From Pseudomonas sp. SLFW (GTDB lineage: Bacteria; Pseudomonadota; Gammaproteobacteria; Pseudomonadales; Pseudomonadaceae), in the NCBI RefSeq assembly GCF_009905615.1, contig NZ_JAAAKW010000006.1, forward strand, positions 124,001 through 188,000: a DNA stretch of 64,000 bases, written 5' to 3'. Shown here piece by piece: positions 1-64,000 of this stretch. The notes below the pieces were generated by a model. It had not been told where the DNA came from and ran no database searches. It was given only the letters and a program-made list of their open reading frames with translations. Every line of letters starts with the position of its first letter. The stretch's first letter is position 1. A program made the translations under genes and the position numbers.

Positions 1-1083
1 GACGTCCGGCCCAATCGACTGCTCGATCTTCAGCCGTTTGCGCTCAATGCGCCCACTTTGAGCCGCGAGAACGTCATCGATCAATTCCGCAACAGGTACG
101 CTGACAGACTCTTCCAGCGCCTGGCGTTGCTCGACCATCGCCAGGTTCAGGAGTCGCTCGATCAACTGCTGCATCCGTGCGCTCTCGTTGTCGATGTTGC
201 TGATGAAACGCCGACGTTGCTCGGAGGGCATGTCTTCGTGAAGTAACTCCGCTGCCCCACGGATGGCCGCCAACGGGCTTTTCAGCTCGTGAGTCAGCGT
301 ATGCACATACCGTTCGACGTAGGCCTTGCCCTCAAGCTGTGTGCGCATGTGCTCCACCGCGTGTGAGAGTTGCGCCAGCTCGCCGCCCCGGTAATGCGGC
401 AGCTCGGCGCGTCGCCCTTCACTCACAGCCTGCGCGTAGCTCGTCAGCCGGCGTAAGGAGTGGCTCAGCCAACTCGACAGCAGCGCGGCGAATAACAGCC
501 CCAACACCACCAGCCCCGCGCCGTACCAGAGCAAGCGTCGCTCGGTCCGGTCCACATAGGGTTGCAGCGAGCTGTTAGGTTTGGCGACGGTCACGACGCC
601 GATGATCTGGCCGCCGTCACGAATCGGCGCGCCGACGTGCATCACGGACGAGTCCGGGTTGTGTGGATCGAGGCGTGTCGAACGCGCGCCGTACTCGCCT
701 CGCAAGGTCAGGTAGACGTCGTTCCAGCGCGAGTAATCCTGCCCCACCGCTTCGCCGCTGGAGTCGAGCAGCACGATGCCTTTGGCGTCGGTCACGTAAA
801 CCCGGTTGTTGACCTGATTCTTCGGCAAGCCCCAGATCGTCGCGCCCGGCTGACGCAGACCGTAGGCCTTCAACACCTCGGGGAAATGGCTCTGGCTCAA
901 AGTGCCGTTCTTGACGTCCTCACGCAGCACTTCGGCCAGCAGGTTGGCCGTGTCGACCAAGGTTTCCTCTGTGGACTGACGAACGCCGGGACGGACTTCC
1001 TTCATCACGGTACTGAGCACGAAATAGCCGGTCAGGCCGATGAACAGCGCATAGACCAGAAAAATCCGGATGCTCAGGCGCAT
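1..1083 (-). CDS. creC: CreC sensor histidine kinase (partial, 3' end beyond window)
   Basis: Inner-membrane sensor kinase of the CreBC system. Translating the minus strand from the ATG at 1083 gives 361 residues with no stop before the window edge. A first membrane segment spans residues 7-26, a periplasmic sensor region about 27-183, and a second membrane segment about 184-206. A HAMP-like linker follows, then the phospho-acceptor box HTLTHELKSP with the histidine at 265. The ATPase domain lies mostly off the left edge. The ATG overlaps the creB stop as TGATG, so the two genes are translationally coupled. Identity rests on the H-box, the architecture and pairing with creB; the input signal cannot be read from the sequence. 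Confidence 0.9.
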   Translation of the reverse strand, partial: MRLSIRIFLVYALFIGLTGYFVLSTVMKEVRPGVRQSTEETLVDTANLLAEVLREDVKNGTLSQSHFPEVLKAYGLRQPGATIWGLPKNQVNNRVYVTDAKGIVLLDSSGEAVGQDYSRWNDVYLTLRGEYGARSTRLDPHNPDSSVMHVGAPIRDGGQIIGVVTVAKPNSSLQPYVDRTERRLLWYGAGLVVLGLLFAALLSSWLSHSLRRLTSYAQAVSEGRRAELPHYRGGELAQLSHAVEHMRTQLEGKAYVERYVHTLTHELKSPLAAIRGAAELLHEDMPSEQRRRFISNIDNESARMQQLIERLLNLAMVEQRQALEESVSVPVAELIDDVLAAQSGRIERKRLKIEQSIGPDV

Positions 1084-1766
1084 CAGCTACGCTCCGGGCT
1101 GTAGCTGTACCCCAAGCCACGATGGGTCTGGATCGGCTCCGCATCGGGCGCAATCATGCGCAGTTTGGCGCGCACGCTCTTGATGTGACTGTCGATGCTG
1201 CGCTCATAGCCCGCATCGCTAGGCACGCCCAACGCGTCGAGCAATTGCTCGCGACTGAATACCCGCTGGGGTTGTTCCAGCAAGCACTGCAACAGCCGAA
1301 ATTCGTGACGCGTGAGGCCAAGCGGTTGCCCGCGATAGGTGATGAGCACGCGATCCGCGTCGATCAAAAAATGACCATTGCTGGAGGCCGAGGGATCGAT
1401 GCGTGGTGACATACGCTTGAGAATCGCCCGAACCCGCGCGGTGACTTCCCGGGGGCTGAAAGGCTTGACGACGTAATCGTCCGCGCCGATTTCAAGCCCC
1501 ACCACCCGGTCGATTTCACCATCGCGAGCACTCAGAAACATCACCGGCACTTCGGTGAAACGGCGCAGTTGCTTGCAGGTTTCGAAGCCGCTGATATCGG
1601 GCAAACCGATGTCGAGGATGACCAGATCGGCGGGGGTCGCGCGCTGATACTCGACGGCCGCCAGCCCCAGCGTCTGCCACGTGGTGGTGAAACCCTCGCC
1701 CTGCAAGGCATAGACGAGGGTATCGGCGATGGCGGCTTCATCTTCGACAATCAGAATGTGGGGCAT
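1083..1766 (-). CDS. creB: CreB two-component response regulator (OmpR/PhoB type)
   Basis: A 227-residue response regulator. The N-terminal receiver domain has the acidic pair in IVEDE (residues 6-10), the phosphorylated aspartate at about 52 (ILDIGLPD) and the conserved lysine in VVKPFSPRE. The C-terminal half is a winged-helix DNA-binding domain ending in the typical THRGLGYSY turn. It lies directly upstream of creC on the same strand and overlaps it by one base. CreBC is known to control carbon-source responses in enterobacteria and beta-lactam and biofilm responses in Pseudomonas; that role is carried over from the family. The next gene upstream on this strand is the retropepsin-like gene. 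Confidence 0.93.
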   Translation of the reverse strand: MPHILIVEDEAAIADTLVYALQGEGFTTTWQTLGLAAVEYQRATPADLVILDIGLPDISGFETCKQLRRFTEVPVMFLSARDGEIDRVVGLEIGADDYVVKPFSPREVTARVRAILKRMSPRIDPSASSNGHFLIDADRVLITYRGQPLGLTRHEFRLLQCLLEQPQRVFSREQLLDALGVPSDAGYERSIDSHIKSVRAKLRMIAPDAEPIQTHRGLGYSYSPERS

Positions 1767-1842
1767 GGCATCCGAGCACTTGGCGTAAAGCCGGAACGGT
1801 GCCGGATATCAGGTCCGCACGTCAATCGGCGCTACGGCTACA

Positions 1843-2343
1843 TCAGCACTCGGGCTTGTCGGCGGTGTAACGACGGGCCGGGTTCACGGCCGCGCCGAAT
1901 TCACGCAAGGCCTTGGCGCCGATCAGTAACGGGTAGTTGAAATGGCTTCGGTCTACAAGGTTCACCTCGACGGTGCGCTTGACGTTGCCGAGGCACAGCT
2001 CCAGGTCCACCACCGGGCGTTTGGTCGGATCGACCGGCTCATCGTCATCATCGCCATCGGACCGGCCTTTGATGCGGCTGATGCGCGACACCTTGTGTTC
2101 GTAGACCTTGTTATCAGCGTCTTTGGTGGCCAGACGGAAGCGCACCCAGTCATCGCCATCACGCTTGAACAGCTCGATGTCCTTGGCCGACAACGAGGCA
2201 GTGAGCGCGCCGGTGTCCATCTTGGCCTTGAAGGTTTCGCCGAACTCCGAAACCTGAATGTACTCGTAGCGACCGTACAACGTCGGTTCGGCGGCCATGA
2301 CAGGCAACGCCAGCAGAGACAGAAGCGCCAGAAGGGATTTCAC
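1843..2343 (-). CDS. Periplasmic retropepsin-like protein (ATP-dependent zinc protease family domain)
   Basis: A 166-residue secreted protein. The GTG at 2343 is preferred because AGGA lies about 10 bases upstream and translation then begins with a clean signal peptide (MKSLLALLSLLALPVMA). The mature part has the retropepsin-like motif MDTGALTASLSA with D43-T44-G45, followed by an acidic linker (GDDDDEP) and the conserved segment FNYPLLIGAKAL. The family is often annotated as a putative ATP-dependent zinc protease although the DTG motif points to an aspartic-protease fold. It sits just upstream of creB on the same strand, a neighbourhood I recall from other Pseudomonas. Substrate unknown. Confidence 0.8.
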   Translation of the reverse strand: MKSLLALLSLLALPVMAAEPTLYGRYEYIQVSEFGETFKAKMDTGALTASLSAKDIELFKRDGDDWVRFRLATKDADNKVYEHKVSRISRIKGRSDGDDDDEPVDPTKRPVVDLELCLGNVKRTVEVNLVDRSHFNYPLLIGAKALREFGAAVNPARRYTADKPEC

Positions 2344-2538
2344 GTAACAGGTTCCTCGCAATGGGGTGGGCGTTGCACGAGCCCGATTTTAGACCGCAAC
2401 TTTGGGGTTCGTTCGCTTACAAAGAAAGAAGTCAGGCTATAGATAACCGAGTGAAACATTTGTCAGCGCTGGCCGGATTTGGCTACCTGAACCAAGCTGC
2501 TTATCATGCCCACCCCTGCCCTCGACCCTGAGTGATTT

Positions 2539-3432
2539 ATGCGTCACCTGCTCACCGGAATTGCTGTCACGCTCCTGCTTCTGCTCAACACCCTGGTGCT
2601 GTTCGGGCCATTGATGGTCTTCGCGCTGCTGAAACTGGTGTTCCAGAGCGAGATGCGAGACCGCTGTTCGTGGGCGGTGATGTGGATTGCCGAGACGTGG
2701 GCCGAGGTCAATAAGCTGATCTTCAAGCTATGCATTCCGACGCGCTGGGAGATCAACGGCGACCAGGGCCTGCGCGACGACACGTCGTATCTGGTGATCA
2801 GCAATCATCAATCGTGGGTCGACATTCCGGCGCTGGTGCAGGCGTTGAATCGCCGGACGCCGTTCTTCAAATTCTTTCTCAAGAAAGAGCTGGTCTGGGT
2901 GCCGTTTCTCGGTCTCGCGTGGTGGGCGCTCGACTACCCGTTCATGAAGCGCTACACCAAGGCGTTCCTGGCGAAGAATCCCGAGCTGAAAGGCAAAGAC
3001 CTGGAAATCACCAAGGAGGCCTGCGAGCTGTACAAGCGCCAGCCCGTCACCATCGTGAATTACCTGGAAGGCACGCGTTTCACACCCGCCAAACACGCGG
3101 AACAGGCGTCGCCCCACTCCTACCTGCTCCGCCCCAAGGCCGGTGGCGTGGCCTTCGTGCTGGCCGCGATGGGTGAACAGCTGGACGCCGTGCTGGACGT
3201 CACCGTCGTGTACCCCGGCGACCGCATTCCCGGTTTTTGGGACTTGATCTCAGGGCAAGTGCCAAGGGTCATCATCGACATCAAAACCCGAGAACTCGAC
3301 CCCGCCCTGTGGCGAGGCGATTACGAAAACGACCCGGTGTTTCGCGAATACGTGCAGGACTGGGTGAACCGGCTGTGGAACGAGAAAAACGCGAGGATTG
3401 CTGAGTTGCGTGGGGATCACGCTAAGAACTGA
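2539..3432 (+). CDS. Membrane acyltransferase, YihG/PlsC-like (LPLAT superfamily)
   Basis: A 297-residue protein with an N-terminal membrane segment (residues 4-32). The lysophospholipid acyltransferase motif NHQSWVD has the catalytic H90 and D95, and a second motif, EGTRF, lies near residue 177. The family transfers acyl chains to lysophosphatidate or related lysolipids at the inner membrane. The length and the WxxDYPFMKRY segment fit the YihG subgroup better than the shorter PlsC. The gene is monocistronic, pointing away from the creB side and towards the broken Abi_2 gene. The exact acyl acceptor cannot be deduced here. Confidence 0.85.
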   Translation: MRHLLTGIAVTLLLLLNTLVLFGPLMVFALLKLVFQSEMRDRCSWAVMWIAETWAEVNKLIFKLCIPTRWEINGDQGLRDDTSYLVISNHQSWVDIPALVQALNRRTPFFKFFLKKELVWVPFLGLAWWALDYPFMKRYTKAFLAKNPELKGKDLEITKEACELYKRQPVTIVNYLEGTRFTPAKHAEQASPHSYLLRPKAGGVAFVLAAMGEQLDAVLDVTVVYPGDRIPGFWDLISGQVPRVIIDIKTRELDPALWRGDYENDPVFREYVQDWVNRLWNEKNARIAELRGDHAKN

Positions 3433-3436
3433 TGCA

Positions 3437-4432
3437 TCACCCCCCGAACGATGAACGCGGAAATCCGGCCTCACTGGCGAACCCCATCGCCTTGAATGTA
3501 CAACCAGGCATCAACGGCTTTTTATCGATCAGATCGGCGACGTCATTTATCCATGTGGAGGCTGGGGCGATTGTGCGTAAGAGATACCCAATAATTGCCA
3601 CAAGACCGAACAACCTTTTGAGCGCATGTTGATCCAGATTCAGCGCTTGGAAATAGGGATCATCCGGAACTGCCAGTGGGTTTGGTGAGGCCTGATTCCA
3701 AATACGGGCATGATGCGCGCATCGGTTGCGTAGATGACTGATCTGCTGCAACCAGCGGCTTAACATTTTTGCGTTGGTCACCCCCAAACGCGCAAGGATG
3801 AAGTTCTGATACCGGTGACCCAGCAACTCGAAAAATTCTGAAAGATCCCCGAAATCCCACGCCTCTACCGCCACCCAAACAGGAATGGACTTGCCAGCCT
3901 GCCTATGCCAGCGAATGCAGTCCTCTCGGCTACGAGCAATGTGCGACTCTTGTTTGCGCCGCCACTATTCCCATTTGTTGCGCTCGTTGCCGCGAGAGTC
4001 TGTGTAAAACAAGGTCCATTTGCGCAGCACAAAGCGCTGATCGACGTAAGCCATCGGGCCGTGATAACCCACCTCGTGCGCCATCAGGGTCTTGAGATGA
4101 ACCTCGAGGCGCTCGATCGCGTCCAGCATCAGCAGCCGCAGCCGCTTATCGAATTGATAAAGGCTCACCACGTTATCGAAGGAAGTTCCCGATTGAAACG
4201 CCTCCAGCCGGACGGGCCTGCCTGTTACCTCACATGTTTCAGATCTGGAGCCGTTCATCTTGAAGGTGCGAGCGGGGTACCAGAATCCGCTCAGTCGGTA
4301 ATAGCCCAACTGAGCAAGCTTGCGGTGCGCACGATGCCGATCATTGATAACCATGCCGCGCTCGGCCAACAGTCAACCAACCGCGCATACGTACAAAAAG
4401 GTTTGGGAGGCGCTAGCTTCGACAACGTCCAT
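3437..4432 (-). pseudogene. Abi_2 family (AbiD/AbiF-like) abortive-infection gene, broken by a frameshift and a stop codon
   Basis: The minus strand encodes Abi_2-family sequence: RGMVINDRHRAHRKLAQLGYYRLSGFWYP, then FDKRLRLLMLDAIERLEVHLK, and in the C-terminal half IPVWVAVEAWDFGDLSEFFE and HLRNRCAHHARIWN (each motif shown in part). Two lesions separate the pieces. An amber codon TAG at 3965-3967 interrupts one continuous frame: the 30 codons after it remain open and join the C-terminal half in the same frame. At about 4371-4375 one base appears to be missing, because the preceding APPKPFCTYARLVD lies in another frame and would continue into LLAERGM with one added base. The true start is not clear. 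Intact relatives are phage-defence proteins of about 300 residues; this copy is probably inactive. Confidence 0.75.
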
Positions 4433-4673
4433 GTCTCAAAAATAAGAAGGCCCGAACGTAATGCCGGACTAAGCCAGCACCAGAGGATCGGGCGCAATTG
4501 AGGCGTATGTTCACGCTGGCAGCATGTTACGTCAACGGCCAAACTGACCAATCTGGTAATGGTCAGGCGTCACTGAAATAGCCAACGCATTGATCGCCAA
4601 GCCGTATCGGCCGCTGAAGCGTATCGTTAAATTCTTTTGTTTCAGGGCGTTAATCGGGTCAGGACTGATCCGA
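4433..4673. other. Intergenic spacer with no recognised gene
   Basis: About 240 bases between the Abi_2 remnant and the DUF2780 gene. I see no convincing coding frame, tRNA or strong terminator. It may hold further decayed 5' sequence of the Abi_2 gene. Confidence 0.4.
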
Positions 4674-5234
4674 TCATTTCGCCCCCCACACCCCACCCAA
4701 CGCCGACAGCGCCGAGCCGCTTGCGCCTTGCTGACTCAGGTATTGCAGGATCACCGGGACGAACTGGCCGACCATGTTGCCGTCCATGCCCAGTGCGCCG
4801 AAGGCTTTGGTCACGTCGCCCATGCTTTGCACGTTGCCCAGTGCGTTGTTGACGGCCGATTGGCTACCGGAGTTGCCGAGCATGCCGCCCAACCCGCCGA
4901 GGCTGCCGAGTGCAGAGGTGCCGGCGAGTTGATCAAGGCCGGGGACGGACTGGCTCAGTTGCGAGTAGTCATTGCCAGAGAGCTTGTTCTTGGCCAGACC
5001 CAGCAGTGCGCCGGTGCCGCCGACGGCTTGCTGCGGGGTGACGTTCAGTTGGGTGCCGAGCGTGTTGAGCAGTCCGGCAGCCTCAGGGGCTGCGGTGGCT
5101 TTCTGCTGGCCGCCGGTGGCGCCGGAAACAGCGTTGGCGGCGTCGTTCAGGTTGAAAGCGAAAACCGGGGTTGCCGCCAGTGCCATCAGGGTCGCCAGAA
5201 TAGCGCCGCGTGCGTTTTTCAGTGATACGTTCAT
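4674..5234 (-). CDS. Secreted DUF2780-family protein
   Basis: A 186-residue exported protein. The first 26 residues form a signal peptide ending at PVFA. The rest is rich in Gly, Ala, Ser and Leu, with a low-complexity stretch near residues 108-124 (LGSLGGLGGMLG) and a C-terminal block (FGALGMDGNMVGQFVPVIL) typical of DUF2780 proteins, sometimes called VcgC/VcgE-like. Function is unknown. Its closest neighbour is the divergently transcribed ECF sigma gene. Family assignment is from memory of the C-terminal block. Confidence 0.75.
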   Translation of the reverse strand: MNVSLKNARGAILATLMALAATPVFAFNLNDAANAVSGATGGQQKATAAPEAAGLLNTLGTQLNVTPQQAVGGTGALLGLAKNKLSGNDYSQLSQSVPGLDQLAGTSALGSLGGLGGMLGNSGSQSAVNNALGNVQSMGDVTKAFGALGMDGNMVGQFVPVILQYLSQQGASGSALSALGGVWGAK

Positions 5235-5465
5235 TGAGCCAACCTCACATGCAAAAGAACCGGCCGGGGCCGGCGTAACTCCGCGTTGGACCGCTGCCCC
5301 GATGGAAGTTCAAACCCGCCAGAATCCGCAGAGCCTGCGAAATATCTGCGTTTGCCGTGCATCCAGTTGATCCGCCGCGACGTATCCCCTGCATGGACGA
5401 AAACGCGCGCACTGTCCTGCCCGATGGGCGGTGGCGCTCCCGATTCCTTTTCGCGAGTAAAAACG

Positions 5466-6104
5466 GTGAATGGAACTGCGGCTCAACCTGGACTAATCTG
5501 CCAGCATTCTGGCCACCTGCGTGGCCGTCGCCGAACCCATGCCGGGAGCACGCTTATCTCTTCTGTCGACGCCGATGAACTCCGGCAACTGCTGGCGCAA
5601 TGTTCGCTGGGCAATCGCCGGGCGTTCGAAACCCTCTACCGCAAGGTGTCCGGCCAATTGTTCGCAGTGGCGTTGCGTTGCATGGGCCATCGCGATCAGG
5701 CCGAGGATGTGTTGCAGGAAGCCTTCGTGCGGATCTGGAACAGCGCGTCGCAATACGAGCCGAGCCTCTCGGCGCCGATGACCTGGATGGTCAGCATCAC
5801 GCGCAACAAGGCCATCGACCAACTGCGCAAACACCGTGAAGACCCGCTGACCGACGAGCAAGTGCAAGCCCTGTTCGATGAGGCGCCATCGGCTCATGAG
5901 CAGATGGAAAGCCTGCGCGATGCCACGGCGCTGCGTCGCTGCCTCGACACCTTGGAAGGCATGCAGCGCCAGTCGATTATCACCGCGTATTTTCACGGCG
6001 CATCCCACGGGGATCTGGTCACGCAACTGGCCGCGCCGCTGGGCACGGTCAAATCGTGGATTCGCCGCGGCATGGAGCGTCTGCGCAGGTGCCTTGAATC
6101 ATGA
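5466..6104 (+). CDS. ECF RNA polymerase sigma factor (start uncertain)
   Basis: Sigma-70 family factor of the ECF class. Region 2 is visible in CSLGNRRAFETLYRKVSGQL and DQAEDVLQEAFVRIWN, and region 4 in LGTVKSWIRRGMERLRRCL. The stop overlaps the next gene as ATGA, and that gene encodes its anti-sigma factor. The start is unresolved. The coordinates given use the in-frame GTG at 5466 (212 residues); another in-frame ATG is at 5424 and a CTG at 5517. Homology starts only at VDADELRQLL, and a well-placed GGGAG (5544-5548) precedes an ATC codon at 5556-5558, which would give 182 residues, the usual length for the family. Confidence 0.85.
   Translation: MNGTAAQPGLICQHSGHLRGRRRTHAGSTLISSVDADELRQLLAQCSLGNRRAFETLYRKVSGQLFAVALRCMGHRDQAEDVLQEAFVRIWNSASQYEPSLSAPMTWMVSITRNKAIDQLRKHREDPLTDEQVQALFDEAPSAHEQMESLRDATALRRCLDTLEGMQRQSIITAYFHGASHGDLVTQLAAPLGTVKSWIRRGMERLRRCLES
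5472..5499 (+). promoter_or_regulatory. Candidate ECF-type promoter upstream of the sigma factor gene
   Basis: GGAACT (5472-5477) and TAATCT (5494-5499) are separated by 16 bases. The GGAAC -35 element is typical of ECF sigma factors, so the gene may activate itself. If this is used, the transcript starts near 5506, which would rule out the upstream GTG and ATG start codons. Confidence 0.4.
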
Positions 6105-6775
6105 ATTACCTCCAGCCTGAATTGCGCCGTGCCCTCGCCGCCGACTACGCCATCGGCCTGATGCCCTCGACCGCCCGCAGGCGCTTCGAAAGCCTGCTGC
6201 TGGACGACCCCAATCTGCGCGCTGAAGTCGCTCAGTGGCAGGAAAGCCTGATCGGGCTGACGACTGAGTTGCGGCCAGAACCAGTGCCTGATCGCGTGTG
6301 GCAACAGATCGTCGCGCGCATCGAGCCGCAGCGTCTGCACGTGCCGGAAAAACGCTCGTTCTGGAGCTGGATACGCGTGGCCGCTGTCGCCTGCTCGCTG
6401 TTGGTCGCGATCATCGTGGGCGTGATCTACACCCGCGACAAACCGGACTTCAACGCCACACTGGTGGCCAACGACCAACAGCCGGCCCTGACCGTTCAGG
6501 CGTTCGAACGCTATCTGAAAGTCGAGCCAGTGGCCGTAGCCTCGGTCGATCCGGGCCGCAGTCTGGAGCTGTGGGCGATTCCGCTGGATGGCGTGCCTGT
6601 CTCGCTGGGCGTGATTCCCGACGACGGCAAAGGACGCGTGGACTTGAGCGATGCTCAGCGCAAGTTGCTGAGCGGACAAACGACGATGGCGATTACGCTG
6701 GAGCCGAAAGGAGGCTCGCCGTCAGGCAAACCAACCGGACCGATTCTGTACAAAGGCCAGTTGGCGTCGCTGTAA
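6101..6775 (+). CDS. RskA-type anti-sigma factor
   Basis: A 224-residue single-pass membrane protein. The cytoplasmic N-terminal part (LRRALAADYAIGLMPSTARRR) is the zinc-less anti-sigma domain that holds the ECF sigma factor. One membrane segment spans about residues 88-111 (VAAVACSLLVAIIVGVIYT). The periplasmic C-terminal domain (RSLELWAIPLDGVPVSLGVI) matches the RskA/anti-sigma-K family. It is co-transcribed and overlaps the sigma gene by four bases, so the two are translationally coupled. The stress signal is not evident from the sequence. Confidence 0.88.
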   Translation: MNYLQPELRRALAADYAIGLMPSTARRRFESLLLDDPNLRAEVAQWQESLIGLTTELRPEPVPDRVWQQIVARIEPQRLHVPEKRSFWSWIRVAAVACSLLVAIIVGVIYTRDKPDFNATLVANDQQPALTVQAFERYLKVEPVAVASVDPGRSLELWAIPLDGVPVSLGVIPDDGKGRVDLSDAQRKLLSGQTTMAITLEPKGGSPSGKPTGPILYKGQLASL

Positions 6776-6782
6776 GCGCGGC

Positions 6783-7439
6783 TTAGGGAATCGCAACGTC
6801 AATCAGGCGTTGCGGCTCGAAAAACCGCGCCAACTGACGGGTCCATAACACCGAACCCGACTGGACTGGCGGGCGTTTGCTGAAGGCGTTGGCGAAGCGC
6901 TCCCCATTGCGCAGTTTTTCTCGCAGGCTCGTCAGGCGAGCGCCGCCCTGATGATCACGCTCCCAGTACAGCGGCTCACTGAAGTAACGCACCCGTCTCG
7001 CAGGCTCCGGTGCCTCACCGACGCCCTGCAATCGCTGCGACCACGACTGACTGACGTTAGCGAACCGTTCATGCCCTTTGGTGGTCGGCAATTGCGCCTG
7101 GGTGATCAGGGAGAAGCCTGAAAGCCAGGGCGTCCACAGACGTGACACGCCACCGACAAAACATTCCCCCGGAACGAAATCGGCCTCACAGCTGGCTTCG
7201 TCGTGATAAGCCGGTGCGATTCGAACGTGCTGGCGGTAGGCAGAGCGATAACCGGATTGGCAAATCTGCGCAGGCACACCCGCCCACTGGCAGGCGTTGG
7301 CGTTTTCGAAGAAGACCACTGAGGAAATCCAGCGCGGCGCTTGCGCGTCCGAATCCGCCTTGGCCAACACGGCGGGCACGGCAATCAACCCGATGCCAAT
7401 CCCCACGATAAACCCCGCTTTCAACGCCCCCATCGACAT
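6783..7439 (-). CDS. DUF1190 (YgiB-like) family protein, second copy
   Basis: A protein of 218 residues from the ATG at 7439 (preceded by GGATGCAGC); another ATG is at 7433. It begins with a hydrophobic signal or anchor segment (KAGFIVGIGIGLIAVPAVLA). It shares with the lipoprotein at 8792-9460 the pattern FENANACQWAGVPAQIC, SCEADFVPGEC and YFSEPLYWER, so the two are paralogues, with paired cysteines conserved. A hairpin at 7584-7607 lies between it and the ATP-grasp gene, so it may be only weakly co-transcribed with the upstream genes. Function unknown; the family is associated with the outer envelope. Confidence 0.72.
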   Translation of the reverse strand: MSMGALKAGFIVGIGIGLIAVPAVLAKADSDAQAPRWISSVVFFENANACQWAGVPAQICQSGYRSAYRQHVRIAPAYHDEASCEADFVPGECFVGGVSRLWTPWLSGFSLITQAQLPTTKGHERFANVSQSWSQRLQGVGEAPEPARRVRYFSEPLYWERDHQGGARLTSLREKLRNGERFANAFSKRPPVQSGSVLWTRQLARFFEPQRLIDVAIP

Positions 7440-7583
7440 GCTGCATCCGCACCCAGAAAAAACCGGGCAGACAAATAGCACGCGATCACACCTCTAGAAA
7501 CAAGCGGGAATAGAAATCAAAAATTCCCCAGGCAATCACAGAAACGCCTTACATCGCCCAGGGCTTCGCCCTACGCCAGACGT

Positions 7584-7607
7584 AAAAAAGGCGACCCGAA
7601 GGTCGCC
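7584..7607 (-). terminator. Rho-independent terminator after the ATP-grasp gene
   Basis: Stem GGCGACC / GGTCGCC with a four-base loop, followed on the minus strand by six T. It lies just past the stop of the gene at 7626-8780. The same stem sequence recurs at 9998-10025. Confidence 0.75.
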
Positions 7608-7625
7608 CTGTTCAGTCATCCGCAA

Positions 7626-8780
7626 TCATCGAATGATGTGCGGCAGAAAGCGGCTGGTGTCCTTGGTAATCAACGAATCATCCTCGCGAATGCCGATCCC
7701 GGCAGGCTGATCGCCAATCATCCAGCTGCCGATGACGGTGTAATGGCCCTCGAAACAGGGCAGCGGGTGAAATTTCTGCAGCACGCTCGGGCCTGAGCCA
7801 TAAGGGCCGTTCTGATAAACCCTGCGGCCATTGTCTGTGCGGATGTCGATGTTGGCGCCTTCGCGGGAGAAGAACGGTTTGCGCACCCAGCCGTTGGCCA
7901 GTGGCTGAGTCGGATCGGCGTCGAAGAAGGTCGGCAGCAGGTTCGGATGCCCTTCGTGCAATTCCCACAGCAGCGCCAGCGCGCCTTTGTTCGAGAGGAT
8001 CGACTTCCACGCAGGCTCGATGAACAGCGTGCCACTCTTCTCGATGGCAGCACCGAATTCCTCCTGAAACATGTGCTCCCACGGGTACAGTTTGAACAGC
8101 GTGCGGATCGGTGCGTTCGACTCATCGACGAATGTGCCGCGCGTGTCCAGGCCGATGTCTTCGATGTCGATCAGGTGGGTCTGTAGCCCGGCTTCACGGG
8201 CGATGTCTCGCAAGTATTCCACCGTGCCACGATCCTCGACCGAGCCTTTCACGGACGAGAAATAAAACGGGGTTTCGATGAACAAGCCGCGAAACAGATC
8301 AGTCAGCTTTTCTTCCAGGCTGTTGAACTGATCCGACTCAGAGGGCAGTTGGCCACGCTGAATCTGCTGGTCGAGCCACAGGTACTGAAAGATGCTCGCT
8401 TCGTACAACGACGTCGGCGTGTCGTAGTTGGTCTCCAACAACTTTGCCGGACCGTGGCCGTCGTAGCTGAGGTCCATGCGGCCATATAAATGAGGCTGCC
8501 GTTCCTTCCACGAACGCCGAACGAAGTCGCGGTACTGCGCAGGGATCGCCAGTTTTTCGAGCCATTGCTCGCTGTCTACCACCCGTGCGACGAGGTCCAG
8601 GCACATCTCATGGATTTCCCGCGTGGGGTCCTCCAGGTCGTTCTCGATCTGCGCCAGCGAGAACTGGTAATACGCAGACTCGTCCCAATAGGGCTCGCCG
8701 TCGAACGTGTGGAAACCAAAGCCAAACTGCTCAGCGGTCTCTCGCCAGTCCGGGCGCGGGGCGATTCGGATTCTTTTCAT
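7626..8780 (-). CDS. Glutathionylspermidine synthase-like ATP-grasp protein (YgiC/YjfC family)
   Basis: A 384-residue member of the family containing the C-terminal amide-bond-forming domain of glutathionylspermidine synthase but no amidase domain. Recognisable blocks are YGRMDLSYDGHGPAKLLETN, GWVRKPFFSREGANIDI and the C-terminal YTVIGSWMIGDQPAGIGIRE (each up to 20 residues). By family it should use ATP to join a carboxylate and an amine through an acyl phosphate. For YgiC-type proteins the true substrate is not settled and glutathionylspermidine is not expected in Pseudomonas. It sits directly after the DUF1190 lipoprotein gene (11-base gap), the same pairing as E. coli ygiB-ygiC and yjfM-yjfC. 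Confidence 0.85.
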   Translation of the reverse strand: MKRIRIAPRPDWRETAEQFGFGFHTFDGEPYWDESAYYQFSLAQIENDLEDPTREIHEMCLDLVARVVDSEQWLEKLAIPAQYRDFVRRSWKERQPHLYGRMDLSYDGHGPAKLLETNYDTPTSLYEASIFQYLWLDQQIQRGQLPSESDQFNSLEEKLTDLFRGLFIETPFYFSSVKGSVEDRGTVEYLRDIAREAGLQTHLIDIEDIGLDTRGTFVDESNAPIRTLFKLYPWEHMFQEEFGAAIEKSGTLFIEPAWKSILSNKGALALLWELHEGHPNLLPTFFDADPTQPLANGWVRKPFFSREGANIDIRTDNGRRVYQNGPYGSGPSVLQKFHPLPCFEGHYTVIGSWMIGDQPAGIGIREDDSLITKDTSRFLPHIIR

Positions 8781-8791
8781 CGAAAGCCCCC

Positions 8792-9460
8792 TCAGCCGCC
8801 GGAGCCGCCACGGGCGCCAAAACCGCCCCGACTCACGCGAATGGGCTCCGCGCCGGACAGCTTCACGCTGGTGGAGAACGACTCAGGACTGGAGACCTTG
8901 AAGCGCCCGTTTTTGGCTTTGGGGAACGTCTTGCCTTCGCTGAGCTGCTGATTCAACGAAACCAGCCGCGATTGATCGATCCCGACACGCTCACGGTACA
9001 GCGGCTCGCTGTAATAACGCGGACCGTCATCGCCGTAACTGAGCCAGCGCCAGAAGCCGCCCGAGCCATGCCCACCGCCTCCGCCCCCACTGCCGCCACC
9101 GGACGAGGTCGCTGGCTCATCGGCGGGCACTTCGCGTTGCGTCGTCACGGCAAAACCGCTGGAGACCGGCATGATCCGCCCGTTGTTCGAGCGCTCGGTG
9201 CACATACCGACGTCGTAGTCCGCTTCACAATCGGCGTAGCTGTCGTAGGACGGCGCCCGGTTACGATGCAGCTCATACGCAGCGGTGTACGCGTCGATAC
9301 AAACGTCTGTCGCCACACCGGATTTGGTGCAGGCTTCGAGGTTTTCGTATTGCCTGGTTTCACTGACGGTTTTCATCGGGCGCTTCCCGCTGTCGCACGC
9401 GGTCAACGCCAGCGAAAGGCTGCCCAGAGCGGCCAGCCGAATGCTTTTGCTGCGTTTCAT
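8792..9460 (-). CDS. DUF1190 (YgiB-like) lipoprotein
   Basis: A 222-residue lipoprotein. The N-terminus MKRSKSIRLAALGSLSLALTAC ends in a lipobox with the acylated cysteine at residue 22. The conserved block LEACTKSGVATDVCIDAY and YADCEADYDVGMC carries paired cysteines. A Gly/Ser-rich linker (GGGSGGGGGGHGSGG) precedes the YYSEPLYRER block that it shares with the paralogue at 6783-7439. It is likely co-transcribed with the DUF350 gene upstream (9-base gap) and the ATP-grasp gene downstream. Function unknown. Confidence 0.8.
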   Translation of the reverse strand: MKRSKSIRLAALGSLSLALTACDSGKRPMKTVSETRQYENLEACTKSGVATDVCIDAYTAAYELHRNRAPSYDSYADCEADYDVGMCTERSNNGRIMPVSSGFAVTTQREVPADEPATSSGGGSGGGGGGHGSGGFWRWLSYGDDGPRYYSEPLYRERVGIDQSRLVSLNQQLSEGKTFPKAKNGRFKVSSPESFSTSVKLSGAEPIRVSRGGFGARGGSGG

Positions 9461-9469
9461 GGCGACTCC

Positions 9470-9898
9470 TCAGGCAGACGGCGTCATGCAGGCCGCGTTG
9501 AGCAGCCCGATGCTGATGGAGATGGCGGCGACGAACACCGCAGCGGCGATCTCACCGCTTTCGATACGGCGCGAAAGGCCTTTGAGCACGAAGCTCACGC
9601 CGCCGAACACCAGCAATTGCACAACGGACGCGATCAGCGCCCAGACGAGAAAGTCGAGGAGGGAAATCGAATGGGAGATGACGCTGGCGACCGGAATCGC
9701 AAAACCGATCAGCGCGCCTGACAACGCGATGGAGGCTGCCGTGTTGCCCTCGCGGATCAGCGCAAATTCGGCATGGGGGGTCAGGCGGGTATAGGCGACG
9801 GCGAAGAGCGAAAAGATCGCTACCGCGCCTATCAGGTACAACACGAAGCCGAGAACAGCGTAACCCTGCAGGGACATCTTCAGCGCGTCGATCACCAT
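9470..9898 (-). CDS. DUF350-family inner-membrane protein (YjfL-like)
   Basis: A protein of about 142 residues from the ATG at 9898 (MVIDALKMSLQG); an in-frame ATG at 9949 would add 17 residues with no hydrophobic character. At least four membrane segments are visible: VLGFVLYLIGAVAIFSLFAV, IALSGALIGFAIPVASVI, LVWALIASVVQLLVFGGVSF and IAAAVFVAAISISIGLL. It is the first gene of the DUF350 - DUF1190 - ATP-grasp set, whose counterpart in E. coli is yjfL-yjfM-yjfC. The conserved linkage suggests a membrane complex that modifies an envelope component, but no function is established. Confidence 0.8.
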   Translation of the reverse strand: MVIDALKMSLQGYAVLGFVLYLIGAVAIFSLFAVAYTRLTPHAEFALIREGNTAASIALSGALIGFAIPVASVISHSISLLDFLVWALIASVVQLLVFGGVSFVLKGLSRRIESGEIAAAVFVAAISISIGLLNAACMTPSA

Positions 9899-9997
9899 GA
9901 AACCACTCACATCCTTGTTGAATAGGTGCGTGTTAATACCATGAAACATCTGCCGAATACAGCGTCACCGCGAGGCTTTGCGCCATTCGTCGCGCAC

Positions 9998-10025
9998 AAA
10001 AAAGGCGACCCGAAGGTCGCCTTTT
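9998..10025 (-). terminator. Rho-independent terminator after fdhA
   Basis: Stem GGCGACC / GGTCGCC with T-runs on both sides (six T on the minus strand, four on the plus strand), placed 18 bases past the fdhA stop. It could also stop plus-strand transcription. Confidence 0.75.
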
Positions 10026-10043
10026 GGTGCTCTGCCGCCTGGC

Positions 10044-11243
10044 TTACGCCGCGCTGAACAGTTTGTGCGGGTCGATCACGAATTTCTTCGGAACGCCTGC
10101 GTCGAACTCGCCGTAACCGCGTGGCGCGTCGTCGAGGCTGATGACCTGCACGCCCACCACTTCAGCGATGTTGATGCGGTCCCACATGATGGCTTGCATC
10201 AGTTGACGGTTGTACTTCATGACCGGGGTCTGACCGGTGTGGAAGCTGTGGGATTTCGCCCAGCCCAGACCAAAGCGAATGCTCAGGCTGCCCATTTTCG
10301 CGGCAGCATCGACAGCGCCCGGATCATCAGTGACGTACAGGCCAGGGATACCGATCTTGCCCGCGACGCGCACGACGCCCATCAGGGAGTTGAGCACGGT
10401 GGCCGGTGCTTCTTCCTTGACGCCCGCGTGACCATGACCACGGGCCTCGAAGCCCACGGCGTCGACGGCGCAGTCCACTTCAGGCTCGCCCAGCAATGCG
10501 GCGATCTGTTCGTGCAGTGGGGTGTCGGTGGACAGGTCAGCGATTTCGAAGCCCTGAGCCTTGGCGTGCGCCAGACGAACAGGGTTCACGTCACCGACGA
10601 TGACGACCGCCGCGCCCAACAGACGGGCCGAAGCGGCCGCCGCCAGACCGACAGGACCGGCACCGGCGATGTACACCGAGCTGCCTGGGCCTACACCGGC
10701 AGTGACAGCGCCGTGGTAGCCAGTCGGCAGAATGTCGGAGAGGCAGGTCAGGTCACGGATTTTTTCCATGGCCTTGTCGCGATCAGGAAGCTTGAGCAGG
10801 TTGAAGTCAGCGTATGGAACGAGGACGTATTCAGCTTGGCCGCCGGTCCAGTCGCCCATGTCGACATAGCCGTAAGCACCACCCGGACGGCCCGGATTGA
10901 CGGTCAGGCACACGCCGGTGTGTTGCTCTTTGCAGGAACGGCACAGGCCGCACGCGACGTTGAAAGGAACGGAAACCAGATCACCGATCTTCAGGTTTTC
11001 GACGCCAGTGCCCTTTTCGACCACTTCACCCGTGATCTCATGGCCCAGCACCAGACCAACCTGGGCAGTTGTACGGCCGCGAACCATGTGTTGGTCGGAG
11101 CCACAGATGTTGGTGGATACCACGCGCAGGATGACACCGTGCTCGATCTTCTTCCCACGCGGGTCCTGCATTTTGGGATAGTCGATCTTCTGTACTTCGA
11201 CCTTGCCTGCGCCGAGATACACCACACCACGATTACCAGACAT
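10044..11243 (-). CDS. fdhA: Glutathione-independent formaldehyde dehydrogenase
   Basis: A 399-residue zinc-dependent medium-chain dehydrogenase that oxidises formaldehyde to formate with NAD. The start at 11243 (MSGNRGVVYLG) follows a good ribosome site (GAGGTGAAAGC). Catalytic-zinc residues sit in NICGSDQHMV and GHEITGEV, structural-zinc cysteines in CGLCRSCKEQHTGVC, and the NAD-binding fold in GAGPVGLAAAASARLLG. It is the last gene of the sarcosine-oxidation cluster on this strand. Demethylation of betaine, dimethylglycine and sarcosine each releases formaldehyde, so this is its sink. A CAAGC-type inverted repeat separates it from purU. Confidence 0.95.
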   Translation of the reverse strand: MSGNRGVVYLGAGKVEVQKIDYPKMQDPRGKKIEHGVILRVVSTNICGSDQHMVRGRTTAQVGLVLGHEITGEVVEKGTGVENLKIGDLVSVPFNVACGLCRSCKEQHTGVCLTVNPGRPGGAYGYVDMGDWTGGQAEYVLVPYADFNLLKLPDRDKAMEKIRDLTCLSDILPTGYHGAVTAGVGPGSSVYIAGAGPVGLAAAASARLLGAAVVIVGDVNPVRLAHAKAQGFEIADLSTDTPLHEQIAALLGEPEVDCAVDAVGFEARGHGHAGVKEEAPATVLNSLMGVVRVAGKIGIPGLYVTDDPGAVDAAAKMGSLSIRFGLGWAKSHSFHTGQTPVMKYNRQLMQAIMWDRINIAEVVGVQVISLDDAPRGYGEFDAGVPKKFVIDPHKLFSAA

Positions 11244-11278
11244 GCTTTCACCTCGCTGAATTGTTGTTATGGATACAG

Positions 11279-11400
11279 CTAAGCTCCAAGCCATAAGCTT
11301 CAAGCAGCAAGAAAAGCCCTGCTACCACTGCCTCAGCTTGAAACGGGTCTACAGCTTTCTAGCTTTTCCTCTTGTAGCTTGTGGCTTAACGCTTGGAGCT
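11279..11400. repeat. CAAGCT-rich imperfect inverted repeat (purU-fdhA gap)
   Basis: AGCTCCAAGCCATAAGCTTC at the left and the reverse complement of a similar sequence at the right form an imperfect large hairpin. The right end overlaps the purU stop codon. A second element with the same CAAGCTGCAAGC vocabulary is at 35664-35752. Confidence 0.6.
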
Positions 11401-12256
11401 ACAGGACGACTGTCCTGTTGGCGTTGAGGAACACACGCCGTTCAATGTGATAACCCACCGCTCGCGCCAGGGTCAGGCCTTCGATGTCGCGGCCCTTGGC
11501 GATCAGGTCCTCGGGGTAGTGACTGTGGTCTACCACCTCGACGCCCTGGGCGATGATCGGACCTTCGTCCAGATCGTTGTTGATGTAATGCGCCGTCGCG
11601 CCGACCAGTTTCACGCCCTTGTTGTAGGCCTGGTGATACGGCTTGGCGCCCTTGAAGCCCGGCAGCAGCGAGTGGTGAATGTTGATCGCCTTGCCATCGA
11701 GCTTGCGGCACAACTCCGGCGACAGCACCTGCATGTAACGGGCAAGCACCACCAGCTCGGCGCCGGATTCCTCGATCACCTGCCAGACCTTCGCTTCCTG
11801 CGCAGGCTTGTCGTTGGGGTCGAGTGGGAAATGGTAGTAGGGAATATCGTGCCAGCGCGCCAGTGGTTCGAGATCGGGGTGGTTGGAGACCACGGCGACC
11901 ACGTCCATCGACAGCTGATTGATGCGCTGACGGTAGAGCAGGTCGTTGAGGCAGTGATCGGCCTTGGAAACCATGATCACCACTTTTGGGCGGTAATTCG
12001 GCGCCGTCAGCTCGAAATTCATGCCAAAGGCTGCGGCACGTTCGGTCAGGCCCGCGCGAAAAGATGCCTCGTCGAAGCCGTCGGGCTGACGGAATTCAAC
12101 GCGAATGAAAAAGCGGCTGGACAGCCGGTCATCGAAGGAATGGTGCTCAGTAACATAGCAGCCCTGCTCGAACAGAAAGCGCGTCACCGCATCCACCGTG
12201 CCCAGTACGCTGGGGCAGTCGGCGGTCAGAATCCAGGTATCGGGGGCGCGGCTCAT
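11399..12256 (-). CDS. purU: Formyltetrahydrofolate deformylase
   Basis: A 285-residue enzyme that hydrolyses 10-formyl-tetrahydrofolate to formate and tetrahydrofolate. An N-terminal ACT domain (LTADCPSVLGTVDAVTRFLF) is followed by a formyltransferase-fold domain with INIHHSLLPGFKGAKPYHQA, containing the catalytic histidine, and the late aspartate in LDEGPIIAQGVEVVDHS. A ribosome site GAGG precedes the ATG. It lies between soxG and fdhA. Sarcosine oxidase loads one-carbon units onto folate, and PurU frees the folate. Many Pseudomonas carry several purU copies; this one belongs to the sarcosine cluster by position. Confidence 0.94.
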   Translation of the reverse strand: MSRAPDTWILTADCPSVLGTVDAVTRFLFEQGCYVTEHHSFDDRLSSRFFIRVEFRQPDGFDEASFRAGLTERAAAFGMNFELTAPNYRPKVVIMVSKADHCLNDLLYRQRINQLSMDVVAVVSNHPDLEPLARWHDIPYYHFPLDPNDKPAQEAKVWQVIEESGAELVVLARYMQVLSPELCRKLDGKAINIHHSLLPGFKGAKPYHQAYNKGVKLVGATAHYINNDLDEGPIIAQGVEVVDHSHYPEDLIAKGRDIEGLTLARAVGYHIERRVFLNANRTVVL

Positions 12257-12269
12257 AGTTTTTCCTCAG

Positions 12270-12376
12270 ATCGTTCCCACGCTCTGCGTGGGAATGCAGT
12301 TCAGGACGCTCCGCGTCCTTCACATGGAACGCAGAGCGTCCCGGGATGCGTTCCCACGCCGAGCGTGGGAACGATC
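12270..12376. repeat. REP-like palindrome pair, GTTCCCACGC family
   Basis: Two inverted copies of GTTCCCACGCTCTGCGTGGG-type sequence enclose a third palindrome (GACGCTCCGCGTC). The motif differs from the GTAGGAGC elements elsewhere in the window. It lies between soxG and purU. Confidence 0.75.
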
Positions 12377-12385
12377 AAAGCTGAA

Positions 12386-13018
12386 TCAGGCTGCGATCCC
12401 AAGGCCATACTCGGCGCTCGCATCCTGCAGCCACAGCCACCAGTAATCGGAGAAGCTGCGGCGGATCAGCAGTTCCCAGCTTTCTTCGCCCGTACGACGG
12501 ATCACCAGTTGCGACTTGGCGAACACCGTGCCGACGGCCTTGCCGACCGGGAAGTTACTTGGGTGTACATCGTAGCTGGTGGATTTCATCAGCACGTCGC
12601 GCACGTTCGGGCCGGTCAGTTCCAGAATGGATTGGCCGCCGGACACGTTGACCACCTGAATGTGCAGGCCGGCCAGCGCTTCACGCAGTTTCTGCTCGAC
12701 AGCGAACTCTTCGCCGGTTGGCACGATCAGCAGCCACTCATCCGGGCCCATCCACTGGATCGAACTCTCGCCGCTGGAAACCAACGTCAACGCACCTGGC
12801 AATTCCATGCCCAGCGCTTTGTGAACACCGGCAGCGAAGGCCGGATCATGGGCATCGCCACGAATGGTCAGGTGGCCCAGCAGTTTTTTCTCGCGCAGCA
12901 CCACACCCGGGTTGGTGCGGCCTTTGCCGACCAGGCTTTTCAGGTCGGCGTGAAACAGAGGCGACTCGACTTTAGCGTCGGTCGTTGGCCGCTGTTGGTA
13001 AACGTTGGCTGTGGTCAT
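12386..13018 (-). CDS. soxG: Sarcosine oxidase gamma subunit
   Basis: A 210-residue small subunit of heterotetrameric sarcosine oxidase. Visible family features are IQWMGPDEWLLIVPTGEEF, the segment VVNVSGGQSILELTGPNVRD and the C-terminal ELLIRRSFSDYWWLWLQDA. The fold is related to the folate-binding GcvT family. The ribosome site AGGTG lies just before the ATG. It follows soxA, but a REPIN hairpin of about 90 bases fills the 156-base gap, so its expression may be set apart from soxBDA. Confidence 0.93.
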   Translation of the reverse strand: MTTANVYQQRPTTDAKVESPLFHADLKSLVGKGRTNPGVVLREKKLLGHLTIRGDAHDPAFAAGVHKALGMELPGALTLVSSGESSIQWMGPDEWLLIVPTGEEFAVEQKLREALAGLHIQVVNVSGGQSILELTGPNVRDVLMKSTSYDVHPSNFPVGKAVGTVFAKSQLVIRRTGEESWELLIRRSFSDYWWLWLQDASAEYGLGIAA

Positions 13019-13060
13019 AGAGCACCTGTCTTGAATTCTGTTATAGCGGTGAACACGGCC

Positions 13061-13154
13061 CCTGTAGGAGTGAGCTTGCTCGCGAATGCATTGTGTCAGT
13101 CACCGCATCTGGGTCTGATCTGACGTAATCGCGAGCAAGCTCATTCCTACAGGG
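13061..13154. repeat. REPIN between soxG and soxA
   Basis: Inverted pair of the GTAGGAGTGAGCTTGCTCGCG type, the arms about 40 bases apart, forming a long hairpin within the sox operon. Confidence 0.85.
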
Positions 13155-13174
13155 ATTTCAACAAGCCCGCAGGC

Positions 13175-16100
13175 TTACTCCACGTTCTGCCGGTCGCCCT
13201 TCGGATCGAAGAACACCGAGGAAACGATTTCTGCCTCGATCACGCTGCCATCCGCTTGCGGCGAGAACACACGCTCGCCCATACGCTTCAGACCGCCCTT
13301 GACCACGCCCATGGCGAACGAATAACCCAGCGAGTTCGCCGCGTAGCTCGACGTCACGTGACCAACCATCGTCATCGGGATCGACTGTTTAGGGTCGAAC
13401 ACCAACTGTGCGCCTTCCGGCAGCCACTTGTTCGGGTCGATTGGCTTGAGGCCAACCAGTTGCTTGCGCTGATCACGCACGCAGTCTTCACGGTTCATAC
13501 CGCGCTGACCGATCCACGAGAACGGTTTGGTGCGCCCAACACACCAGCCCATGTTGAGGTCGTCCGGGGTCATCGAGCCGTCGGTGTCCTGGCCGACGAT
13601 GATGAAGCCCTTCTCGGCCCGCAGTACGTGCATGGTTTCAGTGCCGTACGGGGTCAGGTTGTACTTCTTGCCTGCTTCGGCGATTTTTTCCAGAACGCCC
13701 ATCGCGTAGTCGGCCTGGATGTTCACTTCGTAGGAAAGCTCACCGGTGAAGGAGATCCGGAACACACGAGCCGGTACGCCACCGACCAGACCTTCTTTCC
13801 AGGTCATGAACGGGAAGGCTTCGCGATCCAGGTCGATGTCGGTCACTTCGCTGAGCAGCTTGCGGCTGTTCGGGCCCGAAAGGGTCAGGGTCGCGTAGTG
13901 GTCAGTTACGGAGGTGAAGTACACCTTCAGGTCCGGCCATTCAGTCTGCTGATAGATTTCCAGCCATTGCAGGACGCGTGCAGCGCCGCCCGTGGTGGTG
14001 GTCATGATGAAGTGGTTATCAGCGACGCAAGCGGTCACGCCGTCGTCGAAAACCATACCGTCTTCTTTACACATCAGGCCGTAGCGCGCCTTGCCCACAT
14101 CGAGCTTGGTCCAGGCGTTGGTGTAGATGCGGTTCAGGAACTCACGCGCATCCGGGCCTTGAATGTCGATCTTGCCCAGGGTCGAGGCGTCCAGCAGGCC
14201 GACGCTGTCGCGCACGGCTTTGCATTCGCGGCGCACGGCGGCATGGATGTCTTCACCGGCTTTCGGGAAGTACCACGGACGTTTCCACTGACCGACGTCT
14301 TCGAATTCGGCGCCGTTCTTGACGTGCCAGGCGTGCAGCGCGGTGAAGCGCACCGGCTCGAAGATGTGGCCGCAGTGACGACCGACAATCGCACCGAAGG
14401 TGATCGGCGTGTAGTTCGGGCGGAACATGGTGGTGCCCATCTCAGGGATGGTGACGTTCAGCGAACGGGCCGCGATGGCCAGACCGTTGACGTTGCCCAG
14501 TTTGCCCTGATCGGTGCCGAAGCCCAGCGCGGTGTAGCGTTTTACGTGCTCGACCGACTCGAAGCCCTCGCGGGTCGCCAGTTCGATGGCGGCGGCGGTG
14601 ACGTCGTTTTGCAGGTCGACGAATTGTTTCGGCGCGCGGGACGTGCCCTTCTCGTGCGGCACCTGGAAGATCGCCAAGGTAGGCTCTTCCACGCGGCTCA
14701 ACGCTTTCGGAATCACGCCCTCTACAGGTTGGAAACCCGCTTCGGTGGCTGCGCGCACGCCGCCTTCGAAACCGTCAGCCAGCGCGTCGCCGAGCGCGTA
14801 AACGCCGTTGATCCCGCCCACGCAGACGCGTTTCTGAGGGGCTTCACCCGGTACGAAACCGAGGATGTCTTCACGCCAGACCGGCTTGCCGCCCAAGTGG
14901 GAGGCCAAGTGAACGATCGGGCTGTAACCGCCGGAGCTGGCGATCAGGTCGCAATCAAGCCATTCGCCTGGGCTGGTAACTTTGTGCGCTTTCACGTCAA
15001 TCGCTGCCACGCGGGCACCGCTGACGCGCTTGCTGCCGCGAGCTTCGATCACGGCGCTGCCGGTGAGGATGCGGATGCCTTTGGCACGGGCTTCTTCGAC
15101 CAGCGCGCCACGAGGGTTGTGACGCACATCGGCGACAGCAACCACTTGCAGACCGGCGTCGAGCCAGTCCAGCGCCACGCGGTAGGCGTAGTCGTTGTTG
15201 GTGGACAGGACCAGTTTCTTGCCCGGCGCTACGCCATAACGGCGGACATACGTCGACACGGCACCGGCCAGCATGTTGCCCGGCACATCGTTGTTGCCGT
15301 AGACCAGCGGACGTTCGTGAGTGCCAGTCGCCAGCACGACGCGCTTGGCGCGAACGCGGTGCAGACGCTGACGCACCTGGCCAATCGGTGCGCGGTCGCC
15401 GAGGTGGTCGGTCAGACGCTCGTGAATGGTCAGGAAGTTGTGGTCGTGGTAGCCGTTCACGGTAGCGCGTGGCAGCAGAACGACGTTGGCCAGGCCTTTC
15501 AGCTCGGCAACGACGGTCGCGACCCACTCAGCGGCGGGCTTGCCGTCGAGGCTTTCGCGGGAATCCAGCAGGCTGCCACCGAATTCTTCCTGTTCGTCAG
15601 CCACGATCACACGGGCGCCGCTGCGTGCAGCCGCCAGTGCCGCCGCGAGGCCAGCAGGGCCTGCGCCAACCACTAGCACGTCGGCGTGGTGGTTCATGTT
15701 GTCGTAGGTGTCCGGATCGTTTTCGGTCGGGGAACGGCCCAGACCGGCGGCCTTACGGATGTACTTCTCGTAGGTCATCCAGAACGATTGCGGGTACATG
15801 AAGGTTTTGTAGTAGAAGCCCGGTGGCATCAGCTTGCCGCCGACCTTGCCGAGAATGCCCATCATGTCGGTGTTCACGCTCGGCCAGCCGTTGGTGCTGG
15901 TGGCGACCAGGCCCGAGTACAGCGCTTGTTGCGTGGCGCGCACGTTCGGGATCTGGGTGGCTTCGGTCGCGCCGATCTGCAGCACTGCGTTCGGCTCTTC
16001 GGAGCCGGCCGCGAAGATGCCGCGAGGACGCGAATATTTGAAGCTGCGGCCGATGACGTCAACGCCGTTGGCCAGCAGGGCTGCGGCCAGGGTGTCGCCT

Positions 16101-16195
16101 TCAAAGCCTTGATAGGTCTGGCCGTTGAAGTTGAAGTTCAGGACCTTGCTGCGGTCGATGCGGCCGCCATTGGGCAGACGATTGGATTGGCTCAT
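13175..16195 (-). CDS. soxA: Sarcosine oxidase alpha subunit
   Basis: The large subunit, 1006 residues. The N-terminal 2Fe-2S-like fold carries FEGDTLAAALLANGVDVIGR. A dinucleotide-binding domain follows near residue 170 (VLVVGAGPAGLAAALAAARS). The C-terminal GcvT-like half from about residue 610 includes DASTLGKIDIQGPDAREFLN and accepts the methyl-derived one-carbon unit on tetrahydrofolate. The complex oxidises sarcosine to glycine, hydrogen peroxide and methylene-folate or formaldehyde. The ATG overlaps the soxD stop by four bases. Length is normal for the family. Confidence 0.96.
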   Translation of the reverse strand: MSQSNRLPNGGRIDRSKVLNFNFNGQTYQGFEGDTLAAALLANGVDVIGRSFKYSRPRGIFAAGSEEPNAVLQIGATEATQIPNVRATQQALYSGLVATSTNGWPSVNTDMMGILGKVGGKLMPPGFYYKTFMYPQSFWMTYEKYIRKAAGLGRSPTENDPDTYDNMNHHADVLVVGAGPAGLAAALAAARSGARVIVADEQEEFGGSLLDSRESLDGKPAAEWVATVVAELKGLANVVLLPRATVNGYHDHNFLTIHERLTDHLGDRAPIGQVRQRLHRVRAKRVVLATGTHERPLVYGNNDVPGNMLAGAVSTYVRRYGVAPGKKLVLSTNNDYAYRVALDWLDAGLQVVAVADVRHNPRGALVEEARAKGIRILTGSAVIEARGSKRVSGARVAAIDVKAHKVTSPGEWLDCDLIASSGGYSPIVHLASHLGGKPVWREDILGFVPGEAPQKRVCVGGINGVYALGDALADGFEGGVRAATEAGFQPVEGVIPKALSRVEEPTLAIFQVPHEKGTSRAPKQFVDLQNDVTAAAIELATREGFESVEHVKRYTALGFGTDQGKLGNVNGLAIAARSLNVTIPEMGTTMFRPNYTPITFGAIVGRHCGHIFEPVRFTALHAWHVKNGAEFEDVGQWKRPWYFPKAGEDIHAAVRRECKAVRDSVGLLDASTLGKIDIQGPDAREFLNRIYTNAWTKLDVGKARYGLMCKEDGMVFDDGVTACVADNHFIMTTTTGGAARVLQWLEIYQQTEWPDLKVYFTSVTDHYATLTLSGPNSRKLLSEVTDIDLDREAFPFMTWKEGLVGGVPARVFRISFTGELSYEVNIQADYAMGVLEKIAEAGKKYNLTPYGTETMHVLRAEKGFIIVGQDTDGSMTPDDLNMGWCVGRTKPFSWIGQRGMNREDCVRDQRKQLVGLKPIDPNKWLPEGAQLVFDPKQSIPMTMVGHVTSSYAANSLGYSFAMGVVKGGLKRMGERVFSPQADGSVIEAEIVSSVFFDPKGDRQNVE

Positions 16196-16506
16196 GCTTT
16201 GTCTCCCTTTCCGACCGCAGGCACAGGGTTCACGAACTGTGGCTTGGTGCCAATCAGATAGGTTTCGAGAATTTCGTAAGTCACGGTGTCACGCGTGGCG
16301 TTGAAGTACTGACGGCAACCGGCGGCGTGAATCCACAGTTCGTGGTGCAGGCCACGCGGGTTATCGCGGAAGAACATGTAGTCGCCCCACTGTTCGTCGG
16401 TGCAGGCAGCCGGGTCCAGTGGACGCGGAATGTGAGCCTGACCCGAACCGTGGAATTCCTCTTCGGAGCGCAGTTCGCCACAGTGAGGACAGAAGATATG
16501 AAGCAT
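16192..16506 (-). CDS. soxD: Sarcosine oxidase delta subunit
   Basis: A 104-residue subunit. The N-terminal CPHCGELRSEEEF and a later histidine/cysteine pair (HAAGCRQYFNATRD) form the zinc site of this small subunit. It lies 20 bases after soxB and overlaps soxA by four bases, so soxB-soxD-soxA is a tight transcription and translation unit. The ribosome site GGAGAAATCCC precedes the ATG. Confidence 0.94.
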   Translation of the reverse strand: MLHIFCPHCGELRSEEEFHGSGQAHIPRPLDPAACTDEQWGDYMFFRDNPRGLHHELWIHAAGCRQYFNATRDTVTYEILETYLIGTKPQFVNPVPAVGKGDKA

Positions 16507-16526
16507 GGGATTTCTCCTGTGAGTGG

Positions 16527-17777
16527 TTAGTGCGCGACCGCGGCAGCGCCGTGCTCGTCAATGAGTGCGCCGTTATGGAAACGGTCGATGGAAAACGGCT
16601 TGGCCAGCGGGTGCATTTCGCCTTTCGCCAGACTGGCAGCGAAGACGTTGCCCGAACCCGGAGTCGCTTTGAAGCCACCGGTGCCCCAACCGCAGTTGAA
16701 GAACATGTTCGGCACAGGCGTCTTGGAGATGATCGGGCAGGCGTCCGGCGTGGTGTCGACGATGCCGCCCCACTGACGGTTCATGCGCACCCGCGACAGC
16801 ACCGGGAACATCTCGACGATGGCCTGAATGGTGTGCTCGATCACCGGGTACGAACCGCGCTGACCGTAGCCAACCCAGCCATCGATACCCGCGCCGATCA
16901 CCAGGTCGCCCTTGTCGGACTGGCTGATGTAGCCGTGAACGGCGTTGGACATGATCACGCTGTCGATGATCGGTTTGATTGGCTCGGACACCAGCGCTTG
17001 CAGCGGGTGCGACTCGACCGGCAGACGGAAGCCTGCGAGCTTGGCCATGTGACCGGAGTTACCGGCTGTCACCACACCGACGCGCTTGGCGCCAATGAAA
17101 CCTTTGTTGGTTTCAACGCCGATGCACACGCCGTTCTCTTTACGGAAACCGGTGACTTCGGTTTGCTGAATCAGGTCCACGCCCAAAGCGTCGGCGGCAC
17201 GGGCGAAGCCCCAGGCCACGGCGTCGTGACGCGCTACACCGCCGCGACGTTGAACGGTCGCGCCGATGATTGGGTAACGGGTGTTCTTCGAGCAGTCCAG
17301 GTACGGAATTTCTTCCGCCACCTGCTTGCCGTTGAGCAGTTCACCATCGACGCCGTTCAGGCGGTTGGCGCTGACACGACGCTCGGAATCACGCATGTCC
17401 TGTAGGGTGTGGCACAGGTTGTAGACGCCACGCTGGGAGAACATCACGTTGTAGTTCAGGTCCTGGGACAGGCCTTCCCACAGTTTCATCGCGTGTTCGT
17501 ACAGGTGAGCGGATTCGTCCCACAGGTAGTTGGAGCGCACGATGGTGGTGTTCCGGGCGGTGTTACCGCCGCCCAGCCAGCCTTTTTCGACCACGGCCAC
17601 GTTGGTGATGCCGTGCTCTTTGGCCAGGTAGTACGCGGTCGCCAGACCGTGACCGCCACCGCCCACGATGACCACGTCGTAGACCTTTTTAGGGGTCGGC
17701 GTGCGCCACATGCGCTGCCAGTTTTCGTGGTGGCTGAGGGAGTGTTTGAAGAGGCCGAAGCCCGAGTAATGCTGCAT
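16527..17777 (-). CDS. soxB: Sarcosine oxidase beta subunit
   Basis: A 416-residue flavin subunit. The FAD-binding motif [20 protein letters not shown] lies near residue 35, and the substrate-side segment CNWGTGG-like [16 protein letters not shown] lies near the C-terminus. It oxidises sarcosine to the imine and passes electrons through flavin to oxygen; the methylene unit goes to the alpha subunit. Length is standard. It starts 15 bases after the glyA stop. Confidence 0.96.
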
Positions 17778-17792
17778 GGTGCGACTCCTGAC

Positions 17793-19046
17793 TCAGCGGT
17801 AAACCGGGAAATCGGCGCACAGCGCGGCGACTTGGCTGGCAACATTGGCCTCGACATCGGCATCGCCGAGGTTGTCGAGAATGTCGCAGATCCAGCCGGC
17901 CAGCGTGACGCATTGGGTAACTTTGAAACCGCGGGTGGTGACGGCCGGGGTGCCGATACGCAGGCCCGAAGTCACGAACGGCGATTGCGGGTCGTTCGGT
18001 ACGGCGTTCTTATTCACGGTAATGTGCGAACGGCCCAGTGCAGCGTCGGCTTCTTTACCGGTCAGCCCCTGACGGATCAGGCTGACGAGGAACAGGTGGT
18101 TGTCGGTGCCGCCGGACACAACGTCGTAACCGCGATCGATGAACACCTGAGCCATGGCCTGGGCGTTGTCGATCACTTGCTGTTGATAAGCCTTGAAGCC
18201 TGGCTCCATGGCTTCCTTGAAGCACACGGCCTTGCCAGCGATGACGTGCATCAGCGGGCCGCCCTGAGCGCCCGGGAATACCGCGGCGTTCAGTTTCTTT
18301 TCAATTTCTTCGTTGGCTTTGGCCAGGATCAGGCCGCCACGTGGACCGCGCAGGGTTTTGTGGGTGGTGGTGGTGACCACGTCAGCGAACGGAATCGGGT
18401 TCGGGTACAGACCGGCAGCGACCAGACCGGCCACGTGGGCCATGTCGACGAACAGCAGCGCACCGACTTTGTCAGCGATGGCGCGGAAGCGTGGGAAGTC
18501 CAGGGTCTTGGAGTAAGCCGAGAAGCCTGCAACGATCATCTTTGGCTTGTGCTCGACGGCCAAGCGCTCGACTTCGTCGTAATCGATCAGGCCGGTGGTG
18601 GTGTCGATGCCGTATTGGACGGCGTTGTAGAGCTTGCCCGAAGACGAAACTTTGGCGCCGTGGGTCAGGTGACCGCCGTGGGCCAGGCTCATGCCCAGAA
18701 TGGTGTCGCCGGCTTGCAGCAGGGCCAGGTAAACGGCGCTATTGGCGGACGAACCGGAGTGCGGCTGAACGTTGGCGTAATCAGCGCCGAACAGTTGCTT
18801 GGCGCGGTCGATGGCCAGTTGCTCAACCTTGTCGACGTGCTCGCAGCCACCGTAGTAACGCTTGCCCGGGTAGCCCTCGGCATATTTGTTGGTCAGGCCG
18901 CTGCCCTGAGCCTGCATCACGCGCTTGCTGGTGTAGTTCTCCGAGGCGATCAGCTCGATGTGATCTTCCTGACGTTGATCTTCGGCATTCATCGCTGCCA
19001 ACAGTGCATCGTCATAACCCTGGATTTGGTCTTGCTTGCTGAACAT
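17793..19046 (-). CDS. glyA: Serine hydroxymethyltransferase
   Basis: A 417-residue PLP enzyme interconverting glycine plus methylene-tetrahydrofolate and serine. The PLP lysine is in [16 protein letters not shown], and other conserved blocks are [20 protein letters not shown] and [20 protein letters not shown]. As first gene of the glyA-soxBDAG cluster it consumes the two products of sarcosine oxidation, glycine and the one-carbon unit. The intergenic region upstream should hold the promoter, expected from other Pseudomonas to respond to GbdR or SouR; no such site was verified here. Confidence 0.95.
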
Positions 19047-19223
19047 CGCGGTTCTCCCAGCGGCGGCGCGGCGCCTGAATTGTCGTGTTGGGGCTTTTGG
19101 ATCACCCCTTGGCAGCGATGGTAGGGCTGACGCAGACAGGCCAGATGCCTACGCACGCCACGCAAAGGCGCGTTTACGACATGGTTTTGCGGGGAGAGTG
19201 AAATGCAGGGTTTAACATGACAC

Positions 19224-19314
19224 TTGTAGGAGCGCGCTTGCCCGCGAAAACGTTGTATCAGGCGGGTTCTATGCCTCTGACACACCGCCATCGCGGGCAA
19301 GCGCGCTCCTACGC
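19224..19314. repeat. REPIN, GTAGGAGCGCGCTTGCCCGCG type
   Basis: Inverted pair TTGTAGGAGCGCGCTTGCCC and its near-perfect reverse complement, about 45 bases apart, between glyA and alaC. Confidence 0.85.
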
Positions 19315-19335
19315 TTTGGTCGTATTCCAAACAAA

Positions 19336-19359
19336 AATCCCCGACCTGGGCCGGGGATT
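19336..19359 (-). terminator. Rho-independent terminator after alaC
   Basis: Perfect eight-base stem AATCCCCG / CGGGGATT, followed by T residues on the minus strand, 22 bases past the alaC stop. Confidence 0.75.
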
Positions 19360-19380
19360 CTGGAATAACGAATGTCGCAT

Positions 19381-20598
19381 TCAGACCGATTTTGCAGGCA
19401 ACAACCCATCCGCCCGGAACATCCCGCGAATACCCCGCACCGCCTGACGAATCCGGTCTTGGTTCTCGATCAGCGCGAAACGCACGTGATCGTCGCCGTA
19501 CTCACCAAAACCGACACCCGGCGAGACGCAGACCTTGGCTTCGAGCAGCAACTTCTTGGCGAACTCCAGCGAGCCCAGGTGCGCGTAGGCCTCAGGAATC
19601 TTGGCCCAGACGTACATCGACGCCTTCGGGTTTTCCACCATCCAGCCCAGTTCATGCAGGCCTTTGACCAGCACGTTGCGGCGTTGGCGGTATTGCTCGG
19701 CGATGTCGAGCACGCACTGTTGGTCGCCTTCCAGTGCCGCGATCGCCGCCACTTGCAGCGGCGTGAAGGTGCCGTAGTCGTGGTAGCTCTTGATTCGGGC
19801 CAAGGCGTTGACCAGTTCGGGGTTGCCGACCATGAAGCCGATGCGCCAGCCCGCCATGTTGTAGCTCTTGGACAGGGTGAAAAACTCCACTGCGATGTCC
19901 TTGGCGCCGGGCACCTGCATGATCGACGGGGCTTTCCAGCCGTCGTAGACGATGTCGGCGTAGGCCAGGTCGTGCACCACCAACACGTCGTACTGTTTGG
20001 CGAGCGCGACCACGCGTTCGAAGAAGTCCAGCTCGACGCACTGCGCGGTCGGGTTGGACGGGAAGCCCAGAATCATCATCTTCGGCTTGGGGATCGAGCC
20101 ACGAATGGCTTTTTCCAGTTCGGCGAAGAAGTCCACGCCCGGCACCAGCGGCACCGAGCGCACCTGAGCGCCTGCGATCACGGCACCATAGATGTGGATC
20201 GGGTAGCTGGGGTTCGGCACTAGCACCGTGTCACCTTGGTCAAGGGTGGCGAGCATCAGGTGCGCTAGGCCCTCTTTCGAGCCAATGGTGACGATGGCTT
20301 CGGTTTCGGGGTCGATGTCGACCTCGTAGCGGGTTTTGTACCAACTGGAAATCGCCCGACGCAAACGCGGGATGCCACGCGAAGTCGAGTAGCCGTGAGT
20401 GTCTTCACGTTGGGCGACGGTGACCAGTTTTTCGACGATATGCGGCGGCGTTGCCCCATCGGGGTTACCCATGCTCAGGTCGATGATGTCCTCACCACGA
20501 CGACGAGCAGCCATTTTCAGCTCGGCAGTGATGTTGAACACGTAAGGGGGGAGTCGATCGATGCGCGCAAAACGGCGCGGCGAACCTTGGTCAGCCAT
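19381..20598 (-). CDS. alaC: Alanine transaminase (AlaC-type class I aminotransferase)
   Basis: A 405-residue PLP aminotransferase making alanine from pyruvate and glutamate. The start at 20598 ([10 protein letters not shown]) is preferred over upstream in-frame ATGs because GAGG lies six bases before it and AlaC homologues start there. Key blocks are [33 protein letters not shown], the PLP lysine in [20 protein letters not shown] and the substrate-carboxylate arginine in [10 protein letters not shown]. It is monocistronic with its own terminator. Confidence 0.9.
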
Positions 20599-20741
20599 GG
20601 AAACCTCAAGAAGACGTAAGCGCCCGGAACCGTCCGAGCGACGCTGGCCACTGCGGTGGCCTGGTGCGGAAGATAAGGGGCGTGATGGCGGTTTGTCTAC
20701 AGGGTCGTGGAGAGAAATACCTATTCCGCGATCACCACGTC

Positions 20742-20848
20742 CCCTGTAGGAGCCGGCTTGCTGGCGAACGCGATGCATTACCCGACATTGATGCAACTGA
20801 CCCAACGCATTCGTCGGATCGCCGCCCGCAGCAAGCCGGCTCCTACTG
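20742..20848. repeat. REPIN, GTAGGAGCCGGCTTGCTGGCG type
   Basis: Inverted pair of CCTGTAGGAGCCGGCTTGCT and its counterpart ending in GGCTCCTACTG, between alaC and the TraX-like gene. Confidence 0.85.
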
Positions 20849-20857
20849 AGGTACGCG

Positions 20858-21604
20858 TCAAACCATGACCATGTGACGCACACCGAGCAGCACCAAAAAA
20901 TGCAGCGGATAGATCAGATACGCCCACCTGCGCATCGGCCAGACACCGAATCCGGGTCGCCATCGCAACAGCGCCAGCCCCAGAAACGGCCCCAGCAGAC
21001 ACGCGATCAACGCCCCAATCGAAATCGGATCGCCCCACATCATTCCGTCGATGATCTTCGGCCATTCATTGCTCAACAGGCAGACCACCCCCGGAACCAC
21101 CGCGAGCCACAACGGCCCGCGCAGCACCAACAGAAAGGCCGTCGGCAGCAACACCCCATAGGCCCCGAACATGAGTTGCTCGCCAAACGCGACACCCATA
21201 CCGAGTGCGACAACACCCAAAATGCGGGGCATCGATGAACGAGCAACCGCGCCCTGCGCCACCAGCAGCCCCAGTACCAAGGTCGGCAGGACGTTCAGCG
21301 TAGTGACCTCATCCGCCATGTACAGCCGATAGGGAAACTCGGCGACCACGGAAAAAACCACCAGCCACGTCAGATATTTCCAGTCCGGACGAGGCGTCAC
21401 CCCGCGCGAAAGGCTGCGTCCGACATTCGCCGCAATCGCCAGACAGAACCACGCAAACGCCAATCGTCCCGGCACGTACAGCCCATCGACATGCCAACCG
21501 ACATAACGCAAGTGATCGAGCACCATACTCAGCATCGCCAGCCACTTGAGCAGGTCCAAGGCCCGGTCGCGCTCGGGGCGCACCGCTGAAATCGTCTCGG
21601 TCAT
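20858..21604 (-). CDS. TraX-family polytopic membrane protein
   Basis: A 248-residue protein with about seven to eight hydrophobic segments. The start [20 protein letters not shown] and the [15 protein letters not shown] segment are typical of the TraX family, named after the F-pilin acetylase; chromosomal members are of unknown function and may acetylate a surface component. No conjugation genes are nearby, so a role in pilin maturation is unlikely here. The gene lies between alaC and the divergently transcribed ltaE. Confidence 0.82.
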
Positions 21605-21718
21605 CGAGCCTCACTCATTTGCTGCTCTCCGTTTTACTGAATGTTCTGACGCAAGAATGCATGACCTCTGCATTGAAATCTGGTTACAGTCGCAACCTTC
21701 GATTACAGGGAACCGGCC

Positions 21719-22759
21719 ATGTCAGACCAAAGCCAGCAGTTTGCCAGCGACAACTATTCGGGAATCTGCCCGGAAGCGTGGGCGGCCATGGAGCAAGCCA
21801 ACCATGGCCACCAGCGTGCCTACGGCGACGACCAATGGACAGCACGCGCTGCCGATCAATTCCGCCAGCTGTTCGAAACCGACTGCGAAGTGTTTTTCGC
21901 CTTCAACGGCACGGCAGCCAACTCATTGGCGCTGTCGTCGTTGTGCCAGAGCTACCACAGCGTCATCTGCTCCGAAACCGCCCACGTCGAAACCGACGAG
22001 TGTGGCGCGCCGGAGTTCTTTTCCAACGGCTCGAAGCTGCTCACCGCTCGCAGCGAGAACGGCAAGCTGACGCCCGCGTCGATTCGTGAAGTCGCGCTCA
22101 AGCGCGCCGACATCCACTATCCGAAACCGCGTGTCGTGACGCTGACTCAGGCAACCGAAGTCGGCAGCGTCTACCTGCCCGAAGAGCTGAAAGCCATCAG
22201 CGACACCTGCAAGGAACTGGGCCTGAACCTGCACATGGACGGCGCCCGTTTCGCCAACGCCTGCGCATTTCTGGGCTGCTCACCGGCTGAGCTGACCTGG
22301 AAAGCGGGCATCGACGTGCTGTGCTTCGGCGGCACCAAGAACGGCATGGCAGTGGGTGAGGCGATTCTGTTCTTCAACCACAAGCTGGCAGAAGACTTCG
22401 ACTATCGCTGCAAGCAGGCAGGGCAACTGGCGTCGAAAATGCGTTTTCTGTCGGCTCCTTGGGTGGGCCTGCTGGAAAACGATGCGTGGCTCAAACACGC
22501 TCGCCACGCCAACGCCTGTGCGCAATTGCTGGCCGACCTGGTCAAGGACATTCCGGGCGTTGAGCTGATGTTCCCGGTGCAGGCCAACGGCGTATTCCTG
22601 CAACTGTCGGAGGCAGCCATTGCCGCACTGACCGCCAAGGGCTGGCGGTTCTACACCTTCATCGGCAGCGGCGGCGCGCGCTTCATGTGCTCGTGGGACA
22701 CCGAAGAGGCCCGCGTGCGCGAGCTGGCCGCGGATATCCGTCTGGTGATGGGGGCCTGA
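21719..22759 (+). CDS. ltaE: Low-specificity L-threonine aldolase
   Basis: A 346-residue PLP enzyme cleaving threonine or allo-threonine to glycine and acetaldehyde. Visible are SDNYSGICPEAWAAMEQANH at the N-terminus, HMDGARFANACAFLGCSPAE with the cofactor-binding aspartate, and the PLP lysine in LCFGGTKNGMAVGEAILFF. It stands alone, with a divergent TraX-like gene upstream and a REPIN downstream. In a betaine-using strain it would link glycine and threonine pools, but that is inference. Confidence 0.93.
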   Translation: MSDQSQQFASDNYSGICPEAWAAMEQANHGHQRAYGDDQWTARAADQFRQLFETDCEVFFAFNGTAANSLALSSLCQSYHSVICSETAHVETDECGAPEFFSNGSKLLTARSENGKLTPASIREVALKRADIHYPKPRVVTLTQATEVGSVYLPEELKAISDTCKELGLNLHMDGARFANACAFLGCSPAELTWKAGIDVLCFGGTKNGMAVGEAILFFNHKLAEDFDYRCKQAGQLASKMRFLSAPWVGLLENDAWLKHARHANACAQLLADLVKDIPGVELMFPVQANGVFLQLSEAAIAALTAKGWRFYTFIGSGGARFMCSWDTEEARVRELAADIRLVMGA

Positions 22760-22795
22760 TCGCAGCCGCCGATCTCTCTGACCAAACGCAATATC

Positions 22796-22891
22796 CCCCT
22801 GTGGGAGCGAATTCATTCGCGAAAAAGGGTACATCCGACATTGATGTGTCGGATGTACCTACCAATCGCAAATGAATTCGCTCCCACAGGG
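22796..22891. repeat. REPIN with an extra central hairpin
   Basis: Inverted pair GTGGGAGCGAATTCATTCGC and its reverse complement. The spacer itself is a strong palindrome (GGTACATCCGACA, short loop, TGTCGGATGTACC). It separates the convergent ltaE and zapA-like genes and could act as a two-way terminator. Confidence 0.85.
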
Positions 22892-22902
22892 AATCGCGGC
22901 AT

Positions 22903-23205
22903 TCACCCCTGCGCAATCACCTTCTCAATCACCTCGACCGTCGCACTGACCTTGTCTTCATAGCGGCTCAGCGCTTCGGCGTGTTGCTGCTTGAGTTCGA
23001 TCTGCTTCGAACACAGGTTCAGCGCCGCCAGCACCAAGAGGCGATCACCGATCAGCGTCGGATAACTGCGCTTGGTCTCGGACAGGGCCGACTTGAGCAT
23101 GACCACGGCATCCATCAGCGTCTGTTCCTGACCTTCAGGCGCTTTGATCGTGTAATCGTTGCCGAGAATGGAAATGACCTTGGTGGTGTCGCGGTCAAGG
23201 ATCAT
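22903..23205 (-). CDS. zapA: ZapA-family cell division protein (divergent paralogue)
   Basis: A 100-residue protein with the ZapA N-terminal domain (VISILGNDYTIKAPEGQEQT) and the conserved IGDRLLVLAALNLCSKQIEL helix, followed by a C-terminal coiled coil (QQHAEALSRYEDKVSATVEV). ZapA binds FtsZ and promotes its bundling. The ATG overlaps the stop of the upstream coiled-coil gene by four bases. I see neither a 6S RNA gene nor ygfA next to it, which normally accompany the main zapA in Pseudomonas, so this may be a second copy. The symbol is given for the family. Confidence 0.75.
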   Translation of the reverse strand: MILDRDTTKVISILGNDYTIKAPEGQEQTLMDAVVMLKSALSETKRSYPTLIGDRLLVLAALNLCSKQIELKQQHAEALSRYEDKVSATVEVIEKVIAQG

Positions 23206-23435
23206 GCGCCGACCGCACTTGCGCTGGTGGCGCGATCAACCAACGCCTGAATACGGGCGGCCGTGGCGCCCTGCTTCTCTTCCTGCTCCAGCAGACTCAA
23301 CTGCAAACTGTCGTTGTCATCCCTGGCTTGTTTCAATTCTTCGGCGAGCTGAACATTCGTGTTCTGCAGCGTCTGATTCTGCTGAACCAGATCACCGACG
23401 AGTTTTTCCAACTGGCTTAGAGATGCTTCCAACAT
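23202..23435 (-). CDS. Small coiled-coil protein, ZapB-like
   Basis: A 77-residue protein that is almost one continuous heptad-repeat coiled coil (LEKLVGDLVQQNQTLQNTNV, then QLAEELKQARDDNDSLQLSL). It has no signal peptide. The arrangement, a short coiled-coil gene overlapping zapA by ATGA, is the conserved zapB-like/zapA pair that ties the division ring to other septal factors. The function is inferred from this pairing. Confidence 0.72.
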   Translation of the reverse strand: MLEASLSQLEKLVGDLVQQNQTLQNTNVQLAEELKQARDDNDSLQLSLLEQEEKQGATAARIQALVDRATSASAVGA

Positions 23436-23756
23436 TTTGATTTCTCAGGCAAATTTCAAAGGGCGCGTACGATAAAGAAAAGTCACTTCAGCTACCAGTG
23501 AAATCAGGGCATTCACGCCACAACACCGACACAAAAAGCACAGATACCGCTTCAATTCCGCAAACGCATAACGGACCTGATTGACTGCGTTTTCCCCCTC
23601 TTGTTCCTGCTGTTCGTCAGATCGACCTGCCTGCGACAGATGCGCGCACTATGGACCAACCAGTTCAAGTCTTGGCATGCCTGACCGATAAGCAAGTATT
23701 CCTTTTCGTACCTCCCCTTTGTTTCGCATGGATCGCGCCCTAATTCAGGAACAGTC
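23436..23756. other. Divergent intergenic region between the zap pair and the first chemoreceptor gene
   Basis: A 321-base gap, relatively AT-rich. It carries a sigma28-like promoter for the chemoreceptor gene near its right end and must carry the zap promoter near its left end. No gene recognised. Confidence 0.6.
23665..23691 (+). promoter_or_regulatory. FliA (sigma28)-like promoter, first chemoreceptor gene
   Basis: TCAAGTCT (23665-23672), 11-base spacer, ACCGATAA (23684-23691). Compared with the flagellar consensus TAAAGTTT-N11-GCCGATAA it matches 6 of 8 and 7 of 8. It lies about 65 bases before the ATG. Confidence 0.75.
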
Positions 23757-25382
23757 ATGTCCCTTCGCAACATGAACATCGCGCCCCGTGCTTTTCTCGG
23801 CTTCTCCATCATCGGCTTGCTGATGCTGGTGCTTGGCATCTTCGCGCTCGCGCAGATGAGCAAGATCAACGACGCCACTGAAGCCATGGCCACCAACAGC
23901 ATGCCCAGCATCAAGGCGCTGGATAAGCTGACCGAGGCCAGCGTTCGTCTACGCGTCCTGTCCTATCGTCTGATGCTCAACCGCGAAGCCGATACCCAGC
24001 AAAAGACGCTCGACCTACTGGCCACCCGTAACCGGCAGATCGAAGAAGCACGCGCCGTTTATGTGAAGTTGATCTCCGCCCCTGAAGAGCAGGCGACGTA
24101 CGATCAATACGTGAAACTGCTGGGCGACTATCGCCAGCTCGAAGACCGCATGAAATCGTTGAGCAGCGCTAACAAGCTGGACGACCTGACGGCTTTGCTT
24201 AACAACGACCTGCAAACCAACTCGGACCAGATGAACGTGGTCTTGAGCAAGCTGGTGGAAATCAACACCCAGCAGCTCAACGACACCAACAAAGACGCCT
24301 CGAACCAGTATTCGACGGCCTTCACGATGGTGGTCACGCTGTTGATCATTGCCACTCTGCTGACGCTACTGTTCGCCTGGCTGCTGACGAACAGCATCAC
24401 TCGCCCAATCTCCTCTGCGCTGAAAGCGGCGGAGGAAATCGCCGAGGGTGATCTGACCCGCACCATTCAGGTAGACGGGAATGACGAAGCCGGTCGTCTG
24501 CTGGCGGCCATGCTGAAAATGCAATCGAAGCTGCGCGACACACTGCAACGCATTTCCGGTTCCGCGACTCAACTGGCGTCTGCCGCTGAAGAGCTGAACG
24601 CCGTCACCGACGAAAGCGCCCGTGGCCTTTCCCAGCAAAACAACGAGATCGAACAGGCCGCGACCGCTGTCAACGAGATGACCAGCGCCGTCGAAGAAGT
24701 GGCCCGCAACGCCGTCAGCACCTCCGAAGCATCGAAAAACGCCACCACCTCGGCCAGCGACGGCCGCGATCTGGTGCAGGAAACCGTCAGCGCCATCGAA
24801 CGCATGAGCGGAGATGTGCAAAGCACTGCCACCCTGATCGGCAACCTCGCCGAGCAATCCCGCGACATCGGCAAGGTGCTGGACGTGATTCGGGGTCTCG
24901 CCGACCAGACCAACCTGCTGGCCCTCAACGCCGCCATTGAAGCTGCACGTGCGGGCGAAGCCGGCCGTGGCTTTGCCGTCGTGGCCGACGAAGTGCGCGC
25001 CCTCGCCCACCGCACCCAGCAATCGACCAGCGAAATCGAACGCATGATCGGCAGCATTCAGGGCGGGACCGAGGAGGCCGTCAACTCGATGCGCAGCAGC
25101 ACCGAACGCGCCGAATCGACGTTAAACATCGCAAAAGGCGCAGGCGTTGCGCTGGACACCATTAACGGTGCGGTGGTGGAAATCAACGAACGTAATCTGG
25201 TAATCGCCAGCGCCGCCGAAGAACAGGCTCAAGTGGCTCGCGAGGTGGACCGCAATCTGGTCAACATTCGCGATCTGTCGACCCAATCGGCCACGGGCGC
25301 CAACCAGACCAGCGCAGCGAGCAACGAACTGTCGCGTCTGGCCGTGGACCTGAACGGCATGGTCGCCCGCTTCCGCCTGTAA
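23757..25382 (+). CDS. Methyl-accepting chemotaxis protein 1
   Basis: A 541-residue chemoreceptor. The first membrane segment is residues 11-31 ([20 protein letters not shown]), a periplasmic four-helix-bundle sensor spans about 32-187, and the second segment is about 188-210 ([20 protein letters not shown]). A HAMP domain follows, then the long cytoplasmic coiled coil with hairpin tip [20 protein letters not shown]. It ends in MVARFRL without a CheR/CheB pentapeptide. From the HAMP domain on it is almost identical to the downstream copy, while the sensor differs, so the two probably detect different ligands. Expression is expected with flagellar genes. Confidence 0.95.
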
Positions 25383-25399
25383 GCCGCTGACAGCCATGA

Positions 25400-25437
25400 A
25401 AAAAGGGGAATGCGCCTATGCGTATTCCCCTTTTTTC
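25400..25437 (+). terminator. Rho-independent terminator after chemoreceptor 1
   Basis: Symmetric hairpin AAAAAAGGGGAATGCG / CGTATTCCCCTTTTTT with a short loop, 18 bases after the stop codon, active in either direction. Confidence 0.85.
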
Positions 25438-25504
25438 GTCCCTGCTGGTTTGAAAACCTTCGGATCGACAGCAAGCTATTTATTTCAAAATAATGCAAAT
25501 ACGC

Positions 25505-25531
25505 TCAAGGCCCCGGATTTACGACCGATAG
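25505..25531 (+). promoter_or_regulatory. FliA (sigma28)-like promoter, second chemoreceptor gene
   Basis: TCAAGGCC (25505-25512), 11-base spacer, ACCGATAG (25524-25531), the same geometry as at 23665-23691. It lies about 68 bases before the ATG, so the second gene has its own flagellar-class promoter. Confidence 0.7.
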
Positions 25532-25598
25532 GCAGTAACCAGACTCGTTTAAAAACGGCCAGGGCGCAGGTCTGCGCCCATTTCTCGGATGATCGGTT

Positions 25599-27224
25599 AT
25601 GTCACTGCGCAACATGAACATCGCTCCACGCGCGTTTTTCAGTTTTGCCCTGATAGGCGCCCTGATGTTGTTTCTCGGCATCTTCTCGTTGACGCAGATG
25701 AGCAAGATTCGTTCTGAAGGCAACGAAATCGCAAAGAACACCGTGCCGAGCATTCGCAGCCTGGACAAGATGATCGACACCAGCGTGCGCTTACGCGTCC
25801 TGTCTTTCCGGCTGCTGGTCAACCGTGACCCGGCCGTTCAACAGAAGACCCTCGACGCCATGACATCCCGCTTCCAGCAAATGGGTATTGCCCAAGCTGT
25901 TTATGAAAAGCTGCCGACGACCGCGGACGAAAAAACCAACTATGCCGAATTCAAGCAGCTGCTGACCCAGTACCGTCAGCTCGAAGACCGCATGCGCGCC
26001 CTCAGCCAAGACGGAAAAACGGAAGAACTCGCCCGGCTGTTGAACGTCGACTTGCAGGAAAACTCCGACAAGATGAATGCCGTTCTGTCGAAGCTGGTGG
26101 AGATCAACAGCAAAGAGTCTGACGCCGCCAACGCCTCTGCGGGCGAGCAATACAACATGGCGTTCAATATGGTGGTCGGGTTGCTGATCCTTGCGACGGT
26201 CCTGACGTTGCTGTTCGCCTGGCTGCTGACCAACAGCATCACTCGCCCGATAGGTGCTGCGCTCAAGGCCGCCGAAGAAATCGCCGAGGGCGACCTGACG
26301 TCAACGATTGTCGCGGACGGTTCGGACGAAGCGGGTCGCTTGTTGACGGCCATGCTGAAGATGCAATCAAAACTGCGCGACACGCTGCAACGCATTTCCG
26401 GCTCAGCCACTCAACTGGCGTCTGCCGCTGAAGAACTCAATGCCGTGACCGACGAGAGTGCCCGAGGCCTGTCGCAACAGAACAACGAAATCGAACAGGC
26501 CGCGACCGCTGTCAACGAGATGACCAGCGCCGTCGAAGAAGTGGCCCGCAACGCAGTCAGCACCTCCGAAGCTTCAAAGAACGCTACGTCTTCGGCCAGC
26601 GACGGCCGTGATCTGGTGCAGGAAACCGTCAGCGCCATCGAACGCATGAGCGCAGACGTGCAAAGCACCGCCACCCTGATCGGCAACCTCGCGGATGAAT
26701 CCCGCGACATCGGCAAGGTGCTGGACGTCATTCGTGGCCTGGCCGACCAGACCAACCTCCTCGCCCTCAACGCCGCCATCGAAGCCGCACGCGCCGGTGA
26801 AGCCGGTCGCGGTTTTGCCGTCGTGGCCGACGAAGTGCGCGCCCTCGCCCACCGTACCCAGCAATCGACCAGCGAAATCGAACGCATGATCGGCAGTATT
26901 CAGGGCGGCACCGAAAAGGCTGTCAACTCGATGCGCAGCAGTACCGAACGCGCTGAATCGACGCTGAGCATCGCCAAAGGCGCAGGCGTTGCGCTGGACA
27001 CCATTAACACCGCGGTGGTCGAGATCAACGAACGCAACCTGGTGATCGCCAGCGCCGCCGAAGAACAGGCCCAAGTGGCGCGAGAAGTGGACCGCAACCT
27101 GGTCAACATCCGCGACCTCTCTGCGCAATCCACCACCGGCGCCAGCCAGACCAGCGCAGCCAGCAACGAACTGTCGCGACTGGCGGTTGATTTGAACGGG
27201 ATGGTGGCGCGGTTCAGGGTGTAA
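25599..27224 (+). CDS. Methyl-accepting chemotaxis protein 2 (tandem paralogue)
   Basis: A 541-residue chemoreceptor of the same length and layout as its upstream neighbour: both start [13 protein letters not shown], and the membrane segments and HAMP sit at matching positions. From the HAMP to the C-terminus only about 17 residues differ, whereas the sensor region (residues 32-187) shares roughly half its residues. The C-terminus MVARFRV lacks a CheR-docking pentapeptide. A terminator and a separate promoter lie between the genes, so they can be expressed independently. The ligand cannot be predicted. Confidence 0.95.
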
Positions 27225-27250
27225 TAACCCTCTACCAAAACGCATAAGCA

Positions 27251-27342
27251 TTGTGGGAGCGAATTCATTCGCGATGAGGCCAAGCCAGACGATAGTTATC
27301 TATCAACTGAAAGACCTATCGCGGATGAATCCGCTCCCACAG
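27251..27342. repeat. REPIN, GTGGGAGCGAATTCATTCGCG type
   Basis: Inverted pair between the convergent chemoreceptor 2 and gbcB genes; the left arm is TTGTGGGAGCGAATTCATTC. Confidence 0.85.
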
Positions 27343-27362
27343 TTTTGATCGCAGCGAGTGGA

Positions 27363-28463
27363 TCAATACTCGATTCGCACGTCGCCCTTCGGAATGCTGC
27401 AGCACGACAGGATGTAGCCTTCTTCCACGTCGTCGTCGGTAATGCCGCCGTTGTGTTCCATCTCGACTTCGCCGCTCAGCTTCATCACCTTGCAGGTCCC
27501 GCAGATGCCCATACCGCAGGCTTTCGGGATCATCAGGCCCAGCTTGGCAGCGGCGGCGTGAACGGTTTCGCCTGGCGCCACGCGGATGCTCTTGCCGGTG
27601 TCGGTGAACTCGACCTGGTGCAGTTCGGCAATATCGATTTCCGGCGCGTCGGCGGCCTGTTCGGCGTGTTCCACGGCGTCGGCGCGGGCTTCGGGCGGCG
27701 TCGCTCCGAAGGATTCCTCGTGGTACTGGGCCATGTTGAAGCCGTTGGCTTCCAGCAGGCGCTTGACCGCGTTCATGTATGGGGTCGGGCCGCAGCAGAA
27801 GACTTCACGTTCCATGAAGTCCGGCGCCATCAGCTCCAGCATCTTTTGGTTCAGGTAGCCGCGATAACCGGCCCATGGTTCGCCGAGACCGTGCTTCTCA
27901 CAGACGATGTGCAGCGAGAAGTTATTGATTCGCGACGCCATCTGCTCAAGTTCGCGGTGGTAGATGATGTCTTTTGGCGAACGGGAGCTGTGAACGAACA
28001 CCATGTCGACGTTGGCGTTGGTGTCGTAATACCAGCGCGCCATGGACATGACCGGCGTGATGCCGACGCCGCCGCTGAGGTACAAAATCTTCGGGTTCGG
28101 GAAGTCGATGGCGTTGAACAGCCCGACAGGCCCGTGAACCGCGAGCTCCTGGCCTTCATGCAGGGTGTCGTGAAGCCAGTTCGAAACCTTGCCGCCCGGC
28201 ACGCGCTTGATGGTGATCGAGAAGCTGTACGGCACCGAGGGCGAGCTGGAAATGGTGTAGGAGCGCATGGTCGGCACGCCGTCGATTTCCAGCTCCAGGG
28301 TGACGAACTGGCCCGGCTTGAAAAAGAACAGGATCGGCTGGTCGGCCATGAAGCAAAAAGTGCGAACGTCCCAGGTTTCCTGGATCACTTTGACGACGCG
28401 CACAAGGTGGCGGCCATTGGCCCAGGTCTGCGTGGTAACCGGGCTGAGGAAACTCTGGGACAT
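27363..28463 (-). CDS. gbcB: Glycine betaine monooxygenase reductase subunit
   Basis: A 366-residue flavin and iron-sulfur reductase that passes electrons from NAD(P)H to GbcA. The start at 28463 (MSQSFL) follows GGAGAGTGAGT; a GTG two codons upstream is less likely. The FAD-binding MRSYTISSSPSVPYSFSITI motif, the NAD site GGVGITPVMSMARWYYD and CCGPTPYMNAV precede a C-terminal plant-type ferredoxin domain with cysteines in KACGMGICGTCKVMKLSG and ILSCCS. It is divergent from gbcA across a 331-base shared regulatory region. Confidence 0.94.
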   Translation of the reverse strand: MSQSFLSPVTTQTWANGRHLVRVVKVIQETWDVRTFCFMADQPILFFFKPGQFVTLELEIDGVPTMRSYTISSSPSVPYSFSITIKRVPGGKVSNWLHDTLHEGQELAVHGPVGLFNAIDFPNPKILYLSGGVGITPVMSMARWYYDTNANVDMVFVHSSRSPKDIIYHRELEQMASRINNFSLHIVCEKHGLGEPWAGYRGYLNQKMLELMAPDFMEREVFCCGPTPYMNAVKRLLEANGFNMAQYHEESFGATPPEARADAVEHAEQAADAPEIDIAELHQVEFTDTGKSIRVAPGETVHAAAAKLGLMIPKACGMGICGTCKVMKLSGEVEMEHNGGITDDDVEEGYILSCCSIPKGDVRIEY

Positions 28464-28794
28464 ACTCACTCTCCACGGCCGACTGTCGGCCTCTTATGGT
28501 GGCGATTCTGCGTAACGCACGAGCCGCCTATTTACCTATCAGCGACATTCACATACTTATGGCGACCAGCCCCGATCTATAGGGGCTGCGTAGTCGGAAA
28601 CGGATTCGGCCATGTCGCCCATGGATAAGGTTCGCGTCGCGACCGGCTACACACTCGCCGTCAATCGAATACAGATTTTTTACCTAATAAACATGAGCGA
28701 CTTCCAAGACCGTCGCCTCGCGTGCCAGACACACAACACAACCGTATTAGCCACATTCGTAGGCCGCTGAAACCGCGACCTGAGGACTTGAAAG
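28464..28794. promoter_or_regulatory. Shared gbcA-gbcB divergent regulatory region
   Basis: 331 bases between divergent start codons, with no coding frame of note. In other Pseudomonas both genes are activated by the AraC-family regulator GbdR in response to betaine and dimethylglycine, so its sites are expected here. Repeated GTCGCCCATGG/ATGGCGAC-like words near 28560 and 28610 are candidates only. Confidence 0.5.
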
Positions 28795-30093
28795 ATGGAC
28801 GTCACCGCAACTCTGAGCCTGGGCGATCCGCTGGAACCCGCACGCAAGGCAACCGCCGAAATGCTGCAGACCCGCGAGCGCACTTACTCGCTGCCGCAGC
28901 CTTTCTACAGCGATGAGCGGCTGTTTGAAATCGACATGCAGGAAATCTTTCAAAAGGAATGGCTGATCGCGGGCATGACCAGCGAGATTCCGGCCAAAGG
29001 TAACTTCCTGACGCTGGAAATCGGCAAGAACCCGATCCTGGTCGTGCGCAAGCCTGACGGCACCGTCGCCGCGTTCCACAACGTCTGCCGCCACCGCGGT
29101 TCGCGTCTGTGCACCAAAGAGAAAGGCAAGGTCGCCAAACTGGTGTGCCCGTACCACCAGTGGACCTACGAGCTCGACGGCCGCCTGCTGTATGCGGGCA
29201 CCGAAATGGGCGCCGACTTCGACATGCAGAAGTTCAGCCTCAAGCCTGTGCACTGCAAAGTGTCCGGCGGCTACATCTTCATCAGCCTGGCGCAAAACCC
29301 GCCGGCCATCGACGAGTTCCTGCAGACGCTGAATCACTACATGGAACCGTACGACATGGAAAACACCAAGGTGGCGGTGCAAACCACCTTGATCGAGAAG
29401 GCCAACTGGAAGCTGGTGCTGGAAAACAACCGCGAGTGCTACCACTGCAGCGGTTCGCACCCCGAACTGCTGAACACCCTGCTGGAGTGGGACGACACCA
29501 ACGATCCGCGCGCCGACCAGAAATTCAAGGATCACGTCGCTGAATCCGCCGCCGCGTGGGAAGCCGAGAAGATCCCTTACCTGCACAAGAGCTTCGGCCT
29601 GCGTAACCGCATCGTGCGCATGCCACTGCTGAAGGGCACCGTGTCCATGACCATGGACGGCCAGCAAGGCAGCAAGAAACTCATGGGCCGCATCAAGAAC
29701 CCGGATCTGGGCTCGATGCGCATCCTGCACCTGCCGCACTCGTGGAACCACTGCATGGGCGATCACGTCATCGTGTTCACCGTATGGCCGCTGAGCGCCC
29801 AGGAAACCATGGTCACCACCAAATGGCTGGTGCACAAAGACGCCGTCGAAGGCGTGGACTACGACGTCGCGCGCCTGCGTGAAGTCTGGGACGCCACCAA
29901 CGACCAGGACCGTCGTCTGGCGGAAGAAAACCAGCGCGGCATCAACTCCGTCGCCTACCAGCCAGGTCCGTACTCGCAAACCTACGAGTTCGGCGTGGTC
30001 AACTTCATCGACTGGTACAGCGCCAAGCTGCTGGAAAACATGGGCGCAGAGCCTGCGCCTTATTTGAAGGGTGTGGCGGTTAATCACGAGTAA
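28795..30093 (+). CDS. gbcA: Glycine betaine monooxygenase, Rieske oxygenase subunit
   Basis: A 432-residue aromatic-ring-hydroxylating-type oxygenase that demethylates glycine betaine to dimethylglycine, releasing formaldehyde. The Rieske 2Fe-2S ligands are C98, H100, C118 and H121 (CRHRGSRLC and CPYHQW). The mononuclear iron site is in NRECYHCSGSHPELLNT, with two histidines. The ribosome site GAGG lies nine bases before the ATG. Electrons come from GbcB, encoded divergently. This is the entry step of the betaine pathway in the window. Confidence 0.95.
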   Translation: MDVTATLSLGDPLEPARKATAEMLQTRERTYSLPQPFYSDERLFEIDMQEIFQKEWLIAGMTSEIPAKGNFLTLEIGKNPILVVRKPDGTVAAFHNVCRHRGSRLCTKEKGKVAKLVCPYHQWTYELDGRLLYAGTEMGADFDMQKFSLKPVHCKVSGGYIFISLAQNPPAIDEFLQTLNHYMEPYDMENTKVAVQTTLIEKANWKLVLENNRECYHCSGSHPELLNTLLEWDDTNDPRADQKFKDHVAESAAAWEAEKIPYLHKSFGLRNRIVRMPLLKGTVSMTMDGQQGSKKLMGRIKNPDLGSMRILHLPHSWNHCMGDHVIVFTVWPLSAQETMVTTKWLVHKDAVEGVDYDVARLREVWDATNDQDRRLAEENQRGINSVAYQPGPYSQTYEFGVVNFIDWYSAKLLENMGAEPAPYLKGVAVNHE

Positions 30094-30102
30094 ACCGGTG
30101 GT

Positions 30103-30171
30103 CCTATAGCAACACCGCTTGCTGGCGGTGGCGATTTCCAACTCGCTACCGCCAGCAAGCCGGACTGCTAC
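30103..30171. repeat. Degenerate REP-like hairpin after gbcA
   Basis: CCGCTTGCTGGCGGTGGCGA and a near-complement (CGCTACCGCCAGCAAGC) form a stem just after the gbcA stop. It resembles a decayed REPIN and may end the gbcA transcript. Confidence 0.6.
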
Positions 30172-30199
30172 ACGTCCTGGTGGAATCTTCAGGCTTTAT

Positions 30200-30835
30200 T
30201 TGATCAAAAAAACACCAAAGCTCGGTTATACCCATCCCGCTGCACCTCTCCAGCATCCGCAAACAACTTATCCACAGCAAAACCCACAGCAATTGGGGGA
30301 AGTCAAATCTCGTCTGTGCAAAAAACCAGGAAAAACCGTGACTTATTTAACCTGGTGGGAATGAGACATGGCTGATTATATTTTGATCAAACCTCCGAAA
30401 GGCACGGAATATATGGCTCACAGAGGGTCGCGAACACCTTATCCACAGAATCGCCAACAGAGATTGTGCGCAACTTCGCGCAATAAGCTCATGACTGTGG
30501 AAAAGAGTATTGACTGCTGAGATCCAGAGAACTGAAAAGCTTAATCGTCAGACAAACGTCGGATTGATCAATATTTGCACAATTGCTTTAAAGCCCCGTG
30601 TTATAGGGCCCGTAGAGAATAGCGAACATCTTATCCACATAGACACGCACAAAGAATGTGGGCAGAACTGCGCGCAATTTCGAGTTGGCTGTGGAGAAAA
30701 AACCGTTTAAACACCGCGAGATAGGTCGGTTAATTTTTAACCTTCGACTTGTAAGCCACGCAATACAAGGCCTGCAGAAATGGCTGAACAGTTTATCCAC
30801 AGGTGGGTTAGCAGGGATTGTGGGTATGTGGACAG
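30200..30835. other. DnaA-box array (four-unit degenerate tandem repeat)
   Basis: Four perfect DnaA boxes TTATCCACA, all in the same orientation, lie at 30268-30276, 30439-30447, 30631-30639 and 30793-30801 (spacing 171, 192 and 162). An AT-rich palindrome precedes each by 56-68 bases: TTGATCAA at 30200, 30383 and 30564, and GGTTAATTTTTAACC at 30728. After each box lies an inverted, imperfect box: TGTGCAAAA, TGTGGAAAA, TGTGGAGAA and TGTGGACAG at 30315, 30496, 30690 and 30827. Units two and three also share GCGCAAT 31-33 bases after the box. There is no gene in this 830-base stretch. It resembles DnaA-binding control loci such as E. coli datA; the function is inference. Confidence 0.8.
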
Positions 30836-30926
30836 GTTGGAGGGCGCAAGAATCGGAAGCGTCTGACAGTCAAATGACTTCACATTCCATAGACTGCCGA
30901 TACAGCAAACCTAGAGGAATTCACCC

Positions 30927-31124
30927 ATGTACGAATGGACTCCCTTTTCTCCCAAAGTAATTCTCGAAGCGAATCGCCGGCTATCCCAGCGTAAACAAGG
31001 AACCTCTTTCGCACTGCCTGCGGAGCTGACAGGAATCTTCAACTTCAGGCCGAAGACTACCGAGGAACTTAGCGAAGCATTCCGGGCGGCTTCTCGAAAG
31101 CTTAGACAAGGGACCCAAGCGTAA
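30927..31124 (+). CDS. Small protein of unknown function (module gene 1)
   Basis: A 65-residue protein (MYEWTPFSPKVILEANRRLS...) preceded by a good ribosome site (GAGGAATTCACCC). It is basic, with no signal peptide or membrane segment. The C-terminal part (TTEELSEAFRAASRKLRQGT) looks helical. Its stop overlaps the next start as TAATG, so the two genes are coupled. I do not recognise the family. It lies directly after the DnaA-box array and is the only recent-looking insertion between gbcA and the etf genes. Confidence 0.65.
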   Translation: MYEWTPFSPKVILEANRRLSQRKQGTSFALPAELTGIFNFRPKTTEELSEAFRAASRKLRQGTQA

Positions 31125-31638
31125 TGAACGCGCGCTACAACCACATTTTCAACGCGCTGGTCGCCGACGAAGACGACATTCTTGGACAATTGGCTTATGC
31201 CGCCTATAAGCGCCAAAAAATTGAGTTCATTCAAGCTTTCAAAGACAAGAACGGCACCGATCCAGAGGACAAGGTCTTGTTCCATTCCACGACATCAGCA
31301 ACGGGCCTTGCCAGCTGGAAAACTACCGCACCCAAGCCGCAAAGCTTGTAAAGGCGTTTTCCGAGGCGTCGCTAGCCTCCGAAGTGGACGGGCTCCGACA
31401 ATTTTATTCAGAGAAAGCCAGCAATGAGATCCGCTCGGCCAGACCAGGATTCTGGAAAGGTATATCACAGAGCGTTTTGGGGTCTGGAGCGTTCACCCTC
31501 TTGATCGGATGTCTGGTGTTCTTCACCTGGAGCCTCAAGCAAGGCCCTCGCCACGTGATAGAGAAGGTTTTCGATGTGACCATCGTCGATATCGTGTCCA
31601 GCGGGCCGACAGTTGCCGTGGATGATCTGCAACTCTAA
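31124..31638 (+). pseudogene. Unknown membrane-anchored protein, frameshifted (module gene 2)
   Basis: The first part, MNARYNHIFNALVADEDDIL..., is read from 31124 and would end at 31351 in its own frame. Around 31283-31293 (TTCCATTCCACGACATC) the sequence shifts frame: adding one T after CAT gives ...VLFHFHDISNGPCQLENYRT, continuing open to 31638. The restored protein is about 171 residues with one membrane segment near the C-terminus (GAFTLLIGCLVFFTWSLK). I do not recognise the family. It may be a recent pseudogene or a sequencing error in a short T run. It is translationally coupled to the 65-residue gene. Confidence 0.6.
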
Positions 31639-31642
31639 ACAC

Positions 31643-31668
31643 AAAAAGCGCCAAACAGGCGCCTTTTG
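31643..31668. terminator. Bidirectional terminator between the small module and etfB
   Basis: Hairpin AAAAAGCGCC / GGCGCCTTTT with a five-base loop, between convergent transcription units; one mismatch in the stem. Confidence 0.75.
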
Positions 31669-31686
31669 CGTGAGAAGAGAGAGCCC

Positions 31687-32490
31687 TTAACGCACCACTC
31701 CCTCCTCCACCAACAACTTCAAAATCGCCGCAGCGCCTTCCTGGGGGCTTACGCCTTTAAGCACTTGCCCGCCACCGCCGCTGGCTTTTGCCGTCGCCGC
31801 TTTCATCCGGTCCGCTCCGCTCTTCGCCTTGATCACTTTCAAGCGTTTCGGCCGAGGTTTGGCCGGGGTCAGTTCGGCGCCTGTGAATAACTCGTCGATG
31901 GTGACTTCAATGTCTTCCACGTCCAGCGTGCCGCGTTGTGCCGGGCCGTAGGCACTTTGACGCGGTTTCGGCGCGGCGTTATCCACAGTGGCGAGAAACG
32001 GCAGACGAACCTTCAGGCGGCGACGCTGACCCCGTGGCAACGCCTGGAGCACCTGAGCGCTGCCGTTGCTGATGGACTCCACTTCAGCCATCCCCACCAC
32101 CAGTGGCCAGCCGAGCTTTTCGGCGAGCAGGTAGGGCAGCATGCCGGAGCCTTCGCCGGTTTCGGCTTGAGTGCCCGCCAGCACCAGCTGTACGCCGGAT
32201 TCGCGAATGTAATCGGCCAGCCCTGGCAGCGCATCGGCGCCTTCGGGCTGATCGAGGACGTGCAGTTCTTTCAGGCCCATACCGAGATAGGCACGCAGCG
32301 CGGGCTCTTCGGCATTGCCGGCGTGCAGCACGTGCAAGTTATCCCCAGCCAGTTGCAGGCCCAGCTCAACCGCACGGGCATCCTGTTCGGCGCGGCGTGG
32401 ACGCCGCGAGGTCGGGTGCGCGCCAATGGAAACGAGGCTGATGACGTGCAGAGCGGCTTTATCCACAGGCAGTTTTTTGTCAGGCAGCAT
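31687..32490 (-). CDS. etfB: Electron transfer flavoprotein beta subunit (dimethylglycine pathway)
   Basis: A 267-residue ETF small subunit. The start ATG at 32490 lies inside the last codons of etfA (11-base overlap). The family segment GEGSGMLPYLLAEKLGWPLV and the AMP-proximal LPRGQRRRLKVRLPFLATV are visible. The C-terminus is unusually long and rich in Lys and Gly before GVSPQEGAAAILKLLVEEG. ETF takes electrons from the dimethylglycine demethylase and passes them to the quinone pool. Two perfect DnaA boxes fall in this gene, at 31979 and 32459. Confidence 0.9.
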   Translation of the reverse strand: MLPDKKLPVDKAALHVISLVSIGAHPTSRRPRRAEQDARAVELGLQLAGDNLHVLHAGNAEEPALRAYLGMGLKELHVLDQPEGADALPGLADYIRESGVQLVLAGTQAETGEGSGMLPYLLAEKLGWPLVVGMAEVESISNGSAQVLQALPRGQRRRLKVRLPFLATVDNAAPKPRQSAYGPAQRGTLDVEDIEVTIDELFTGAELTPAKPRPKRLKVIKAKSGADRMKAATAKASGGGGQVLKGVSPQEGAAAILKLLVEEGVVR

Positions 32491-33203
32491 CGCGTTTCGC
32501 CTCGTTCCGGTAGGCCTCGACGGCTTCGATGAGCGCGTTGAGGATTTCAGCGCTTTCGCCAATCACTGACAAATCAGCACGTTTGATCATGTCGCAGGTT
32601 GGATCAAGGTTGATCGCCACGACTTTGTCGCACGCGCCGATGCCTTGTAAGTGCTGGATCGCACCTGAGATACCCACAGCCACGTAAACCCGGGCCGTGA
32701 CCCAGGTGCCCGATGCGCCGACCTGGCGATCGCGGGTCATGAAGCCATCGTCCACCGCCACGCGGGAGGCGCCTTCGGTGGCGCCCAGCGCAGCAGCAGT
32801 ACGGTGGAACAGCCCCCAATCTTTCACGCCATTGCCGCCAGAGAAAATGAATTCCGCTTCGGCCATGGGGATAAGTGCAGGGTCAACCGCCACCGCGCCG
32901 AGGTCTTCGATGCGCGGTAGGCTGCGGGCGATGGTTGTGGACAACTCGACCGGCAGGGCTTCGTGGCGGGTCTCGCTGACCGGTTCGGCACACTCGGCGG
33001 CGGCCAGGATGAGGCGAGAAACTGCACGGGAAATATCTTCACGGCCAGCGCCAGCGCGGCCTGTAGCCTGTTGATCCTTGATCTGCCAAACCCGCGTCGC
33101 CGGGCGTTCACCCAAGCTGGCGGCAAAGCGACGGCCCAACTCGCCACCACCGGTGCGGCTATCAGGCAGCAGCCAGTGGCGTGGGTCGAACTGGTTATCC
33201 ACA
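31979..33203. other. Three further perfect DnaA boxes inside etfB and etfA
   Basis: TTATCCACA at 31979-31987, 32459-32467 and 33195-33203, all on the plus strand and in the same orientation as the upstream array. On the coding strand each reads GTG GAT AA(C/A), that is Val-Asp-Asn or Val-Asp-Lys, so protein coding alone could explain them. Confidence 0.6.
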
Positions 33204-33700
33204 GCCCGCAAACCTTGCACGCGCTGTTCCGGTGAGTAACCTGCGAATTCGTTGCCTTCCAGTACCAGCAGACGATCCACGCCAGCGGTTTCGAACGCAC
33301 TTTCCTTATGCTCGCCGAAAACCACGGCCAGTACGGCGCCGTCGCTGCCCGCCAGACCATGGGCCAGGCCCAGCAGGTCGCGGTCGTGGCTGCTCAGGCG
33401 ACCGCCGACCATGTCAGGAACGACCGCAATGAAAAACGCCGGATCAGCCACTTGATGCAGCGGCAATTGCACTTCAACGGAAGCCGAACGCTTCGTGGTC
33501 CCGCCCTGCTGTGCGCCACTGCGGTCGATGCGCTTGATGCCGTTGGGGCCAATGAAACCAATGCCATGCAGGTTTTTGCGGATGATACCGTTCGGTCCCA
33601 TCCAGCTGGACTGCGCCGGTTGCATGGCGGCGTGCAGCGGGTGCAAGCGGTTGCGGGCGATCCACTCGGCACGAGGGTCGCGGCGGATAATGTCGCTCAT
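32480..33700 (-). CDS. etfA: Electron transfer flavoprotein alpha subunit (dimethylglycine pathway)
   Basis: A 406-residue ETF large subunit, longer than housekeeping EtfA (about 310) because of an N-terminal extension of some 85 residues (DPRAEWIARNRLHPLHAAMQ). The FAD-binding C-terminal domain is clear: SGGNGVKDWGLFHRTAAALG, GASRVAVDDGFMTRDRQVGA, YVAVGISGAIQHLQGIG and VAINLDPTCDMIKRADLSVI. The start overlaps the dgcB stop as TGATG. It should pair with EtfB to accept electrons from DgcA/DgcB. A DnaA box lies in the gene at 33195-33203. Confidence 0.92.
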   Translation of the reverse strand: MSDIIRRDPRAEWIARNRLHPLHAAMQPAQSSWMGPNGIIRKNLHGIGFIGPNGIKRIDRSGAQQGGTTKRSASVEVQLPLHQVADPAFFIAVVPDMVGGRLSSHDRDLLGLAHGLAGSDGAVLAVVFGEHKESAFETAGVDRLLVLEGNEFAGYSPEQRVQGLRAVDNQFDPRHWLLPDSRTGGGELGRRFAASLGERPATRVWQIKDQQATGRAGAGREDISRAVSRLILAAAECAEPVSETRHEALPVELSTTIARSLPRIEDLGAVAVDPALIPMAEAEFIFSGGNGVKDWGLFHRTAAALGATEGASRVAVDDGFMTRDRQVGASGTWVTARVYVAVGISGAIQHLQGIGACDKVVAINLDPTCDMIKRADLSVIGESAEILNALIEAVEAYRNEAKRDAA

Positions 33701-35646
33701 CAATGCGCCTCCGCAGGTTCACGTTTGGTCGGTGCCGGTTTGACCGGTGCAGCGTCTTCGAGCAGCGCGTCGGCCACCAGTTCGGCGATGTCCTTGATCA
33801 TCGGGCGTGGTTCGACCACACCTTCCAGCATCGCGGTGCACTGTGGGCAACCCACGGCCACCAGTTCGGCGCCGGTTTCGCGGATGTCTTCCATGCGCAT
33901 GTCGGGTATCCGCTGTTTGCCCGGAATGTCGGTGATCGGCGCGCCGCCACCGCCGCCGCAGCAACGGGAGCGGAAACCGGAGCGCTGCATTTCCTTGACC
34001 TCAATACCCAGCGCCTTGAGCACGTCGCGCGGCGCTTCGTACTCGCCGTTGTATCGTCCCAGGTAGCACGGGTCGTGATAGGTCACGCTGGAGCCTTTGT
34101 GCTGGCCCAGATTCAGCGCGCCACCGCCGATCAGCTCGGCCATGTAAGTGCTGTGGTGCTGCACGAGGTAGTTGCCGTCAAAGGCGCCGTACTCGTTTTT
34201 CAGCACGTGGAAACTGTGGGGATCGCAGGTGACGATGCGTTTGAAGCTGTATTTCGACAGCGTCTGAATGTTGCGTTTGGCGAGCATCTGGAAGGTCGCT
34301 TCGTCACCCAGACGACGGGCCACGTCACCGCTGTCGCGCTCTTCCAGGCCCAGTACTGCAAAGTCGACTTTCGCCGCTTTCAGCACTTTGACGAAGGCGC
34401 GCAGCGTACGCTGGTTGCGCATGTCGAACGCGCCATCACCGACCCAGAACAGAACGTCGGTCGCCTTCTTTTCACTCATGACACTGAGGTTCAGGTCAGC
34501 CGCCCAGTTCATACGGCCGCCCGGTGCAAAGCCGCCCGGGTTGTCGGTGGCGATGAGGTTTTCCAGCACTTCGGCACCCTTGTTCGGGGTCGCGCCTTTT
34601 TCCAGGGTCAGGTGGCGGCGCATGTCGACGATGGCGTCCACGTGCTCGATCATCATCGGGCACTCTTCCACGCAGGCGCGGCAGGTGGTGCATGACCACA
34701 GGGTTTCGGCATCGACCAGACCGTTGACGATGGGTTGATGCGGGTTGCCTTTGTGTTCGCCGATTGCTTTGCCTGGATAAGGGCTGCCTGCGAAGTTTGC
34801 GTCAGTGCCGCCCGCCAGACCGACGACCATGTCCTGAATCAGCTTTTTCGGGTTCAGCGGCTGGCCAGCGGCGAACGCAGGGCACGCTGCTTCGCACTTA
34901 CCGCACTGCACGCAGGCGTCGAAGCCCAGCAGTTGGTTCCAGGTGAAATCCTTGGGTTTTTCCACGCCCAGCGGCGCGGTCGGGTCGGCCAGGTCCAGCG
35001 GTTTCAGGCCGGTCGAACGACCACCGCCAAAGCGCTCGGCGCGACGGTGCCACGCCAGGTGCAGCGCACCGGCGAAGGCATGCTTCATCGGGCCGCCCCA
35101 GGTCATGCCGAAGAACAATTCGGAAACGCCCCACAGCACGCCGATCCCCAGGATGATTGCCAGCAGCCAGCCACCGAAGTTTTCCGGGAGGATGCCCGCG
35201 ACCGGCAAGGTCACCAGAAAGAACGAGCCAGAGAACGCCAGCAAGCTTTTCGGCAGGCGCATCCACGGGCCTTTCGACAGGCGGCTAGGCGGGTTGCGGC
35301 GACGCATATAAACGAAGATCGCGCCGACGAACATCACCGCCGTCATCAGTAGCAGCGCGTAACCGAGAATGCGGTTATGCAGGCCGAAACCGTGGACCAG
35401 AATCGCCAGAATGATCGACGCCACCGCGCCGCCCGCCGTGGCGACGTGGGTGTTGGCGATGTATTTGTCCCGCGCGACCACGTGGTGCAGATCGACCATG
35501 TAGCGCTTGGGCATGGCCAGCAGGCCGCCCAGCAGATCGACCTTGGACGCACGCCCGTTGCGCCACATGGCCACCCGCCGCAAGGCGCCGAGGACACCAA
35601 GGCCCAAGGCGGCGAACAGCAGGATTGGAAGAAGGGTACTCAACAT
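33700..35646 (-). CDS. dgcB: Dimethylglycine catabolism protein DgcB (membrane iron-sulfur subunit)
   Basis: A 648-residue protein. The start at 35646 (MLSTLLPILLF) follows GAGGTGAGTCTG. About five N-terminal membrane segments resemble the gamma subunit of nitrate reductase. Two 4Fe-4S motifs follow (CVQCGKCEAACPAF and CTTCRACVEECPMM), then CCG-domain cysteines (YHDPCYLGRYNGEYEAPRDV, FRSRCCGGGGG and VGCPQCTAM). It carries electrons from dimethylglycine oxidation to the quinone pool with ETF. The stop overlaps the etfA start. Confidence 0.93.
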   Translation of the reverse strand: MLSTLLPILLFAALGLGVLGALRRVAMWRNGRASKVDLLGGLLAMPKRYMVDLHHVVARDKYIANTHVATAGGAVASIILAILVHGFGLHNRILGYALLLMTAVMFVGAIFVYMRRRNPPSRLSKGPWMRLPKSLLAFSGSFFLVTLPVAGILPENFGGWLLAIILGIGVLWGVSELFFGMTWGGPMKHAFAGALHLAWHRRAERFGGGRSTGLKPLDLADPTAPLGVEKPKDFTWNQLLGFDACVQCGKCEAACPAFAAGQPLNPKKLIQDMVVGLAGGTDANFAGSPYPGKAIGEHKGNPHQPIVNGLVDAETLWSCTTCRACVEECPMMIEHVDAIVDMRRHLTLEKGATPNKGAEVLENLIATDNPGGFAPGGRMNWAADLNLSVMSEKKATDVLFWVGDGAFDMRNQRTLRAFVKVLKAAKVDFAVLGLEERDSGDVARRLGDEATFQMLAKRNIQTLSKYSFKRIVTCDPHSFHVLKNEYGAFDGNYLVQHHSTYMAELIGGGALNLGQHKGSSVTYHDPCYLGRYNGEYEAPRDVLKALGIEVKEMQRSGFRSRCCGGGGGAPITDIPGKQRIPDMRMEDIRETGAELVAVGCPQCTAMLEGVVEPRPMIKDIAELVADALLEDAAPVKPAPTKREPAEAH

Positions 35647-35663
35647 CAGACTCACCTCTGCGA

Positions 35664-35752
35664 GGTGCAAGCCACAAGCTGCAAGCTGCAAGAAAGAGCA
35701 ACGGTGAACGCAGCGCTTTTAACTTGAAGCTTGCAGCTCAAAGCTCGCAGCT
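35664..35752. repeat. CAAGCT-rich imperfect inverted repeat (dgcA-dgcB gap)
   Basis: AGGTGCAAGCCACAAGCTGC at the left and CTTGAAGCTTGCAGCTC at the right form an imperfect hairpin filling the dgcA-dgcB gap. It uses the same words as 11279-11400. Confidence 0.6.
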
Positions 35753-35758
35753 ATGCCG

Positions 35759-37819
35759 TCAAAAATCCTTACAAAGCCGGAGCGCGTCATAGATGGCGGC
35801 ATGGGTATTACGCTGCGCCACGCAGTCACCGATGCGGTACAGCAGATAGCCATCACCCGCCTGGCTCAACAACGGCTGAGGCTGGATCGCGAACAGTGCG
35901 TCGATGTCGATCTGACCCTTGTTGCGCGAATCTTCCTTCAGGCCGTAGTACAGCTCTTCGTCAGGACGCACGCCGTTCTCGATCACCACCTGGTCGATCA
36001 CCCGCTCCTCTTTGGCGCCGGTGTATTCGTTCTCCAGCACCGCCACCAGCTTGTCGCCTTCGCGGTAGACCTTCTCCAGCATCATGTCGCCAGTCATGAT
36101 GATTTCTTTCGGGTACATGCTGCGGTAGTACGTCGGGAACGACGTACCGCCCATGGCCACGCCCGGCTTGATGTCGTCGGTGACGATCTCGACCTGGCTG
36201 CCTTTGTCCGCCATGAAGTCGGCAACCGACATCCCGGTGAATTCACAGATAGTGTCGTAGACCAGCACGTTCTTGGCCGGCGCAACCTTGCCGTCCAGCA
36301 CGTCCCAGCTGCTGACCACCAGTCCTTCAGCCGCGCCCCAGTGCTCGTTCTGTTCGATAAACGGGTGACCGCCCACTGCCAGCACCACCACATCCGGACG
36401 CAGGTCGCGAATGGTGGCGACATCGGCCGCGGTGCCCAGACGCAGATCGACCTTCAGACGCGCCAGTTCCAGCTGATACCAGCGGGTGATACCGGCGATC
36501 TGATCACGCTGCGGCGCTTTCGACGCCGTGGTGATCTGGCCGCCAATGGCGTCCTTCTTCTCGAACAGGGTCACGTCGTGGCCACGCTCGGCCGACACAC
36601 GCGCTGCTTCCATCCCGGCAGGACCGGCACCGACGATCACCACTTTGCGTTTCACGCCGGTGGTTTTCTCGATGATGTGCGGCACACCCATGTATTCACG
36701 GGAGGTCGCGGCGTTCTGGATGCACAGCACGTCCAGACCCTGATACTGGCGGTCGATGCAGTAGTTGGCACCAACGCACTGACGAATTTGGTCCACCTGG
36801 CCCATCTTGATCTTGGTGATCAGGTGTGGGTCGGCGATGTGCGCGCGGGTCATGCCGACCATGTCGACGTAACCGCCTTCCAGAATACGCGTGGCCTGGT
36901 TCGGGTCCTTGATGTTCTGCGCGTGCAGAACCGGGGCCTTGACCACTTCCTTGATACCGGCCGCCAGGTGCAGGAACGGCTCCGGTGGATAACTCATGTT
37001 GGGGATAACGTTGGCCAGGGTGTTGTGCGTATCGCACCCCGAACCCACCACACCGATGAAGTCGATCATGCCGGTCTGGTCGTAATACTTGGCGATCTCT
37101 TTCATGTCTTCATGGCTGAGACCGTCCGGGTGGAACTCGTCGCCGCAGATACGCAGGCCCACGCAGAAGTCAGGACCGACTTCCTTACGCACAGCCTTGA
37201 TCACTTCCAGACCGAAGCGCATGCGGTTTTCGAAGCTACCGCCCCACTCGTCGGTACGCTTGTTGACGCGCGGGCTCCAGAACTGGTCGATCATGTGCTG
37301 GTGCACGGCCGACAGTTCAACGCCGTCCAGGCCACCGGCCTTGGCGCGAGCCGCAGCGCTGGCGTAGTTGCCGATCACGCGCCAGATTTCTTCCGGCTCG
37401 ATGGTCTTGCAGGTCGCGCGGTGAACAGGCTCGCGGATACCCGATGGCGACATCAGCGTCGGCCAATGGTCGCCGTCCCAACGGGAACGACGGCCCATGT
37501 GGGTAATCTGGATCATGATCTTGGCGCCGTGCTTGTGCATGGCGTCCGCGAGGTTCTGGAAGTGCGGAATGATCTTGTCAGTGGCCAGGTTGACCGACTT
37601 CCACCAGCTTTGCGGGCTGTCGATCGCCACGCTGGAAGAGCCGCCACAAATGGCCAGGCCGATGCCGCCTTTGGCTTTCTCCTCGTAATACTTCACGTAA
37701 CGGTCGGTGGTCATGCCGCCATCGGTGGCATAAACCTCGGCGTGCGCGGTACTGAGGACGCGGTTGCGGATTGTCAGTTTGCCGATTTGAATCGGCTGAA
37801 ACATTGCTTCGAAAGCCAT
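35759..37819 (-). CDS. dgcA: Dimethylglycine demethylase DgcA (FMN/Fe-S/FAD oxidoreductase)
   Basis: A 686-residue enzyme converting dimethylglycine to sarcosine and formaldehyde. The N-terminal old-yellow-enzyme TIM barrel spans about residues 1-350 (AIMIQITHMGRRSRWDGDHW-like segment and VELSAVHQHMIDQFWSPRVN). The 4Fe-4S cysteines are in IRQCVGANYCIDRQYQGLDV and LCIQNAA. The FAD/NAD-binding domain starts at VVIVGAGPAGMEAARVSAER. The ribosome site GAGG precedes the ATG, 15 bases after the DUF5943 stop. Length matches the family of 2,4-dienoyl-CoA reductase/trimethylamine dehydrogenase-like enzymes. Confidence 0.94.
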   Translation of the reverse strand: MAFEAMFQPIQIGKLTIRNRVLSTAHAEVYATDGGMTTDRYVKYYEEKAKGGIGLAICGGSSSVAIDSPQSWWKSVNLATDKIIPHFQNLADAMHKHGAKIMIQITHMGRRSRWDGDHWPTLMSPSGIREPVHRATCKTIEPEEIWRVIGNYASAAARAKAGGLDGVELSAVHQHMIDQFWSPRVNKRTDEWGGSFENRMRFGLEVIKAVRKEVGPDFCVGLRICGDEFHPDGLSHEDMKEIAKYYDQTGMIDFIGVVGSGCDTHNTLANVIPNMSYPPEPFLHLAAGIKEVVKAPVLHAQNIKDPNQATRILEGGYVDMVGMTRAHIADPHLITKIKMGQVDQIRQCVGANYCIDRQYQGLDVLCIQNAATSREYMGVPHIIEKTTGVKRKVVIVGAGPAGMEAARVSAERGHDVTLFEKKDAIGGQITTASKAPQRDQIAGITRWYQLELARLKVDLRLGTAADVATIRDLRPDVVVLAVGGHPFIEQNEHWGAAEGLVVSSWDVLDGKVAPAKNVLVYDTICEFTGMSVADFMADKGSQVEIVTDDIKPGVAMGGTSFPTYYRSMYPKEIIMTGDMMLEKVYREGDKLVAVLENEYTGAKEERVIDQVVIENGVRPDEELYYGLKEDSRNKGQIDIDALFAIQPQPLLSQAGDGYLLYRIGDCVAQRNTHAAIYDALRLCKDF

Positions 37820-37834
37820 CTCACGGTCCTCGGC

Positions 37835-38365
37835 TTACAACGGTTTTACGACGAACAGGCCATCTTCGTGGCCCTCTTCCGATCCGCCGTAAACCTGCTC
37901 GGCTACAGTGCGAACGGAACTGCCTTTGGCAGCGAGAATCTGGTCCATGGCGCCGGCGAACCAGCCTGTGAACATGTAATCGACCTTGCGACCAACCTTG
38001 CCGTACACGTAGACGAACGCCGAGTGCTCCAGCTTGACGCTGCAGGTGCCTTTATCCAGGTCGATTTCCTGGATCTTGAACAGGCCCCAGCCACGCTGCG
38101 ACAGGCGGTTCATGTAGTGTTCAAACACCGCGACGCCTTCGATGCCGTGGCATTCGGCTTCTTTTTCGCACCAGTGCCAGGCGGACTTGTAACCGGCTTT
38201 GTACAGAATCTCGGCGTAGGCTTCAGCGCCCAGCACTTCCTCGATGCCCATGTGGTTGTTCACGAAGAAGTGACGCGGCACGTACAGCATTGGCAGGGCG
38301 TCGGAGGTCCAGACACCGGTCTCGCTGTCGACTTCGATTGGCAATTGCGGGGCGATCTTGGCCAT
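37835..38365 (-). CDS. DUF5943-family protein of the dimethylglycine operon
   Basis: A 176-residue cytoplasmic protein without signal or membrane segments. The C-terminal part (FTGWFAGAMDQILAAKGSSV, AEQVYGGSEEGHEDGLFVVK) resembles V4R-type small-ligand domains, with a cysteine and two histidines in the middle (SAWHWCEKEAECHGIEG). The function has not been described to my knowledge. Linkage immediately before dgcA suggests a role in the demethylase, for example handling formaldehyde or folate, or cofactor assembly; that is inference. Confidence 0.75.
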   Translation of the reverse strand: MAKIAPQLPIEVDSETGVWTSDALPMLYVPRHFFVNNHMGIEEVLGAEAYAEILYKAGYKSAWHWCEKEAECHGIEGVAVFEHYMNRLSQRGWGLFKIQEIDLDKGTCSVKLEHSAFVYVYGKVGRKVDYMFTGWFAGAMDQILAAKGSSVRTVAEQVYGGSEEGHEDGLFVVKPL

Positions 38366-38439
38366 GGAAACTTAACTCCAGAAAATTTTGTTGGATGCCC
38401 TCTCCGCGAACGGGAGAGGGAGGAATTCAGTAGAAAGGG

Positions 38440-39417
38440 TTACTCGCCCCAGACATCGCCCAGGATACGAACCCAGTTCTCGCCCATGATCTTGCGTACA
38501 ACGCGCTCCGAATGGCCGCGTTTGAGCAGGGTTTCGGTCAGGTTCGGGAACTCGCCGACGGTACGGATACCCAGCGGGTTGATGATCTTGCCGAAGTTGG
38601 TCAGACGACGGGCGTAGCCCTTGTCGTGGGTCAGGTATTCGAAGAATTCCTGGCCGTGACCCTGGGTGAAGTCAGTGCCGATACCGATGGCGTCTTCGCC
38701 CACAATGTTCATCACGTATTCGATGGCTTCGGCGTAGTCGTCGATGGTCGAATCGATGCCCTTGGCCAGGAACGGCGCGAACATGGTCACGCCGACAAAG
38801 CCGCCGTGGTCAGCGATGAACTTCAGTTCGGCGTCGGATTTGTTGCGAGGGTGTTCTTTCAGACCCGAAGGCAGGCAGTGGGAATAGGTCACTGGCTTCT
38901 TCGATTCGAGGATGACTTCTTCGGAGGTCTTGGAGCCGACGTGGGACAGGTCGCACATGATGCCGACGCGGTTCATTTCCGCGACGATTTCACGCCCGAA
39001 GCCCGACAGGCCGCCGTCGCGCTCGTAGCAACCGGTGCCGACGAGATTCTGGGTGTTGTAGCACATCTGCACGATGCCCACGCCCAGCTGCTTGAAGATC
39101 TCGACGTAGCCGATCTGGTCTTCGAACGCGTGGGCGTTCTGGAAGCCGAACAGGATGCCGGTCTTGCCCAGCTCTTTCGCCTTGCGGATGTCAGCGGTGT
39201 TGCGCACCTGGATCACCAGGTCGCTGTTCTCGCGGATTAGCTTCTGGCTGGCAGCGATGCTGTCGACAGTCTGCTTGAAGCCTTCCCACACCGACACTGT
39301 GCAGTTGGCCATGGTCAGGCCACCTTTACGCATGTCTTCAAACAGCTCACGGTTCCATTTGGCAATGATCAGACCGTCAATAACGATGCTGTCTGCGTGC
39401 AATTCGGCTGGGCTCAT
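38440..39417 (-). CDS. Renal-dipeptidase-like membrane dipeptidase of the dimethylglycine operon
   Basis: A 325-residue zinc-dependent amidohydrolase-fold protein of the peptidase M19 family. Typical segments are the first-strand DSIVIDGLIIAKWNRELFED, ILFGFQNAHAFEDQIGYVEI, CDLSHVGSKTSEEVILESKK and IGIGTDFTQGHGQEFFEYLT. No signal peptide is seen, so it is probably cytoplasmic despite the family name. It is the first gene of the operon leading into DUF5943 and dgcA. In other Pseudomonas it is co-induced with betaine genes; its substrate is unknown. Confidence 0.87.
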   Translation of the reverse strand: MSPAELHADSIVIDGLIIAKWNRELFEDMRKGGLTMANCTVSVWEGFKQTVDSIAASQKLIRENSDLVIQVRNTADIRKAKELGKTGILFGFQNAHAFEDQIGYVEIFKQLGVGIVQMCYNTQNLVGTGCYERDGGLSGFGREIVAEMNRVGIMCDLSHVGSKTSEEVILESKKPVTYSHCLPSGLKEHPRNKSDAELKFIADHGGFVGVTMFAPFLAKGIDSTIDDYAEAIEYVMNIVGEDAIGIGTDFTQGHGQEFFEYLTHDKGYARRLTNFGKIINPLGIRTVGEFPNLTETLLKRGHSERVVRKIMGENWVRILGDVWGE

Positions 39418-39645
39418 CAGGCTGTCCCCTCTAGGTTAATCACGCGCCGAAACGTCTGCCGGCGCTTTGGGGCCAGCATATGCCTGAGGGTCGGACGAGC
39501 CGGGTGCAAAAACGACAGGGGAATTGCCGAAAGCGTCAAGAAACGACAAAGGGCGACCGCATGCATCTGCCGCCTGCGTTTGATAACTGTTCTTTGCCGC
39601 CGGGTTGGGCGAGAATTCCCGACATCACTGAATCGGGAAACCCCA

Positions 39646-40050
39646 ATGAAGACGATTTTTCTGGCTCTGGCTCTATTCGCGACAGGCGCACATGCAGCGG
39701 CAAATCCGGACGCCACCCCTTGCGACGGCGTGGACGAGGACAAACAGACCCTGGAATGCTCCGTGTACAGCCGCGACACGGCGGTGAAACTGCTGGACGA
39801 AAACTTCGACAACCTGCAAGAGCGCGTGAATACCCAGTTCGGCGCCAACAAAGCACAGGCCAACGAATTCATCGCCAAGCTGAAAACCGCCCAGGATGCC
39901 TGGAAAAAACTGCGCGACGCCGACTGCGCCGTGGAAGTCTTCCCTGCCAAGCCTGGCACCAAAGAATTCAACATCGGCCAGAACGACTGCCTGGCGCGCA
40001 CGAGCGACGAGCGGTCTGAGTATCTGGAAAGCATCGCCCAGTCTGAATGA
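39646..40050 (+). CDS. Periplasmic LprI-like protein (DUF1311)
   Basis: A 134-residue secreted protein. The start at 39646 gives a signal peptide MKTIFLALALFATGAHA. The mature protein has the cysteine pattern CDGVDEDKQTLECSVYSRDT, AWKKLRDADCAVEV and GQNDCLARTSDERSEYL typical of lysozyme inhibitor LprI domains. It is likely periplasmic, protecting against host or predator lysozyme or with a related function. It stands alone, divergent from the dipeptidase gene. Confidence 0.78.
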   Translation: MKTIFLALALFATGAHAAANPDATPCDGVDEDKQTLECSVYSRDTAVKLLDENFDNLQERVNTQFGANKAQANEFIAKLKTAQDAWKKLRDADCAVEVFPAKPGTKEFNIGQNDCLARTSDERSEYLESIAQSE

Positions 40051-40098
40051 CGTTCGAATGCGCTACCCTGACGCCTTTTACAGGCTCAAGGTCAGCAC

Positions 40099-40521
40099 AT
40101 GAATATCTGCGGCGTAGAAATCAAAGGCAGCGAAGCCATTTTCGCTGTCGCCACTCGCGCCTCCGGCGCGCCTGAACATCTGCCACTGGCAACCAAAAAG
40201 ATCGCCCTGGAAGACGATGACGAAGCCGCCAACGTCAAAGCGTTCGGGCGTCAAATCTCGACCTTCATTCACGAAAACGCCATCACCCACATCGCCATCA
40301 AAAAGCGCAGCAAAAAAGGCGAATTCGCAGGTGGCCCGACCACATTCAAGATCGAAACGATTTTTCAGCTGCTGGATGACTGCGACGTCGTGCTGTTGTC
40401 GCCCCAGACCATCAACGCGCAGATGAAAAAGCACAACTTCGAACTGCCTGCAGGACTGAATAAATATCAGCATGAGGCGTACAAAGCGGCGTGTTCGGCG
40501 TTGATGAAAGGCGGGAAGTGA
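40099..40521 (+). CDS. DUF3010-family protein
   Basis: A 140-residue protein starting MNICGVEIKGSEAIFAVATR. The ITHIAIKKRSKKGEFAGGPT segment and the C-terminal KYQHEAYKAACSALMKGGK are typical of DUF3010. The fold predicted by the family is RNase H/RuvC-like (a beta strand with Gly-Val-Glu at the start), but no nuclease activity is shown. It ends nine bases before a perfect palindrome. Confidence 0.8.
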   Translation: MNICGVEIKGSEAIFAVATRASGAPEHLPLATKKIALEDDDEAANVKAFGRQISTFIHENAITHIAIKKRSKKGEFAGGPTTFKIETIFQLLDDCDVVLLSPQTINAQMKKHNFELPAGLNKYQHEAYKAACSALMKGGK

Positions 40522-40530
40522 TTCGGGACT

Positions 40531-40585
40531 TATGGTCAATTATGGCCGCGGGTATAAATTATACCCGCGGCCATAATTGACCATA
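40531..40585. repeat. Perfect 27-bp-arm palindrome between DUF3010 and cdhR
   Basis: The left arm (40531-40557) and right arm (40559-40585) are exact reverse complements around a single A at 40558. The arm begins TATGGTCAATTATGG and ends CCGCGGGTATAA. No T-run follows on either side, but it sits between convergent genes and might stop transcription both ways or extrude as a cruciform. Confidence 0.9.
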
Positions 40586-40593
40586 ATTCAGAG

Positions 40594-41553
40594 TCAAACG
40601 ACCTTGGGCTCCCGCGCCACCCGCCCACGATCCTCCCTTGGACATACCACGTACCGCGCCTTGTAACTGCGGGTGAAATACGACGGCGATTCAAACCCGC
40701 AGGCAATGCTGACCTCCAGCACACTCATGTCGCTCTGCCGCAGCAACTGTCGGGCCTTCTCAAGGCGCAGGCCGAGGTAAAAGTTGCTTGGCGTGTCATT
40801 CAGATGCAGACGAAACAGCCGCTCCAGTTGGCGGCGTGTCACCTGAATGCCTTCGGCCAATTCCAGCGTGCTCAGCGGCGGCTCGGTGTGCTGCTCCATC
40901 ACGCCAATCACCTGCACCAGTTTCTTATTGTTGATGCCGTAGCGCGTGGCGATCTGCATGCGTTGGTGGTCTTTGCGCTGGCGGATGCGGCCCAGCACGA
41001 ACTGTTCTGACACCTTGATCGCCAGATCCGGGCCGTGGGCCTGGCCGATGAGGTCGAGCATCAGGTCGATGGAGGCCGTACCGCCTGCCGAGCTGATGCG
41101 GCGGCGGTCGATTTCGAAGAGTTCCTGGGTCGCTTGCACCTTCGGATAAGTTTCCTTGAAGGCGTCGAGCGCTTCCCAATGCAGGGTCAAACGGTAGCCG
41201 TCCAACAGGTCCGCTTCGGCCAGTACGAAACTGCCGGTGTCGATGGCTCCCAGCGTCACACCTTCCAGATCGAGGCGTCGCAGCCAGTGCTCCAGCGTTG
41301 AGGTGTAACACTTCAGCGGGTCCACACTGGCCATGACGCACAACGTCGCGCCCTTTTTCAGCGGCTCCAGCGCGGCGTCGGCGTTCACCGACATGCCGTT
41401 GCTGGCGATCACCGGCCCGCCGTCGGCGCTCAGCACATGCCACCGATACAACTCGCCCCCAAACCGGTTGGCCACGCGCAGAGGCTCCAGCGCCGAGACG
41501 AAGCCCATCATGGAAAAACCGGGCATGAGCAGAAAATAGAAATCCTGGGACAT
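40594..41553 (-). CDS. cdhR: Carnitine catabolism transcriptional activator CdhR (GATase1-like AraC family)
   Basis: A 319-residue regulator with an N-terminal DJ-1/PfpI-like domain (FYFLLMPGFSMMGFVSALEP, GAIDTGSFVLAEADLLDGYR) and a C-terminal AraC DNA-binding domain (TRRQLERLFRLHLNDTPSNF, LEVSIACGFESPSYFTRSYK). CdhR activates carnitine catabolism genes in the presence of carnitine. It is divergent from cdhC, the expected target, across 220 bases. The extra C-terminal tail (CPREDRGRVAREPKVV) is unremarkable. Confidence 0.9.
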   Translation of the reverse strand: MSQDFYFLLMPGFSMMGFVSALEPLRVANRFGGELYRWHVLSADGGPVIASNGMSVNADAALEPLKKGATLCVMASVDPLKCYTSTLEHWLRRLDLEGVTLGAIDTGSFVLAEADLLDGYRLTLHWEALDAFKETYPKVQATQELFEIDRRRISSAGGTASIDLMLDLIGQAHGPDLAIKVSEQFVLGRIRQRKDHQRMQIATRYGINNKKLVQVIGVMEQHTEPPLSTLELAEGIQVTRRQLERLFRLHLNDTPSNFYLGLRLEKARQLLRQSDMSVLEVSIACGFESPSYFTRSYKARYVVCPREDRGRVAREPKVV

Positions 41554-41774
41554 CGTTGGCGCGTTCCTTGGGGATTTTTGTCGGGCAAAGCCTCTATAGC
41601 CGGTATGAGATACGCCTGTTCAGACACCGAGGCAATAACACAGGTCGCTCCCGTGCAAGAGCTTGTCGCCGCTGTGCGTTTTGAGGGGCCTTGGGCTGCG
41701 TAGCTTTGCACCTCAAAAGCAGGTGCTAAAAAGCCTGCGCCTCACACGACCCTGGCCTGCAAGGAACCTCACTC

Positions 41775-42662
41775 ATGAATCACGACGTCATCATCACCTG
41801 CGCACTCACCGGTGCTGGCGACACGACCGGGAAAAGCCATCTGGTCCCGATCACCCCGAAACAGATCGCTGCGGCCGCCGTCGAGGCCGCTAAAGCAGGT
41901 GCGACCGTCGTGCATTGCCATGTGCGTGATCCGCAGACCGGCAAGTTCAGTCGTGACGTCGAGCTGTACCGCGAGACCATGGACCGCATCCGTGAAGCGG
42001 ACATCGACATCATCGTCAACCTGACCGCAGGCATGGGTGGCGACCTGGAAATCGGCCCGGGCGAGCGTCCCACCGATTTCGGCCCGAACACTGACCTCGT
42101 CGGCCCGCTCGCCCGTCTGGCGCACGTCGAAGCGCTGCTGCCAGAAATCTGCACGCTGGACTGCGGCACCCTGAATTTCGGCGACGGCGACACCATTTAT
42201 GTGTCTACCCCGGCGCAACTGCGTGCTGGCGCCAAGCGTATTCAGGAGCTGGGGGTGAAGGCCGAGCTGGAAATCTTCGACACCGGCCATCTCTGGTTCG
42301 CCAAGCAAATGATGAAAGAAGGCCTGCTTGACAACCCGCTGTTCCAGCTGTGCCTGGGCATCCCGTGGGGCGCCCCGGCGGACACCACTACGATGAAGGC
42401 CATGGTCGACAACCTGCCAGCGGACGTGGTCTGGGCCGGTTTCGGGATCGGACGCATGCAGATGCCGATGGCGGCGCAAGCGGTGCTGCTGGGCGGCAAC
42501 GTGCGGGTCGGCCTGGAAGACAACATCTGGCTGGATAAAGGCGTGCTGGCAAGCAACGGCGCACTGGTCGAACGCGCCAGCGAAATCCTCAGCCGCATGG
42601 GTGCCCGGGTCATGACCCCGGCTGAAGGCCGCGTGAAGATGGGCCTGAAGAAGCGCTTTTGA
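41775..42662 (+). CDS. cdhC: 3-dehydrocarnitine cleavage enzyme (BKACE family)
   Basis: A 295-residue member of the beta-keto acid cleavage enzyme family (DUF849). Visible are [40 protein letters not shown] with metal-binding histidines, [20 protein letters not shown] and the late [20 protein letters not shown]. In carnitine breakdown it joins dehydrocarnitine with acetyl-CoA to give betainyl-CoA and acetoacetate. It is the first gene after the divergent cdhR. Confidence 0.9.
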
Positions 42663-42678
42663 TTCAACAGCCATTCCC

Positions 42679-42817
42679 TCTGTAGGAGCGTGGCTCGTCC
42701 CGCGATCGGCCGGGTACCGGTCGTGAAACCGACAAACCGGGTGTGTCAGGCATACCGCATTCGTCGGGTTTGCTGCCGCTTCGCGGCAGATCGCGGGACA
42801 AGCCACGCTCCTACAGG
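42679..42817. repeat. REPIN between cdhC and cdhA
   Basis: Inverted pair TGTAGGAGCGTGGCTCGTCC and its reverse complement with a long spacer, interrupting the cdh operon. Confidence 0.85.
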
Positions 42818-42846
42818 GTTCTGCGAACTTTCTTTGAGTGATCACC

Positions 42847-43812
42847 ATGACCTTCATCACCGAAATCAAAACCTTCGCCGCGCTGGGTAGCGGTGTCATT
42901 GGCAGCGGCTGGGTTGCCCGCGCCCTTGCCCACGGCCTCGACGTCGTCGCCTGGGACCCGGCACCGGGTGCCGAAGCCGCCCTGCGCAAACGCGTCGCCA
43001 ACGCTTGGCCTGCGCTGGAGCAGAAAGGCCTGGCCGCTGGCGCCTCTCAAGATCGCCTGAAGTTCGTCGCGACCATCGAAGAATGCGTGCGCGATGCCGA
43101 TTTCATTCAGGAAAGCGCCCCGGAGCGTCTGGACCTGAAGCTCGATTTGCACAGCAAGATCAGCGCCGCCGCCAAGCCCAACGCGATCATCGGCTCCAGC
43201 ACCTCGGGTCTGCTGCCGTCGGAATTCTACGAAAGCGCGACCCACCCTGAACGCTGCGTGGTCGGCCACCCGTTTAACCCGGTTTACCTGCTGCCGTTGG
43301 TCGAGGTCGTCGGAGGCAAGAACACCGCACCCGAAGCCGTTCAGGCGGCGATCAAAGTGTACGAATCCCTTGGCATGCGCCCGCTGCATGTGCGCAAGGA
43401 AGTGCCGGGCTTCATCGCCGACCGTCTGCTCGAAGCGCTGTGGCGTGAGGCGCTGCACCTGGTCAACGATGGCGTGGCGACCACGGGTGAGATCGACGAT
43501 GCGATCCGCTTTGGCGCCGGGCTGCGCTGGTCGTTCATGGGCACGTTCCTGACTTACACCCTGGCAGGCGGGGATGCGGGCATGCGGCATTTCATGGCGC
43601 AGTTTGGTCCGGCCCTTCAACTGCCGTGGACGTACCTGCCAGCGCCTGAGCTGACCGACAAGCTGATTGACGATGTGGTCGATGGCACCAGCGATCAGCT
43701 CGGCACGCACAGCATCTCGGCGCTGGAGCGTTATCGCGATGACTGCCTGCTGGCGGTGCTGGAAGCAGTGAAAGCCACCAAGGCCAAGCACGGGATGGCG
43801 TTTGAGGACTGA
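42847..43812 (+). CDS. cdhA: L-carnitine dehydrogenase
   Basis: A 321-residue NAD-dependent dehydrogenase of the 3-hydroxyacyl-CoA dehydrogenase fold. The start at 42847 ([10 protein letters not shown]) is used rather than a GTG three codons upstream. The NAD motif [20 protein letters not shown], the catalytic [20 protein letters not shown] and the C-terminal helical domain are intact. It oxidises carnitine to 3-dehydrocarnitine. It lies between cdhC and cdhB with REPINs on both sides. Confidence 0.92.
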
Positions 43813-43838
43813 TCAGCGCCTGATTGAATAACGCGCAA

Positions 43839-43932
43839 CCTGTGGGAGCGAATCTATTCGCGATGCGGTGGTACAAACGATGGATCTGCGTCGGGTGTAT
43901 CGGCCTCTCGCGAATGAATTCGCTCCTACAGG
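43839..43932. repeat. REPIN between cdhA and cdhB
   Basis: Inverted pair CTGTGGGAGCGAATCTATTC and the GAATTCGCTCCTACAGG counterpart. Confidence 0.85.
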
Positions 43933-43977
43933 GGACCGCGCTGGCCCGCCACTCTGTGACCTTTCTGGATGTTTGCC

Positions 43978-44454
43978 ATGCCCGCTCTGATCACCCACAA
44001 AACCCCGATCCTCCAGGATTGGGTGGACTACAACGGCCATCTTCGCGATGCGTTCTATCTGCTGATCTTCAGCTACGCCACCGACGCGTTCATGGACCGT
44101 ATCGGCTTGGCCAGCGACGACCGGGCTGCCAGCGGCAACTCGCTGTTCACCCTGGAAGCCCACATCAACTACCTGCACGAAGTGAAACTCGGCGAAGAAG
44201 TCGAGGTGCGTACGCAGATCGTTGCTCATGACCTCAAACGCGTGCAGCTCTATCACAGCCTGTATAAAGCGGGTGGAGATGAAGAGCTTGCGGCCAGTGA
44301 TCAGATGCTGCTGCATGTGGACCTCGCGGCAGGTCCCAAATCGGCGCCGTTCAGTGAGCAATCGCTGGAAGCATTGCGCTTGCTCAGTGAAGCGCAGCAC
44401 GACCAACCGGCTCCAACGTATGTCGGTCGAGTGATCGCGCTACCGAAACGCTGA
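43978..44454 (+). CDS. cdhB: Betainyl-CoA thioesterase
   Basis: A 158-residue hotdog-fold thioesterase. The start MPALITHKTP is preferred; an ATG three codons upstream is possible. Family landmarks are WVDYNGHLRDAFYLLIFSYA (the catalytic region of 4-hydroxybenzoyl-CoA-type thioesterases) and FTLEAHINYLHEVKLGEEVE. It frees glycine betaine from betainyl-CoA, the last step of carnitine degradation, feeding GbcAB. Confidence 0.88.
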   Translation: MPALITHKTPILQDWVDYNGHLRDAFYLLIFSYATDAFMDRIGLASDDRAASGNSLFTLEAHINYLHEVKLGEEVEVRTQIVAHDLKRVQLYHSLYKAGGDEELAASDQMLLHVDLAAGPKSAPFSEQSLEALRLLSEAQHDQPAPTYVGRVIALPKR

Positions 44455-44458
44455 TGTC

Positions 44459-44529
44459 CATGTGGCCGTGCGGCTCGCCGGCGGTGGCATGGGTGAAATC
44501 GCTTCCGCTTTCGAGCCGTACGGCTATCG
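44459..44529. repeat. GCCGTGCGGCT-type inverted repeat
   Basis: GTGGCCGTGCGGCTCGCCGG and a near-complement (GAGCCGTACGGCTATCG), between the convergent cdhB and MFS genes. A related element lies at 62983-63050. Confidence 0.65.
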
Positions 44530-44534
44530 ATGAT

Positions 44535-45803
44535 CTACGCCACCACCCGTTTCCCGGTGGACGGTGAAACGGAGCTGACAGCCGGTTCATCGTCCAGCTT
44601 GATGAACATCGCCAGCACCGGTCCCAGCAACACCACGACGATGGACGCCGAGAACGCCGCCATCCAATTGGTGCCTGTCACGTCCAGCAACCAGCCGATC
44701 ACCACCGGCGACACCGCCCCTGCCACGGCCATGCCGAAGAAAGTGCACGCGCTGGAGGTGGCCGAATGCTCGTGAGAGACCTCCGTCCCGATCACCCACA
44801 ACGGCGAGTCCGCCAGCTCCGAGCAGAAGAACGAAAAGCTCAGGCCTGCCGCACAGATGTAGATGTTTTGCGTGAACATCAGTGGAATCAGCCCGATGAT
44901 CGACGCCAGAAAGCCAAAGATGATCAGATCACGACGCGAGCGCAGCTTGTTGCCGGTTACCTTGAACCGCCAATCCGAGAGCATTCCGCCCACTGCCGTA
45001 CCAACCGTCCCGCCCAGCAATACGAAGGTGGAAAACAGCGCGGTCTTCGACAGATCCATCCCGTAACGCTGCGTGAAAAACGATGGAATCCAGTTCAGAA
45101 AAAACCACAACACCCAGCCGTGACAGAAACAGGTCGCTGCAGCCGGCCAGACTTTGCGCAACATCGTCGGCCAATGCACCGGCGTCGGTGCACGAACCGG
45201 CTCCATGACCACGGCTTCGACCTGTTTCTTCGACTCGCCGAGAATGAAGTACATGACAAACATGTAGATCAGCGTCAGCACACCCAGAATGATGAATGCC
45301 ATACGCCACGAGAACTGCAGGATCAGGAAAGTCACGATCAGCGGCGCCAGCGCATTGGCCAGTCGTCCTGATGCATGCATCACGCCTTGGGCCGTGCCGC
45401 GCTGCGTGATGGGAATGGCCCGCGCGATCATCCGTGCGGCAGTCGGGTAGATCGGCGCCTCGCCAATACCGACCACGAATCGGGCAATGACCAGCACGAC
45501 CAGCCCGCTGACCAGGCCGGTCGCAATCGTCGCCACCGACCAGATCACGCCGTACAACAACATCGCTTTGCGTGAGCCGATGCGGTCACTGAGCCAGCCG
45601 CCGGGGATCATGAAGCAGCTGTAGGCCACCGCAAAGGCCGAGAACATCATGCCGAGGTTGGTGTTGCTGAAACCCAGCTCTTTACTGATGGTGGGGGCGG
45701 CGACCGCCAGGTTGGTGCGGTCGACATACATGATGAAAGCCATGACGCAAAGCAACACGAAGGTCAGTGTCGCCCTGCGCTTTTGCGCATGAGTCGGTAA
45801 CAT
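44535..45803 (-). CDS. MFS transporter, anion:cation symporter (ACS) type
   Basis: A 422-residue, 12-segment transporter. The start at 45803 (MLPTHAQKRR) follows AGGTGGAAAAA; an in-frame GTG three codons upstream is poorer. The signature MYVDRTNLAVAAPTISKELG, the loop WLSDRIGSRKAMLLYGVIWS and RFVVGIGEAPIYPTAARMIA mark the ACS family (glucarate, galactonate and phthalate type). It is the last gene of an operon with pdxA2 and a hydrolase; the substrate is probably a hydroxy-acid related to that pathway. Confidence 0.85.
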   Translation of the reverse strand: MLPTHAQKRRATLTFVLLCVMAFIMYVDRTNLAVAAPTISKELGFSNTNLGMMFSAFAVAYSCFMIPGGWLSDRIGSRKAMLLYGVIWSVATIATGLVSGLVVLVIARFVVGIGEAPIYPTAARMIARAIPITQRGTAQGVMHASGRLANALAPLIVTFLILQFSWRMAFIILGVLTLIYMFVMYFILGESKKQVEAVVMEPVRAPTPVHWPTMLRKVWPAAATCFCHGWVLWFFLNWIPSFFTQRYGMDLSKTALFSTFVLLGGTVGTAVGGMLSDWRFKVTGNKLRSRRDLIIFGFLASIIGLIPLMFTQNIYICAAGLSFSFFCSELADSPLWVIGTEVSHEHSATSSACTFFGMAVAGAVSPVVIGWLLDVTGTNWMAAFSASIVVVLLGPVLAMFIKLDDEPAVSSVSPSTGKRVVA

Positions 45804-45894
45804 TTTTTCCACCTGTTCTTATCTTTATCGTGGAACGAGCGGCCTTCCCGGCTTGGGTCAGGCCGCTCGCGTCGCTACTGCTGACAACTGCGAC

Positions 45895-46773
45895 TTACTT
45901 GAAGAAGCCCTGCAACACCTCGTAGGTCTCGTCGGGGCACTCTTCCTGCAGGTAATGCCCTGAGGGCACGGTGGCCGTCTGCACGATATTGGTCGCGTAA
46001 CGGCCCCAGACTTCGGCGGCGTTGTGATTGCGGCCGACGCCGCCTTTCTCGCCCCACACGATCAGCGACGGGATTTGCACCTTGCGGCCTGCGTCGAAGT
46101 CCGCGGTGTCCATGTCCAGATCGATGCCGAATGTGGCCCGGTAGTCTTCACACATGGCATGCGTGGTGGCCGGGTTCTTGATGCAGCGGATGTAATCGGC
46201 CAGCGCTTCAGGGCCGAAAAAGGCCGTGCCCTGCGCGGTTTTCGAGAGTTTGCGCAGGATGAAGAACTCGGGGTCGGCGTTCATCATGGTTTCCGGGGTC
46301 GGGTAATCCTGCGCCATGAAGAACCAGTGCCAGGAAAACTTGCCCCATTGCCGGGTGACGTTATTGAGCAAATGATGCTGCGGCAGCATGTCAACGAAGC
46401 CCGCTTTGAGCACTTTTTCAGGGTGATCGAGGCACATGCGATGCAGCACACGCGCGCCGCGATCATGCCCGGCGGCGTTGAACTGTTCGAAGCCCAGCGA
46501 CTGCATGACTTCGACCTGATCCTGCGCCATGGAGCGGAACGAATAAGCCGAATGGTCGCCACCGCCTTCGGGTTTGGAGCTGTCGCCATAGCCGCGCAAA
46601 TCGGTGCAGACAACGGTGAAATCCTTGGCCAGACGCGGCGCGATCTTGTGCCAGGACAGGTGATTGAACGGGTTGCCGTGCATCAGCAACAGGGGTGGTC
46701 CTTCGCCGCCGACGACGGTGACGATCTCGGCGCCGCTGGTTTTGACGGTGGTCTTGGTGAAATTCTCGAACAT
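45895..46773 (-). CDS. Haloacetate dehalogenase-like alpha/beta hydrolase
   Basis: A 292-residue alpha/beta hydrolase. The nucleophile motif AAGHDRGARVLHRMCLDHPE has Asp instead of Ser, as in fluoroacetate/haloacetate dehalogenases, and the oxyanion segment is LLLMHGNPFNHLSWHKIAPR. The late histidine is in VPSGHYLQEECPDETYEV. Dehalogenase activity is suggested by the Asp nucleophile, but the operon context (PdxA2 and MFS) fits a lactone or ester hydrolysis step; the substrate is unproven. The ribosome site GAGG precedes the ATG. Confidence 0.82.
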   Translation of the reverse strand: MFENFTKTTVKTSGAEIVTVVGGEGPPLLLMHGNPFNHLSWHKIAPRLAKDFTVVCTDLRGYGDSSKPEGGGDHSAYSFRSMAQDQVEVMQSLGFEQFNAAGHDRGARVLHRMCLDHPEKVLKAGFVDMLPQHHLLNNVTRQWGKFSWHWFFMAQDYPTPETMMNADPEFFILRKLSKTAQGTAFFGPEALADYIRCIKNPATTHAMCEDYRATFGIDLDMDTADFDAGRKVQIPSLIVWGEKGGVGRNHNAAEVWGRYATNIVQTATVPSGHYLQEECPDETYEVLQGFFK

Positions 46774-46847
46774 ATCGCCAGCCTCTTTCTTATCGGTTTT
46801 ATTCTTGAGTACGAACGTCCTTTACCAACCGGGTGAATTCCCTGTCC

Positions 46848-47867
46848 TTATGCGGTGGCCACCTCGCGCTTGAGTTTGCGGGCAGCCGCGTTGTCGGTGG
46901 CGACGCGGAAAGCCGCAGCCATAGCCCCCACGTCCGCCTTGCCGGTGCCGACGATGTCGTAGGCCACGCCGTGAGCGGGGGTTGCGTAGACCGTTTTCAA
47001 TCCGCCGGTCAGGGTCACGCCTTGGGAGAAGCCGAGCAGCTTGGTCGCGATCTGGCCTTGGTCGTGGTACATGATCACCACCGCGTCGAAGTCCCCGTTG
47101 CGGGCCTTGATGAACACAGTGTCAGACGGGAACGGGCCTTCGCTGGCCAAGCCTTTGGCACGCAGTTTTTCGAGGGTCGGGCGGATGATCGTGATCTCTT
47201 CATCGCCAAACAGGCCGTTCTCGCCGTTGTGCGGATTGAGCGCGGCAACGCCGATGCGCGGCGCTGGATTACCGAGCGCTTTCAAGGTGTCGTGAGCCAG
47301 TTGCAGTGCGCCTTCGATGCGATCCGGCTGGACCATATCGACCGCTTTGCGCAGCGCGACATGGGACGTGACGCGGAACGTGGAAAACTGCGGGATGATG
47401 TTCACTTCGCCGAAGTAGCCGACATGATCGGTCCAGGCCGCGAACATCTGATGTTCATCGTGGTAATTCCAGCCGCCGCGATGCAGGCCTGCCTTGTTGA
47501 GCGGCGCGAAACAAATGCCGTCGAGTTCGCCAGCCAGTGCAAGATCGGTCATCACTTTGAGGGTTTCGCCGGTCAGGCGACCGGATTCGGCGTTGACCTG
47601 GCCGCGTTCGAACAACGAAGGGTCAACGTTGTGCAAGTCCAGCAAGGGAATGGCTTCGCCGCTGTGATCGGCGTCGCTGAGGGTCGAGATAACGGTGTAA
47701 GGGATGGTCAAGCCTGCGTCATGCATCCCCAATTGCAGGACACGTTCGTCACCGATGATCACCACGTCAGCCCGTTCACGCGCCAGGGGAGTCGAGAGCA
47801 GCTTCACCACCAACTCAGGGCCGATGCCTGTGACATCACCGAGCATAAGTCCAATCAGAGGCTTCAT
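46848..47867 (-). CDS. pdxA2: PdxA2-type 4-phospho-hydroxy-acid dehydrogenase
   Basis: A 339-residue PdxA-family dehydrogenase. MLGDVTGIGPELVVKLLSTP, the metal-site histidines in VTSHVALRKAVDMVQPDRIE and VIMYHDQGQIATKLLGFSQG, and GGLKTVYATPAHGVAYDIVG are clear. Family PdxA2 proteins act on D-threonate or L-threonate 4-phosphate, unlike the housekeeping PdxA of B6 synthesis, and usually sit beside a DUF1537 kinase. No such kinase is in this operon, so the substrate or partner is uncertain. GGAG precedes the ATG. Confidence 0.85.
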   Translation of the reverse strand: MKPLIGLMLGDVTGIGPELVVKLLSTPLARERADVVIIGDERVLQLGMHDAGLTIPYTVISTLSDADHSGEAIPLLDLHNVDPSLFERGQVNAESGRLTGETLKVMTDLALAGELDGICFAPLNKAGLHRGGWNYHDEHQMFAAWTDHVGYFGEVNIIPQFSTFRVTSHVALRKAVDMVQPDRIEGALQLAHDTLKALGNPAPRIGVAALNPHNGENGLFGDEEITIIRPTLEKLRAKGLASEGPFPSDTVFIKARNGDFDAVVIMYHDQGQIATKLLGFSQGVTLTGGLKTVYATPAHGVAYDIVGTGKADVGAMAAAFRVATDNAAARKLKREVATA

Positions 47868-47998
47868 CAGGTGTTTCTCCGGTTCAGTTTTGTTTTTGTA
47901 GTGATCCTCATCCTAGACCTGCCCTGTTCCCCAACAACGTGCAAACCGTGGCAGGGCGATTCACGGAGTGTGGTTTCAGAACGCTGCTGTGCCCTTCA

Positions 47999-48091
47999 CC
48001 TGTGGGAGCGAATTCATTCGCGATCGGCCGATACAGACGACGGATATGCAGTGGATGTACTACCCCTTCGCGAATAAATTCGCTCCCACAG
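47999..48091. repeat. REPIN, GTGGGAGCGAATTCATTCGCG type
   Basis: Inverted pair CCTGTGGGAGCGAATTCATT and AAATTCGCTCCCACAG between pdxA2 and fba. Confidence 0.85.
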
Positions 48092-48126
48092 TTTGAATCG
48101 ATGCGCGCCCGACAAAACCCAGCCAC

Positions 48127-48152
48127 AAAAAAGCCCGCATCGCTGCGGGCTT
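48127..48152 (-). terminator. Rho-independent terminator after fba
   Basis: Stem GCCCGCA / TGCGGGC with six T on the minus strand, 30 bases after the fba stop. Confidence 0.8.
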
Positions 48153-48181
48153 CTTCGTGTCGATGACCGATCAAATAATGA

Positions 48182-49246
48182 TCAGTTAACCTTGGCGTTC
48201 AGCTCGCCTTTGGCATAACGCTCGAACATCTTCTCCAGGGAGATCGGTTTGATCTTGGAGGCGTTGCCAGCGGTGCCGAAGGCTTCGTAACGGGCGATGC
48301 AGACGTCGCGCATGGCCGAAACGGTTTTCGCCAGGTATTTACGCGGGTCGAACTCGCTCGGGTTCTTGGCCATGAACTCGCGGATGGCACCCGTGGACGC
48401 CAGACGCAGGTCGGTGTCGATGTTGACCTTGCGCACGCCGTGCTTGATGCCTTCAACGATTTCTTCGACCGGCACACCATAGGTTTCTTTGATGTCGCCG
48501 CCGAACTCGTTGATGATCTTCAGCCATTCCTGAGGAACGGACGACGAACCGTGCATCACCAGGTGAGTGTTCGGAATGCGCTTGTGAATCTCTTTAATGC
48601 GCTCGATCGCCAGGATATCGCCGGTTGGCGGTTTGGTGAACTTGTACGCGCCGTGGCTGGTGCCGATGGCGATGGCCAGGGCGTCAACCTGAGTCTTCTT
48701 CACAAAGTCCGCGGCCTCTTCCGGGTCGGTCAGCATCTGGCTGTGATCCAGTTGACCTTCGGCGCCAACGCCGTCTTCTTCACCGGCCATGCCGGTTTCC
48801 AGCGAACCGAGAACACCGAGCTCACCTTCAACGGAAACGCCGCAGGCGTGAGCCATGGCGACGGTTTCCTGGGTGACGCGGACGTTGTATTCGTAGTCGG
48901 CCGGGCTCTTGCCGTCTTCGCGCAGGGAGCCGTCCATCATCACCGAGCTGAAGCCCAGTTGGATCGAACGCTGGCAGATGGCAGGGCTGGTGCCGTGGTC
49001 CTGGTGCATGACCACCGGGATGTGCGGGAATTCTTCGATTGCCGCCAGGATCAGGTGACGCAGGAACGGGGCGCCTGCGTATTTACGCGCGCCGGCCGAG
49101 GCCTGAACGATCACCGGGGAATCGGTCTTGTCGGCCGCTTCCATAATGGCGCGCATCTGTTCCAGGTTGTTCACGTTGAAGGCTGGAACGCCGTAGCCGA
49201 ATTCGGCGGCGTGGTCCAACATCTGGCGCATGCTGATAAGTGCCAT
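48182..49246 (-). CDS. fba: Class II fructose-bisphosphate aldolase
   Basis: A 354-residue zinc-dependent aldolase splitting fructose-1,6-bisphosphate. The start at 49246 ([10 protein letters not shown]) agrees with the family; extension upstream has no ribosome site. Zinc ligands are in [20 protein letters not shown] and [15 protein letters not shown], and the substrate-binding [20 protein letters not shown] is intact. It is the last gene of the tkt-epd-pgk-fba block, separated from pgk by two small lipoprotein genes. Confidence 0.96.
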
Positions 49247-49370
49247 TGTCTGTCTCTCTCCCGGTAGGGTCGTTAATCGCGTGTGCCTGCCGTAACGGCG
49301 GCTATTCAAATTATAGGGGCGTTACTGCTGATCACCGCCCGGTGTTGCATCGGTCGAACCACTTAGCGCA

Positions 49371-49694
49371 TCAAGGCGCTGTACAGCCCCGACCGATCAA
49401 ATCGTTGGTAGCGTCCCAATAGACCAGGCCATCGCTACCTTTGTTGTCGAACGCCAGGACCCCGTTGCTGTACAGCGCACCCGAAGCACCGGGCGCGGCC
49501 TGCAAACGGAACACCTGCTCACTCTGGTTCAAACGCACATCGACCTCTTTCTTCGCAGGGTCAGCGTAGCGCCAGTAAATCTCCGCTTTGCTGTCACAAA
49601 CCCAATGGGTCCAGGGCGTAGCGGGTTCAGAAGCCTTCATGCTGGCGCAACCGCCCAGCAGCATCAGTGTCGCAAGGGCAATCAAGCCTTTCAT
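49371..49694 (-). CDS. mliC: MliC-family lysozyme inhibitor lipoprotein
   Basis: A 107-residue lipoprotein. ATG at 49694 follows AGGAGTGGTA. The lipobox is MLLGGCAS, with the acylated cysteine at about residue 17. The mature domain has the MliC pattern WVCDSKAEIYWRYADPAKKE and GALYSNGVLAFDNKGSDGLV, with a disulphide to C105. It blocks c-type lysozyme at the envelope. It is inserted between pgk and fba, which is common in Pseudomonas. Confidence 0.82.
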   Translation of the reverse strand: MKGLIALATLMLLGGCASMKASEPATPWTHWVCDSKAEIYWRYADPAKKEVDVRLNQSEQVFRLQAAPGASGALYSNGVLAFDNKGSDGLVYWDATNDLIGRGCTAP

Positions 49695-49793
49695 TACCAC
49701 TCCTGGAACCCCTGCGGGACGCGACTTCCATCAACGTTCCAATACCCAGGGGCAGTTCTGTTTCTGATGTTTCTGTTCGCTGTCAGTTCAGAT

Positions 49794-50021
49794 TCAGCGA
49801 CAGGCTACCGGCCCGACAGCGGGCATGAACTCGTACTTTTCCCAGACCTCAGGACCGCCGCGCTTATACACGATCGGCACGGTTTCCGCCTGCCAGCCCG
49901 CTTGGTAGCAACTGACCTGAAGCTGTTCCGGCGCCGCGTTCAGCGCCGTCTGGGCTTCGGGCTTGCTCGCGCAGCCGACCAGCAAACCCGCCATGATCAA
50001 CAGCGGTAATGGCTTGACCAT
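49794..50021 (-). CDS. Small lipoprotein of unknown function
   Basis: A 75-residue lipoprotein from the ATG at 50021 (GGGGAGTGAG upstream), starting MVKPLPLLIMAGLLVGCASK with the lipobox cysteine at 17. The mature part has a cysteine pair (LQVSCYQAGWQAETV and VGPVACR) likely forming a disulphide. I do not recognise the family. It lies immediately after pgk and before mliC. Confidence 0.7.
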   Translation of the reverse strand: MVKPLPLLIMAGLLVGCASKPEAQTALNAAPEQLQVSCYQAGWQAETVPIVYKRGGPEVWEKYEFMPAVGPVACR

Positions 50022-50049
50022 CTCACTCCCCTTCACCTCAGCCTGGAAT

Positions 50050-51213
50050 TCAGGCCTTGGCGCGTTGTTCCAGAATTTCCACGGCTGGCAAGACCTTGCC
50101 CTCGACGAACTCAAGGAACGCGCCGCCGCCGGTGGAAATATAAGAGATGTCGTCCTTCACACCGTATTTGTCGATGGCCGCCAGCGTATCGCCGCCACCT
50201 GCGATGGAGAACGCCGAACTGTCGGCAATCGCTTTGGCCAACGTCTTGGTGCCTTCACCGAACTGGTCGAACTCGAACACGCCCACCGGGCCGTTCCACA
50301 GAATAGTCTTGGAAGATTTCAACAAGTCGGCGAATTGGGCGGCAGTTTTCGGGCCAATGTCGAGGATCATGTCGTCGTCGGCCACGTCGGCGATCAACTT
50401 CACGGTCGCTTCGGCTTTGTCCGAGAACTCTTTGGCAACCACTACATCCACCGGCAATGGCACGCTGACCTTGGCCGCAATGGCTTTGGCGGTGTCCAGC
50501 AGGTCCGGTTCGTACAGCGATTTACCCACCTTGTGACCGGCTGCGGCCAGGAAGGTGTTGGCGATGCCGCCACCGACGATCAGTTGATCGCACTTCTCGC
50601 TCAGGCTGTTGAGCACGTCCAGCTTGGTCGAAACCTTGGAGCCAGCGACGATGGCCGCCATCGGCTTGGCCGGGTTGCCCAGCGCCTTGCCCAGCGCGTC
50701 CAGTTCGGCGGCCAGCAAAGGACCGGCCGCAGCGACTTTGGCGAATTTGGCGACGCCGTGAGTCGAGCCTTCAGCGCGGTGAGCGGTGCCGAAGGCGTCC
50801 ATCACGAAGACGTCGCATAGCGCTGCGTACTTCTGCGCCAACTCGTCGGCGTTTTTCTTCTCGCCCTTGTTGAAGCGCACGTTTTCGAACAGCACGATGT
50901 CGCCGGCCTGGACGCTGACGCCGTCCAGGTAATCAGCCACCAGCGGCACGTCGCGGCCCAGGGCCTTGCTCAGATAATCGGCAACGAGCTTGAGGCTGTT
51001 TTCGGCGGAGAATTCACCTTCGGTCGGACGACCCAAGTGCGAGCAAACCAAGACGGCTGCGCCCTTCTCCAGCGCCAGTTTGATGGTCGGCAGCGAAGCA
51101 AGAATGCGTGCGTCGCTGGTGACGACACCGTCCTTGACCGGAACGTTGAGGTCTTCGCGGATCAGTACACGCTTACCTTGCAGATCGAGGTCGGTCATCT
51201 TCAACACGGTCAT
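50050..51213 (-). CDS. pgk: Phosphoglycerate kinase
   Basis: A 387-residue glycolytic kinase. The start [10 protein letters not shown] at 51213 is the usual Pseudomonas one, and the N-terminal [20 protein letters not shown] substrate motif, [20 protein letters not shown] and the C-terminal nucleotide motif [20 protein letters not shown] are intact. It starts 16 bases after the epd stop. Confidence 0.97.
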
Positions 51214-51229
51214 GAGGCGTTCCCTGTTT

Positions 51230-52279
51230 TTACTGTTGTTTATGGATACTGCGCAGATAGTGATCAGCGACATCCAGCATTCGGTTGGCAAAACCCCATT
51301 CGTTGTCGAACCACGCCAGGACGTTGACCAGTCGCGGGCCGGAGACCCGTGTCTGGCTGGCATCGATGATGGCCGAATGAGGGTCATGGTTGAAATCACA
51401 ACTGGCGTGCGGCAATTCGGTGTAAGCCAGCAAACCTTTGAGCGGGCCGCTGGTGGCGGCCGCACGCAAAATGCGGTTGATCTCGACCGCGTCGGTGTCA
51501 CGTGCCACCTGCAACGTGATGTCCAGGCAAGAGACGTTCACCGTCGGCACACGAACTGCTTTGGCCTGAATTCGGCCGGCAAGTTCCGGAAGCAGCCGCT
51601 CAATGCCCCGCGCCAGACCAGTGGACACCGGAATGATCGACTGGAAGGCCGAGCGCGTGCGACGCAAATCCTCATGATGATAGGCGTCAATCACGGGTTG
51701 GTCGTTCATGGCCGAGTGAATCGTGGTGATGGTGACGTATTCCAGGCCCAGCTCGCGGTTCAGCAGGTCCAGCAACGGCACGCTGCAGTTGGTGGTGCAG
51801 GAGGCTGCGGACACCAGCAACTCGTCGCCGGTCAGCGTTTCCTGATTGATGCCGTAGACGATCGTCGCATCGACATCGGCCTCGCTGGCCATCGGCTGCG
51901 AGAACAGGACACGCGGCGCGCGGGCGGACAGAAAACGTTCGCCATCAGCTCGGCTGTTGTAGACGCCCGAGCATTCGAGCACCAGATCGACGTCCAGCTC
52001 GTTCCAGTCGATGCCTTCCGGCGTCGCGCTGCGGAACACTTTGATGACGTGATCGTTGATGTGCAGATAATCGCCTTCGACCCGCACTTCGCCGGGAAAC
52101 CGGCCGTGTGTGGAATCAAAGCGCGTGAGGTATTCGAGACTGGCCATGTCGGCCAGGTCGTTGATCGCCACCACTTCAAAGCCCGCCTTCGCACCTCGCT
52201 CGCACAGCGCGCGCAGCACGCAGCGGCCGATCCGACCGTAACCATTGAGGGCGACTTTATAAGGGCGTGACTGAGGCAT
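51230..52279 (-). CDS. epd: D-erythrose-4-phosphate dehydrogenase
   Basis: A 349-residue GAPDH-like enzyme oxidising erythrose-4-phosphate to 4-phosphoerythronate for vitamin B6 synthesis. The NAD fold [20 protein letters not shown] and the catalytic cysteine in [20 protein letters not shown] are present. The position between tkt and pgk and the [19 protein letters not shown] segment favour Epd over glycolytic GAPDH. Confidence 0.9.
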
Positions 52280-52316
52280 GGGGGGGTTCTCAAATATTTG
52301 GCTGATGTTTAGAGAA

Positions 52317-52408
52317 CCTGTAGCAGTGAGCTTGCTCGCGATTGCGGTACATCTGTCGACGAATTCATCACCGACAAACCGCTATCGCGAGCAAGCTCAC
52401 TCCTACAG
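52317..52408. repeat. REPIN between tkt and epd
   Basis: Inverted pair CTGTAGCAGTGAGCTTGCTC and GAGCAAGCTCACTCCTACAG. Confidence 0.85.
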
Positions 52409-52424
52409 TGATTGCGCAGGCTTC

Positions 52425-54422
52425 TTAGTCTTCCAGCAGCTCTTCAGCCGTGCTGATGACGTTCTCCAGCGTGAAGCCGAACTCTTCGAACAGCAGGTTC
52501 GCAGGCGCCGACTCACCGAAGGTGGTCATGCCGATCACGCGACCTTCCAGACCGACGTACTTGTACCAGTAGTCCGCGTGAGCGGCTTCGATGGCGATAC
52601 GCGCACTGACTTCCAGCGGCAGGACCGACTGCTTGTACAGAGCGTCCTGGGATTCGAAAACGCTGGTGCATGGCATCGAGACAACGCGCACGTTTTTGCC
52701 GTCGGCGGTCAGCTTGTCGAATGCCTGAACGGCCAGACCGATTTCCGAACCGGTGGCGATCAGGATCAGGTCCGGCTCGCCGTTGCAGTCGCGCAGCACG
52801 TAACCGCCACGGTTGATGTTCTCCAGTTGCAGCGCATCACGTGCCTGGTGAGGCAGGTTCTGACGGGAGAAAATCAGCGCCGAAGGACCGTCGCTACGCT
52901 CGATGGCGTGTTTCCAGGCCACGGCCGATTCCACGGCGTCGGCTGGACGCCAGGTGTCCAGGTTCGGCGTGGTGCGCAGGCTGGTCAGTTGCTCGATCGG
53001 CTGGTGCGTCGGGCCGTCTTCGCCCAGACCGATGGAGTCGTGGGTAAACACGTAGATCGTGCGTTGCTTCATCAGCGAAGCCATGCGCACCGCATTGCGG
53101 GCGTATTCCATGAAGATCAGGAAGGTCGCGCCGTACGGCACGAAGCCGCCGTGCAGGGCGATACCGTTCATGATCGCGCCCATGCCGAACTCACGCACAC
53201 CGTAGTGCAGGTAGTTGCCGCTGGCGTCTTCGCCGGTGATCGATTTGCAGCCTTTCCAGATGGTCAGATTGGAACCGGCCAGGTCAGCCGAGCCGCCGAG
53301 GAACTCTGGCAACAGCGGGCCCAGGGCGCTCAGGGCGTTCTGGCTGGCTTTACGGCTGGCGATGGTCTCGCCTTTGGCGTTGACTTCAGCGACATAAGCC
53401 GCCGATTTCTCAGCGAAGTCAGCCGGCAGCTCGCCGCTCATGCGACGGATCAGCTCGTTGGCTTCGGTCGGGAATGCAGCGGAATAGGCCGCGAAACGCT
53501 GGTCCCACTCGGCTTCGGTCGCCAGGCCTTTTTCCTTGGCGTTCCACTCTTTGTAAATGTCGGCCGGGATTTCGAACGGACCGTGGGTCCATTTCAGTGC
53601 GGCACGGGTCAGGGCGATTTCGTCGTTGCCCAGTGGCGCGCCGTGGCACTCTTCCTTGCCCTGCTTGTTCGGCGAGCCGAAACCGATGGTGGTCTTGCAG
53701 CAGATCAGGGTCGGCTTGTCGCTCTTGCGAGCGGTATCGATGGCGGTCTTGATTTCGTCGGCGTCATGGCCGTCAACGTTGCGGATCACCAGCCAGCCGT
53801 AGGACTCGAAACGCTTCGGCGTGTCATCGGTGAACCAGCCTTCGACTTCACCGTCGATGGAGATGCCGTTGTCGTCGTAGAAGGCGATCAGCTTGTTCAG
53901 TTGCAGCGTGCCCGCCAACGAAGCGACTTCGTGGGAAATGCCTTCCATCATGCAGCCATCACCCATGAACACGTAGGTGTGGTGGTCAACGATATTGTGG
54001 CCAGGACGGTTGAACTGGGCCGCCAGGGTCTTTTCCGCGACAGCGAAACCGACAGCGTTGGCGAAACCCTGACCCAGCGGGCCGGTGGTGGTCTCTACGC
54101 CTGGGGTGTAACCGAATTCAGGGTGACCCGGGGTACGGCTGTGCAGTTGACGGAAGTTTTTCAGGTCTTCAATCGACAGGTCGTAACCGGTCAGGTGCAG
54201 CAGCGAGTAGATCAGCATCGAGCCGTGGCCGTTGGACAGGATGAACCGGTCACGGTCAGCGAACGAAGGGTTGCTCGGGTTGTGCTTCAGATAATCGCGC
54301 CAAAGGACTTCAGCGATATCCGCCATGCCCATCGGGGCACCTGGGTGGCCGCTGTTGGCCTTTTGCACGGCATCCATGCTGAGTGCACGAATGGCATTGG
54401 CACGCTCACGACGGCTTGGCAT
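52425..54422 (-). CDS. tkt: Transketolase
   Basis: A 665-residue thiamine-diphosphate enzyme of the pentose-phosphate pathway. The start at 54422 ([10 protein letters not shown]) follows CAGGAGATCAGCG. Conserved blocks are [40 protein letters not shown], the TPP motif [20 protein letters not shown] and [20 protein letters not shown]. It heads a block with epd, pgk and fba. Confidence 0.97.
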
Positions 54423-54614
54423 CGCTGATCTCCTGGGGCAGAAAGAAGTGGGATCTGAAAAAGGCGGCCATTTTCCCTCAGGCACTGCTTCGGGGCAATG
54501 ACAGATGCGGCCTGATGCACGTTTTTCCTGAGTTGCAGGCGTTTTTCGTCCAACCATGCGCGGCTTGCGCCTTGAAACGGCGTAATCGCGGCGCTCAACG
54601 TCTGACACTCGTCA

Positions 54615-54640
54615 CCAATATCAAAACTTTTTGATATTGG
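54615..54640. promoter_or_regulatory. Perfect palindromic operator candidate upstream of the ArsR-methyltransferase gene
   Basis: CCAATATCAAAA (54615-54626), a two-base centre, then TTTTGATATTGG (54629-54640). The perfect 12-base arms, in the gap between divergent tkt and the regulator gene, fit a dimeric ArsR-family site. Autoregulation, and control of metK, is inferred. Confidence 0.7.
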
Positions 54641-54680
54641 TCTTGCAGCGGACCTAGTCGATAACTAGACTGCCAACCCT

Positions 54681-55676
54681 ATGAATCTCCACGCGCCTGC
54701 CCTTGACCATGATCAAAGCGACGAACTGGCTGCCTTGTGCAAGGCAGGTGGCGATCCGCTGCGGCTCAATGTGCTGCGCGCGCTGTCCAACGATTCCTTC
54801 GGTGTGCTGGAGCTGGCGCAAATTTTCGCCATCGGTCAGTCGGGCATGAGCCATCATTTGAAAGTATTGGCCCAGGCCGATCTGGTGGCGACCCGCCGCG
54901 AAGGCAACGCGATCTTCTACCGCCGCGCCCTGCCCCACACCGAACAGGTGGGCGGCAAGCTGCACGCGGCGCTGCTCGAAGAGGTCGACGGTCTCGCCCT
55001 GCCGGAAGACGTTCAGGCCCGAATCGGTCTGGTTCATCGCCAGCGCGCCACCGCCAGTCAGGACTTTTTCGCACGCACTGCGGAAAAATTTCGTGCCCAG
55101 CAGGACCTGATCGCAGGACTGCCTCAGTACCGCGACAGCCTGTTGTCGCTGCTGGACAAACTCAGCTTCGCGCCTGACGCCACGGCAGTGGAAGTCGGCC
55201 CCGGTGACGGCGGTTTTCTGCCGGATCTGGCGAAGCGTTTTCGGCATGTCACGGGGCTGGACAACAGCCCGGCCATGCTTGATCTGGCGCGCAGCATCTG
55301 CGAGCAAAAGGCGCTGCAGAACGTCGAGCTAAAACTGGCTGATGCGTTGTCAGACGCTAATGTTTCCGGCGACTGCGTCGTCTTGAATATGGTGCTTCAT
55401 CATTTCTCGGCACCGGCCGAAGCATTGAAACAACTGGCCAACCTGCTGAAACCGGGCGCAAGCCTGCTGATCACCGAGTTGTGCAGCCACGACCAGAGCT
55501 GGGCCAGGGAGGCCTGTGGCGATCTGTGGTTGGGGTTCGAACAGGAAGACCTGGCCCGTTGGGCCATCGCTGCGGGGCTGGTCCCCGGAGAAAGTCTGTA
55601 TGTAGGTTTACGTAATGGTTTCCAGATTGAGGTCCGCCACTTTCAGCGGCCATCTGGCAACACTCACCATCGGTAA
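54681..55676 (+). CDS. ArsR-family regulator fused to a SAM-dependent methyltransferase domain
   Basis: A 331-residue protein. The N-terminal winged-helix ArsR domain covers about residues 10-95 ([20 protein letters not shown] and [20 protein letters not shown]). The class I methyltransferase domain has its SAM site near residue 172 ([20 protein letters not shown]), followed by [20 protein letters not shown]. It ends 20 bases before metK, which encodes SAM synthetase, so it probably senses SAM or SAH and regulates the SAM cycle. SahR-type regulators are a known parallel; whether it methylates anything is unknown. Confidence 0.85.
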
Positions 55677-55696
55677 CACTCAGGAAAATCGTCGAG

Positions 55697-56887
55697 ATGA
55701 GCGAATACTCCCTTTTCACCTCCGAGTCCGTGTCCGAAGGGCATCCGGACAAAATCGCCGACCAGATCTCCGATGCGGTGCTGGACGCTATCATTGCCCA
55801 GGACAAACACGCACGCGTTGCTGTGGAAACCCTGGTCAAGACCGGCGTTGCCATCGTCGCCGGTGAAGTCACCACCAGCGCGTGGGTCGATCTGGAACAG
55901 ATCGTTCGTGACGTGATCAGCGGCATCGGCTACACCAGCTCCAACGTCGGTTTCGACGGCGCCACTTGCAGCGTGATGAACATCATCGGCAAGCAATCCC
56001 CTGACATCAACCAGGGCGTGGACCGCGCCAAGCCTGAAGATCAGGGCGCGGGCGACCAAGGCCTGATGTTCGGCTACGCCAGCAACGAAACCGCAGAACT
56101 GATGCCTGCGCCGATCGCGTTCTCGCACCAACTGGTCAAGCGCCAGGCTGAAGCGCGCAAATCCGGCCTGCTGCCATGGCTGCGCCCGGATGCCAAATCC
56201 CAGGTCACTTGCCGCTACGAAAACGGCATCGTGGTTGGTATCGACGCCATCGTGCTGTCGACCCAGCACAACCCGGAAGTCTCCTACGCCGACCTGCGTG
56301 AAGGCGTGATGGAGCTGATCGTCAAGCATGTGCTGCCAGCCAACCTGCTGCACAAAGACACCCAGTTCCACATCAATCCGACGGGTCAGTTCATCATCGG
56401 CGGCCCGGTCGGCGACTGCGGTCTGACCGGTCGCAAGATCATCGTCGACAGCTACGGCGGCATGGCCCGTCACGGCGGCGGCGCGTTCTCCGGCAAAGAC
56501 CCGTCCAAGGTCGACCGCTCGGCAGCCTACGCCGGTCGTTACGTGGCGAAAAACATCGTCGCGGCTGGCCTGGCCGAGCGTTGCGAGATTCAAGTGTCCT
56601 ACGCCATCGGCGTTGCACAGCCTACGTCGATCTCGCTGAACACCTTCGGCACCGGCAAAATCAGCGACGACAAGATCGTCAAACTGGTCCGCGAGCACTT
56701 CGACCTGCGTCCGTACGCAATCACCAAGATGCTCGACCTGCTGCACCCGATGTACCAGGAAACCGCAGCCTACGGCCACTTCGGCCGCACGCCGCAAACC
56801 AAGACCGTGGGCGAAGACACCTTCACCACGTTCACCTGGGAAAGAACCGACCGCGCCGACGCCCTGCGCACTGCTGCCGGTCTGTAA
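55697..56887 (+). CDS. metK: S-adenosylmethionine synthetase
   Basis: A 396-residue enzyme making SAM from methionine and ATP. The motifs [60 protein letters not shown] and [20 protein letters not shown] are intact. It is co-transcribed with the ArsR-methyltransferase regulator and ends in a terminator at 56918-56953. Confidence 0.97.
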
Positions 56888-56917
56888 TACGCGTTAGCTG
56901 TACAGCGCGTTGAAAAG

Positions 56918-56953
56918 AGCCCCTGGCGATGTGAGTCGTCAGGGGCTTTTTCG
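56918..56953 (+). terminator. Rho-independent terminator after metK
   Basis: Stem AGCCCCTGGCGA / TCGTCAGGGGCT (one mismatch) followed by five T, 31 bases past the metK stop. Confidence 0.85.
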
Positions 56954-56962
56954 TTTACTCAC

Positions 56963-57583
56963 TCACCCCCGCCGCGCCACTAACAAAAACGACGCCGCGC
57001 CCGCCAACAACCCCGCACAGGTCCGGTTGAACAAGCGCTTGCCGCTCGGTCTGGCGAACAGCCGACGCGCATGAATGCCCATGTAGCAGTACAGGCCGAT
57101 GGCAATGCATTCCAGTGCCAGAAACATCGCGCCCAGTTGTGCGAATTGGCCACCGATGGGGGCGGAATGGTCGACAAACTGGGGCAGAAATGCGGTGAAC
57201 AGCAGGATCGCCTTGGGGTTGCCCATCGCCACCAGAAATTCCTGACGTGCCAGCCGGCCCGATCCGACGTCCACCACTCCTTCATCCAAATTGGAATCCG
57301 CCGGCGCACGCCACAGCTGAACGGCGAGGTAGAACAGGTACGCCGCGCCAAGAATCTTGATCGCATGAAACAGCCATTCCGAGGTGTGCAGGACCGCAGT
57401 CAAGCCAACCCCAGCGAACGCGATCATGATCGCGAAGCCGAGCAATCGGCCCAAGCCTCCCGTGCACGCGCGAACGAATCCGTAGCGCGAGGCGTTGCTG
57501 ATCGACAGGAGGTTGTTAGGGCCGGGGGCCATGTTCAGGGCGAAGCAGGCAGGGATGAAAACGGCGAGGGTCGACAGCTCCAT
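56963..57583 (-). CDS. LysE-family amino-acid exporter
   Basis: A 206-residue, six-segment membrane protein of the LysE/RhtB family, which exports amino acids. The start FIPACFALNMAPGPNNLLSI and the PKAILLFTAFLPQFVDHSAP loop are diagnostic. Substrate unassigned. It is convergent with metK and divergent from ligB. Confidence 0.88.
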   Translation of the reverse strand: MELSTLAVFIPACFALNMAPGPNNLLSISNASRYGFVRACTGGLGRLLGFAIMIAFAGVGLTAVLHTSEWLFHAIKILGAAYLFYLAVQLWRAPADSNLDEGVVDVGSGRLARQEFLVAMGNPKAILLFTAFLPQFVDHSAPIGGQFAQLGAMFLALECIAIGLYCYMGIHARRLFARPSGKRLFNRTCAGLLAGAASFLLVARRG

Positions 57584-57704
57584 GATGGTTGTCCTTATAG
57601 GGCGCTGGTTGAAACATCATTTTGCACTCGTCCGAAATCCGCTCAAGGGACAGCTATGGTGCGAAACGGGCCTCGACTGTACGGGTGGCGGACAAACCCG
57701 GTAA

Positions 57705-59462
<1,758 letters not shown>

Positions 59463-59471
59463 GCATTGTGT

Positions 59472-59506
59472 CCCGGTCAGCCGTGTCGACTGGCCGGGTC
59501 TTTATT
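59472..59506 (+). terminator. Rho-independent terminator after ligB
   Basis: Stem CCCGGTCAG / CTGGCCGGG (one mismatch) followed by TCTTTATTTT, ten bases past the ligB stop. Confidence 0.75.
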
Positions 59507-59519
59507 TTGAGGATTCGTC

Positions 59520-59936
59520 ATGAAGTTTCAGTCATCTCTTATTGCGTTCGCGGCATGCGGTCTGTTGGCCGCGCCTGTGTTCGCCGCAGAACAGGCACCC
59601 GCACTGACCGGCTGCGCGGCCAAACGCCAAGACATTAGCACTCAGATTGAACACGCCAAGGCTGCTGGCAACAGTTATCAAACGGCCGGACTTGAAAAGG
59701 CCTTGAGTGAGGTGACCGCCAACTGCACCGACGCAGGCTTGCTCAAGGAACAGGAAAAGAAAGTGCTCGACGCCAAGCGCGAAGTCGGCACCCGCCAGGC
59801 CGATCTCGATAAGGCCATGAAAAAAGGAGACCCCGACAAGATCAACAAGCGCAAAGACAAACTGGCTGAGTCGCGCAAGGAATTGCAGGACGAGCAGCAG
59901 AAGCTGGAGCAATTGCAGCCGGATGAAGACGACTAA
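59520..59936 (+). CDS. DUF1090-family periplasmic protein
   Basis: A 138-residue secreted protein with signal peptide MKFQSSLIAFAACGLLAAPV...FAAEQ. The mature part is a charged helix-rich domain starting GCAAKRQDISTQIEHAKAAG and a Lys/Glu-rich tail (NKRKDKLAESRKELQDEQQK). It resembles DUF1090 proteins such as E. coli YqjC. Two cysteines (GCAAK, NCTDA) probably pair. Function unknown. Confidence 0.82.
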   Translation: MKFQSSLIAFAACGLLAAPVFAAEQAPALTGCAAKRQDISTQIEHAKAAGNSYQTAGLEKALSEVTANCTDAGLLKEQEKKVLDAKREVGTRQADLDKAMKKGDPDKINKRKDKLAESRKELQDEQQKLEQLQPDEDD

Positions 59937-59960
59937 AAACCGCATTTGATTCTGGCCGTA

Positions 59961-60099
59961 GGCCGTAGGAGCCAGCTTGCTCGCGATCTGGTGCGCAGCG
60001 CCAGCAAGATCAAACGACCTCGGCTGGGTCAGGTACACCGCATTTGCAGGTTTTACTGCCGGTTCCCGGCAGATCGCGAGCAAGCTGGCTCCTACGGCC
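59961..60099. repeat. REPIN, GTAGGAGCCAGCTTGCTCGCG type
   Basis: Inverted pair with extended arms (CCGTAGGAGCCAGCTTGCTC and GAGCAAGCTGGCTCCTACGG) between the convergent DUF1090 and cytochrome genes. Confidence 0.85.
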
Positions 60100-60122
60100 T
60101 GCGGCCAGAAGCAGGCTCAGCA

Positions 60123-60614
60123 TCAGTGATTGCGAAACTCTTTATGACAAGCGTCGCACGCGTCCTCGACGTTGTTCATCGGCGGGATCATGTTTGCAGG
60201 GGTCAGTTGAAGGGTTTGAGTGGCCATCACCAACTCCCCGGTCCGGGCCTCCAGCGCCCGGGCAAGCTCTTGAAAACGCGCCTGGCGTTCCCAGACCGCA
60301 TCTTTCGCACTGGTGTGCTCGGACTCTTTCACTGCCGGAAAATGCTTCCACGGCTCGTGCGCCAGGGCATCGAGCTTCAGCGCGCCTTCGGCGAATTTAG
60401 GTCCATCGAACGGCAAGCGGCCACGTAACATTCCGCCAGTGTCTTCGCTGGTCTTGAGCATCTGCTTGAAAATCGCCTTGCGTTGCGACAGGGGCGAATT
60501 CGGATCTTCCCCGCTACACGCGCTGAGCATCACGCCCACCATCAGCATCAGGCCAACGGCTTTCAGGGTCGGGGGTACACACGGTTTTTCCACGGCAACG
60601 CTCTTCGATTTCAT
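60123..60614 (-). CDS. Cytochrome c'-type (c-556-like) haem lipoprotein
   Basis: A 163-residue protein from the ATG at 60614 (MKSKSVAVEK). A hydrophobic segment ending in LMVGVMLSACSGE looks like a lipobox with cysteine. The haem-binding CDACHKEFR motif lies at the extreme C-terminus, as in cytochrome c' and c-556 proteins, and the helix LSQRKAIFKQMLKTSEDTGG fits the four-helix bundle. Likely envelope-located; redox partner unknown. An ATG at 60671 would add 19 residues and is less likely. Confidence 0.85.
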   Translation of the reverse strand: MKSKSVAVEKPCVPPTLKAVGLMLMVGVMLSACSGEDPNSPLSQRKAIFKQMLKTSEDTGGMLRGRLPFDGPKFAEGALKLDALAHEPWKHFPAVKESEHTSAKDAVWERQARFQELARALEARTGELVMATQTLQLTPANMIPPMNNVEDACDACHKEFRNH

Positions 60615-60683
60615 GGCGGCTCTGGGCTGAAAAATGGCGGCCAGTATCTGCGTCCGCCATGAAAAATCCAAGATGGGTGTCCG

Positions 60684-61070
60684 TCAAACGGAAACCCCGA
60701 ACAGCGCGACCACCAAAGCCAAGCCAATGAACCACGCGAGCGAACGCAGGGCCGCGAGATCAGCGAGGTAAAAAATGATGTACAGCAGACGGCTGGTAAC
60801 GAAGAGCACCGCGAGTACATCAATGGTCACCAACTGCGCGACACCCGCGACGTGGGCAATAAGGACCCCTGCGGCGAACCCTGGAATCGCTTCGAAGCTG
60901 TTCTGCTGTGCGGCGTGGGCACGGCGCGGCAGGCCTTCGAGATTGTCGAGAAAGTCCCGTGGGTTGTGGTTTTGCCGAGCGCCGAATTTTCCGCCACTGA
61001 ACTTGGCAATGGACGTACACACCAGCGGCAGCAAAATCACGATCAACACGCACCAGAAGGCAACGGTCAT
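60684..61070 (-). CDS. MAPEG-family membrane protein
   Basis: A 128-residue, four-segment membrane protein. The start at 61070 (MTVAFW) is favoured because AAGGAAG lies at the proper distance; an ATG two codons upstream overlaps that site. The segment LPRRAHAAQQNSFEAIPGFA is the MAPEG signature. Bacterial members are close to small glutathione-S-transferase-like proteins of unknown function. It starts 13 bases after the EamA gene and is likely co-transcribed with it. Confidence 0.82.
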   Translation of the reverse strand: MTVAFWCVLIVILLPLVCTSIAKFSGGKFGARQNHNPRDFLDNLEGLPRRAHAAQQNSFEAIPGFAAGVLIAHVAGVAQLVTIDVLAVLFVTSRLLYIIFYLADLAALRSLAWFIGLALVVALFGVSV

Positions 61071-61083
61071 GAACATCTTCCTT

Positions 61084-61923
61084 TTAAAATTTGAGCTTCA
61101 TCAGAAGCATTCCAAGCAGCACCAACCCACAGGCTAAGAGCCGTGGCCGGCCAAAAGGTTCTTTCAGATAGCGCATGCCGAACAGCACCACCAACACCAC
61201 GCTGACTTCGCGCAACGCGGCGGCCTCAGCGACCGAGCCCAACTGCATCGCCCACAACACCAGGGCATAGCTGGCCAACACGCAAAAACCGACGCTCAAG
61301 CCGAGTTTCCATTGCTCGCGCCAGAACAGCATGAAGGCCGGACGCTTGTTGACCACCGCCAGCAACGGGAAGGGCCACGCGCTGATAAACGTCAGCCACA
61401 CCAGATAATCCAGCGGCGCGACACCCCGCTTAAGCGCCTGACCGTCGATCCACGTGTAGAAACCGATGCACAGCCCGATCAGCCCTACCACCGGCAGCAT
61501 CGACCATGGCAAACGGTCGCCTCCTCCGCCCTGCCACAACAAGCAGGCCATGCCGCACGGGATCAGCAGAATCCCGAGAATCTGCTGAGTGCTCAGATGC
61601 TCTCCCGCGAAGATCAGGGTCAGCGCCAGTACCACCAAAGGCGACAATCCGCGCATCAGGGGATACACCAGTCCAAGGTCGCCGACCCGATAGGCTTTGA
61701 TCAGCAGCGCGCGATACAGCAGCTCGAACAACGCCGACGCCACCAGCCACGGCCAGATGTGCAGCGGAGGCGGCGACACGAAACCCAATGCGATCAGGGA
61801 CAGACCGAACGCGACCACGTCCATGCTGGCGATGACCAGCAGGCGCTCGCCGCTGAATTTGATGAGGGTGTTCCAAGTGGCATGCAGCACCGCTGCGAGC
61901 AGGACCAGCATTGTCGCGAGCAC
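61084..61923 (-). CDS. EamA/DMT-family transporter
   Basis: A 279-residue transporter with about ten membrane segments. The GTG start at 61923 has an excellent AAGGAGAACAC ribosome site. Two EamA repeats are seen (LAAVLHATWNTLIKFSGERL and ALVLWAMQLGSVAEAAALRE with VSVVLVVLFGMRYLKEPFGR). Substrate unknown, probably export of a small metabolite. Confidence 0.85.
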   Translation of the reverse strand: MLATMLVLLAAVLHATWNTLIKFSGERLLVIASMDVVAFGLSLIALGFVSPPPLHIWPWLVASALFELLYRALLIKAYRVGDLGLVYPLMRGLSPLVVLALTLIFAGEHLSTQQILGILLIPCGMACLLWQGGGGDRLPWSMLPVVGLIGLCIGFYTWIDGQALKRGVAPLDYLVWLTFISAWPFPLLAVVNKRPAFMLFWREQWKLGLSVGFCVLASYALVLWAMQLGSVAEAAALREVSVVLVVLFGMRYLKEPFGRPRLLACGLVLLGMLLMKLKF

Positions 61924-62149
61924 GTGTTCTCCTTATCCGCCCTGGCGAAAGCGCCGAGCGATTTTTCTTCCGGGCAACGCAGTCATCGATAGCCGCCAAA
62001 GCCCCGTGGCGGTTGAGGATAAGGGATTTCTCATGACAGAAGACATCCGCCTCATTTGGGGGTGCCTGTATTTCTCGCTGCTGCCACAACCTGAACGATT
62101 GGCTAAGATGCCTGCCACCGTCGCGGTAAGCCGATCCTCAGGAGCCTGA

Positions 62150-62968
62150 ATGTCCAGCGAAGAAGACACCACCGTCAGTGGTGCAGCGCCCATGATTCCC
62201 GACCAGCGCAGGGAGTTGATGCTGCGTCAGTTGCGCAAGCACCAAGTGCTGAGCGTGCATCAACTGATGGAGATGTTCGACTGCTCGCACATGACCATCC
62301 GCCGAGACATCGCCCTGCTGGAACAGAGCGGGCGAGCTTATTCCGTAACGGGCGGCGTGCGCATCGCCAGCCAGGTGCACAGCGAGCCAAGTCACCAATC
62401 GAAAGCCGTGGTCGAGCTGCCGCACAAACAGGCGATGGCGAAACTCGCGTCCGGATTGCTGCACCCGGAAATGACGGTATACCTCGACGCTGGCACCAGC
62501 ACGCTGGAAATCGTGCCGTACATCGTCGCGCTGTCGGGGATGACCGTCGTCACCAACGACTTCGGCGTGGTGAATGCATTGGCCGACGCGACCCACGTGG
62601 CAGTGATTCACACCGGCGGCCAACTCGACCACCCAAACCGCTCCTGCGTCGGCGGCCTGGCTGCGGCGACGTTGCGCCAACTCGCGACGGACGTCGCCTT
62701 CATGTCCACCAGCTCCTGGGATCTTCAACGCGGCACCACCACGCCGTCGGCCCTGAAAGTCGAAGTCAAACAGGCTGCGATGCAAGCGGCGTCGCGCAGT
62801 GTGCTGCTCACCACCAGCTCGAAATACGGCACGTTTGGCATGTACAAGGTCGCGGGACTCGAACAGTTCGACACGATCATCAGTGATAACGGGCTTGCAG
62901 AAGCTGCGGCGGAAAGCATTCGGGCGCAGGGGGTGGAGTTGATGTTGGCGTCGGTGGAGAAGCGTTGA
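62150..62968 (+). CDS. DeoR/GlpR-family transcriptional repressor
   Basis: A 272-residue regulator. The N-terminal helix-turn-helix includes LMLRQLRKHQVLSVHQLMEM and CSHMTIRRDIALLEQSGRAY. The C-terminal sugar-phosphate-binding domain has LDAGTSTLEIVPYIVALSGM and SSWDLQRGTTTPSALKVEVK. AGGAG precedes the ATG. These regulators usually control sugar or polyol catabolism; its targets are not adjacent here, apart from the divergent EamA gene at a 226-base distance. Confidence 0.88.
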   Translation: MSSEEDTTVSGAAPMIPDQRRELMLRQLRKHQVLSVHQLMEMFDCSHMTIRRDIALLEQSGRAYSVTGGVRIASQVHSEPSHQSKAVVELPHKQAMAKLASGLLHPEMTVYLDAGTSTLEIVPYIVALSGMTVVTNDFGVVNALADATHVAVIHTGGQLDHPNRSCVGGLAAATLRQLATDVAFMSTSSWDLQRGTTTPSALKVEVKQAAMQAASRSVLLTTSSKYGTFGMYKVAGLEQFDTIISDNGLAEAAAESIRAQGVELMLASVEKR

Positions 62969-62982
62969 TTTCGCGGTCTCAT

Positions 62983-63050
62983 CTGTAGCCGCACGGCTTA
63001 CCGGCGGGGGCGTTCAAGAAATCGCCACCGCGGGCAAGCCGCGCGGCTAG
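62983..63050. repeat. GTAGCCGCACGGCT-type inverted repeat
   Basis: CTGTAGCCGCACGGCTTACC and AAGCCGCGCGGCTAG form an inverted pair; relative of 44459-44529. Confidence 0.65.
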
Positions 63051-63109
63051 ACGGAAAGCGGTACGCCGAAAGTTGTTTGCGGCTAGACGTTTGGATCACA
63101 GCAACGTAG

Positions 63110-63577
63110 TCACTCCGTACGCTTTAGGTTCTCGGTGGATTCGTAAGTAACGTAGTTCTCCTGCCGCACTGTTTTCACATTGTCGTCCTCACCCATTTCC
63201 GGATCGAGCTTGAAGTCGTCAGTCAGGGTACCCAGTGTATACGTCGATTTATCTTCATCAATGAACTGACCCGTTGAACCCTCTTTGAAACCCAATCTGA
63301 AATCCACCTTTTCATCAGTTTTTCTTTCACCCTTCCCCTCTACTGAAAAGGTGTTATCTCCTACACCTTTCAAGATGTATTCCAAATATGAATACGCACC
63401 CGTATTACCGCCATGTCCAAGCCGTACGACGAATGTCGAGCCTGGTTTGCTCAGAGGGGCGCGAGCGACAAGCTTGCCGGAAAATCTATATCCAGACGGT
63501 CCGGCTGCGCTAGCATCGCCCTCGAACCGCGCCTCTGGCTTTACACTTAAATTGAGATCCAACTTAATAGCAGCCAC
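63110..63577 (-). CDS. Orphan protein of unknown function
   Basis: A 155-residue protein from a GTG at 63577 (GGAG eight bases before). No signal peptide or membrane segment. It is strongly acidic with alternating hydrophobic residues suggesting a beta-rich fold (STFVVRLGHGGNTGAYSYLE, DNTFSVEGKGERKTDEKVDF). Codon use is AT-richer than in neighbours, so transfer is possible. I do not recognise the family. Confidence 0.6.
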   Translation of the reverse strand: MAAIKLDLNLSVKPEARFEGDASAAGPSGYRFSGKLVARAPLSKPGSTFVVRLGHGGNTGAYSYLEYILKGVGDNTFSVEGKGERKTDEKVDFRLGFKEGSTGQFIDEDKSTYTLGTLTDDFKLDPEMGEDDNVKTVRQENYVTYESTENLKRTE

Positions 63578-64000
63578 AGTGATAATCTCCTATTGAATTA
63601 ACTTCCGATTGACTAAAAACGTATCAGCCATGGATGACTATTGTTCTGACATTGGAAAAGATCAAGGCGCGGCTGCCACAAAACACTGTTGACTGACCGA
63701 CGGCCTATTTAACTAGCCGCAAACCGCCCTGATAGAACCATTCGAAATAATATCAATTCTCCTCACTTCAAAAGCCACTCATTAATCTGAACACTCCAAA
63801 TAGTCCTATGGCGACAGGCACCCTCCATGGCGAAAAGCATTTCAACTCAGCCTAGAGGATGGATCGATAACGGTGTCAATAAATAAGCCCGGCATCTAGG
63901 CACGCTAAAAGTCTGTGCGAGACGCCGGAGCTGTGCGAGGGCATCTGCCACAGTGAAGGATTCACCACAGTGATGACCGGCCCCGGCTATAAACCGAGGC
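63578..64000. other. Right-edge region without a confident gene
   Basis: 423 bases. The first 270 are unusually AT-rich and show nothing recognisable. A minus-strand frame from 63847 to the window edge stays open (51 codons, ending at a TGA at 63847-63849; it includes ESFTVADALAQLRRLAQTFS) and may be the end of a gene lying outside the window. Confidence 0.35.

What the first reader, a model, noticed from the sequence alone, without database searches (positions are those of the whole stretch)
30200..30835. Array of perfect DnaA boxes between gbcA and a small gene module
Four exact TTATCCACA sequences in one orientation lie at 30268, 30439, 30631 and 30793, and three more at 31979, 32459 and 33195. 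By chance an exact 9-mer should occur about 0.5 times on both strands of 64 kb of equal base composition, and I noticed no perfect copies elsewhere in the window. An imperfect box in the opposite direction follows each of the first four. The region has no gene and looks like a control locus similar in concept to datA or DARS of E. coli. It may titrate or reactivate DnaA and so influence replication timing. Pseudomonas has no such locus that I know of.
Basis: partly seen in the sequence, partly recalled or inferred. Interest (0 to 1): 0.82.

Follow-up and report, generated by a model that had tools for sequence, protein, structure and literature searches.

The report
Tandem DnaA-Fis replication-control array in Pseudomonas
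A non-coding stretch near the replication origin of Pseudomonas carries three to five copies of a precisely spaced landing pad for the replication starter protein DnaA and, probably, the DNA-bending protein Fis; it looks like a previously undescribed control site for when these bacteria copy their chromosome.

Summary
In detail: seven exact TTATCCACA lie on one strand of the window (0.15 expected). Only the first four form a structure; the other three lie in electron-transfer-flavoprotein genes and lack its parts.

The four are tandem units of a locus kept between gbcA and etf: 29 of 36 genus genomes matched, 0 of 21 from other genera. In 103 distinct arrays the 120-195 bp box distances fall in seven clusters 10-11 bp apart, so boxes keep one face of the helix. 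A Fis-type site starts exactly 65 bp before the box in 179 of 184 middle and 102 of 103 last units. The best second DnaA-like site is inverted at +26; a weaker one lies at +12. The E. coli DARS1/DARS2 cores, as I identify them, have the same 12/14 spacing. The module also occurs at two other Pseudomonas loci, which fit DARS better than the array does; changing either gap by one base left no match.

Best reading: a tandem DARS-type DnaA/Fis control site, a new variant of a known kind. Whether it activates, inactivates or merely holds DnaA cannot be told from sequence.

The parts
30200..30835 (+). whole array of four tandem units in the spacer after gbcA; 171, 192 and 162 bp between successive boxes
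30268..30276 (+). unit 1 exact DnaA box (position III of the core). No Fis-type match between -70 and -56 in this unit
30280..30288 (+). unit 1 weak DnaA-like site at +12 (AAACCCACA, 6 of 9)
30294..30302 (-). unit 1 inverted site at +26, degraded (5 of 9)
30374..30388 (.). unit 2 Fis-type site GATTATATTTTGATC at -65
30439..30447 (+). unit 2 exact DnaA box
30465..30473 (-). unit 2 inverted DnaA-like site at +26 (TTGCGCACA, 6 of 9); the +12 site is TCGCCAACA at 30451-30459 (5 of 9)
30496..30504 (-). additional inverted box TTTTCCACA (1 mismatch) at +57
30566..30580 (.). unit 3 Fis-type site GATCAATATTTGCAC at -65
30631..30639 (+). unit 3 exact DnaA box
30657..30665 (-). unit 3 inverted DnaA-like site at +26 (CTGCCCACA, 6 of 9); the +12 site is ACACGCACA at 30643-30651 (5 of 9)
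30690..30698 (-). additional inverted box TTCTCCACA (1 mismatch) at +59
30728..30742 (.). unit 4 Fis-type site GGTTAATTTTTAACC at -65
30793..30801 (+). unit 4 exact DnaA box
30819..30827 (-). unit 4 inverted DnaA-like site at +26 (ATACCCACA, 7 of 9); the +12 position (GGGTTAGCA, 3 of 9) is not box-like

Best explanation
The stretch is a non-coding DnaA-control site made of tandem copies of one protein-binding module. Each module has a Fis-type site 65 bp upstream, one perfect DnaA box, a weak same-direction site 12 bp on, and an inverted site 14 bp further on. This is the spacing of the DARS core of E. coli. In E. coli, facing DnaA molecules on such a core make each other release ADP and so become active again, with help from Fis and IHF at DARS2. 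I propose that the Pseudomonas module does the same: DnaA nucleates on the perfect box, spreads to the weak sites and meets a facing DnaA; Fis bends the DNA. The tandem array, whose units stay on one helical face, would let neighbouring units cooperate. It would be the large origin-proximal member of a set whose other members have one or two modules. Shown here: anatomy, conservation, spacing, phasing and position. Inferred: binding by DnaA and Fis. Inferred by analogy only: the direction of the effect.
For: TTATCCACA is listed as the high-affinity DnaA box of P. putida (table passage of PMC4285127). Array matched in 29 of 36 genus genomes, own included, between gbcA and etf where flanks could be read. 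Box distances of 120-195 bp in 105 arrays (103 distinct) occupy seven clusters in 10-11 bp steps; random sets of as many distinct spacings reached that phase coherence in 0 of 20,000 draws. Fis-type consensus at exactly -65 in 179/184 middle and 102/103 last units; first units: 76 of 101 at -66 and 19 at -65; averages over all offsets are 0.9-1.2%. Column use in middle units: G 182/184, Y 180, R 182, A/T-rich centre, Y 183, R 184, C 184, both letters in use at each Y and R. Unbiased offset scan: the inverted site at +26 is the best second site in first, middle and last units (at least 6 of 9 in 95, 98 and 99%), +12 the next in first units. E. coli DARS1 and DARS2 regions show + 14 - 12 - spacing (reversed strand), i.e. 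0, +12, +26 inverted when turned round. The same module with the Fis-type site at -65 at two further loci: alpha-type (8 of 11 at -65, 2 at -66) and beta (8 of 8); beta has the same two neighbour genes in 8 of 8 and alpha a YigZ-like neighbour in 10 of 11. Strict core pattern in 49 of 59 genus genomes, reversed control 0; first gap one base longer, or second one base shorter: 0 of 59 each. Array 326-1117 kb from dnaA in the 10 one-contig chromosomes measured, 8 of them at 356-649 kb.
Against: In array middle and last units the +12 site is weak (mean 4.2-4.3 of 9; GCGCCAACA), and in unit 4 of the window it is not box-like, whereas in E. coli this position is the perfect or near-perfect one. The perfect box is at position III in Pseudomonas, not II. 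In the window's own genome the strict core pattern finds only alpha and beta, no array unit. The 21 extra boxes that some arrays carry 54-66 bp after another lack both the -65 site and the +26 site. IHF, needed at DARS2, has no convincing site (53 of 268 intervals with at most one mismatch against 34.5 in single-base shuffles). The degenerate Fis consensus is recalled; the stricter published one fits only 98/184 middle, 21/103 last and 37/101 first units at -65/-66. Seven of 36 genus genomes gave no array match. At alpha the second box lies 183-203 bp on, including 186-187, which is off the array's helical steps. No E. coli DARS or datA neighbour gene lies beside alpha or beta in the 4-7 kb stretches searched. 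No binding or activity data.
Confidence: 0.47

Rival explanations
1. datA-like inactivation or titration site: DnaA-ATP loads on same-direction boxes about 150-193 bp apart, bending brings them together, and DnaA-bound ATP is hydrolysed, or DnaA is simply held, soon after the region is replicated.
For: The E. coli datA region has an exact box and TTATTCACA in the same direction 162 bp apart with a perfect IHF consensus between, like the 150-193 bp spacing here. The array is nearer to dnaA than the alpha and beta loci located in 9 of 10 chromosomes (5.9-9.2% of the chromosome; in G029, 17.1%, beta is nearer), and datA is origin-proximal (recalled). Several perfect boxes per array. Non-consensus but conserved flanking sites would suit cooperative ATP-DnaA binding.
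Against: No convincing IHF site, which datA requires. The module is shared with alpha and beta, whose 12/14 core is DARS-like. The datA region itself does not show that core.
Confidence: 0.33
2. A DnaA/Fis chromosome-organising or segregation site, with no direct role in the DnaA cycle.
For: Long phased nucleoprotein arrays can serve organisation (general knowledge). Exact DnaA boxes crowd in the origin half of the chromosome: 160 of 165 in G019.
Against: The 12/14 core geometry is that of DARS-type sites and is kept to the base.
Confidence: 0.1
3. Promoter or regulatory region of a neighbouring gene, or a regulatory RNA.
For: In the window a small gene starts at 30927, 126 bp after the end of the last box.
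Against: The spacer separates the 3' ends of gbcA and etf, which converge; in 32 of 48 loci with both flanks read it is under 1.1 kb. The small protein was found only in L001 and L009 of the 30 short loci searched for it. No Rfam match in the array.
Confidence: 0.05
4. A second chromosomal replication origin.
For: Two autonomously replicating elements were reported from P. aeruginosa (passage of PMC4403523); I could not place the second.
Against: Box layout unlike the probable oriC upstream of dnaA in this genome. The neighbours gbcA and etf are metabolic genes.
Confidence: 0.03

Closest known systems
DARS1 and DARS2 of Escherichia coli (DnaA-reactivating sequences)
   Same: Three-site core with 12 and 14 bp start-to-start spacing and one site inverted; a Fis-consensus site on the same side of the core as the nearer of two matches near the DARS2 core; intergenic
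   Different: Tandem array of mostly 3-5 units; perfect box at position III, not II; +12 site weak in array units; Fis-type site at -65 rather than about -125 (my arithmetic); no IHF consensus; other gene neighbourhood
datA of Escherichia coli
   Same: Same-direction boxes 162 bp apart; between converging transcription units; origin-proximal (recalled for datA)
   Different: No convincing IHF site; modules carry the DARS-type core and a Fis-type site; mostly 3-5 boxes in helical phase
probable oriC of the same genome (upstream of dnaA, L031)
   Same: Several exact DnaA boxes
   Different: Box spacing and orientation differ; perfect IHF consensus there, none with up to one mismatch in the window array

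Membership tests
DARS | Core of three DnaA boxes, box I opposite to II and III, fixed spacing (passages of PMC5742627) | tested here: inconclusive
   Spacing and orientation match to the base. At alpha and beta the pattern is met. In the window the +12 sites have 6, 5, 5 and 3 of 9 matches and the +26 sites 5, 6, 6 and 7 of 9, so full boxes are not there by a one-mismatch standard.
DARS | Fis site needed (DARS2) | tested here: met
   Sequence only: Fis-type consensus at -65 in units 2, 3 and 4 of the window and in 97-99% of middle and last units. Degenerate consensus recalled; the stricter published one fits fewer. Binding not shown.
DARS | IHF site needed (DARS2) | tested here: not met
   Consensus with at most one mismatch in 53 of 268 intervals against 34.5 in shuffles, none in the window array
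DARS | Preferential binding of ADP-DnaA and stimulation of ADP release | not testable with these tools
   needs protein assays
datA | DnaA boxes 2 and 3 with an IHF site between, spacing important (passages of PMC4585315); same direction and 162 bp apart in K-12 | tested here: not met
   Direction and distance are like it; the IHF site is not convincing
datA | datA-dependent hydrolysis of DnaA-bound ATP | not testable with these tools
   needs protein assays
oriC | DnaA boxes next to a duplex-unwinding element, active as replication start | not tested
   Layout differs from the probable oriC of this genome; unwinding and replication not examined

The most novel reading that the evidence does not exclude
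Pseudomonas controls replication timing with a three-locus set built from one DnaA-Fis module: two small DARS-like sites about 11-16% of the chromosome from oriC, and a phased multi-module array at about 6-9% that combines the DARS core with datA-like looping, so that one architecture serves both reactivation and inactivation of DnaA depending on Fis and growth phase.
Probability: 0.25. Interest if true: 0.88.

Novelty: new variant of a known kind. Interest (0 to 1): 0.74.

Why it matters
Control of DnaA activity by chromosomal sites outside the origin is worked out in E. coli and its near relatives. A base-exact DnaA/Fis module at three loci across Pseudomonas would extend that logic to another major group. 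It gives defined deletions for testing whether titration or nucleotide switching sets initiation timing. It also suggests a searchable DARS core grammar (12/14 spacing): 8 of 273 other gammaproteobacterial genomes matched it with no control match, four of them with three perfect boxes.

Tried and rejected
Canonical IHF sites: scanned, weak excess only. Regulatory RNA: no Rfam match in the array. A base-paired stem in the conserved GCC...GGCC stretch about 39 to 23 bp before the box: no covariation that stands out from relatedness. Plasmid-derived element: no plasmid match. E. coli DARS/datA synteny for alpha and beta: no orthologous neighbour; two 26-27% matches to uvrB at beta loci are probably another helicase. 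Literature for a Pseudomonas datA/DARS locus: none seen in the listings (open-licence papers only), nor in the passages read; no paper was read whole, and subscription papers were not searchable. Orientation relative to dnaA (array towards it in 10 of 10, alpha away in 8 of 8, beta away in 10 of 10) is given little weight, because inversions symmetric about the origin preserve it.

Rows dropped and limits: the array analysis used 106 of 147 loci, those with a gbcA or etf match; L030 (second locus of genome G016) and L031-L034 were left out beforehand, L071 afterwards. Two arrays were entered twice through two collections and were removed for the 103 distinct ones. The phase test took only distances of 120-195 bp; the short ones (54-66, 105-107) and gaps over 200 bp were left out. 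The arrays are related by descent, so its odds are not true probabilities. The 244 of 298 genomes include pairs at other places (for example in gidB-like coding sequence, named from recall), so that figure is only an upper bound. Locus types were assigned by sequence likeness; neighbours were checked at 19 fetched loci only, and L174, counted as alpha-type, lies among urease genes instead (urease named from recall of the sequences). Which E. coli boxes are the DARS and datA ones is my reading: the regions were chosen from recall and annotation, and the passages give no coordinates.

Full report
Observation. The window has seven exact TTATCCACA, all on the + strand, where 0.15 are expected. Four lie at 30268, 30439, 30631 and 30793 in the spacer after gbcA; three lie in etf reading frames at 31979, 32459 and 33195. 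The four share longer context and align as tandem units; the coding three have no Fis-type site and no partner boxes. The genome (6.49 Mb, 55 contigs) has 101 exact boxes against 32 for the reversed pattern. Thirty-eight of the 100 listed sit in 127 kb around dnaA, where 2 are expected.

Conservation. blastn with the 747-bp spacer matched 29 of 36 genus genomes (own included) and none of 21 from other genera. Where flanks could be read the array lies between the 3' ends of gbcA and etf, which converge. Both flanks were read in 48 loci: the spacer is under 1.1 kb in 32 and 1.25-3.8 kb in 16, the window's among them. A looser pair search hit 244 of 298 genus genomes with no control match, but includes other loci.

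Phasing. In 105 arrays (103 distinct) with 2 to 5 boxes, the distances of 120-195 bp between successive boxes are 128, 139, 149-150, 159-162, 169-172, 181-183 and 192-193 only. The best-fitting period over all these intervals is 10.74 bp; sets of as many distinct spacings drawn at random from 120-195 reached the observed coherence in 0 of 20,000 draws. The arrays are related by descent, so this is not a true probability, but length changes have been kept almost only in whole helical turns. Shorter distances (54-66 and 105-107 bp) and gaps over 200 bp were outside this test.

Anatomy of a unit. (1) A Fis-type site starts at -65: 179/184 middle and 102/103 last units; of 101 first units 76 have it at -66 and 19 at -65; averages over all offsets are 0.9-1.2%. 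Column composition follows the Fis rule (recalled), with G and C 14 bp apart nearly invariant, both letters used at each Y and R, and an A/T-rich centre. Unit 4 of the window, GGTTAATTTTTAACC, keeps the rule with a different sequence. Unit 1 of the window fails it. The stricter published consensus (passage of PMC4585315) fits 98/184 middle and 21/103 last units. (2) In an unbiased scan of every offset on both strands, the best second DnaA-like site is inverted at +26 in first, middle and last units; +12 on the same strand comes next in first units but is weak in middle and last ones. The 21 extra boxes, 54-66 bp after another box, have neither.

Comparison with E. coli. In K-12 sequence fetched here, the regions I take for DARS1 and DARS2 show boxes spaced 14 and 12 bp, the first opposite to the other two; turned round this is 0, +12, +26 inverted, the unit's geometry. 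The region of datA has same-direction boxes 162 bp apart with a perfect IHF consensus between them. The definitions of DARS and datA come from passages of PMC5742627, PMC8682772 and PMC4585315; PMC5742627 states that the core spacing is the same at DARS1 and DARS2. The array has no convincing IHF site.

Two more loci. A strict core pattern matched 49 of 59 genus genomes with no control match; lengthening the first gap or shortening the second by one base gave 0 of 59 each. By sequence the matches fall mostly into three types: units of the array, a locus alpha (G000:C22:5942) and a locus beta (G000:C4:5296). Of 11 alpha-type loci fetched, 10 lie beside a YigZ-like gene, the window's genome included; L174 lies among urease genes instead. 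The YigZ family score is under the curated cut-off. All 8 beta loci lie between a TIGR03862 flavoprotein gene and a second conserved gene. The Fis-type site is again at -65: alpha-type 8 of 11, plus 2 at -66; beta 8 of 8. Nine of the 11 alpha-type loci have a second same-direction box 183-203 bp on. In the window's own genome the strict pattern finds only alpha and beta; the array's units there are more degraded at +12 and +26. In chromosomes held as one contig the array is 326-1117 kb from dnaA (10 genomes; 5.9-9.2% of the chromosome in nine), alpha 530-862 kb in seven of eight (2389 kb in G029), beta 644-994 kb in 10 of 10.

Across the class, 8 of 273 other genomes matched the strict core pattern, with no control match; four of them have three perfect boxes in the 12/14 layout.

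Interpretation. Binding by DnaA is inferred from the exact box, given as the high-affinity box of P. putida (passage of PMC4285127), and from its conservation; binding by Fis from the column rule. The direction is open. I favour a DARS-type role because the base-exact core and the Fis-type site are shared with two small loci. I keep a datA-like role as a close second because of the array's position and box spacing. It is not filed as a member of DARS or datA: the IHF feature was tested and not met, and the +12 site of array units is weak.

Noticed in passing
G019 whole chromosome; G000:C12:84666-211718: Exact DnaA boxes crowd in the origin half of the chromosome: in G019 only 5 of 165 lie in the 51% of the chromosome between 1.95 and 5.36 Mb, around the point opposite dnaA; in the window's genome 38 of the 100 listed lie in 127 kb around dnaA (intervals chosen after seeing the lists). 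This could be a genome-wide titration gradient.
   Followed up: partly
31124-31638: The small gene after the array is split by a frame change in the window (75 aa and 84 aa pieces), while the homologue in L009 is one 172-aa frame with a hydrophobic stretch near the C-terminus; no Pfam match for the window's pieces and no NCBIfam match for the L009 protein.
   Followed up: partly
30927-31124: 65-aa ORF directly downstream of the array, 70% identical to one in L009, without a family match; found in only 2 of the 30 short loci searched.
   Followed up: partly
31979-31987: An exact DnaA box inside the etf gene recurs in the same coding context in several relatives (GCGTTATCCACAG); it may be protein-coding constraint or a further DnaA site.
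   Followed up: no
alpha-type loci L157, L158, L159, L161, L163, L165, L167, L170, L172: Nine of 11 alpha-type loci have a second exact box 183-203 bp after the first in the same direction, so alpha may often be a two-unit version of the array; not all of these distances fit the array's helical steps.
   Followed up: partly
L174 (G014:C1:896500-903000): A DARS-like core among urease genes in a small genome (3.7 Mb) that gave no array match.
   Followed up: no
about 39 to 23 bp before each box (for example 30592-30608): Conserved dyad GCC...A/T-rich...GGCC between the Fis-type site and the DnaA box; no covariation support, binding partner unknown.
   Followed up: partly
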